DNA of 42,564 nt from positions 1 through 42,564 of the forward strand of contig JAHEBR010000002.1 in NCBI GenBank assembly GCA_024642185.1. The letters are read 5' to 3'. Positions 1-42,564 of this stretch are shown piece by piece. Origin of the DNA: Marivivens sp. Its GTDB lineage: Bacteria > Pseudomonadota > Alphaproteobacteria > Rhodobacterales > Rhodobacteraceae. The notes beneath the pieces are model-generated. The model had not been told where the DNA came from, did no database searches, and saw nothing but the letters and a program-made list of their open reading frames with translations. A program made the position numbers and the translations under genes. The stretch's first letter is position 1, and each line of letters starts with the position of its first letter.

Positions 1-1266
1 GGGCGGACCCTCGGTGTGCCGATCTTTCAGGAGCAGGCGATGAAGATCGCCATTGATGCGGCCCGCTTCAGCCCGGCCGAGGCCAATGAGCTGCGCAAGG
101 CGATGGCGACCTTCCGTTCGAAGGGCACGATCGGCAAGCTCGAGGAAAAGATGGTCGGGCGGATGGTGGCGCGGGGCTATGATCCCGAGTTTGCGCGGCG
201 CTGTTTCGACCAGATCAAGGGCTTTGGCGAATACGGCTTTCCCGAAAGCCACGCGGCCTCTTTCGCGCATCTCGTCTATGTCTCGAGCTGGCTGAAAAAG
301 CATTATCCTGCAGCCTTTTGCGCCGCACTCTTAAACTCGCAACCGATGGGCTTCTATGCCCCTGCCCAGCTTGTCCGCGATGCGCGCGAGCATGGGGTCG
401 AGGTGCGGCCGCCGGATGTGAATTTCTCTGATTGGGACAGCGCGCTCGAGCCCACAGCGCCCTTGGCCGACCGCCCCGATGTGCCGCGCTTTGCCCTGCG
501 GCTGGGCCTGCGGCAGATCACCGGCTTTCGCAGCGAGGCCGCCCATCGCCTGATCGCGGCGCGCGAGGCGCCCTATCGCGATGTGAAGGAATTGCAGGAA
601 CGTGGCGGGCTCAGCGCCGCCGAGATCCGCCGTCTGGCCGAGGCCGATGCGGTGCGCTCGCTCTTCATCGACCGGCGGCAGGCGCTGTGGGAGGCCAAGG
701 CGCTGCGCGATGCGCCCGATCTGCCGCTCTTCCGCGAAACCCGCGACGAGGGCGAGGAAATCCCCGTGCCGCTGCCGGCCATGCCGGTTTGCGAGCAGGT
801 GGTGGCCGATTACCAGACGATCCGCCTCAGCCTCAAGGCGCACCCGATGGCCTTCCTGCGCAAGAGCCTGACCAAACAGGGCTATATTCCCGCTGAGGCG
901 CTGAAAACGGCGCGGCCGTGGCAGCGGGTCAGGATGGCGGGGCTGGTCTTGGTCCGGCAGCGGCCCGGCACGGCGAAAGGCGTCTGTTTCATCACGCTCG
1001 AGGACGAAACCGGTGTCGCCAACCTCGTCGTCTGGCCCAAGGTGATGGAGCAGTATCGCAAGACGGTCATGCAATCGCGGCTTCTGGTGATCCATGGATA
1101 TGTCCAGCGGGATGTGGAGATCATCCACATCATCGCCGAGCATCTGGAGGACCGGACCGATGCGCTGATGCGCCTCGCCCCCGACGGGGCGCGGCAGGCC
1201 GGAGCGCCCTCGCCCAGCCACCCGCGCAACGTGAGGCTCATCCCCGCGAGCCGGGATTTCCACTGA
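1..1266 (+). CDS. dnaE2: Error-prone DNA polymerase III alpha-type subunit (DnaE2), C-terminal part, 5' truncated by window edge
   Basis: Frame 1 is open from base 1 ([21 protein letters not shown]...). DnaE-type motifs [25 protein letters not shown]-like, and a C-terminal OB-fold region ([17 protein letters not shown]). Confidence 0.93.
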   Translation, partial: [421 protein letters not shown]

Positions 1267-1348
1267 TGCTCAAGCGCCCGATAAAGCAATCGTGACGAGA
1301 CAGCGGCCAAAGCCTGCGGCATCCTCGAAGGCAGAGGGAGGACCAACC

Positions 1349-1966
1349 ATGCTCAGACCCATCCGGACCGCGATCATCGCGCTCGCGCTTGGCCTCGCCA
1401 GCCAAGCCGCCGCACAGGCAAACGTGACCTTCTTCCCCACCCAGTATATCGCCGCCCTCGCCGACCCCGAGGCCAAGAGCGGCACGGGCGCCGAGACATG
1501 GGGCATCTGGACGGTCGATCCCGGCCCGCGCGGCGTCTTCCTGCGCGAGTTCAAGACCGGCATCGCCGCCAATGGCGCGACCGATGCGGGATGGACCTTT
1601 GATCGGGGCGACTGGTGGCTCGAGGAATACGGGCGGATCATGGAAGCGCCGACCTTCCCTCTGGAACCGGGCCAGTATGTCGTCACCGGCAACCGCGAGG
1701 CTGTGTCGATCCTGACGGTCTATGCCCCCGATGCCGAGGGCCATATGGCCTGGGATCTCGACAAGGAGGCCACGATCCATGACGTGACCCACCTCGGCTG
1801 CCGCTCGGCCCGCTATACGCCCGCCGAGGGCCAATCCTGCACGCCCGCCAGTGCCAATCCCCAGTCCTTCCCGGTCGCTCCGGGGGCGGAAATGCCGCCA
1901 GTATTGGGCTGCAACAAACAGGACTATGCGGTGCTGCTGGTGGTCGGGAAATCCGTGAAGCCCTGA
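1349..1966 (+). CDS. Secreted/periplasmic hypothetical protein with signal peptide
   Basis: ORF in the 1292..1966 frame. The ATG at 1349 follows an AGGGAGG-like RBS and starts a hydrophobic leader MLRPIRTAIIALALGLASQAAAQA. Confidence 0.75.
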   Translation: MLRPIRTAIIALALGLASQAAAQANVTFFPTQYIAALADPEAKSGTGAETWGIWTVDPGPRGVFLREFKTGIAANGATDAGWTFDRGDWWLEEYGRIMEAPTFPLEPGQYVVTGNREAVSILTVYAPDAEGHMAWDLDKEATIHDVTHLGCRSARYTPAEGQSCTPASANPQSFPVAPGAEMPPVLGCNKQDYAVLLVVGKSVKP

Positions 1967-2472
1967 GCGAGCCGCTCAAGGACCACCTGCAAGACCTCGC
2001 CCAGCGGGCGGTCTGCGTCGATCGCGAAACCCATCTCCTCTGCCTCCAAGGGCTCGAGAATGGTGCGCTGGCTGGCTTGCAGCGATGGATCGAAGTAATG
2101 GCCCCGGCGCGCCTCGAGGCGCGTGGTGATCTCATCCTCCGGCACGGCCAGATGGACAAAGACAACCGGACCGCCCGCCCCTGCCCTGATCCTGTCGCGA
2201 TAGGCGCGCTTCAGCGCCGAGCAGGCGATGATCCCCTCCCGTCGCGCCAGCGCCTCTCCGATGCGATCAAGCCACGGCCAGCGGTCCTCGTCGCCCAAAG
2301 GGATGCCCGCCGCCATCTTGGCGCGGCTTGCGGGGCTGTGCAGGTCGTCGCCCTCGGTGAAGGGCAAGCCCAGCGCCTCGGCCAGCCGCGCCCCGAGGCT
2401 CGACTTGCCACAACCGGCCACGCCCATGACGACGATCCTTGGCGCGCTAGTCGCGGGCGTAGACATCGTCAT
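1924..2472 (-). CDS. gntK: Gluconokinase (GntK/IdnK-type, P-loop)
   Basis: Walker A RIVVMGVAGCGKSSLGARLAEAL, EGDDLHSPASRAKMAAGIPLGDEDRWPWL, CSALKRAYRD. Start uncertain (2499, 2472 or 2427). Confidence 0.88.
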   Translation of the reverse strand: MTMSTPATSAPRIVVMGVAGCGKSSLGARLAEALGLPFTEGDDLHSPASRAKMAAGIPLGDEDRWPWLDRIGEALARREGIIACSALKRAYRDRIRAGAGGPVVFVHLAVPEDEITTRLEARRGHYFDPSLQASQRTILEPLEAEEMGFAIDADRPLGEVLQVVLERLAQGFTDFPTTSSTA

Positions 2473-3922
2473 AGCGGATGATGTCGTCTTCTCCGACATA
2501 GGCCCCCGTCTGAACCTCGATCAGCATCACCGGCACCTTGCCGGGGTTTTCCAGCCGGTGCTTTTCCCCCACCGGAATATAGACGCTTTCGTTCTCGGTC
2601 ACGAGGCGGGCCGTCTCGCCGATTGTGACCTTGGCTGTGCCCTCGACCACGACCCAATGCTCGGACCTGTGATAGTGGCTCTGCAAGGAAAGCGCCGCAC
2701 CGGGATGCACCGAGATGCGCTTTACCTGAAAGCGCCCGCCAAGGACGAGGCTTTCGAACCAGCCCCACGGGCGGTGATCCTTGGGGAACTGCGTGGCCTG
2801 CAAGACGCCCCGCTCGGTCAGGATATCGACGGCGCGCTTGACGTCCTGCGCGCGGCTCATGTCGGCCACGAGAACCGCATCGGGCATCGCCACGGTGAGG
2901 ATGTTTCTCAGGCCGATGCCGACCACCTCGACCAGATCGCTCTCGCTTCTGAGAAGCGTGTTCTCGCAGTCGATGGCCGTGGCCTTGCCCGAGGTCACGA
3001 CGCCCGAGGCATCGCCCTGCCCCTCGCGCCAGATCGCGTCCCAGCCGCCAAGATCCGACCAAGCCCCGTCGAACGGCACGACCGACAGGTTGCCCGCTTT
3101 CTCCATCACCGCATAGTCGATCGACTCGGCTGGCGCCTTCGCCCAAGCGGCAGGATCGAGGCGCTGGAATGCCAGGTCCGACCTTATCCCTTCGACCGCA
3201 GCAGCGACCGGCCCAACCATGGCTGGTGCACAGCGCTCAAACGCGGCAATCAGATCGCGGCCCGAGAACAGGAAAATACCGGCATTCCAGAGATAGGATC
3301 CATCGGCAATCATCCGAACGGCTTCTGCCGTGCCCGGCTTTTCAACAAATCTGCGCAGGGCGATGGGCGCACTGTCAGCCTTTGGTTTTTCCGACAGCTC
3401 CAAATAGCCATAGCCTGTCTCGGGGCGGGTTGGCGTAATGCCGAAGGTGACGAGCCTGCCCTCCGACACCGCCGCGAGGCCGCGCCGCACCGCGGCCCGA
3501 AAGGCGGCGTCATCCGGCACGACGTGATCCGCAGGGGCAACCAGAAGAATCGCGTTCGGGTCTGCCGCAACTGCACGCAAAGCTGCAGCCAGGATGGCCG
3601 GCGCTGTGTTCTTGCCTGTGGGTTCAATGAGGATCTCAGAGTTCTTCGCCCCGATCGCCTCGAGCTGTTCCTTCACAATGAAACGGAAACTGTCGCCAGT
3701 TACGATCATGGGCGAAGCAAAATCGGGGGACTGCGATCTTCGAACCGACGCTTGAAAGAGTGTGTCGCGGCCAACGAGCGAGACAAACTGCTTAGGATAG
3801 CTTTTGCGGGACAAAGGCCAAAGGCGCGTTCCCGAGCCACCGCACAGAATAATGGGTACAATCAATTGCTCAGCCTTTAGAGGTATCTCCGTAGTACCCG
3901 TCATAGCGGTTTTTCGGGCCAT
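2447..3922 (-). CDS. Mannose-1-phosphate guanylyltransferase / mannose-6-phosphate isomerase (bifunctional ManC/CpsB type)
   Basis: IILCGGSGTRLWPLSRKSYPKQF nucleotidyltransferase motif and C-terminal cupin (HYHRSEHWVVVEGTAKVTIGE). Confidence 0.95.
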   Translation of the reverse strand: MARKTAMTGTTEIPLKAEQLIVPIILCGGSGTRLWPLSRKSYPKQFVSLVGRDTLFQASVRRSQSPDFASPMIVTGDSFRFIVKEQLEAIGAKNSEILIEPTGKNTAPAILAAALRAVAADPNAILLVAPADHVVPDDAAFRAAVRRGLAAVSEGRLVTFGITPTRPETGYGYLELSEKPKADSAPIALRRFVEKPGTAEAVRMIADGSYLWNAGIFLFSGRDLIAAFERCAPAMVGPVAAAVEGIRSDLAFQRLDPAAWAKAPAESIDYAVMEKAGNLSVVPFDGAWSDLGGWDAIWREGQGDASGVVTSGKATAIDCENTLLRSESDLVEVVGIGLRNILTVAMPDAVLVADMSRAQDVKRAVDILTERGVLQATQFPKDHRPWGWFESLVLGGRFQVKRISVHPGAALSLQSHYHRSEHWVVVEGTAKVTIGETARLVTENESVYIPVGEKHRLENPGKVPVMLIEVQTGAYVGEDDIIRYDDVYARD

Positions 3923-5999
3923 CTGTCCCGACCGAACTTATCACTGTCACGATCCGCCCTTGCCGCCGCAAGGACCGCGCAAGCTGATCGTAGGCCTGCC
4001 GCAAACTGGATTGGTTTGTCGCGTTGCCGCGCACGGAAAGGACCGCCAGATCAACGTGGGGCGCGATGTAGCGTGGATCGACGATGGGCAGGAGTGGCGC
4101 TGTATCGATGATGATCACGTCAAGAAGTTTTCGCGCGTCACTCAAGAGCCGGACGAAGGTCTCTGACATGAGGGGCTGATCCGTGGGGATATCGCTGCGG
4201 CGATTGCCCATGATGATACCAAGCGGGCTCCTTGGGTCGGAATCATAGAATTCTCCGGTGATTTCGAACTCGGCCGGAGACCGGAGGTAATCGAGAAGGC
4301 CCGCCCTCGGTTCGAGCCCAAGCAAGAGATGTTGGCTGGGTTTTCTGAGATCAGCGTCGATCAGAAGTGTGCGTTTGCCGGCCAATGCATAGGTTCGGGC
4401 CAGAGCAAGGGCGTTGGTCGACTTGCCCTCCGCCGCGATTGCCGAGGTCACCATGACAATTCGCCCCTCGCCCGGAACCTGCGGCAAGATCTCGTCGATC
4501 GCGGCCCGCAAAAGCCGGAAGGATTCCGCGTAATGGGACATCGGCGCAGTAACGATCCGATCCGCGAGGCTGAAAGCGCCCGTTCCTTCTTGAACATTGG
4601 GAATCACAGCGGCCACAGGCGCTGGAACCAGATTGGCGAGCTGGCTGGCCGAGGCCACGCCTCCGACATAGAATTCGTTGAGGAAGGCAAACCCCACGCC
4701 TAGGCCAAGCGCCGCCACGAGCGCCAATGCCACAGTCATCTTCCGATCAGGGTAGCTCGGTCCGGGCGGCGGCAGGGCTTCGGACACCAGTCGGCTGTCG
4801 GCCACCTGCAAAAGCGCCTGTGCCTCGGCGTCGCGTATGCGTCTCAGGAGGGTGTCGTAGTAATCTTGCGCCAAGGATGCCTCTCGCTGAAGGCCATAGA
4901 GATCCGACAAGGTCTCGGGGCTGAGCGGCCCGGAGAGAAGCTCGCGCCTAAGGGCCTCGCGCGCGGAGTCGGCATCGCTTTCAAGATCGGATATTTGTTG
5001 CGCGACACCCGAGAGGGCCACGCGGCCGCCCGCTTCGATTTCTGCATCGAGTGCCTCCAACCTGCCATTGAGATCCCCCGCCGACAGGCTCTGAGCGTCG
5101 GCCCGACCCAGCTGACGTTCGAGATCTCTCCTCTGGTCCTCCAGGGCCAAAAGGGCATTATCGCCCAAAGCTGAAGACAACGCAGACCAGTCGGAACGCG
5201 CAAGCGCCTCCTGCGCCTGCGATTGGACCAACTGTGACCGTTCGATCGCAGCTTTCGTGGCCTCAAGGTCACGTCCGATCCGCCCAAACTCGGCTGAGGC
5301 GCTTTCATCTTCGAGACGGCTCAGGTTGTTTTCGATATAGGCCGCCACAGCCGCTTCGTTTTCGGCGAGCGCCGTTTGCGCCGAGATCAATTGGCCGGCC
5401 ATCAGGTCACGCGCGGAGAGGGCCGCGTTGATCTTGCCGTCAAGTTGCAGGTCGATGTAGGTGCGTGCCAGAGCGTTTGCGAGCAGCGCCGCCCTTGCGG
5501 GGTCTGCCGAAGTCACTGCCACCCCGACAACAAAGGTCAGCCCTCTTCTGCGGATCTTGGTGGCGGCCTTGAACTGCGAGAGGGTCGCCTGAAATAGACT
5601 GTCCGGGTCAGGAGCTGTTCCATAACCAAGGCCGATCGCTCGCCTCAGTCGGCTTAAGAGCCCCAAACGCGCCCCAAACTCGGGGTCGCTCGACAGTCCG
5701 GTTTCGGCGATCGTGGCAACCGCCACCGCATCTGACCGCAATATCTCGACTTCACTTTCAAATCGGGCATTTTCGGACGTGCCGTTCAGGCTGCGGTTGT
5801 CATCAGGGTTGAGCAGGTTTTTCTGGGCCGGATCGACGAAGACCAGCGCCTCGGCCGTATAAAGCGGGGCGGCCAGTGTCAGATAGAGGCCCGCCAGACT
5901 CAAAACCAGAATTCCGACCAGAGCGATCAGTCGGACCTGACGCCGGAGAACAAGGGCGGCGTCGCGCAGGGTCAACGTATCGGAAGACATCGGATTCAT
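3870..5999 (-). CDS. Polysaccharide chain-length determinant / BY-kinase (Wzz plus tyrosine autokinase fusion)
   Basis: N-terminal Wzz-like domain, coiled-coil, and C-terminal P-loop (VMVTSAIAAEGKSTNALALARTYALAGKRTLLIDADLRKPSQ), with a short Tyr cluster at the C terminus (RYDGYYGD). Confidence 0.9.
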   Translation of the reverse strand: MNPMSSDTLTLRDAALVLRRQVRLIALVGILVLSLAGLYLTLAAPLYTAEALVFVDPAQKNLLNPDDNRSLNGTSENARFESEVEILRSDAVAVATIAETGLSSDPEFGARLGLLSRLRRAIGLGYGTAPDPDSLFQATLSQFKAATKIRRRGLTFVVGVAVTSADPARAALLANALARTYIDLQLDGKINAALSARDLMAGQLISAQTALAENEAAVAAYIENNLSRLEDESASAEFGRIGRDLEATKAAIERSQLVQSQAQEALARSDWSALSSALGDNALLALEDQRRDLERQLGRADAQSLSAGDLNGRLEALDAEIEAGGRVALSGVAQQISDLESDADSAREALRRELLSGPLSPETLSDLYGLQREASLAQDYYDTLLRRIRDAEAQALLQVADSRLVSEALPPPGPSYPDRKMTVALALVAALGLGVGFAFLNEFYVGGVASASQLANLVPAPVAAVIPNVQEGTGAFSLADRIVTAPMSHYAESFRLLRAAIDEILPQVPGEGRIVMVTSAIAAEGKSTNALALARTYALAGKRTLLIDADLRKPSQHLLLGLEPRAGLLDYLRSPAEFEITGEFYDSDPRSPLGIIMGNRRSDIPTDQPLMSETFVRLLSDARKLLDVIIIDTAPLLPIVDPRYIAPHVDLAVLSVRGNATNQSSLRQAYDQLARSLRRQGRIVTVISSVGTDGPKNRYDGYYGDTSKG

Positions 6000-7378
6000 G
6001 GGCGCTCCCGCGTGCCGCCCGGCGCGGCTCCGGAAAGCCCGAGCGCCATAATGGCAACAAAGAAATAGAGATTGCCGGCGATCTCGAGGCTGAAGTCGCC
6101 AAGCGCATGAACCGCCTCGGTCACGAGAACTCCTAGTGCGGCGAGCCGTAGGGCCTGGCCTCCGAGGGGCGAGCGATTCTCACGCAAGAGCCTGATGCCA
6201 AACCATAAAAGCGCGACCATCGGAGCGCTTCCGGCGATGAGCCCCATTTCAACCCAAAGGGAAAGATAGCTGTTGTGCGCCTGATCCCAGACAAGCCCGG
6301 AAGAGACAGGCGGCCTATGTGCCAATTCAAAGGCCAAGGGAAAGCTATCGAGGCCCCAACCGGTCAGTGGGCGTGCTCGGATCATCTCGAACACTTGACC
6401 ATAAAGCTCGACCCGCGTCCGTGTGGCCGGTCCAAGCAGGACCGCCCGCTGGAGAAGCCCCGCCCCCGCAAGGATCAGCGCCGCCGCTGCGCCTCCCGCC
6501 AAGGATAGAAGAAGCCAGATGGACAGGTGTCCGCGCAGCGCCACGAGACCGAGGGTGCCACAAACAGCGGAAAGCACACCAAGCCTAGAACCACTGGAAA
6601 AAAGAGCAAGGGCGAGGACAATAAGAGCCAGCCCCAGCAGAAACCGCTCAGCAAGCCAAACGGCCTTGGCATCATTGTTTGCCCCGCGCGCGGATTTCCC
6701 GATCACGAGCGCTATGCCAAGAATCAGCCCCATCCCGACAAAGGCCGCGAAGCTATTGTGGTTGGCGAATCCGCCGGTGATCCCGTCCGGTCCGCCTTTG
6801 GCCAAGGCCAAAACGGCATGAGTGACCGCGATTGCAAACAACGCCCAGCCCAATCGGACCGCGCGACGCCTGTTGGCGACAACTGTCGCTGTCAAAAAGA
6901 ACAGGAAGACGACAGAGGCTAGCCGCGCGAGGCCAACCAGCGTCGCATCCGGACTTATGCTAGCCGCCGATGCTTCGCTGCCAAGGCCGAGCGGCAAGAT
7001 CTGAACAATCGCAAAAGCAGGCATGACAAGGGCAAGCCAAAAGGGGGCACCGATCCCTGCCAAAGCCGCTGGCCGCGCGGGTTCCCGCACAAAAAAGAGG
7101 ATCTGACAAAGAGCCAAAGTACTCCCGACAAGAAGCGCAACGGCGCCCCAGACAAGGGGCAGATGACCCCCCGAGAAAAAGGGAACGACAAAAAGGACGA
7201 CCACGAGAAGGCCGGCGGCGAGATCAAGCGCGAAAGAAACCACCGGATCGCCAGAGGCAGGATTCAGCGATGCCGGTGCCTCTTGGTCTGTCTGGACCCG
7301 TCCGAGTGCTGGAAATGGCGCATCCGCCAAACCAGGCTGGCGGCGGCGGCGAAGCCTCTCGAGCTCGTCAAAGTCCAT
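5996..7378 (-). CDS. O-antigen ligase / Wzy-type polymerase family membrane protein
   Basis: Multiple TM segments; motif TGWGLDSFPLAFELAHRPPVSSGLVWDQAHNSYLSLWVEMGL typical of the Wzy_C domain. Confidence 0.85.
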   Translation of the reverse strand: MDFDELERLRRRRQPGLADAPFPALGRVQTDQEAPASLNPASGDPVVSFALDLAAGLLVVVLFVVPFFSGGHLPLVWGAVALLVGSTLALCQILFFVREPARPAALAGIGAPFWLALVMPAFAIVQILPLGLGSEASAASISPDATLVGLARLASVVFLFFLTATVVANRRRAVRLGWALFAIAVTHAVLALAKGGPDGITGGFANHNSFAAFVGMGLILGIALVIGKSARGANNDAKAVWLAERFLLGLALIVLALALFSSGSRLGVLSAVCGTLGLVALRGHLSIWLLLSLAGGAAAALILAGAGLLQRAVLLGPATRTRVELYGQVFEMIRARPLTGWGLDSFPLAFELAHRPPVSSGLVWDQAHNSYLSLWVEMGLIAGSAPMVALLWFGIRLLRENRSPLGGQALRLAALGVLVTEAVHALGDFSLEIAGNLYFFVAIMALGLSGAAPGGTRERP

Positions 7379-8045
7379 CGGAGGCCCCTATTCCGAGCGC
7401 CTCAACGGCTGCAAGAAAGCGCCGCTGGTCGGATGCTGGAAGGCTTGGCAATTTGAGGCCAAACGCCTTTCGGAAACCGGCCACCTCAACATAGGCAAGC
7501 GCGACCTCGTCCACTTGGCCAAGCGACACCAGAAGCGCGGCGTCATCCACAATTCCTTGATAGGCCACTGCTCCGCCTGCGGAAGGAAACCTGACGTAGC
7601 CCAAGGAAAATCGTTGTGCGGCAAGCCATCCCTCGAACCGGGCAAAAGCCCAAGACCGGTCGAGCAGTTGTGCTCCTTGGCTCAAGGCGGCCACCGCAAG
7701 GGCCGCAGCGTGAGTTGGCGCATCGGCAAGGATAGCGGCCGCCCTTCCCTCACAAGCTGAGGCCAGTGCTGTGATGGCTGCCGGCGGAAAGACCAATGCA
7801 GTTGGATCCGTTGCAGACCTCAAACAAAGGTCCATCTGGGCCCGGCGAAATCGGTGGGACCGCGCGGGCAAAAGCGTGAAAGCGCCATCTGATGCCTCGG
7901 CCAGTATCTGCGCCAGCGGCCGGTCTATCTGTGCCCAGGCTCGTGCTTCGAGCAATCCGCTCATCAGGCTATACCCGCCGACAATCAGGAAAAAGGGAAC
8001 AGAAACAAGGCGGGCGATCAAGGCAACGGGCCTCTGGTCTTTCAA
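7368..8045 (-). CDS. Hypothetical protein of exopolysaccharide operon, N-terminal TM
   Basis: ORF of 225 codons overlapping the next gene of the operon; a TTG start is implied at 8045; TM helix near the N terminus. Confidence 0.6.
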   Translation of the reverse strand: MKDQRPVALIARLVSVPFFLIVGGYSLMSGLLEARAWAQIDRPLAQILAEASDGAFTLLPARSHRFRRAQMDLCLRSATDPTALVFPPAAITALASACEGRAAAILADAPTHAAALAVAALSQGAQLLDRSWAFARFEGWLAAQRFSLGYVRFPSAGGAVAYQGIVDDAALLVSLGQVDEVALAYVEVAGFRKAFGLKLPSLPASDQRRFLAAVEALGIGASDGL

Positions 8046-8104
8046 GCGTTGATAACAACCTTAGGATGTATTATACAATATTGTCACGCTAAAAGATTGA
8101 GCCC

Positions 8105-8512
8105 ATGCCCCACGTCCTTGCCACCCTCTCCTTGCTGGCTGCCGCACTAACTGCCTCAGCCGCCGCCGCGGCACCCAATCCAGCGGTCTATGACAACTTG
8201 GTGGCTCGCTGTAGCAGCGCTCGCATCGTTGATTGCGCCGCGGCCTTTGAGACATCCATCAGGGATCTCGGCGCATCGAACCTCGGCCCGCAGGATTTGG
8301 ATGCCACCCTCGGTCTGATTGCCGCAGCCGCCTTGCAGACAGCCCAAACCAAGCCCCAGACCGCCCGCCGCATGGCCGCCATTCTGCGTGAGGCCGCGAA
8401 GGCCGCGGGTGAACCGGTTCAGGCGCGCAATCTTCTGATCGTCGCCGAACTGGTCGAGAATGGTCGCGCGAAAGAGGTCCTGAGCCGGATCTTCCCCGCC
8501 AGCCCGTCCTAA
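8105..8512 (+). CDS. Hypothetical secreted protein
   Basis: Signal peptide MPHVLATLSLLAAALTASAAAAAP; divergent from the EPS operon. Confidence 0.65.
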   Translation: MPHVLATLSLLAAALTASAAAAAPNPAVYDNLVARCSSARIVDCAAAFETSIRDLGASNLGPQDLDATLGLIAAAALQTAQTKPQTARRMAAILREAAKAAGEPVQARNLLIVAELVENGRAKEVLSRIFPASPS

Positions 8513-9618
8513 CGGGTTTCGGTCATCGCAGGATAGTCGACATAGCCTTCCGGCCCCGGAGAATAGAAGGTCGGACGGTTGTAGGGCGTCAGCTCGGCCC
8601 CAAGGCGCAGGCGCTCGGGCAGGTCGGGGTTGGAGATGAAAAAGCGACCAAAGGCGACCGCGTCAGCATGACCCGCGGCCACCAATTCCTCGGCGCTCTC
8701 GCCCTTGAAATTGCCCGCCGTGATCAGAACGCCGCTCCAGAGCGGCCGGAACAGAACTGCCGCTGACGGCAGGCCTTGATGATCCACGTCCTTCTGCCCT
8801 GCCCCCGAGGCGCGCGGCTCGAGGAGGTGCAGATAGGCGAGACCCAGTTTGTTCAGCTCACCCACGAGATGCGAATAGAGCGGCATCGGCTCGTCCTCGC
8901 CGCTGTCATTGGCGATGCCGAAGGGCGAAAGGCGGATGCCGACCTTGTTCGGACCCAGCGCCGTGGAAAGAGCTTCGGCGATCTCGATCACCACGCGGCA
9001 ACGGTTTTCGACCCTGCCGCCGTAGCGGTCGGTCCGCTGGTTGGTCCGCGATTGCAGGAACTGTTCGAGAAGATAGCCGTTGGCGGCATGGATCTCGACC
9101 CCGTCGAAACCCGCAGCGATCGCGTTCTTGCCGGCCGCAACGTAGCTCTCGATCAGCCCACCGATCTCTTCAGTCGAGAAGGCGCGCGGCGTTTCCGCAG
9201 GCGCGCGCGTCCGGTCGGGCAGCGTCACCTCTAGTTGCGGCGCCACGGCGGAGGGTGCCCATGGCGCACCGCCGTCCGGCTGATAGGCCGAATGCGAAAT
9301 CCGCCCCATGTGCCAGAGCTGCATGAAGGCCACGCCGCCCTTGGCATGGATCGCCTGCGTGACCCGCTGCCAGCCCGCCACCTGCCCGGGCGTATAGATG
9401 CCCGGCGTGTCCGGCCCGCCCCGCGCGGCCTGGGATATCTGCGTGGCTTCGGTGATGATCAGCCCGCCCTCGCTCGCCCGCTGGCCATAATATTCGACCA
9501 TCAGGTCGGTCGGCGCATACTCCGGCGCCACCGCCCGCATCCGCGTCAGCGGCGCCATGACGACACGGTGCGCGAGGGTGTGGGGGCCGATGTTCAGGGG
9601 GGAGAAGAGCTTGGGCAT
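8509..9618 (-). CDS. Old yellow enzyme family alkene reductase (NemA-like)
   Basis: MPKLFSPLNIGPHTLAHRVVMAPLTRMRA..., GFDGVEIHAANGYLLEQFLQSRTNQRTDRYGG. Start set to the MPKLFS Met. Confidence 0.95.
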   Translation of the reverse strand: MPKLFSPLNIGPHTLAHRVVMAPLTRMRAVAPEYAPTDLMVEYYGQRASEGGLIITEATQISQAARGGPDTPGIYTPGQVAGWQRVTQAIHAKGGVAFMQLWHMGRISHSAYQPDGGAPWAPSAVAPQLEVTLPDRTRAPAETPRAFSTEEIGGLIESYVAAGKNAIAAGFDGVEIHAANGYLLEQFLQSRTNQRTDRYGGRVENRCRVVIEIAEALSTALGPNKVGIRLSPFGIANDSGEDEPMPLYSHLVGELNKLGLAYLHLLEPRASGAGQKDVDHQGLPSAAVLFRPLWSGVLITAGNFKGESAEELVAAGHADAVAFGRFFISNPDLPERLRLGAELTPYNRPTFYSPGPEGYVDYPAMTETR

Positions 9619-9725
9619 GGGGTATTCCACAGTCGAGGTTGTTTGTCTCAACATAAGAACGGGATGGGTCAGGGGGAACAAGCCGCAACCGTGGGGCGTC
9701 GTAAGGTCGCGGCGGATAGGTAAAA

Positions 9726-9801
9726 TGGTGCCCCCAGAGAGACTCGAACTCCCGACCCACTGATTACAAATCAGTTGCTCTACCAGCTGAGCTATAGGGG
9801 C
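9726..9801 (-). tRNA. tRNA-Thr (anticodon TGT), CCA encoded
   Basis: Reverse complement GCCCCTATAGCTCAGCTGGTAGAGCAACTGATTTGTAATCAGTGGGTCGGGAGTTCGAGTCTCTCTGGGGGCACCA folds as a cloverleaf; anticodon loop TTTGTAA. Confidence 0.96.
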
Positions 9802-9842
9802 GCCGCGCTTCGTTTACTTGCGGTCGCGCGGCCTTGCAAGAC

Positions 9843-11501
9843 CTAGCGGTTGGCCCGCGCCAGAAGAAGCACGGCGACGAGGCCCACGAGCACGATCATC
9901 AGCGAGGCGGTCGAGGCTTCGGCGATCTTTTCCAGCGAGGCGCGCTCGTGGACGCGGGTTGCCAGCGTGTCATAGTTGAAGGGGCGCAGAAGGAGCGTTG
10001 CGGGAAGTTCCTTCACCGCGTCGACGAAAACCAGAAGCAGGGTCGAGGCGACCGAGGCGCGGATCATCGGCGCATAGACCCGGCGCAGGACGCCCCCTGC
10101 GCTTTGCCCCAAAGAGCGGGCCGCCATCGGCAGGCTCGGCGAGACACGGCCAAGTGCTGCGTCGGCCGCGCCTTGGGAAAGGGCGAAGAAGCGCACGACA
10201 TAGGCGATCACCAGCGCCGCGGCGCTTCCGGTGAGGATCAGACCCGGATCATAGCCAGTTGTTTCATATAGAAAATCTGCCACGCGATTATCCAGAGCGG
10301 CGAGCGGGACGAGAATGCCGAGGCCCAGAACAGCCCCCGGCGCAGCATAACCAATCGCGGTGATCGGCATCAGGATGCGCGGCAGGGCGCGGCCCGAGAG
10401 GCGCACACCGTAAACCATGAAAAGACCGCCCAGCACCGTCAGCACAGCGGCGATTCCGCCCACTGTGAGACTGTGACCTAACGCTTTCAGAATGCCCTTC
10501 GACACCCAGTCGGCGGGGTCGGTCGCATGGCTCGCCAAGACAGCCACCGGAATCAGAAATCCCGCAGCGAAGGGCAGAAAACAAGCCAGCGACGCCACCC
10601 AGCCGGCGAATGCGGGCAAGGGCGCGCCTGTCACCGGCCTGCGGCCACGGGCCGAGGAGAAGAACCGGCTCTTGCGGCGGCTGAACTTTTCCAGCGCCAC
10701 CAGAAGGATCACAAGGCCCAGAACGCAGGCCGCAATCTGGGCGGCACCGCCAAGGTTGCCGCCCTGAAGCCAGACCGAAAAGATGCCTGTGGTAAGCGTC
10801 TGGACGGCAAAGAAATCGACCGTGCCGAAATCATTGACTGTCTCCATCATCACTACTGCGACGCCAGCGACGATGGCTGGCCGCGCCAGCGGCAGGCCTA
10901 CGCGGAACAATCGCCCGATGGGACCGACCCCCAAGGCGCGGGCGACCTCGTATCCCGCCCCGCTTTGTTCGCGAAAGGCCGCGCGGGCAAGGACATAGAC
11001 ATAAGGGTAGAGCGCAGCACTCAGGACGACGATCGCCGCGCCGCGGGTGCGGATTGCAGGAAACCAATAGTCCTTGGCGCTTTCCCAGCCAAAGATCGAA
11101 CGCATCAGCGTCTGCACCGGCCCGGCATATTCGAGGAAATCCACAAGCGCGAACGCACCCACATAGGCCGGCACGGCGAGAGGCAGCAGAAGCGCCCACT
11201 CGAGCCATTTTCGGCCCGGGAACTGGTACATGACAACAAGCCACGCCGCCCCTGCCCCGACCATGGCAGTCAGAAGCCCTGTCGCCCCCATAAGAAGGCC
11301 CGTGTTGACCAGATAACGCGGCAGGGTCGTGGCCCAGAGGTGCGGCCAGATGTTGTCTGTCGGCGTCAGGGCAAACCAGATCACCGCAAGGATCGGCAAG
11401 ACCACAAGGGTCGCGATCAGCATCGCTCCGATTGACCAGAGCGAGGGAACCCACAGGCGGCGGCGCGGCGCGAGAAATATCTGACCAGTTTGCTCGGACA
11501 T
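9843..11501 (-). CDS. ABC transporter permease, iron(III)/thiamine type (FbpB-like, duplicated BPD domains)
   Basis: 552 aa, about 12 TM segments, two permease repeats including EAA-like motifs (YEVARALGVGPIGRLFRVGLPLARPAI; AARSLGQSAGGVLRRVYAPMIR). Confidence 0.88.
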   Translation of the reverse strand: MSEQTGQIFLAPRRRLWVPSLWSIGAMLIATLVVLPILAVIWFALTPTDNIWPHLWATTLPRYLVNTGLLMGATGLLTAMVGAGAAWLVVMYQFPGRKWLEWALLLPLAVPAYVGAFALVDFLEYAGPVQTLMRSIFGWESAKDYWFPAIRTRGAAIVVLSAALYPYVYVLARAAFREQSGAGYEVARALGVGPIGRLFRVGLPLARPAIVAGVAVVMMETVNDFGTVDFFAVQTLTTGIFSVWLQGGNLGGAAQIAACVLGLVILLVALEKFSRRKSRFFSSARGRRPVTGAPLPAFAGWVASLACFLPFAAGFLIPVAVLASHATDPADWVSKGILKALGHSLTVGGIAAVLTVLGGLFMVYGVRLSGRALPRILMPITAIGYAAPGAVLGLGILVPLAALDNRVADFLYETTGYDPGLILTGSAAALVIAYVVRFFALSQGAADAALGRVSPSLPMAARSLGQSAGGVLRRVYAPMIRASVASTLLLVFVDAVKELPATLLLRPFNYDTLATRVHERASLEKIAEASTASLMIVLVGLVAVLLLARANR

Positions 11502-11583
11502 AGCCTCTCGCCTAGCCGAAACCGGTTTCGCTGTCCAGAAAAGCCACTATAGTGCGCTGAAAAACAACGGCAGCCTAGGTTTC

Positions 11584-12459
11584 ATGCAGATCGTCTATCA
11601 TATCGGTGCAAACTGCACAGACGACGACCGGCTGTTGAAATCCCTATTGAAGAACGTTGATGCCTTCGCGTCCGAAGGAATAAAGGTGCCCGGCCCGGGC
11701 AAATACCGGCGCATACTCCGGGAAACCATCCAGAACCTGAACGGCGCGCAGCCCTCGCCGGATACGCGTGATATCCTGCTTGATGCGATCCTTGATGATG
11801 AGGCGGTCAACCGCCTGATCATGTCGCATAGCGCGTTTGTCTGCATTCCAAACCACATTTTTGAAGACGGGATCTTCTATGGTCGGGCTGAATCCAAGAT
11901 TGCCGGGCTCGTCAGTCTTTTTCCCGAAGACGAGATCGAACTGTTTTTGGGGATTCGCAATCCCGCGACATTTGTCCCGGCTGTGTTCACCGAAGCCAAG
12001 CACACCGACTTTGCCCAATTTCTTAGCGGAATCCCGCTGGATCAGATCCTCTGGTCGGATGTGGTTGCCCGGATCCGCGAGGCCGCGCCCAAGGCCTCTT
12101 TGACGGTCTGGTGCAACGAAGATACGCCGCTCATCTGGTCTCAGCTCGTTCGCGAGATTTCCGGCGTCGATCCGCTGGCAAAAATCACTGGCGGGTTTGA
12201 TCTTCTGGCCTCGATCATGGCCCCCGAAGGGATGAAGCGGTTCTTCGACTATCTCAAATCGCATCCACCTGCGACGGAGATTCAGAAAAGACGGATCATA
12301 GCGGCCTTTCTCGAGCGCTATGTGATCGAAGACGAGGTGATCGAAGAATTTGATCTGCCGGGCTGGACTGCAGACGTTGTCGATCACCTGACCGAGACCT
12401 ACGAGGAAGACATCTATCGCATTTCTCGGATGCCGGGCGTGAATTTCATCGCCCCCTGA
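11584..12459 (+). CDS. Conserved hypothetical protein
   Basis: 292-codon ORF with good coding bias and an acidic, soluble product (MQIVYHIGANCTDDDRLLKSLLKN...). No family recognised. Confidence 0.75.
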   Translation: MQIVYHIGANCTDDDRLLKSLLKNVDAFASEGIKVPGPGKYRRILRETIQNLNGAQPSPDTRDILLDAILDDEAVNRLIMSHSAFVCIPNHIFEDGIFYGRAESKIAGLVSLFPEDEIELFLGIRNPATFVPAVFTEAKHTDFAQFLSGIPLDQILWSDVVARIREAAPKASLTVWCNEDTPLIWSQLVREISGVDPLAKITGGFDLLASIMAPEGMKRFFDYLKSHPPATEIQKRRIIAAFLERYVIEDEVIEEFDLPGWTADVVDHLTETYEEDIYRISRMPGVNFIAP

Positions 12460-12462
12460 GGC

Positions 12463-12780
12463 TCAACTTCCCAAAAGCTTGAGCCCCACCCCGCCGATCA
12501 GGATAAGCCCGATGGCCCCCAACCGAAGGGCTGTGGCCGGCTCGTTGAAGAGGATCATTCCGACGATCACAGTGCCCGCCGTGCCAATCCCGGTCCAGAC
12601 CGCATAGGCCGTGCCGAGCGGCAGGGTCTTCATGGCGAAGCCGAGAAGCACAACGCTCACCCCCATGGCGGCGAAGGTGCCGACGGTCGGCCATAGGCGC
12701 GTGAACCCGTCGGTATATTTCATCCCGACCGCCCAGACGATCTCGAACAGACCGGCAAAGAACAGGGCGGTCCAGGCCAT
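12463..12780 (-). CDS. SMR family quaternary ammonium efflux / guanidinium exporter-like (SugE/Gdx)
   Basis: 105 aa, 4 TM, MAWTALFFAGLFEIVWAVGMKYTDGFTRLWP; AYAVWTGIGTAGTVIVGM. Confidence 0.92.
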   Translation of the reverse strand: MAWTALFFAGLFEIVWAVGMKYTDGFTRLWPTVGTFAAMGVSVVLLGFAMKTLPLGTAYAVWTGIGTAGTVIVGMILFNEPATALRLGAIGLILIGGVGLKLLGS

Positions 12781-12782
12781 GA

Positions 12783-13040
12783 TTACATCCCGAGCGCCGA
12801 GCGGTAGAGTTCGAGCACCGCTTCTTCCTCGGCCAGATCCTGTGCATCGCGTTTACGCATGGCGATGACCTTACGCATCACCTTGGTGTCATAGCCGCGC
12901 CCCTTGGCCTCGGCCATCACCTCTTTCTGGCCATCGGCGATGTCTTTCTTCTCGGCTTCAAGGCGCTCGTAACGCTCGATGAACTGGCGCAGCTCCTGCG
13001 CGGCAACGGTGGAAGTGGCGTCGGTCACGGCGTCAGACAT
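12783..13040 (-). CDS. GapR-like nucleoid protein (DUF2312)
   Basis: [49 protein letters not shown] is the characteristic DUF2312 sequence. Confidence 0.95.
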
Positions 13041-13158
13041 CTTGGGCTCCTTGTCAGCGGTTCAGACGTCCTCCCTAGCGATTGCCCCCGCCCCCTGCAA
13101 GGGTTCGGGCTTGCGCCTTTGCGGGCGAGAGATTAGGCGGGGCAAAACGGAGGATGAC

Positions 13159-13374
13159 ATGGACCTTCTTGTCTGGATTGGCGCGGCAATTTCGGCCCTC
13201 GGCCTTATCGGCATCGTCTATAGCATCGTTGCTGTGGCGAAGGCGCGCAAAGCCGGGCTTTCCGACGACGCGCTGCGCGCTCGCGTCTCGCGCATCCTGC
13301 CGATCAACCTTGGTTCGCTCTTTCTCAGCGTTATCGGCCTGATGATGGTCGTCGTCGGGGTGCTGCTCGGCTAG
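13159..13374 (+). CDS. Small membrane protein (71 aa)
   Basis: ATG at 13159 behind a purine-rich RBS; two TM helices. Confidence 0.7.
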   Translation: MDLLVWIGAAISALGLIGIVYSIVAVAKARKAGLSDDALRARVSRILPINLGSLFLSVIGLMMVVVGVLLG

Positions 13375-14726
13375 GCCGGCAGGCGATCAAGGGCCGCAAA
13401 ACCGCCTGCATAACGGATCGCCTGCGCCAAGAGAGGCGGCGGCGCCCAAATCGGGCTTTCGCGCGCCCAGCGCTCCATGTCTTTGCGCATCTGTAAAAGA
13501 CCCATCTCTCGCGCAACCGACATCGGCCCACCACGCCAGCGCGGAAAGCCAAGGCTGTGAACGGCAATCACATCGACATCGCCCGAGCTTTGAATCGCCC
13601 CAGACGAGACAAGCCTCGCCCCTTCGGCCATCATGGCCGCGACAATGCGGCGCTGTATCGCCACTGTATCCCTTCCGGCGGGACCAGCGGCATCGCCCCC
13701 GAAATACCCCTTGGCAAACCCGAAATTGACCAGAGCGATATCGATCCGTTCTTGTGTCACCCCAAGCGTCAGAAGATGCTTGGCTGCCTCTTCGAGAGCG
13801 CGACCCAGACGCAGCGCAATTTTTCCGGTCGTGTCTGGATCGAGCGCCCGCCGGCCATTCTGCCCTGTCGCAAAAAGGCGCTCGGATGCCTCGGCCTCAG
13901 CCTCTGCAATATGGCAAAGGGCTACGGACTGTGGATGGTCAGCACAATCCTTCAGCGCTTCGGCCTCGAAGGCCAGACCTATCTCGAACGGAAGTGTGAT
14001 CGCCGCTTCGATGCAATCGACGATCCGCTTTGGGGCGTTGAGCGGAGAGTTGGCGAGCACACCACGCCTCGCCTTGATCGCCTCGAAATAGGTGCGACCC
14101 TCGGCAAAGCCGTCACGTCTCTGAGCCGTCGATACAAGCGGCTCGTTATCTCGGTGCATTTGCAGGATCGTATCCTCCGCCGCCTCTTCAGGGCTCTGAT
14201 TTGCCAGCGCGTCAATCAAACCAGCTTGGCGTGCGGCAAAGGCGGGCATGGTGCGCCAATCAAGCAGCATCGAAAGGCTCATCTCGGCGCCGAGAAGTCG
14301 CGGCAGGCGCTGTGTGCCGCCCGCACCGGGGACAAGCCCCAGTTTCACCTGCGTCATGCCAAAACGCGCCGTCGGCGTTGCAACCCTGCGGTGGCACGCC
14401 AGGGCAAGCTCAAACCCTGCGCCAATCGTCCGTCCCTTGAGAGCTGCCACGACCGGAACCGTTGCCCCCTCGATACGCGCAGCCACCTCGGAGACAGTAG
14501 GCGCGTCGCCTTGAGTTGCGGCATCGGAAATCGGCAGGCCGATGCTGAAATCCATCCCCTGCCCTGCAACCACGATGCCTAAAACACCCTCATCCGACAG
14601 CAGGCTATCGAGACCCTGCATCAAGGCGCGGCGCATATCGTGATCGAGGGCATTGCCGGAGTCGCCAGCCATCACCAGATGGCCCACGCCCCTGTGACGC
14701 ATGATCCTGACCGGACCTCCCATCAC
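13371..14726 (-). CDS. Enoyl-CoA hydratase domain fused to 3-hydroxyacyl-CoA dehydrogenase C-terminal domain, NAD-binding domain absent
   Basis: Crotonase motif GRTIGAGFELALACHRRVATPTARFGMTQVKLGLVPGAGGTQRLPRLLG followed directly by 3HCDH C-terminal-like GKIALRLGRALEEAAKHLLTLGVTQERIDIALVNFGFAKGYFGGD. No GxGxxG Rossmann segment between them. Confidence 0.82.
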   Translation of the reverse strand: MMGGPVRIMRHRGVGHLVMAGDSGNALDHDMRRALMQGLDSLLSDEGVLGIVVAGQGMDFSIGLPISDAATQGDAPTVSEVAARIEGATVPVVAALKGRTIGAGFELALACHRRVATPTARFGMTQVKLGLVPGAGGTQRLPRLLGAEMSLSMLLDWRTMPAFAARQAGLIDALANQSPEEAAEDTILQMHRDNEPLVSTAQRRDGFAEGRTYFEAIKARRGVLANSPLNAPKRIVDCIEAAITLPFEIGLAFEAEALKDCADHPQSVALCHIAEAEAEASERLFATGQNGRRALDPDTTGKIALRLGRALEEAAKHLLTLGVTQERIDIALVNFGFAKGYFGGDAAGPAGRDTVAIQRRIVAAMMAEGARLVSSGAIQSSGDVDVIAVHSLGFPRWRGGPMSVAREMGLLQMRKDMERWARESPIWAPPPLLAQAIRYAGGFAALDRLPA

Positions 14727-14810
14727 TTTGCCCCTCGTCTTGCCACTACCTCGTGCCCATTTGGCCGCTGATTGCTCGGCGGGGCAAGATATAGATGCAA
14801 TAAGCGGGGA

Positions 14811-15134
14811 TCAGACGTTGGCCGGAACCGGACAGAACACTTCGTAGAGCCGTTCCAGGATCGGCCCAATGCGCTGGTCGGCAAGACGATAGCGGATCGT
14901 CCGCCCATCCCGGTCGCATTCGACCAGGCCTTCGGCGCGCATCCGTGCCAGCTGTCCAGATACGTAGGACTGGCTGGCGCCAAGCACCTCCTCAAGATCG
15001 CTCACACAGAGCTCTCCGGGCAGAAGCGCGCAAAGGATCCTGAGCCGCGCCGGATTTGACAAGACTTTCAAGACTTCTGCAGCTTCGTCGGCGGCTTCGT
15101 TCATGGCTTTGGCGGCGACTTCGGGATCTTGCAT
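14811..15134 (-). CDS. ArsR-family repressor, BigR/SqrR-like (persulfide-responsive type)
   Basis: VLKVLSNPARLRILCALLPGELCVSDLEEVLGASQSYVSGQLARMRAEGLVECDRDGRTIRYRL...YEVFCPVP. Cys35 and Cys101 sit at the BigR Cys42/Cys108 positions (66 residues apart). ATG at 15134. Confidence 0.88.
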   Translation of the reverse strand: MQDPEVAAKAMNEAADEAAEVLKVLSNPARLRILCALLPGELCVSDLEEVLGASQSYVSGQLARMRAEGLVECDRDGRTIRYRLADQRIGPILERLYEVFCPVPANV

Positions 15135-15161
15135 TCGGGGCCTACTGATCTCGATTTGTTT

Positions 15162-15183
15162 ATATTTCAATCTTGCAATGTAT
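15162..15183. promoter_or_regulatory. Candidate BigR/SqrR-type operator 1 (ATATT-N10-AATGTAT)
   Basis: ATATTTCAATCTTGCAATGTAT in the divergent sqrR/yeeE region. Overlaps a candidate -35 TTGCAA (15173-15178); -10 TATAAC (15195-15200), 16-nt spacer. Confidence 0.6.
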
Positions 15184-15201
15184 CGCAAGGCACTTATAAC
15201 T

Positions 15202-15228
15202 TGCCTCAAGAAGATTCGACTTGAGGCA
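15202..15228. repeat. Perfect 9-bp inverted repeat, possible leader hairpin
   Basis: TGCCTCAAG-AAGATTCGA-CTTGAGGCA just downstream of the candidate yeeE -10. Confidence 0.7.
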
Positions 15229-15416
15229 CATTTCTCCCCCAAAGGGCGTGGCTGTCTGCAAACTGTCACGATTTACCCGCAATCCGCAAGCCTGCGCCTG
15301 CGGCTAGGGAAGATTTGCCACAGGTCGGGCACTTCTCGCGCCCGTTGCCGGGCCTTGCCACATGGCGAGGTGCAGGTTTCAGGCGGTCTCGCCAAAGGAA
15401 GAATATCGGAAGACGA

Positions 15417-15842
15417 ATGCAACAAGAATGGATCTGGGGGCTCGCCGGAGGCGGCCTCATCGGGATCGCGGGAGCGGTCTATCTACTAATCAACGGGCGT
15501 ATCATGGGGGCCTCGGGCATCATTGGCAGCGTGGTCGATGGCACCGCAGGCAACCAGACATGGGAGCGGGTCTGGTTCATCGCAGGCCTATTCATCCTGC
15601 CGACCATCCTCTCTTACTGGGTAGGTCCGCGCGACAACTTCATCACCGACAACCTCTGGGCCATCGCCGCGGCGGGGATCCTCGTGGGCGTCGGCACGCG
15701 GCTGGCCAACGGCTGCACCTCGGGCCACGGCATCTGCGGCATGTCGCGCCTGTCGCTGCGGGGCTTTGTCGCCACAGTCTTTTATATCGGGGCCGGCGGC
15801 CTTTCGATCATCCTGTTCAAACATCTTCTGGGGGTCGTCTGA
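15417..15842 (+). CDS. YeeE/YedE family sulfur-compound transporter, N-half type
   Basis: MQQEWIWGLAGGGLIGIAGAVYLLINGRIMGASGI...LVGVGTRLANGCTSGHGICGMSRLSLRG (conserved Cys motif). Confidence 0.93.
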   Translation: MQQEWIWGLAGGGLIGIAGAVYLLINGRIMGASGIIGSVVDGTAGNQTWERVWFIAGLFILPTILSYWVGPRDNFITDNLWAIAAAGILVGVGTRLANGCTSGHGICGMSRLSLRGFVATVFYIGAGGLSIILFKHLLGVV

Positions 15843-16273
15843 TGCGCGGTCTGTTCGCTTTCATCGCCGGAGGCCTTTTCGGCGCCGGTCTTCTCGTCTC
15901 GGGCATGACCGATAGCCGCAAGGTTCAGGGCTGGCTCGATATTTTCGGCGAATGGGATCCGACCCTCGCCTTCGTTATGGGCGGGGCAATGCTGCCAATG
16001 GCAATCGCATGGCGGATCGCGCGCGGGCGCAATCCCGCGCTTGGCGGCCTCTTCCCGCCCAAGCCCGAACAGCGCGTCGGCCGCAACCTCGTCCTCGGCT
16101 CGATCCTCTTCGGCGCAGGCTGGGGGCTTGTCGGCCTCTGCCCCGGCCCCTCGGTCGCCTCGCTCTCTTATGGCGGCATAGGCGGGGTCGTGTTCATCCT
16201 TTCGATGTTCGGCGGTATGTGGGCCGCACCGATGGTGCGCTCAAGACTAGACGCGGCACTAGTCACGGCCTAA
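15842..16273 (+). CDS. YeeE/YedE family (DUF6691-like) sulfur transporter, C-half type
   Basis: FIAGGLFGAGLLVSGMTDSRKVQGWLDIFGEWDPTLAFVMGGAM...GAGWGLVGLCPGPSVASL; start overlaps the previous stop (ctgATGa). Confidence 0.93.
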   Translation: MRGLFAFIAGGLFGAGLLVSGMTDSRKVQGWLDIFGEWDPTLAFVMGGAMLPMAIAWRIARGRNPALGGLFPPKPEQRVGRNLVLGSILFGAGWGLVGLCPGPSVASLSYGGIGGVVFILSMFGGMWAAPMVRSRLDAALVTA

Positions 16274-16282
16274 AGATCGCGG

Positions 16283-16708
16283 ATGCAAATACGCCCGATC
16301 ACAGATAAATACGCAGTCTCGCCGCAGATTGATCCCGCCGATGTTCCGGCGATCAAGGCGGCGGGATTTACCACGGTCATCTGCAACCGCCCCGATGCCG
16401 AGGTTCCGATGGAGCTTCAGTCGGCCGTGATGCGCATTGCGGTGGAGGCGGCGGGGCTGACCTTCGTCGACATCCCCGTAAGCCATCAGACGCTCAACCT
16501 CGGCATGGTCGAGGCGCAATTCGCAGCGATCGACGCTTCGGCAGGACCGGTTTTGGCCTACTGCGCCTCGGGCAATCGCTGTTCGATCGTCTGGAGCCTT
16601 GGGCAGGCAGGCAAATTGCCGGTGGACGAGATTATCGCGACCGTAGCGCGGGCCGGATACGATCAGTCGGCCCTTCGGCCACAGCTGGAAGCGCTGTCGC
16701 GTCGTTAG
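16283..16708 (+). CDS. TIGR01244/DUF442 family sulfur transferase-phosphatase (rhodanese-like loop)
   Basis: ITDKYAVSPQIDPADVPAIKAAGFTTVICNRPDAE...GPVLAYCASGNRCSIVW (C-x4-R loop). Confidence 0.92.
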   Translation: MQIRPITDKYAVSPQIDPADVPAIKAAGFTTVICNRPDAEVPMELQSAVMRIAVEAAGLTFVDIPVSHQTLNLGMVEAQFAAIDASAGPVLAYCASGNRCSIVWSLGQAGKLPVDEIIATVARAGYDQSALRPQLEALSRR

Positions 16709-17688
16709 TCATCAAAGCCTTGGATCGGCGTTGGCTCTCCCAACGGGTCTTCGACTGTGTCGTCCGGCAGCCGCATCCGAGGGGCGTTGAAGTGTCCGCC
16801 TTCTTCCATCGCGATCTCGGGCCTTGGTTCGACCCGGACCGCCCGCATCCCTCCCGATTGCCCAAGCCGGCAATTTGCGATGCAGCTACCGTCTGATGCT
16901 TCAAGGCTGACAGCGCTGATATCCAGCTCCAAAAGCGGCAGCACCTGACCGACCTTCAACGTTTCCGCAATTGCCAGCGGCAACCGCAGGCGGCCAAGGA
17001 CCGCCTCGACCTCGGTCGGCGTCTGCATGACAACTTCGTTCATCTGTACCGGCCAGCCTGCACGGCCGCGACGCTCGGGGTGATCTTCTGGCGCGGCAAT
17101 GGCCACCGGTAAAGCAAAGGCGATTTCGCCCTGACGCCCGCCGGCCCCAAGATCGAGTGTCATGCGAAAGATTTTGTAGGCGCGCTCCGGCAATGCCAGG
17201 CGGAGCGCCATCACACCGGAAAACTTGCGCCCGACGGCGATCGTAGGAAACCAGTCCCCCGGCGAAGAGGTGCCGCAGTCGCGCTGAATGGCCGTCATGA
17301 GCCCCGTCAGGAACGGCTCGACTAGGGCGGCGTCAACTTCTGTCGGACTTCGGACTTCGGCGGTGACAGGTCTGATCCGGCCTGTGGTCATCATCTCCCC
17401 GGCAGCCGCCAAGACTTCAGGATCAGCGATGACGAGGCCGACCAGCCCTTCGGGCGCAACGAGTCCGATAAGGCAATGCCCCTTGCCCAGAGGAGAAACG
17501 AGATCGTCCAGCCCGCTTTGAGCGATCTCGACGCCGATCACGTCGATCTCTGCGCCAAAAACATCCCGCGAGGCCCGCGCGACTGCCATCCGCAAAGCGC
17601 GCATTGGCGTTTGCGAGCCGCCGCCTTCGGCCTGCGCAGGTTTTGCAAGCTTGCGCGCCAGTATTCCTGCACTTGCCGTGGACATCAC
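16705..17688 (-). CDS. FliM/FliN (SpoA)-family protein, stand-alone
   Basis: C-terminal SpoA-like segment (VQMNEVVMQTPTEVEAVLGRLRLPLAIAETLKVGQVLPL...SCIANCRLGQSGGMRAVRV); N-terminal CheC-like region. Confidence 0.75.
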   Translation of the reverse strand: MMSTASAGILARKLAKPAQAEGGGSQTPMRALRMAVARASRDVFGAEIDVIGVEIAQSGLDDLVSPLGKGHCLIGLVAPEGLVGLVIADPEVLAAAGEMMTTGRIRPVTAEVRSPTEVDAALVEPFLTGLMTAIQRDCGTSSPGDWFPTIAVGRKFSGVMALRLALPERAYKIFRMTLDLGAGGRQGEIAFALPVAIAAPEDHPERRGRAGWPVQMNEVVMQTPTEVEAVLGRLRLPLAIAETLKVGQVLPLLELDISAVSLEASDGSCIANCRLGQSGGMRAVRVEPRPEIAMEEGGHFNAPRMRLPDDTVEDPLGEPTPIQGFDD

Positions 17689-17751
17689 CCTGCCTTCCGC
17701 TGTCGTGCAGAAATTAGGACGTCGTTGCTAACAAATGATTGCCTGAGGCCG

Positions 17752-20412
17752 CTATGGCAGGATCACCCGAAACGCTGCGCCGCCTTGTCCCGGCAAATAC
17801 GAAATCGACCCGCCGAGCCGGATCATGATCTCGCGACAGATCGCAAGGCCAAGCCCGGCACCGCCCGCTTTGCGGTGATCAGAAAGGCGCGAAAACTTTT
17901 CGAAGATCATTTCCTGATGTTCCTTGCCGATACCCGCACCATTGTCGATGAAATCAACCGCCATCCTGCCACCCGCCTTGCGCACCACAATCCTCAGCAC
18001 GGGCTCGGCCGCAGTGCAGTATTTCTGGGCATTGGCGATGAGATTGATGAACACCTGCGTCAAGCGGTCTAGGTCCGTGTCCAGTGCAATCGCTTCCTCT
18101 GCCCGCTTGCGCTGGATCTTGATCGCGCTTTCGCCAACGACAGAGGCCGCGATAGCCCGGTCGATCACATCGCGCAGGTGCCCTTCTTGCCGGCTCAACG
18201 TGCCCTGCCCGTTTTCAAGAACATTGAGATCGAGAAGATCGTCCAGAAGCCGGGTGAGCCGCACCGCCTCGTCATGGATAATACCCGCGTGTCGCGCCTG
18301 CATTTCCGCAGAAGCTCCACCTTCGCGCAGAATGTCCGAGAAGGATCGGATCGAGGTCATTGGCGTTCTCAGTTCATGGCTGATCTGACCTAGGAAGGCG
18401 TCTTTCTGGATCGACAGGGCGGTCAGCTTTTCATTCGCCTCCTGCAATTGCCGCGCGGTACGTTCCTGTTCGGCGGACTTGGCTTCAAGACGAGAGGAAT
18501 ACTCCATGATCTGAGCGGTCTCGTCCGCCACGGCGATCAGGTCTTCCACCGAAACGCTGGCCCCCTGCACCAGTTGCCCCACCATCGCGTGAGCCGTTGC
18601 CGCCCCCACCGAGCCGGCAAGCTCGCGCTCGAGATCCTCAACGAACTTGGGTGTCACTTCGGGCAGATACCCCTCCTTCCCTTGAAGCCGGGCCTCGCGC
18701 TGAAAAATGTCCTGTGCCTCGGTCGAGCCCAATATCCTTTGGGCCATTACCAAGAGGTCTTCGGCCTCGGCGCCACCATGCGTCCACGACCGGGTGCCGG
18801 TGGAATGTTCGAAAACGTCGACGAACTGCGCCCCCTGAAGCCGCTCGAGCGGGAGAGGAAATGTCAGGACCGAACCGATCACAAACGCGGCCGAATTGAG
18901 CAGCATCGACCACAAGACCGCATGAATGACGGGATCGAGCCCGGCAAACCCAAAGAGCGCCTGGGGGCGGAGCCAAGCCAAGCCAAACGGCCCCTGTTCC
19001 AAAACGATCTGCGGAATGACCTCACCTGCCCCGAACGAAGGCAAGAACAAGGACCAGGCCCAAATCGCAAATCCCGTGATCAGCCCTGCAGCGGCGCCCC
19101 AGCGCGTGGCTCCGCGCCAATAGAGGCCGCCAATCATCGACGGAAGGATCTGCACCACGCCGGTAAAAGAGATCAGGCCAATCGCCGCCAGAGCCTCACC
19201 GCCGCCTGAGAGGCGATAGTAGACATAGCCAAGCAGCAGGACGCCACCAATGGACAGTCGACGCGCCAAGAGCACCGCATAGCGCACATCGCCCGACATC
19301 ATAGCCCCGCCGGCCCGGCTCGACAGCCAGATCGGCACGACGATGTGGTTCGACACCATCGTCGAGAGCGCGATGGTGGCAACGATGACCATTGAGGTCG
19401 CTGAGGAAAACCCGCCAAGGAAGGACAGGATGGCAAGGCCCGAGCGCCCTTCCGCAAGCGGCACGGTCAGAACGAACAGGTCGGGGTTTGATCCGTCCGG
19501 CAAAAGATCGAGGCCGACCACCGCGATCGGCACGACGAACAGGCTCATGACCATCAAATAAAGCGGAAAGGCCCAGCTGGCGGTTGAGAGCCGGCTTTCG
19601 TCATCGTTCTCGACCACGAGAACCTGAAACATCCGTGGCAGGCAAAGGAACGCCGCGCCGGACAGAAAGATCAGACCGAACCACCTTCCGCCCGGCGGCG
19701 ACCATTCCGCGATCTTCGACGCATCGATCAAATCGAGAGTTGGCCCTACCCCGCCGGCCACCCCCCAGACGACGAAAACCCCGACCGCCACAAGCGCGCA
19801 GAGCTTGACCACCGCTTCGACGGCGATCGCCATGACGATGCCATTGTGGCGCTCGTTGGCGTCAAGGTTCCGTGTTCCGAAAATCACGGTGAAAAGCGTC
19901 AGGCCGACCGCCACCCAAAGTGCTGCCGAGGCCAGCTCCGGTGCGCCCCAGTTCTGACCAGAGGCATTGGCGAACACCGCTGTCGAAAGCGTCACGGACT
20001 GAAGCTGAAGGGCGATATAGGGGGTCGCCGCGACCACCGCGATCAGGGTGACGATCACGCCCAGTGCTGTCGATTTGCCAAACCGAGACGAGATGAGATC
20101 GGCGATAGAGGTGATGCGCTGGCTGCGGCCGATCCGGACAAGTTTGCGCAGGACCCACCACCAGCCGATCATCACAATGGTCGGGCCCAGATAGATCGTG
20201 ATGAATTCGAGGCCCGAGCGAGCCGCATAGCCGACGGCCCCGTAGAAGGTCCAAGCCGTGCAATAGATCGAAAGCGAAAGAGTATAGACCAGCGACGACC
20301 GAAGCCACTTGCCCCTCCCGCGTTCGGCCTGCCTTTCGGCGACAAAGGCGATGATGAAGAGAAAGGCCACATAGGCCAGCGAGACAGCGACCAGAAGATT
20401 GAAGGAGACCAT
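17752..20412 (-). CDS. Sodium:solute symporter-type sensor histidine kinase (CbrA/MxtR/CrbS-like: SSS, STAC-like linker, HisKA, HATPase)
   Basis: N-terminal about 13 TM SLC5-like domain, linker WTHGGAEAEDLLVMAQRILGSTEAQDIFQREA, H-box QISHELRTPMTSIRSFSDIL, ATPase motifs INLIANAQKYC, DNGAGIG, GAGLGLAICREIM. Confidence 0.94.
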   Translation of the reverse strand: MVSFNLLVAVSLAYVAFLFIIAFVAERQAERGRGKWLRSSLVYTLSLSIYCTAWTFYGAVGYAARSGLEFITIYLGPTIVMIGWWWVLRKLVRIGRSQRITSIADLISSRFGKSTALGVIVTLIAVVAATPYIALQLQSVTLSTAVFANASGQNWGAPELASAALWVAVGLTLFTVIFGTRNLDANERHNGIVMAIAVEAVVKLCALVAVGVFVVWGVAGGVGPTLDLIDASKIAEWSPPGGRWFGLIFLSGAAFLCLPRMFQVLVVENDDESRLSTASWAFPLYLMVMSLFVVPIAVVGLDLLPDGSNPDLFVLTVPLAEGRSGLAILSFLGGFSSATSMVIVATIALSTMVSNHIVVPIWLSSRAGGAMMSGDVRYAVLLARRLSIGGVLLLGYVYYRLSGGGEALAAIGLISFTGVVQILPSMIGGLYWRGATRWGAAAGLITGFAIWAWSLFLPSFGAGEVIPQIVLEQGPFGLAWLRPQALFGFAGLDPVIHAVLWSMLLNSAAFVIGSVLTFPLPLERLQGAQFVDVFEHSTGTRSWTHGGAEAEDLLVMAQRILGSTEAQDIFQREARLQGKEGYLPEVTPKFVEDLERELAGSVGAATAHAMVGQLVQGASVSVEDLIAVADETAQIMEYSSRLEAKSAEQERTARQLQEANEKLTALSIQKDAFLGQISHELRTPMTSIRSFSDILREGGASAEMQARHAGIIHDEAVRLTRLLDDLLDLNVLENGQGTLSRQEGHLRDVIDRAIAASVVGESAIKIQRKRAEEAIALDTDLDRLTQVFINLIANAQKYCTAAEPVLRIVVRKAGGRMAVDFIDNGAGIGKEHQEMIFEKFSRLSDHRKAGGAGLGLAICREIMIRLGGSISYLPGQGGAAFRVILP

Positions 20413-20684
20413 CAGCGCTCCTCTTTGCCGGAGTCGCTTTCAGGTTCCAGCTTGAGCCTGCGCGATATGATCGCGGCGACAGCGATGAGCCCTGACCAGA
20501 TTACAAAGAGAAAGATCATGACGTCCGACGTGCCGCGGCCGTCGTTGCCGACCAGTTTCCAGATCAGCGGAAGGGCAAAGAGAACCGCCGCCAGAACCGG
20601 CAGGAGACGCGCCACATCCTGAAGTCTGCGCTGCCGATAGGAAGCCCGCTCGAGAAAGACCAGCTTTTTGCCTCGCGTCGCCAT
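20412..20684 (-). CDS. Small two-TM membrane protein, kinase accessory
   Basis: 90 aa; stop overlaps the kinase start by a few bases; TM segments LLPVLAAVLFALPLIW and VMIFLFVIWSGLIAVAAII. Confidence 0.8.
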   Translation of the reverse strand: MATRGKKLVFLERASYRQRRLQDVARLLPVLAAVLFALPLIWKLVGNDGRGTSDVMIFLFVIWSGLIAVAAIISRRLKLEPESDSGKEER

Positions 20685-20687
20685 TGG

Positions 20688-21056
20688 CTAGGTCGTCACG
20701 AGAGCACGGACGTTTTCGATCACCTCGGCATTTGAAAAGGGCTTGGTGATGAAACGGTTGACCCCGAGTTTCTCGGCAAGTTCCCGGTCGCGGGTTTGTC
20801 CCCTCGCGGTCAGCATCAAAACCGGCAGGGCCTGCATCTCGGGATCGGCCCGAAGATCGCGCAGAATGTCAAAGCCGCTCTTTCCGGGTAGCATGACGTC
20901 GAGGATCACCAAATCCGGCGGCGTGGCGCGGATCCGCTCGTTGGCGTTTACGCCATCGGAATGGGTGTGCACCGTCCAGCCATCCCGCGAGAGGATGAAA
21001 CTGAGCGCCTCGATAATATTGGGTTCGTCCTCGATCACCAGGACACGTTTGCCCAT
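20688..21056 (-). CDS. Single-domain response regulator (receiver only)
   Basis: MGKRVLVIEDEPNI..., phospho-acceptor VILDVMLPG, LTARG, TKPF; 122 aa with no output domain. Confidence 0.93.
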   Translation of the reverse strand: MGKRVLVIEDEPNIIEALSFILSRDGWTVHTHSDGVNANERIRATPPDLVILDVMLPGKSGFDILRDLRADPEMQALPVLMLTARGQTRDRELAEKLGVNRFITKPFSNAEVIENVRALVTT

Positions 21057-21146
21057 AGCCCATGCCCCTCCCAAGGCTCTGTGCGATCCGGTCGTTGCCG
21101 CCGACTATCACGGCAAAGCCGTGGGCTGTCAAAGCCCCAAGGGCGA

Positions 21147-22442
21147 TCAGGCCAGAAGGCTCGGCTCGCGCCGGGCCGGACAGGCAGGCCGCGGGCAGAT
21201 GCGGCAGCCGCCCCCCGCATCAAGCGCGGCTGTTTCGCCGGCAGGCGCCGCCTGCACCAGCATCACCGCCTCGACTGGCGAGAGCCCGTCAAACCGCAAA
21301 GGGCCGAGCGGCCCGGCAATTGCGTGGCAGAGAAAACGGCGCCCACCCTCGCCCGGCAGGGCGACGATCGCGCGGATCGGCTGGCCGGGGCGCGACAGCG
21401 CCTGAAACAGCGGCCATACAGGACAGGCCGCCACAGCACGTGGCAGGCCAAAGCCCTCGATCGTCTTGAGGCGCGTCACAGCGCCCGCCCCATCGCAAGA
21501 GGCAAAACCAAAGGCCGGATGCGCCGGGCGCTCAGGAAGGCTCGATAGGCGCCGCAGGATGGCGGCCGGTCCGACCCCAAACATTTCCGCCAGAAGCGCC
21601 GGGTCGTGGCGCCTTTCGATCGCGGCGGCCTCGAAAGCGCCGAGAGGCATGGCCTGAGCATCATCCCGATAAACGCCGAGGCGGCCCCGCAGAAGGACTT
21701 CTGCCGCCGGTCCTGTCAGCGCCGCCGCAACGACCAACTCCTCAACCACTGCATCGGAGTGGGCCGGTCCTTCCAGATCAGCGATGTGATGCCCGTGCCT
21801 GTCGAAATAGGCCTCAACCTCTTCAACCGGAGACAACGCCATAGCCCCGCCATCGGCGGGGGCTTCGAGATAGCCGACAAGGGCGCGGCTGCTGTCGGCA
21901 AGACGCTGGCTGTCGTTATAGATGTTGCGATGAAATCGTTCCTGCCAGTCGCGGTCCAGAACCTCGCCGCCAACCAGAATCGAGGAGGTGGACCGGATTG
22001 ATGTCACTGCAGAAATTACCTCGTGCAACGATGTTGAAAGCTGCGGATCATGCGCCATCCTGTCCGTAAGCGATTTGACCCTGGCTTCAAGCCGGGCAAT
22101 CTGCGCCGCCTGATCCGTCACAAGGCCAGCCCAGCCGGGAAAGCGCCCTGCGAACTCTTCTGTTCGGTTGATTTCAGCATCAGCCGCAGGTCGCGTCGCG
22201 GCAGCTCCGCGCAAATCCTGGATCAACGCGGTTTCCGCGCCTTCGGAAAGCTGCGTCGGATCAAGGCCGAGGGCGCGGGCAAGATCGTTAAGAACGCGGC
22301 CACCGATTCTGCGCCGGTTGTGCTCGATAAGATTGAGATAGGACGCAGATATTCCGGCGGCCTTGGCCAGATCGGCCTGCCGCATCGCAGCATCCAGCCT
22401 GCGTTCTCGAATTCGGGAGCCTGTGAGTTGCCGCTGGGTCAC
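21147..22442 (-). CDS. XRE-family regulator (ScfR/RamB-like, DUF2083-type C terminus) with internal HisKA-like segment
   Basis: HTH GSRIRERRLDAAMRQADLAKAAGISASYLNLIEHNRRRIGGRVLNDLARAL; C-terminal CRICPRPACPARREP; internal LHEVISAVTSIRSTSSIL. GTG start. Confidence 0.88.
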   Translation of the reverse strand: MTQRQLTGSRIRERRLDAAMRQADLAKAAGISASYLNLIEHNRRRIGGRVLNDLARALGLDPTQLSEGAETALIQDLRGAAATRPAADAEINRTEEFAGRFPGWAGLVTDQAAQIARLEARVKSLTDRMAHDPQLSTSLHEVISAVTSIRSTSSILVGGEVLDRDWQERFHRNIYNDSQRLADSSRALVGYLEAPADGGAMALSPVEEVEAYFDRHGHHIADLEGPAHSDAVVEELVVAAALTGPAAEVLLRGRLGVYRDDAQAMPLGAFEAAAIERRHDPALLAEMFGVGPAAILRRLSSLPERPAHPAFGFASCDGAGAVTRLKTIEGFGLPRAVAACPVWPLFQALSRPGQPIRAIVALPGEGGRRFLCHAIAGPLGPLRFDGLSPVEAVMLVQAAPAGETAALDAGGGCRICPRPACPARREPSLLA

Positions 22443-22499
22443 TTTACGCCTGACATTTTCAGTTGATTTCCGGTGCTTTCTGCAGATGCAAGCAAATTA

Positions 22500-22540
22500 C
22501 TTTACAAACTACACTCAGAATTTGTGTAAGTCTTTACAAA
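22500..22540. promoter_or_regulatory. Candidate operator with three CTTTACAAA-type half-sites
   Basis: CTTTACAAA (22500-22508), inverted TTTGTGTAAG (22521-22530), CTTTACAAA (22532-22540) in the divergent XRE/ABC intergenic region. Confidence 0.5.
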
Positions 22541-22667
22541 ATTTTTATTTCTCTTGAGGGACTTGTTGCGAATTTTTCGAACCGCGTCCGATAATGACGG
22601 CAGCATTGTAAAATGCGTGCAGTCGGAGTGTGGAGGCTTCGGCAGCTATCATGAAAGGGAGGGACTC

Positions 22668-24014
22668 ATGTCCAAAATGAACTTCTCACGTCGTGGCGTG
22701 CTGAAGACAGGTGCCGTAACCGGCGCCGGTCTTGCGCTTCCGACTATCTTCACGTCCTCGGCTTCGGCCTATACCAACGAACCGACCGGCTCCTCGGTCA
22801 AGTTCGGCTTCAACGTTCCCCAGACCGGCCCCTACGCCGAAGAGGGCCTCGACGAGCTTCGCGCCTTTGAGCTCGCCGTTCAGCACCTCAATGGCGAGGG
22901 CGACGGCGGCATGCTCAACACGATGTCGTCGAAAACCCTCGGCGGCAACGGCGTTCTCGGCAAGAAGGTCGAGTTCGTCACCGGCGACACCCAGACAAAA
23001 TCTGACGTGGCGCGGGCATCGGCTCAGTCGATGATCCAGAAAGACGGCGTTGTCATGGTTTCCGGCGGTTCATCGTCGGGTGTGGCCGTTGCGGTTCAGA
23101 GCCTTTGCCAGGAAGCCGGCATTATCTTCATGGCCGCGCTGACCCACTCGAACGACACCACGGGCAAGGACCGGAAAGCCAACGGCTTCCGCTACTTCTT
23201 CAACGCCTATATGTCGGGCGCTGCTATCGCTCCGGTGCTCTCGAGCGCCTATGGCAACGAGCGCCGCGCCTACCACCTGACCGCCGACTACACCTGGGGC
23301 TGGACCCAGCAGGAATCGATCGCGGCCTCGACCGAAGCCCTTGGTTGGGAAACCGTCTCCAACGTGCTGACCCCGGTCGGCGCCGGCGACTTCTCGTCCT
23401 ATATCGCTCCGGTGATCAACTCGGGCGCGGATGTTCTGATCCTGAACCACTACGGCGGAGACATGGTCAACTCGCTCAGCCAGGCTGTTCAGTTTGGTCT
23501 GCGCGACAAGATGGTGAACGGCAAGCAGTTCGAGATCATCGTTCCGCTCTACTCGGAGCTGATGGCTGCGGGCGCTGGCTCCAACATTCAGGGTGTCTAT
23601 GGCACCATGAACTGGAACTGGCAGCTGCAGGATCCGGGCACCCAGGCTTTCGTCAAGTCGTTTGGCGAAAAGTATGGCCGTCCGCCGTCAGGCGCCGCCC
23701 ACACCGCCTATGTGCAGACCCTGCTCTATGCGGATGCGGCCACCCGTGCGGGCACCTTCGAGCCCTGCCAGATCGGGGCCGCCCTTGAGGGCTTCGAGTT
23801 CGACGGCATGGGTATCGGCCCGACAACCTACCGCGCCGAAGACCACCAGTGCTTCAAGGACGTGCTCGTCATGAAGGGCAAAGACAGCCCGGCCAACGAA
23901 TACGATACCCTTGAGATCGTCGAAGTGACCCCGCGCGCTCAGGTCGAGTATGCGGCCGATCACCCGATGTTCGGTGGTGCCGAGGCCAGCCTCGGCGAAT
24001 GCAACAACGGCTAA
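22668..24014 (+). CDS. Branched-chain amino acid-type ABC transporter substrate-binding protein, Tat-like signal
   Basis: NFSRRGVLKTGAVTGAGLALPTIFTSSASA leader; Peripla_BP_6-type VKFGFNVPQTGPYAEEGLDELRAFELAVQHLN. Confidence 0.92.
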   Translation: MSKMNFSRRGVLKTGAVTGAGLALPTIFTSSASAYTNEPTGSSVKFGFNVPQTGPYAEEGLDELRAFELAVQHLNGEGDGGMLNTMSSKTLGGNGVLGKKVEFVTGDTQTKSDVARASAQSMIQKDGVVMVSGGSSSGVAVAVQSLCQEAGIIFMAALTHSNDTTGKDRKANGFRYFFNAYMSGAAIAPVLSSAYGNERRAYHLTADYTWGWTQQESIAASTEALGWETVSNVLTPVGAGDFSSYIAPVINSGADVLILNHYGGDMVNSLSQAVQFGLRDKMVNGKQFEIIVPLYSELMAAGAGSNIQGVYGTMNWNWQLQDPGTQAFVKSFGEKYGRPPSGAAHTAYVQTLLYADAATRAGTFEPCQIGAALEGFEFDGMGIGPTTYRAEDHQCFKDVLVMKGKDSPANEYDTLEIVEVTPRAQVEYAADHPMFGGAEASLGECNNG

Positions 24015-24028
24015 TCCGTTAGCAACAG

Positions 24029-24055
24029 AACCGGCCGCGCCAGACGCGGCCGGTT
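24029..24055 (+). other. Intercistronic 11-bp stem-loop without T-tract
   Basis: AACCGGCCGCG-CCAGA-CGCGGCCGGTT between the SBP and permease genes. Confidence 0.85.
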
Positions 24056-24110
24056 CACAATTGGCCCTGCCTTGCGCGGGCCGTCTGATTTCCAAGGACA
24101 GGGTGGGACC

Positions 24111-25130
24111 ATGGACGCTTTATTCCTCCAGATCCTCAACGGGCTTGAAAAAGGTGGTGCCTATGCGCTGATCGCGATGGGCCTTACGCTTATTTTCGGC
24201 ACGCTGGGCGTGGTCAATTTCGCGCACGGCGCGCTTTTCATGATCGGCGCCTTCGTGGCCGTCACGATGCAGCGCATCTTTAACATCAGCCTCGAGATCG
24301 TCGACGCGACCCAGAAGGATTTTCTGGGCAATCCGCTCAAGGTCAAGGTCCCCTATGTGATCGAATGGTTTGGCGAGGGCTTCGGCGGCTTCCTGATTGA
24401 TTGGTCGGTGCCTCTGGCGATCTTGCTCGCCATCCCTGTCATGATGCTGGTTGGTTTCGTGATGGAGCGCGGCCTGATCAAGCATTTCTACAAGCGTCCG
24501 CACGCCGACCAGATCCTCGTAACCTTTGGCCTCGCCATCGTTCTTCAGGAAATCGTCAAGTATTTCTTCGGCGCCAACCCGATCCCGACCCCCGCGCCGT
24601 CCGACTATCGCGGCACGATTGATATGGCTTTCTTCGGCCTGAACCTCTCCTACCCTATCTGGCGCCTGATCTACTTCTTCTTCTCGGCCGCCGTGATCGC
24701 CGCTGTCTTTGCCTTCCTACAATTCACAACTTTCGGCATGGTTGTCCGCGCGGGCATGGCCGACCGCGAGACCGTGGGCCTTCTCGGCATCGACATCGAC
24801 CGCCGCTTTACCCTGATGTTCGGCATTGCTGCCGCTGTCGCGGGCCTTGCGGGTGTGATGTATACGCCAATCCTGTCGCCCAACTATCATATGGGAATGG
24901 ACTTCCTCGTGCTGTCGTTCGTTGTCGTTGTTGTCGGCGGCATGGGCTCCTTGTCGGGAGCCGTGGCAGCGGGATTCCTTTTGGGCATCCTCCAGGCCTT
25001 TGCCTCGATGAACGAGGTAAAGGACATCATTCCCGGTATCGACCAGATCATCATCTATCTCGTCGCCATCGTCATTCTGCTTACCCGTCCGCGTGGCCTT
25101 CTGGGCCGCAAGGGCGTGATGGAGGACTAG
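24111..25130 (+). CDS. LivH-type ABC permease
   Basis: MDALFLQILNGLEKGGAYALIAMGLTLIFGTLGVVNFAHGALFMIGAF. Confidence 0.95.
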   Translation: MDALFLQILNGLEKGGAYALIAMGLTLIFGTLGVVNFAHGALFMIGAFVAVTMQRIFNISLEIVDATQKDFLGNPLKVKVPYVIEWFGEGFGGFLIDWSVPLAILLAIPVMMLVGFVMERGLIKHFYKRPHADQILVTFGLAIVLQEIVKYFFGANPIPTPAPSDYRGTIDMAFFGLNLSYPIWRLIYFFFSAAVIAAVFAFLQFTTFGMVVRAGMADRETVGLLGIDIDRRFTLMFGIAAAVAGLAGVMYTPILSPNYHMGMDFLVLSFVVVVVGGMGSLSGAVAAGFLLGILQAFASMNEVKDIIPGIDQIIIYLVAIVILLTRPRGLLGRKGVMED

Positions 25131-25133
25131 TCC

Positions 25134-26324
25134 ATGCTCGGCCTGTCGCAAAAAGACACCCGCTTTCTCTTCATCGTCATTGCACTGACCCTGCTGACGC
25201 CCTTCCTTCTCAACCCCTTCCCGACCGACTCGGCGCTGGCGCAGTTCAACGCGGGCTATCCGGCCCTGATGCAGCGTTTTGCGATCTATGGCCTCATGGC
25301 GATCGGGTTCAACATCCTCTTCGGCCTGACCGGATACCTCTCCTTCGGCCACGCCGCCTTCCTCGGCGTCGGCTCCTACGCTGCGGTGTGGATGTTCAAG
25401 CTTCTGTCGATGAACGTTTTGCCGGCTATCATCATGGCGACGCTGCTGGCCGGCCTCTTTGCGCTTGTCATCGGCTTCATCTCACTGCGGCGCTCGGGCA
25501 TCTACTTCTCGATCCTGACGCTCGCATTTGCCGAGATGTCCTATCGTCTGGCCTATTCGGTCTTTACACCGGTCACCAACGGCGAATCGGGTTTGCAGCT
25601 TGGCCTCAAGGATCCGCGCATCCTTGACGCGCCGCTGACATCGGCCAGCCTGCCCGTGCCGGGCCTCTTCGGGCTTAAGATGAACTCGAGCTGGACCCTC
25701 GACCTTGGCCCCTGGGATTTCACCTTCAACGTCGGCTACTATTTCTGCGCCGTGGTGGCGATCCTCGGCTTCTACCTCAGCCTGAGAATCTTCCGCTCGC
25801 CCTTTGGCCTTATGCTGCGGGCGATCAAATCGAACCAGAACCGCCTCAACTATACTGGCCTCAACTCACGCCCCTACACTCTTGCAGCATTCGTGATCTC
25901 GGGGATGTATGCCGGCCTCGCCGGTGGCCTCCTTGCGGCAATGGATCCGCTGGTGGGGGCCGAAAGGATGCAGTGGACCGCGTCTGGCGAGGTCGTCTTG
26001 ATGACCATTGTGGGCGGCGTCGGCACGCTGATGGGCCCTGTCCTTGGCGCGGGCTTCATCAAATATGCCGAGAACATCTTCTCGAAGATCAACGAGAGCA
26101 TCCTTCACAGCTGGTTCAGCTGGCTGCCGGACGGGCTTGAGGATGCCGTTGTCTGGATCTTCGCCCGCTTCGTCGGCGAAGGCTGGCACCTGACGCTGGG
26201 CCTGATGTTCATGGTCATCGTGATCGCCCTGCCCGGCGGCCTCGTCGAAGGGGGGCAGCGCATCGCCCGCTTCTTGCGCCGCAAGTCGGACGACAGCGCC
26301 GCCACCACAACGCCCGCCGAATAG
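25134..26324 (+). CDS. LivM-type ABC permease
   Basis: [37 protein letters not shown]. Confidence 0.95.
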
Positions 26325-26334
26325 GGAGAAACCC

Positions 26335-27093
26335 ATGAGCATTCTCGAAGTCAAAGGCGTCAACAAGCGCTTCGGCGGCCTTCAGGCGCTTGGAAACGTG
26401 AACCTCAGCGTGAAGGAAGACACCTGCCACGCGATCATCGGCCCCAATGGCGCCGGCAAATCGACCCTTCTGAACTGCCTCGTCGGCAAGCTGATCCCCG
26501 ACAGCGGCTCGGTCGTCTTCGACGGCCAGTCGGTCCTCGGCCGCAAGCCGCACGAGATCAACCAGATGGGCATCAGCCGGGTATTCCAGACACCGGAAAT
26601 CTTTGGCGATCTCACGGTCATCGAAAACGTGATGATCCCCTGCTTTGCCAAGCGCGACGGCTCATTCCGGATGCACGCCTATGAGGCGGTTCATCAGGAG
26701 AAGGGGATCATTGAGCAGGCCGAGGCAATTCTTGCCGACGTCAATATGCTCGACAAGCGGCACATGCACGCCGCTTCGCTCAGCCGTGGCGACAAGCGCC
26801 GCCTCGAGATGGCCATGTGCCTCGTGCAGGAGCCGCGCCTTCTTTTGCTCGACGAGCCGACCGCCGGTATGGCGCGTGCCGATACCAACAACACGATCGA
26901 GTTGCTCAAGGAGATCCGCAAGAAGCGTAGGATCACCATGGCGATCATCGAACACGACATGCATGTGGTGTTCAGCCTCGCCGAAAGGATCACCGTTCTG
27001 GCGCAGGGCACGCCTCTGGTGGAAGACACTCCGGAGAACATCAAGGGCCATCCGAAGGTGCGCGAAGCGTATCTTGGTGAAGCTCAAGTCTAG
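26335..27093 (+). CDS. LivG-type ABC ATP-binding protein
   Basis: Walker A IGPNGAGKSTLLN, signature LSRGDKRRLEMAM, Walker B LLLLDEPTAGM. Confidence 0.95.
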   Translation: MSILEVKGVNKRFGGLQALGNVNLSVKEDTCHAIIGPNGAGKSTLLNCLVGKLIPDSGSVVFDGQSVLGRKPHEINQMGISRVFQTPEIFGDLTVIENVMIPCFAKRDGSFRMHAYEAVHQEKGIIEQAEAILADVNMLDKRHMHAASLSRGDKRRLEMAMCLVQEPRLLLLDEPTAGMARADTNNTIELLKEIRKKRRITMAIIEHDMHVVFSLAERITVLAQGTPLVEDTPENIKGHPKVREAYLGEAQV

Positions 27094-27104
27094 GGAAGAA
27101 TGCT

Positions 27105-27878
27105 ATGACCCACGTTGAGCAAAAGAGCATTGACGGCCGCTTCGACAAAGACCGCAACATGGCGGCCACCGCGCCCAAATTCCTGTCTGTCTGGGATATC
27201 CGCGCCTACTATGGCGAGAGCTATATCGTTCAGGGCGTGAGCTTTGATATCCATGAGGGCGAAATCCTTGCCCTTCTCGGCCGCAATGGCGCCGGCAAGA
27301 CCTCGACCCTACGCGCCATCGCCCGGCTCGATGATCCCGCGCTCAAGCACGGCGAGATCTGGCTCGATCACAAACCGCTGCACGAGATGAAGGCCTTTCA
27401 GGCCGCACAGGCCGGGATCGCGCTCGTTCCCGAAGACAGGCGCATCATCCCGGGCCTCACGGTCGAGGAAAACCTGCAACTGGCACAGATCGCCCCGCCC
27501 AAGGGCTGGTCACTCGCGCGCATCTATGAGCTCTTCCCGCGCCTGGGCGAGCGCCGCAAGCAGGAAGGCACGACCCTGTCGGGCGGCGAACAGCAGATGT
27601 TGGCCATCGCCCGCGCCCTGGCCCGCGACATCAAGGTTCTGCTCCTTGACGAGCCCTACGAGGGCCTCGCCCCGGTGATCGTTCAGGAAATCGCCAAGAC
27701 CCTCGCCATTATCCGCGACCAAGGCATTACCACGATCATCGTCGAGCAAAACGCCGTTGCCGCGCTGAAACTCGCTGATCGCGCCGTGATCCTCGACACC
27801 GGAACCGTGGTTTATGACGGCTCGGCACAGGAAGTGCTTGATGACGAGGCGCTGAGAGCGAAATATCTCGCCATCTGA
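27105..27878 (+). CDS. LivF-type ABC ATP-binding protein
   Basis: Walker A LGRNGAGKTSTLRAI, LSGGEQQMLAIARAL, LLLDEPYEGLAP. Start may be internal (MAATAPKFLSVWDIRAYYG). Confidence 0.95.
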   Translation: MTHVEQKSIDGRFDKDRNMAATAPKFLSVWDIRAYYGESYIVQGVSFDIHEGEILALLGRNGAGKTSTLRAIARLDDPALKHGEIWLDHKPLHEMKAFQAAQAGIALVPEDRRIIPGLTVEENLQLAQIAPPKGWSLARIYELFPRLGERRKQEGTTLSGGEQQMLAIARALARDIKVLLLDEPYEGLAPVIVQEIAKTLAIIRDQGITTIIVEQNAVAALKLADRAVILDTGTVVYDGSAQEVLDDEALRAKYLAI

Positions 27879-27882
27879 TCGA

Positions 27883-27910
27883 TTGCGACTCCGCGTCAGC
27901 GGAGCCGCAA
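27883..27910 (+). other. Intercistronic stem-loop (livF/acs), no T-tract
   Basis: TTGCG-A-CTCCGC-GTCA-GCGGAG-C-CGCAA, 11 bp paired with one mismatch. Confidence 0.75.
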
Positions 27911-27935
27911 CACCCACCAAGAATTGGGGAAAGCC

Positions 27936-29870
27936 ATGACCAAACTCTATCCGCCCTCCGCCGATTTCGCGGCCAACGCCCATATCGACAAAGCCAAGTA
28001 TGACGAGATGTATGCGGCCTCGGTAGCCGACCCAGACAAGTTCTGGGCCGAACACGGCAAGCGGATCGACTGGATCAAGCCCTTCTCCAAGGTCAAGAAC
28101 ACAACCTTCGCCTATCCCGATGTCTCGATCAAATGGTTCGAGGACGGCGAGCTTAACGTCGCGGCCAACTGCATCGACCGTCACCTCGAGACCCGCGGCG
28201 ACCAGATCGCGATCATCTGGGAAGCGGACGATCCCAATATCTCCAAGCACATCACCTATCTCGAGCTTTCCGAGCAGGTGAACAAATTCGCCAACGTCCT
28301 GAAATCCCAAGGCGTCAAAAAAGGCGATCGCGTCATCCTCTATATGCCGATGATCCCCGAGGCCGCCTACGCCATGCTAGCCTGCGCCCGCGTCGGCGCG
28401 GTGCATTCCATCGTGTTCGCCGGCTTCTCGCCCGACGCGCTCGCCAGCCGCATCTCCGACTGCAGCGCCTCGCTCGTCATCACCGCCGATGAGGCCCCGC
28501 GCGGCGGCAAGAACACACCGCTGAAGGTCAACGTCGACAAGGCCATGGCGATCTGCGGCGATGTGAAAACCCTCGTGGTCGAGCGCACCGGCGGTAGCGT
28601 GCCGATGAAAGAAGGGCGCGACACCTATCTCCACACGGTCATGGCCCATGCCTCGACCGATTGCCCGCCCGAGGTGGTGAACGCCGAAGACCCGCTCTTT
28701 ATCCTCTACACCTCCGGCTCAACCGGCAAACCCAAGGGCGTCTTGCATACCTCGGGCGGCTATCTCGTCTGGGCCTCGATGACCCACGAGATGGTGTTCG
28801 ACTATCACGACGGCGATATCTACTGGTGCACCGCCGACGTGGGCTGGGTCACTGGCCACAGCTATATCGTCTATGGCCCGCTCGCCAACGGCGCGACGAC
28901 GCTGATGTTCGAAGGCGTGCCCTCCTACCCCGATTTCGGTCGCTTCTGGGCGGTTTGCGAGAAGCACAAGGTCAACCAGTTCTACACCGCCCCCACCGCG
29001 ATCCGCGCGCTCATGGCGCATGGGCCCGACTGGGTAAACAAGCACGACCTCTCGTCGCTCAAAGTCCTTGGCACCGTGGGCGAGCCGATCAACCCCGAGG
29101 CCTGGAACTGGTATAACGACGTGGTCGGCAAAGGCACCTGCCCGATCGTCGACACCTGGTGGCAGACCGAAACCGGCGGCCACCTGCTGACCCCCCTCCC
29201 CGGCGCCATCGCCACCAAGCCGGGCTCGGCCACCGTGCCCTTCTTCGGCGTCCAGCCGGTGATCCTCGATCCCACCACGGGCCAGGAAATCACCGAGACC
29301 GCCGCCGAAGGCGTCCTGTGCATGAAAGACAGCTGGCCCGGCCAGATGCGCTCGGTTTTCGGCGATCACGAGCGCTTCGTGAAAACCTATTTCTCCGACT
29401 ACAAGGGCTATTACTTCTCCGGCGACGGCTGCCGCCGCGACGAAGACGGCTACTACTGGATCACCGGCCGCGTCGATGACGTGATCAACGTCTCCGGCCA
29501 CCGGATGGGCACCGCCGAGGTCGAAAGCGCGCTTGTCGCCCACCCCAAGGTCTCCGAATCTGCCGTCGTCGGATTCCCGCACGAGATCAAGGGCCAAGGC
29601 ATCTACTGCTACGTCACCCTGATGGATGGCGAGGAATATACCGACGCGCTGAAAACCGAGCTGCGCAACTGGGTCCGCAAGGAAATCGGCCCTATCGCCT
29701 CGCCCGATGTAATCCAGTGGGCGCCGGGCCTGCCGAAAACCCGCTCGGGCAAGATCATGCGCCGTATCCTGCGCAAGATCGCCGAAAACGATTTCGGCGC
29801 TTTGGGCGATACCTCGACCCTCGCCGACCCTTCCGTGGTCGACGACCTGATCGCAAACCGCGGCAAGTAA
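27936..29870 (+). CDS. acs: Acetyl-CoA synthetase (AMP-forming)
   Basis: [80 protein letters not shown]. Confidence 0.96.
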
Positions 29871-29880
29871 GTCTCCCTCT

Positions 29881-29917
29881 GGCCCCGGACATCTCTCCCG
29901 GGGCCTCTTTTCTTTTG
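29881..29917 (+). terminator. Rho-independent terminator after acs
   Basis: GGCCCCGG (29881-29888) ... CCGGGGCC (29898-29905) followed by TCTTTTCTTTT. Confidence 0.88.
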
Positions 29918-29962
29918 GCAGAAAATACTCCGGGGTCCGGGGCAGAGCCCCGGGGCTTGCCG
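29910..29962 (+). repeat. Dispersed 3'-flanking repeat, copy 1
   Basis: TTCTTTTGGCAGAAAATACTCCGGGGTCCGGGGCAGAGCCCCGGGGCTTGCCG matches copy 2 (34381-34446, minus). Confidence 0.7.
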
Positions 29963-30039
29963 CCTGTGCTAACCCTTTGGCAAGATTCCCGTCTTAATAT
30001 CCCGAGTCGGGTGAGGGCGTCGGATTGCGGACGCACAAA

Positions 30040-30438
30040 ATGGATCTCGTAACCTTTCCAGTCAGCACTGCGGCGGTGACGGCTCCCGCACGCCCCGCCT
30101 CTGCGGCCGACCCTGCACCTGTCGCTTCGGTGCGCCAAGCAGAGCCACCGGCAACCAATCACCGACCCCGTCCAGATGAGCCGGCCGTTCGCGATGCCAG
30201 CCGGATCGAGGAGGCTGGAAAACCGCGCGCGCTCAAACCCTATGGGGTGATCATTCTTCCGGATCGCGAGGCGAACCTCAAAGGCGACAAGGCAGCTTCC
30301 CGGGCGAGCTGGGAACATCCCCCTCCGGCCCAATCACCCTTACAGGCGTCGAGCGAGCTCTCTGTTGAGTTCGAACAAGCCCCTGACACCGACGACAGGG
30401 AGATTTCGGAAAATCGGTCACCTGACCCAACGTCATAA
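30040..30438 (+). CDS. Hypothetical, probably disordered protein
   Basis: ORF between acs and accB (MDLVTFPVSTAAVTAPARP...). Weak evidence. Confidence 0.4.
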   Translation: MDLVTFPVSTAAVTAPARPASAADPAPVASVRQAEPPATNHRPRPDEPAVRDASRIEEAGKPRALKPYGVIILPDREANLKGDKAASRASWEHPPPAQSPLQASSELSVEFEQAPDTDDREISENRSPDPTS

Positions 30439-30551
30439 AATCGCCCGAGCCGCCTTTCCACCTTCGCGCGCTTGCCATATATACCTTAAGATCACGTTCC
30501 CGCCTTCGGGCTGCGGAGCGATATCGAAACAGGCAACGGGCCGAGGAAAAC

Positions 30552-31034
30552 ATGAGCACCAACAATAGCCATGACAGCGACGTGAGCTTTATCCGCGCGC
30601 TGGCAGAACTGCTGCGTGAAAACGATCTCACCGAACTTCAGGTCAAGCGCGAATATGGCGAAGACGACAGCCTGAATGTCCGCGTGAGCCGCCAGACTCA
30701 GATCGTCACAACCGTTTCCGCGCCTGCCGCTGTCGCCGCCCCCGCGGCCGCACCTGCCGCCGCTGCTGCCCCCGCGGCTTCGGCCGATCCCGCCTCGCAT
30801 CCCGGCGCTGTGGCCTCACCGATGGTTGGCACCGTTTATCTCGCCCCTGAACCGGGCGCCGCCGCGTTCATCACCGTCGGCCAGCAGGTCAAGGAAGGCG
30901 ATACCATCCTCATCATCGAAGCGATGAAGACGATGAACCAGATCCCGGCGCCGCGCTCGGGCAAGATTGCCCGCCTCCTCGTCGAAGACGGTGCCGCCGT
31001 CGAATACGGCGCGCCCCTCGTGATCATCGAATAA
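30552..31034 (+). CDS. accB: Acetyl-CoA carboxylase biotin carboxyl carrier protein
   Basis: Ala/Pro linker then biotinyl motif [11 protein letters not shown]. Confidence 0.96.
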
Positions 31035-31044
31035 GGCCCCGCCC

Positions 31045-32391
31045 ATGTTCGAGAAAATCCTGATCGCCAACCGCGGAGAGATCGCCCTGCGCGTGGTGCG
31101 CGCCTGCCGCGAGATGGGGATCAAATCGGTCGCCGTCCACTCCACCGCAGACGCCGATGCCATGCACGTCCGCATGGCCGACGAGGCCGTGTGCATCGGC
31201 CCCAACCCCTCGTCGCAAAGCTATCTGAGCTTCCCCTCGATCATCTCGGCCTGCGAGATCACCGGGGCGCAGGCGATCCACCCGGGCTATGGCTTCCTGT
31301 CGGAAAATGCCGCCTTCGTGCAGGCCGTCGAGGATCATGGGCTAACTTTCATCGGCCCCTCGGCCGAACATATCCGCCAGATGGGCGACAAGATTACCGC
31401 CAAGGACACCGCCAAGATACTCGGGATCCCCGTGGTTCCCGGCTCCGCGGGCGGCGTGCCCGACCTCGGCACCGCCAAGCGTGTCGCGGCCGAGATGGGC
31501 TATCCGGTCATCATCAAGGCCACAGCCGGCGGCGGCGGGCGCGGGATGAAAGTCGCGAAATCCGAGAAGGAAATCGAAACCGCCTTCCTCACCGCCCGCT
31601 CCGAGGCCAAGGCCGCCTTCGGCAATGACGAGGTTTATATGGAGAAATACCTCCAGAAGCCGCGTCACATCGAGATTCAGGTCTTTGGCGATGGCATGGG
31701 CAAGGGCGTCCACCTCGGCGAGCGCGACTGCTCGCTGCAGCGCCGCCACCAGAAGGTTTTCGAAGAGGCCCCCGGCCCCTGCATCACCCCTGAAGAACGC
31801 GCCCGCATCGGCAAAATCTGCGCCGACGCCATCGGCAAGATGGGCTATTCCGGCGCGGGCACGATCGAATTCCTCTATGAAGACGGCGAGTTCTATTTCA
31901 TCGAGATGAACACCCGCCTGCAGGTCGAACATCCTGTCACCGAAAGCATTTTCGGCCAGGATCTCGTGCGCGAACAGATCCGCGTGGCGGCGGGCCTCGG
32001 CCTGTCGTTCACCCAGGACGACCTCAAGATCAACGGCCATTCGATCGAGGTGCGGATCAATGCCGAGCGCCTGCCCAATTTCGCCCCCTGCCCTGGCAAG
32101 ATCACCCAGTATCACGCCCCGGGCGGCCTTGGCGTGCGGATGGATTCAGCGCTCTACGATGGCTACCGGATCCCGCCCTATTACGACAGTCTGATCGGCA
32201 AGCTTATCGTCCATGGCCGTGACCGGCCCGAGGCGCTGGCGCGGCTCAAGCGGGCGCTGGGCGAGTTGATCGTCGACGGGATCGACACCACGGTGCCGCT
32301 GTTCCACGCGCTCCTCGAGGAGCCGGACGTTCTGTCGGGCAACTACAATATCCACTGGCTGGAAAAGTGGCTCGAGGCCAATCTGCATTGA
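31045..32391 (+). CDS. accC: Acetyl-CoA carboxylase biotin carboxylase subunit
   Basis: [57 protein letters not shown]. Confidence 0.97.
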
Positions 32392-32407
32392 TCCGGCGGG
32401 CGTCGGC

Positions 32408-33064
32408 ATGAGGGACGATCCCGCTCATCTGACGCCCGATCTTCTGTTGATGGCCTATGCCTCGGGCATCTTCCCGATGTCGGAGGGCCGGGACGATCCA
32501 GAGATCTTCTGGGTCGATCCGCGCCAACGTGGCATCATCCCTCTGGACGGTTTCCACATCTCCCGAAGCCTTGCGCGCAAGATCCGGCAGGAACCTTTCG
32601 GGATCACTTTTGATACCGATTTTGCCGGCGTGGTCGATGGCTGCGCCGATCGCCCAGAGACTTGGATCAATGGACCGATCCGCGCACTCTATCTGGCGCT
32701 CTTTGAGCGAGGGATTGCCCATTCCATCGAGGTATGGGACGGGGATGACCTTGTGGGCGGGGTCTATGGCGTTGCCCTTGCGGGCGCCTTCTTTGGCGAG
32801 AGCATGTTCTCGCGCCGGACTGACGCCTCGAAGATCGCCTTGGCCTATCTCATCGCGCGGCTGCGGATGGCAGGATTCGTGCTATTTGATACGCAGTTCC
32901 TGACCGATCATCTCAAGACGCTGGGGGCCCAAGAGATCCCGAGGGCAGAGTATCGCCGCCGGTTGAGCGATGCGCTTGTGATGAAAGCGGAGTTCAGCAC
33001 TGCGCCGGAGCCTAGGGCTCAGGACGTGCTGCAGCTCAGCATCCAGACGTCGTATCGCGGATGA
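32408..33064 (+). CDS. aat: Leucyl/phenylalanyl-tRNA--protein transferase
   Basis: [51 protein letters not shown]. Confidence 0.96.
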
Positions 33065-33468
33065 TCGAGCGCATTGAGCGCCGGGGCCGAGGCGATCATC
33101 CAGCCGGTGAAGATCGGCGTTGCGGCCCCATCATAGGCGATGGTCATCTCGCCGAAGGCATCGCCTGACGGGTTGTCTGTCGGGTAGCGGCAATCGCCGA
33201 GAGTGATCACAAGATGGCCGACCGTGGCGCTCTCGCCCGAGGTCAGAGTGAGGTCGGTTACAACGCCAGTGATCTTGTCGAGCACACGCAGGCGACCAGC
33301 AACACCTTGGCTTACGTGAATCTGTTGGGCGAGTTCCGGCCCCTGCTCGCCCAGAGCTTCAGATTCGGCGAGTGGTTCGAGCGGAGAGACTTCGATCGAC
33401 TCCTGTGCCCCTACGGCCGCCGCATTGAGGGCAAGAACCAGCCCGCAAGTCGCCGCGACGCGGATCAT
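33019..33468 (-). CDS. DUF2155 domain-containing periplasmic protein
   Basis: [37 protein letters not shown]...[27 protein letters not shown]. Confidence 0.92.
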
Positions 33469-33914
33469 TTATCCTCGCCGCCGGTGACGAATTTCAGGAG
33501 AAGCTGGACAACGCTGATCGAGCCTTGGGTGTCGAGGATCTGGGCGCCGTCCGCATAATTGTCGAACGAGCCACCGGGGACGATCTCGACGAAATTGCCA
33601 CCCAAAAGGCCTTCTGAAGAAACGATTGCAGTACTGTCGTCGGGAACGGGAATGCCTTCGGCAATAGTCAAAGTGGCCTCTGCGCGGAAGGTCTCGGGGT
33701 TGAGCGAAAGGGCGGTGACGGATCCGACCTTTACGCCGGACATTCGGATATCGGTGCCGACGGTCACGCCTTCGGCGGAGCGGAACTCGGCGGTCAGGTC
33801 ATAGCCGTCGCGCTCGGTGCTGAGGCCACTGACGCCCGCCGCATACCAAAGGAAGCCTGCCGCGACCGCGACGACCACGGCTCCGACAACGGTTTCGGTG
33901 ACATTCTCGCGCAT
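33465..33914 (-). CDS. MlaD-family lipid-asymmetry (MCE domain) protein
   Basis: N-terminal TM; MCE motif YDLTAEFRSAEGVTVGTDIRMSGVKVGSVTALSLNPETFRAEATLTI. Confidence 0.94.
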   Translation of the reverse strand: MRENVTETVVGAVVVAVAAGFLWYAAGVSGLSTERDGYDLTAEFRSAEGVTVGTDIRMSGVKVGSVTALSLNPETFRAEATLTIAEGIPVPDDSTAIVSSEGLLGGNFVEIVPGGSFDNYADGAQILDTQGSISVVQLLLKFVTGGEDK

Positions 33915-33923
33915 CGGGCGCTC

Positions 33924-34310
33924 CTATTCGGGCTGCCAGGCCTCGTAGTCGCTGCGGGCCGCCGGGTTGGCGGTGCGGCGGATCGAGCCGGTGGGCGCAT
34001 AGGCCATGGCCGTGCCGGTCAGGTTTTCGACATGCGGCTTTTCCCAAGGCTTGTGCGCCATCGGGGTTTCGGTCGGCGGGGTGTCGAAGGTGCGGTGCAG
34101 CCAGCCGTGCCAATCGGCACCGATGCGGCTGCCTTCGATCTCGCCATTATAGATGACCCAGCGGCGCGCGTCGTCGCGGGTTTGGTAATAGACGTTGCCC
34201 TCGGCGTCTTGCCCGACCTTGACGCCCTTGCGCCAGGTGAAAAGCTGGGTGCCCAGTGTCTGCCCGTCCCACCAGGTAAAAAGCCGCTTGATCGTGTTCA
34301 GAAGGCCCAT
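33924..34310 (-). CDS. NADH:ubiquinone oxidoreductase subunit NDUFA12-like
   Basis: [60 protein letters not shown]. Confidence 0.94.
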
Positions 34311-34380
34311 GGATCGTCTCCGGTAATGCTGTTCTGTCATGCCCCAAAGCGGGGCAAAGGTCCAGAGGGGAGGGAGGCCT

Positions 34381-34446
34381 TCGGCAGGGGGGCGCTGCCC
34401 CCGCGCCTTGCGGCGCTCCCCCGGAGTATTTCAGGCCAAAAGAAGA
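34381..34446 (-). repeat. Dispersed 3'-flanking repeat, copy 2
   Basis: Minus strand TTCTTTTGGCCTGAAATACTCCGGGGGAGCGCCGCAAGGCGCGGGGGCAGCGCCCCCCTGCCGA, directly after the ridA stop. Confidence 0.7.
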
Positions 34447-34836
34447 TCAGGCGGGGAGGCGGGCGGTGACTTCGATCTCGATCTTCATTTCCGGCTCTTG
34501 CAGGCCGGCGACGATCATCGTGGCCGCCGGGCGGGCGGTGGCGAAGGCCTCTGAGGTGAGGGGCCAGCAGGCGGGCCAATCGGCCTTGTCGGGCAGAATG
34601 TAGCGGACGCGGAGGACGTGATCGAGGCTGCTTCCGGCGTTGTGCAAGGCGCGGCCGATGGTGCCGAGCGCGTTGCGGCACTGGTCGGTGACATCCTCGG
34701 GCATGGTCATGGTGGCGTAGTCGTAGCCGGTGGTCCCGGCCACATAGACGAGACCATCGGCAACAACGGCGCGGGAATAGCCGATCCGGGCTTCGAAGGG
34801 GGATCCGGTCGAGATATGGCGGACCGGATCCTTCAT
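34447..34836 (-). CDS. RidA family protein
   Basis: GYSRAVVADGLVYVAGTTGYDYATMTMPEDVTDQCRNALGTIGRALHNAGSSLDHVLRVRYIL. Confidence 0.92.
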   Translation of the reverse strand: MKDPVRHISTGSPFEARIGYSRAVVADGLVYVAGTTGYDYATMTMPEDVTDQCRNALGTIGRALHNAGSSLDHVLRVRYILPDKADWPACWPLTSEAFATARPAATMIVAGLQEPEMKIEIEVTARLPA

Positions 34837-34837
34837 T

Positions 34838-36109
34838 CTAGCTGGCGCTGGCGGTCGCGGGTTTTTTCGCGCCGTCGGCGTGGATCATCAAGGGCGTCGC
34901 GCCGGGGCCGACCGCCTCTTCGTTGACGACGACCTCGGTGACGGACTCCATCCCCGGAAGTTCGAACATGGTTTCAAGAAGGATGTCTTCCATGATCGAG
35001 CGCAGGCCGCGCGCGCCGGTTTTGCGCTCGATGGCGCGTTTGGCGATGGCTTTGAGTGCGTCGTCGGTGAAGGTCAGCTTGGTGTCTTCGATCTCGAAGA
35101 GGCGCTGGTATTGCTTGACCAGCGCGTTTTTCGGCTCGGTCAGGATCGTTACCAGCGCGGCTTCGTCAAGGTCGGTCAGGGTGGCGAGGACCGGCAGGCG
35201 GCCGACGAATTCAGGGATCAGGCCGAATTTCAGCAGATCTTCGGGCTCGAGCTCTTTGAAAATCTCGCCCACGCCGCGGTCTTCGGGATCGCGCACATCG
35301 GCACCGAAGCCCATGCCTGAGCCTTTGCCGCGCTGCGAGATGATCTTCTCGAGGCCCGAGAAGGCGCCGCCACAGATGAAGAGGATGTTGGTGGTATCGA
35401 CCTGCAGGAATTCCTGCTGGGGATGTTTGCGCCCGCCCTGCGGCGGCACGGAGGCCACGGTGCCTTCCATGATCTTCAAAAGCGCCTGTTGGACGCCCTC
35501 GCCCGAAACATCGCGGGTGATCGAGGGGTTGTCGGACTTGCGGGTGATCTTGTCGACCTCGTCGATATAGACGATGCCGCGCTGGGCGCGCTCGACGTTA
35601 TATTCGCTGGCCTGAAGGAGCTTGAGAATGATGTTCTCGACATCCTCGCCGACATAGCCCGCCTCGGTGAGGGTGGTCGCATCGGCCATAGTGAAGGGCA
35701 CATCGAGGATGCGGGCCAGCGTCTGTGCCAGCAGGGTCTTGCCGCAGCCCGTGGGGCCGATCAGCAGGATGTTGGATTTGGCGAGCTCGATATCGGCCGC
35801 TTTGGCCGAATGGTTAAGGCGCTTGTAATGGTTGTGGACCGCCACCGACAGGACGCGCTTGGCGTGCTGCTGGCCTATCACATAATCATCGAGGACGGCG
35901 CAGATTTCGCGCGGGGTCGGAACACCTTCGCCGGCTTTGAGGCCGGTCGATTTGGTTTCCTCGCGGATGATGTCCATGCACAATTCGACGCATTCGTCGC
36001 AGATAAACACGGTCGGGCCCGCGATCAGTTTGCGCACCTCGTGCTGGCTCTTGCCGCAAAAGCTGCAGTAGAGCGTGTTCTTGCTGTCGCCGCTTGTCGA
36101 ATTCGCCAT
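34838..36109 (-). CDS. clpX: ATP-dependent Clp protease ATP-binding subunit ClpX
   Basis: [18 protein letters not shown] zinc domain, [46 protein letters not shown]. Confidence 0.98.
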
Positions 36110-36225
36110 GCTATTCCTCTCGGCGTTATGCCGCTTGCTGGTCGCTCACCCTACCCTTGGTCATAAAGACTAGGACAGGGTGAAAAGGTCTACAACGGCA
36201 AAAACGCCGCGCCGAAGTAGTCCGG

Positions 36226-36846
36226 CTATTCCGTGGCGGCAGGGCGACGGGTCAGAATCTCGTCGATCAGGCCCCACTCTTTCGCCTCTTCGGGCGACAT
36301 GAAGTTGTCGCGCTCGAGCGCGGCTTCGACCGCCTTAAGCTTCTGGCCGGTGTGTGTGACGTAGATCTCGTTCAGGCGCGTCTTGAGCTTTTGGGTTTCC
36401 TGCGCGTGGATCATGATGTCGGTCGCCTGGCCCTGATAGCCGCCCGAGGGCTGGTGCACCATGATCCGGCTGTTGGGCAGCGAAAAGCGCATGCCCGGCT
36501 CGCCTGCGGTCAGGAGAAGCGAGCCCATCGACGCGGCCTGGCCCACGCAGAGGGTCGAGACCTTGGGGCGGATGTATTGCATCGTGTCATAGATCGACAG
36601 GCCGGAGGTGACGACACCGCCGGGGCTGTTGATATACATCGAGATTTCCTTCTTCGGGTTCTCGGCCTCGAGGTGCAGAAGCTGCGCCACGACGAGCTGG
36701 CTCATGCCGTCGTGGACGGGGCCCGACACGAAGATGATGCGCTCTTTGAGAAGGCGCGAGAAGATGTCGTAGGCGCGCTCGCCGCGGGCTGTCTGTTCGA
36801 CAACCATGGGGACGAGGTTCATGTAGGTCTCGATCGGATCTTTCAT
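36226..36846 (-). CDS. clpP: ATP-dependent Clp protease proteolytic subunit
   Basis: [50 protein letters not shown]. Confidence 0.97.
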
Positions 36847-36941
36847 CGGGTCAGCCTTCTGGAGCGGGACGCGTACGTCGATAAACACAATGTCTTGCTC
36901 GAGTCTTAGTGGTCCGCGGCGGGGGCTTCAAGGGCACCCGG

Positions 36942-39557
<2,616 letters not shown>

Positions 39558-39588
39558 TCCGTCATTCAATTTTTCTCTTGAATAAGGA

Positions 39589-39619
39589 TTGACAAGTCCC
39601 GCTTCGACTCTCATATACA
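39589..39619 (+). promoter_or_regulatory. Candidate sigma70-type promoter for the MBL/DUF442 cluster
   Basis: -35 TTGACA at 39589-39594; -10 CATATA at 39612 (17-nt spacer) or TATACA at 39614 (19-nt spacer). Confidence 0.55.
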
Positions 39620-39636
39620 TTCCAAATTCAAAATGT
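39615..39636. promoter_or_regulatory. Candidate BigR/SqrR-type operator 2 (ATACATT-N10-AATGT)
   Basis: ATACATTCCAAATTCAAAATGT overlaps the candidate -10 and shares half-site and spacing with site 1. Confidence 0.6.
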
Positions 39637-39716
39637 GTTAGTAAAGAGTCGCCAAAACCTTCCCCGTACACCGGAACAGGCCCCGCCGCTCGACCCACAA
39701 AGGACTGGAGAGAACC

Positions 39717-40601
39717 ATGACCACCGATACCGCAAATTTCAGCGTCAAGCCGGACGTCACCGCCTTCTTTGACCCGGCGACCAACACCATCAGCTATGTC
39801 GTCAAGGATCCGAACTCGACCTCCTGCGCCGTGGTCGATTCGGTCATGGACATCGACTATTTCGCCGGCCGCATCACCTATGAGCACGCCGACGAGATCA
39901 TCGCCTTCATCCAGGAGCGCGGCCTCAAGCTCGAGTGGCTGATCGAGACCCACGTCCACGCCGACCACCTCTCGGCTGCGCCCTACATTCAGGAAAAGCT
40001 CGGCGGCAAGATCGGCGTTGGCGAGAACATCAAGGTTGTTCAGGATGTCTTCGGCAAGATCTTCAACGAAGGCACCGAGTTTCAGCGTGATGGCAGCCAG
40101 TTTGACCGCCTGTTCCAGGATGGCGACGAATACGAGATCGGCACCATGAAGGTCCGCGCGATCCACACCCCCGGCCACACCCCGGCCTGTATGACCCACG
40201 TTGTCGGCGACGCGGCCTTCGTTGGCGACACCCTCTTCATGCCCGATGGTGGCTCGGCCCGTGCCGACTTCCCCGGTGGCGATGCCGGTGTCCTTTACGA
40301 CTCGATCCAGACTGTTCTGGCCCTGCCCGACGAAACCCGCCTCTTCATGTGCCACGACTACGGCCCCAATGGCCGCGACATCGAATGGGAAACCTCGGTT
40401 GCCGCTGAGAAAGAGCACAACATTCACGTTGGCGCCGGCAAGTCCCGCGAAGAGTTCATCAAGTTCCGCACCGAACGCGACGCCCAGCTTGCCGTGCCGA
40501 AGCTGATCATCCCCTCGCTGCAGGTCAATATGCGCGCCGGTGAGATCCCGACCGATGCGAGCGGTCGTCCGATGCTCAAGGTTCCGGTCAACGGTCTCTG
40601 A
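39717..40601 (+). CDS. MBL-fold persulfide dioxygenase-like protein (ETHE1/Blh family)
   Basis: LIETHVHADHLSAAPYIQEKLGGKIGVG, IHTPGHTPACMTHVVGDAAFVGDTLFMPDGGSARADFPGGDA, CHDYGPNGRD. Confidence 0.94.
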   Translation: MTTDTANFSVKPDVTAFFDPATNTISYVVKDPNSTSCAVVDSVMDIDYFAGRITYEHADEIIAFIQERGLKLEWLIETHVHADHLSAAPYIQEKLGGKIGVGENIKVVQDVFGKIFNEGTEFQRDGSQFDRLFQDGDEYEIGTMKVRAIHTPGHTPACMTHVVGDAAFVGDTLFMPDGGSARADFPGGDAGVLYDSIQTVLALPDETRLFMCHDYGPNGRDIEWETSVAAEKEHNIHVGAGKSREEFIKFRTERDAQLAVPKLIIPSLQVNMRAGEIPTDASGRPMLKVPVNGL

Positions 40602-40613
40602 GGAGAAGTCAGA

Positions 40614-41036
40614 ATGAAGACCCTGACTGAAAGCCTCACCGTCGCCCCGCAGATCAGCCCCGCCGATGTGGCGGGGATTGCGGAAGCGGGATACCGCGCG
40701 ATCATCTGCAACCGCCCTGACGGAGAGGCCGCCGACCAGCCTACCTTCGCCGAGATCGCCGCGGCAGCCCTGTCGGCCGGCATCGCCTGCCACAACCTGC
40801 CGATCGTTCCGGGTCAGCTGAGCGATGCCGATGCCGAAAGCTTCGGCAAGCTCCTCGAAGAGCTGCCCGGACCGGTTCTGGCGTTCTGCCGCACCGGCAC
40901 GCGCTCGACGACGCTCTGGTGCCTCGGCAAGGCCGGAACCGAGGAAACGGTGACAATCCTCGGCAAGGCCGCGAACGCGGGCTACGATCTGTCGGCCCTA
41001 ACCTCGCGGATCGAGGCCCTTGCCGCACAGCGCTAA
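40614..41036 (+). CDS. TIGR01244/DUF442 family sulfur transferase, second paralogue
   Basis: LTVAPQISPADVAGIAEAGYRAIICNRPDGE...GPVLAFCRTGTRSTTLWCLGKAG. Confidence 0.93.
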   Translation: MKTLTESLTVAPQISPADVAGIAEAGYRAIICNRPDGEAADQPTFAEIAAAALSAGIACHNLPIVPGQLSDADAESFGKLLEELPGPVLAFCRTGTRSTTLWCLGKAGTEETVTILGKAANAGYDLSALTSRIEALAAQR

Positions 41037-41056
41037 AACACGCCAAACTCCCTCAA

Positions 41057-41080
41057 CTGCGGCCCCTTTCGGGGCCGCAG
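41057..41080 (+). other. Intercistronic 10-bp stem-loop without T-tract
   Basis: CTGCGGCCCC-TTTC-GGGGCCGCAG between DUF442 and sulP. Confidence 0.85.
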
Positions 41081-41116
41081 ACGCCATAACAACACGCCAA
41101 TAGATAAGGCTTCCGA

Positions 41117-42564
41117 ATGAAGTTGCGCTCTCTCGCCCGCTACATCCCCGTTCTCGATTGGGGGCGCAGCTATAACGCCAATGCCCTGTCCAACGACCTG
41201 ATCGCCGCGGTGATCGTGACGATCATGCTGGTGCCCCAGTCGCTGGCCTATGCCCTTCTTGCAGGCCTGCCGCCCGAGGCGGGCATCTATGCCTCGATCG
41301 TCCCGATCGTCCTTTATGCGATCTTCGGCACAAGCCGCGCCCTTGCCGTGGGCCCCGTCGCCGTTGTCTCGCTGATGACCGCGGCCGCCATCGGCAATGT
41401 GGCCGAAGCGGGAACGATGGGCTATGCCACGGCGGCCCTGACGCTTGCCTTCCTGTCGGGCGCGATGCTGTTGACTATGGGCGTTTTGCGTCTTGGCTTC
41501 ATCGCCAATTTCCTCTCGCACCCTGTCATCGCAGGCTTCATCACCGCTTCGGGCATCCTGATCGCCTCGAGCCAGATCGGCCATATCCTTGGCGTCAAGA
41601 CCGAGGGGCATACCCTGCCGGAAATCCTCGGCTCCTTGGTGCACGGCCTCGGTTCGACCAACTGGATCACCGTCGCGATCGGCGTTCCGGCCACCGCTTT
41701 CCTCTTCTGGGTTCGCAAGGGCCTCAAGCCGCTCCTGCGTTCGAAAGGCGTCGGCCCCCGCCTTGCGGATGTGCTGACCAAGGCCGGCCCCGTTGCCGCT
41801 GTTGTTGCAACGACGCTGGCGGTCTGGGCCTTCGGCCTTGCCGACAAGGGCGTGAAGATTGTGGGCGATGTGCCGCAGAGCCTGCCGCCCTTCACCATCC
41901 CCGATTTCTCGCCCTCGCTGGTGATGGATCTTCTGGTCCCGGCCCTTCTCATCTCGGTCATCGGCTTTGTGGAATCAATCTCGGTCGCCCAGACACTTGC
42001 CGCCAAGAAGCGCCAGCGCATCGACCCCGACCAGGAACTGATCGGCCTTGGCGCGGCCAATCTCGGCGCTGCCTTCACCGGCGGCTATCCGGTCACCGGC
42101 GGCTTTGCCCGCTCGGTCGTCAACTTCGACGCTGGCGCCGAAACCCCTGCCGCCGGCGCCTTCACCGCCATCGGCCTTGCCATTGCGGCTGTCGCGCTGA
42201 CCCCGCTCGTCTTCTTCCTGCCCAAGGCGACCCTCGCCGCGACCATCGTCGTCGCCGTCCTCAGCCTTGTCGATTTCTCGATCCTCAAGCGCAGCTGGAC
42301 CTACTCGAAGGACGATTTCATCGCCGTCGCCGCGACGATCCTTCTGACCCTGACCCTCGGCGTCGAAACCGGCGTCTCGGCGGGCGTTCTCCTGTCGCTC
42401 GTCCTTCACATCTACAAGACCACCCGCCCGCATATCGCCGAGGTGGGCCTTGTCGAAGGCTCAGAGCATTTCCGCAACATCCTGCGCCACCCGGTCAAGA
42501 CCGACCCCGCCCTTCTCTCGGTCCGGATCGACCAGAGCCTCTATTTCGCCAATGCACGGTTCCT
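41117..42564 (+). CDS. SulP family inorganic anion transporter, 3' truncated by window edge
   Basis: ATG at 41117: MKLRSLARYIPVLDWGRSYNANALSNDLIAAVIVTIMLVPQSLAYALLAGLPPEAGIYAS. Open to the window end, so absent from the supplied ORF track. Confidence 0.94.
   Translation, partial: MKLRSLARYIPVLDWGRSYNANALSNDLIAAVIVTIMLVPQSLAYALLAGLPPEAGIYASIVPIVLYAIFGTSRALAVGPVAVVSLMTAAAIGNVAEAGTMGYATAALTLAFLSGAMLLTMGVLRLGFIANFLSHPVIAGFITASGILIASSQIGHILGVKTEGHTLPEILGSLVHGLGSTNWITVAIGVPATAFLFWVRKGLKPLLRSKGVGPRLADVLTKAGPVAAVVATTLAVWAFGLADKGVKIVGDVPQSLPPFTIPDFSPSLVMDLLVPALLISVIGFVESISVAQTLAAKKRQRIDPDQELIGLGAANLGAAFTGGYPVTGGFARSVVNFDAGAETPAAGAFTAIGLAIAAVALTPLVFFLPKATLAATIVVAVLSLVDFSILKRSWTYSKDDFIAVAATILLTLTLGVETGVSAGVLLSLVLHIYKTTRPHIAEVGLVEGSEHFRNILRHPVKTDPALLSVRIDQSLYFANARF

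Follow-up and report, generated by a model that had tools for sequence, protein, structure and literature searches.

An alphaproteobacterial ScfR-family regulator that appears to have acquired the DHp domain of its operon's SLC5-type sensor kinase

Response regulators of a single domain occur widely, often with no known output. Receivers are met at a histidine by ChpT and Spo0B, relay proteins that have a DHp-like four-helix bundle but neither a working ATPase domain nor a DNA-binding domain. Control of a transcription regulator through histidine is seen in the PRD-containing proteins LicT and MtlR, which are phosphorylated by the PTS. Sensor kinases with an SLC5-type transporter N-terminus and linkage to acs form a further group that includes CrbS/CrbR and other SLC5/STAC kinases (RpuS/R, CbrA/B). 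CrbR activates acs directly (PMC5715377), and the RpuS/R response regulator is itself a DNA-binding protein of the LuxR family (PMC9100948). Finally, the ScfR transcription factors (RamB, PccR, MccR/PrpR) combine an HTH_3 domain with a ScfRs domain that bears conserved cysteines and has a PrpR-like fold. Acyl-CoA sensing has been demonstrated for PrpR and RamB (PMC6765138, PMC10370305), and RamB of Paracoccus denitrificans was shown to bind two almost identical boxes separated by 18 bp (PMC10370305).

The locus described here lies within 42,564 nt of DNA from Marivivens sp., the whole of which is referred to as the window. The regulator gene and its parts are as follows.

21147..22442, minus strand: XRE/ScfR-family regulator of 431 aa, GTG start (Pfam HTH_3 and ScfRs PF09856)
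22251..22412, minus strand: HTH_3 domain, regulator residues 11-64 (Pfam HTH_3, E=7.7e-11)
21864..22058, minus strand: DHp/HisKA-like insert, regulator residues 129-193 (helices 133-157 and 164-193)
22023..22025, minus strand: codon of regulator His140, counterpart of the kinase phospho-acceptor His (His in 109/114)
21156..21512, minus strand: ScfRs C-terminal domain, regulator residues 311-429 (PF09856, E=3.8e-12; four conserved Cys)

In common with the ScfR factors, this protein has the HTH_3 and ScfRs domains, the conserved cysteines and a PrpR-like fold and, as in RamB, a candidate two-box direct-repeat operator with a 32-bp period. By contrast with those factors, a DHp insert separates the HTH from the M78-like domain, and the gene is linked to those of a kinase and a receiver. 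The Marivivens protein resembles ChpT and Spo0B in the DHp likeness, the lack of an ATPase domain and the proposed meeting with a receiver at a His, and differs from them in being a transcription factor; the PRD of LicT and MtlR is unrelated to DHp, and in the Marivivens regulator the phosphoryl donor would be a two-component receiver. Pden_1785 was noted as clustered with a two-component system, without study there (PMC10370305), and is probably of the same DHp-bearing type, as judged from that description alone. Within the literature covered, which was partial and had most subscription journals outside it, no description of a DHp domain in a ScfR/XRE factor was found.

The regulator runs from the HTH through a 65-residue helical hairpin and a degenerate M78-like region to a ScfR/PrpR-like C-terminus. 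Pfam placed HTH_3 at the N-terminus and ScfRs (PF09856) at the C-terminus of 32/32 family members, and the AlphaFold model of the regulator (mean pLDDT 71.5) gave a Foldseek match to M. tuberculosis PrpR (6cz6, E 1.5e-9). In an alignment of orthologues the conserved cysteines of the C-terminal domain are 340, 413, 416 and 421; by analogy with PrpR, these four are presumed to be Fe-S ligands and, after PrpR and RamB, the ScfR domain may add acyl-CoA sensing to the regulator. Pfam matched the M78/IrrE-like middle domain in 24 of the 32 members, the Marivivens regulator reaching E=0.16 over the last third only; this region (21504-21827) is decayed in the Marivivens regulator and intact in deep relatives such as L109 (E=4.5e-18). 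Given that a Pfam scan of the regulator protein found no HATPase_c domain, the regulator is not a histidine kinase.

Three genes follow that of the regulator on the minus strand, and the gene order of the locus is conserved in the named Rhodobacteraceae loci.

20688..21074, minus strand: single-domain response regulator of 128 aa, receiver only (Pfam Response_reg, E=9.2e-26, residues 11-122)
20412..20684, minus strand: small hydrophobic protein of 90 aa between the receiver and kinase genes (position conserved; without a Pfam family)
17752..20412, minus strand: sensor kinase with an SLC5 (sodium/solute symporter)-type N-terminus (HisKA 670-734, HATPase_c 780-886)
18202..18414, minus strand: kinase DHp domain with H679 (codon 18378-18376), relative of the regulator insert

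Orthologues of the receiver conserve the receiver residues and a short tail, and an output domain is absent from them. Residues 4-462 of the kinase match a solved histidine kinase chain (10ed_A, E=1.2e-66), and its Paracoccus orthologue is annotated as a sodium:solute symporter; the SLC5 domain may have the 90-aa hydrophobic protein as its partner. The locus shares with CrbS/CrbR and the other SLC5/STAC systems the kinase type and the acs linkage. It departs from CrbS/CrbR and RpuS/R in that no DNA-binding response regulator is found: the receiver is bare, and DNA binding falls to a separate ScfR protein with a DHp. Acetate as the kinase ligand is a guess from the likeness to CrbS and from acs. 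Next after the kinase gene comes one (16705-17688) whose product ends in a FliM/FliN domain; Paracoccus ferrooxidans and most of the Rhodobacteraceae loci keep it in this place.

On the other side of the regulator, a divergent cluster begins with an ABC-transporter gene and has acs as its last listed member.

22500..22508, plus strand: candidate operator half, CTTTACAAA box 1
22532..22540, plus strand: candidate operator half, CTTTACAAA box 2
22554..24014, plus strand: UrtA-like ABC-transporter substrate-binding protein with a Tat signal (probable start ATG 22668)
24072..26324, plus strand: two UrtB/UrtC/LivHM-like ABC permeases (24072-25130 and 25134-26324)
26335..27878, plus strand: two UrtD/UrtE/LivGF-like ABC ATPases (26335-27093 and 27105-27878)
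27924..29870, plus strand: acetyl-CoA synthetase, acs (TIGR02188, 1024.9 bits, cut-off 724.95)

Where the flanking sequence was long enough, the regulator almost always lies divergent to the gene of the substrate-binding protein, across families; this pair is also kept in five loci (L094, L096, L107, L108 and L123) that lack adjacent receiver and kinase genes. Between the regulator and the ABC/acs operon lies a TTTACAAA direct repeat with a 32-bp period. The word CTTTACAAA occurs exactly twice in the window, at 22500 and 22532, both within this intergenic region. In 24 of 37 orthologous intergenic regions a 32-bp period separates the two members of the best-matching TTTACAAA-like pair; the scan consensus was drawn from the Marivivens window, which is itself no independent evidence. 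Given that the 80-bp RamB probe (PMC10370305) implies 14-bp boxes, the RamB operator would have the same 32-bp period.

The preliminary description of this DNA had likened regulator residues 131-193 (21864-22052), with the histidine at residue 140, to the kinase phosphotransfer helices. These positions are correct on the minus strand, the codon of His140 being 22025-22023, the HE, TSIRS, S-x-IL, Q-x-R and RL motifs are all found in the segment as quoted, and the segment and the protein do lack, respectively, the H-box proline and an ATPase domain. Local alignment of the whole regulator with the whole operon kinase scored 74, the maximum in 500 shuffles being 65. A Pfam HisKA scan of the Marivivens regulator gave no listing at E<=1, and NCBIfam returned only PnpS for the segment (residues 140-182, E=0.15). 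Taken alone, the Marivivens sequence renders the regulator-kinase similarity suggestive only.

Once families are included, the comparisons place the similarity far beyond chance. A segment profile built from 35 Rhodobacteraceae sequences (alignment A2) was searched over ten whole genomes and returned the regulator first and the SLC5-type kinase second in 10/10 (E 8e-4 to 8e-7), no other kinase or protein in these genomes falling below E 0.1. The kinase was still the second match in a genome (G015) where it lies 155 kb from the regulator. Against Pfam HisKA (cut-off 26.9), the deep orthologue L109 scored 38.7-42.8 bits (E=1e-9 at 38.7) and the deep members L110/G549 scored 31.9-35.4 bits; E<=0.01 was reached by 11 of the 32 family members. 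The deepest members have a segment that is close in reading to that of the kinase, as in L109, where THELRTFLTSIRSFSEILHD of the regulator compares with SHELRTPLTSVRSFGEILHD of its kinase. The HisKA assignment first made for this segment thus held in deep orthologues, which lie above the curated cut-off, and failed for the Marivivens protein itself, which is counted as HisKA/DHp (PF00512) through orthology, its own sequence being without a Pfam match.

A segment profile from a diverse set matched HK853 chains in the PDB (E 7e-6). The isolated segment was predicted to form a two-helix hairpin (pLDDT 81), for which the best Foldseek matches, all weak (E>=0.05), were the DHp domains of HK853, VC2136, DivL and SrrB and the LvrB hybrid regulator. 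Protein A domains, which topped a PDB profile search, were rejected as a repeat artefact, their score being the sum of five repeats of ~8 bits each. The combined similarity evidence shows homology between regulator residues 129-193 and the DHp (HisKA) domain in the operon's SLC5-type kinase.

Ordinary ScfRs (G639, G345, G350) follow the family profile as far as position 140 and rejoin it at about 208, and in place of the insert they have 7-9 residues; such paralogues, which lack a DHp segment, are found in the same and in other genomes. The insert is thus a clean insertion of ~65 residues between the HTH and the M78-like domain. A tree built from 93 DHp segments, with few columns and no known root, places all 39 segments from regulators in one clade (100/99), and this clade lies inside a fork (97/90) whose other members are all SLC5-type kinases. 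The remaining kinases, drawn from two test genomes, branch outside the fork. The regulator DHp of L109 scored 171 with that of its own kinase and at most 89 with the other kinases of the genome, the corresponding scores for L110 being 130 and at most 68. The tree indicates that the regulators acquired a kinase DHp once; it is the insertion, the root not being known, that points to transfer from kinase to regulator.

The proposal that a kinase helix pair was transplanted into a transcription factor is accordingly supported by the profile searches, the tree and the insertion relative to paralogues, and is backed also by the predicted hairpin with kinase DHp domains as its best PDB fold matches. 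The signal in the Marivivens regulator alone is weak and helical hairpins match many folds, as chance or convergent helical similarity would have it. Such an origin now has next to no probability and may be regarded as already refuted by the profile, tree and Pfam evidence in relatives and by the absence of the segment from paralogues.

The residues kept and lost in the insert were counted in 114 non-redundant regulators and 55 kinases. The column of H140, whose loss from orthologues had been named beforehand as a possible refutation, holds His in 109 regulators, Tyr in 2, Gln in 2 and Phe in 1, a count that does not refute the proposal; given the five with Y, Q or F (L039, L191, L107, L108 and L112), the histidine appears not to be indispensable everywhere. 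In HisKA kinases the acid at +1 assists autophosphorylation, and Thr or Asn at +4 assists dephosphorylation of the receiver. Position +4 is T, S or N in 113/114 regulators. Position +1 is acidic in only 49/114, whereas the kinases have Glu there wherever rows align, and the H-box proline at +5 is found in 0/114 regulators versus 55/55 kinases. Ranked by entropy among the 431 positions in a diverse set of 40 sequences, His140 is 36th, +1 is 317th and +5 is 395th. Loss of +1 with retention of His and +4 is as expected for an ATPase-less domain that still meets a phosphorylated receiver.

The same counts bear on whether the insert does no more than dimerise the regulator and is unconnected with phosphate signalling. 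ScfRs need dimerisation, DHp is a good module for it, and some members lack the histidine. That reading is nonetheless improbable, since the surface-exposed His, the +4 residue and the TSIRS-like residues belong to the better-kept positions of the protein while others drift, and an SLC5 kinase is present in nearly every genome that bears the insert.

Receiver-contact columns, which we take from the HK853-RR468 complex, match the operon kinase in 52% of pairs versus 31% elsewhere (permutation p=0.019). In the distal half of helix 2 (+43 to +50), regulator-kinase identity is only 3-32%, which speaks against pairing of the two proteins. Such pairing had been raised initially, the insert acting as a decoy or forming a heterodimer with the kinase DHp and so modulating the kinase directly, and the common origin of the two DHp segments is in its favour. 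It is now less favoured and must be judged very improbable: the His-proximal, receiver-facing part is kept and distal helix 2 has diverged almost completely, and the kinase is a membrane protein while the regulator binds DNA.

The most likely partner of the regulator, which the preliminary description had not named, is the single-domain response regulator encoded between the regulator and kinase genes. This receiver lacks an output domain, and the kinase and regulator genes that flank it encode DHp segments of shared descent; docking of the receiver on both segments would be the simplest wiring. We consider it probable that a ScfR-type DNA-binding protein acquired, once, the DHp of its kinase and that the receiver, docking there, links the kinase to transcription. 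The input port of the regulator appears to have been copied from the docking domain of the receiver's own kinase, so that a receiver able to recognise the one would already fit the other. Copying of a docking domain would be a simple route for wiring a new regulator into an existing pathway.

For this docking arrangement we infer four steps: sensing, docking, dimer change and operator binding. The kinase would sense a substrate, acetate or a related acid by analogy with CrbS, and phosphorylate the stand-alone receiver. The output-less receiver would then dock on the DHp insert of the regulator through the surface that it also uses on the kinase. Docking would rearrange the dimer helices that link the HTH to the sensor domain, perhaps with phosphoryl transfer to His140 or with hydrolysis there assisted by Ser/Thr at +4; the phosphoryl group may also stay on the receiver. 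This rearrangement, together with acyl-CoA sensing by the ScfR domain, would set binding to the TTTACAAA repeat and hence expression of the ABC/acs operon.

A stronger version of the docking explanation is a phosphohistidine switch, in which phosphate passes from the kinase His to the receiver Asp and on to His140 and the phosphorylated regulator is either active or inactive. Phosphate acceptance at His140 is possible in that the sequence is compatible with it: the histidine persists in 109/114 despite strong drift of its neighbours, +4 is T/S/N in 113/114, and the receiver residues are intact. Natural Y/Q/F variants and the loss of the acidic +1 in over half of the regulators count against a switch, and the histidine may instead be kept for receiver binding or for phosphatase geometry. 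The switch is tentatively entertained, at somewhat less than an even chance. Marginally more tentative is the general proposition that the terminal output of a two-component system, widespread in alphaproteobacteria, may be a separate transcription factor phosphorylated on the His of a DHp copied from the kinase, with the receiver shuttling between homologous sites.

Retention of T/S/N at +4, a position tied to phosphatase action in HisKA kinases, is also consistent with an insert that lets the regulator dephosphorylate or titrate the receiver and so exert feedback on the signal instead of taking it in. We regard this as unlikely, since, with no output known for the receiver itself, a sink would deprive the pathway of its effector, and since the DHp sits within a DNA-binding protein adjoining its target operon.

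The docking arrangement would bear on how many Alphaproteobacteria link an SLC5-type sensor to acetate activation. Within the order, a regulator match was obtained in 292 of the 296 genomes sampled, most matches being strong and full-length. Across 385 genomes of the class, regulators of the insert-bearing type and the SLC5 kinase recur in many alphaproteobacterial families, and genomes with such a regulator nearly always yield the kinase as well. In a sample of the phylum, the best full-length matches spanning the insert were all from Alphaproteobacteria, and the matches listed from other classes cover the C-terminal part of the regulator only. Two DHp-bearing ScfR-like open frames per genome were observed in L211 and L212 (G1047 and G1048), so that at least one duplication of the module is possible.

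In five loci (L114, L115, L116, L121 and L122) an SLC5-type kinase with a single-domain receiver nearby has no adjoining DHp-bearing regulator; for L121 (G659), one is present elsewhere in the genome. In lineages with the kinase and a bare receiver but without the DHp regulator, the receiver must have other outputs. Replacement of the absent regulator by a DNA-binding response regulator was not supported, several such lineages having a single-domain receiver too. L114 also carries a LuxR-type response regulator.

Other DHp-like segments were observed apart from the regulators. Small stand-alone proteins with little beyond a HisKA domain of the SLC5-kinase type are encoded at L201:1293-1859, L202:1357-1743, L203:4851-5345, L204:1094-1648 and L205:1216-1644. 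These open frames have 129-189 aa, four lie above the Pfam cut-off and some lack the histidine; they are possible free DHp docking proteins or sinks. A His-less DHp-like segment occurs in L109:3-1316, a gene near the kinase gene, and in L218:3-2045 (EGLRAPVANLRAAVETL in L218). Both proteins end in a 3'-5' exonuclease (RNase_T) domain, one of them with a PAS domain, and the segment appears to be a further borrowed or decayed kinase core.
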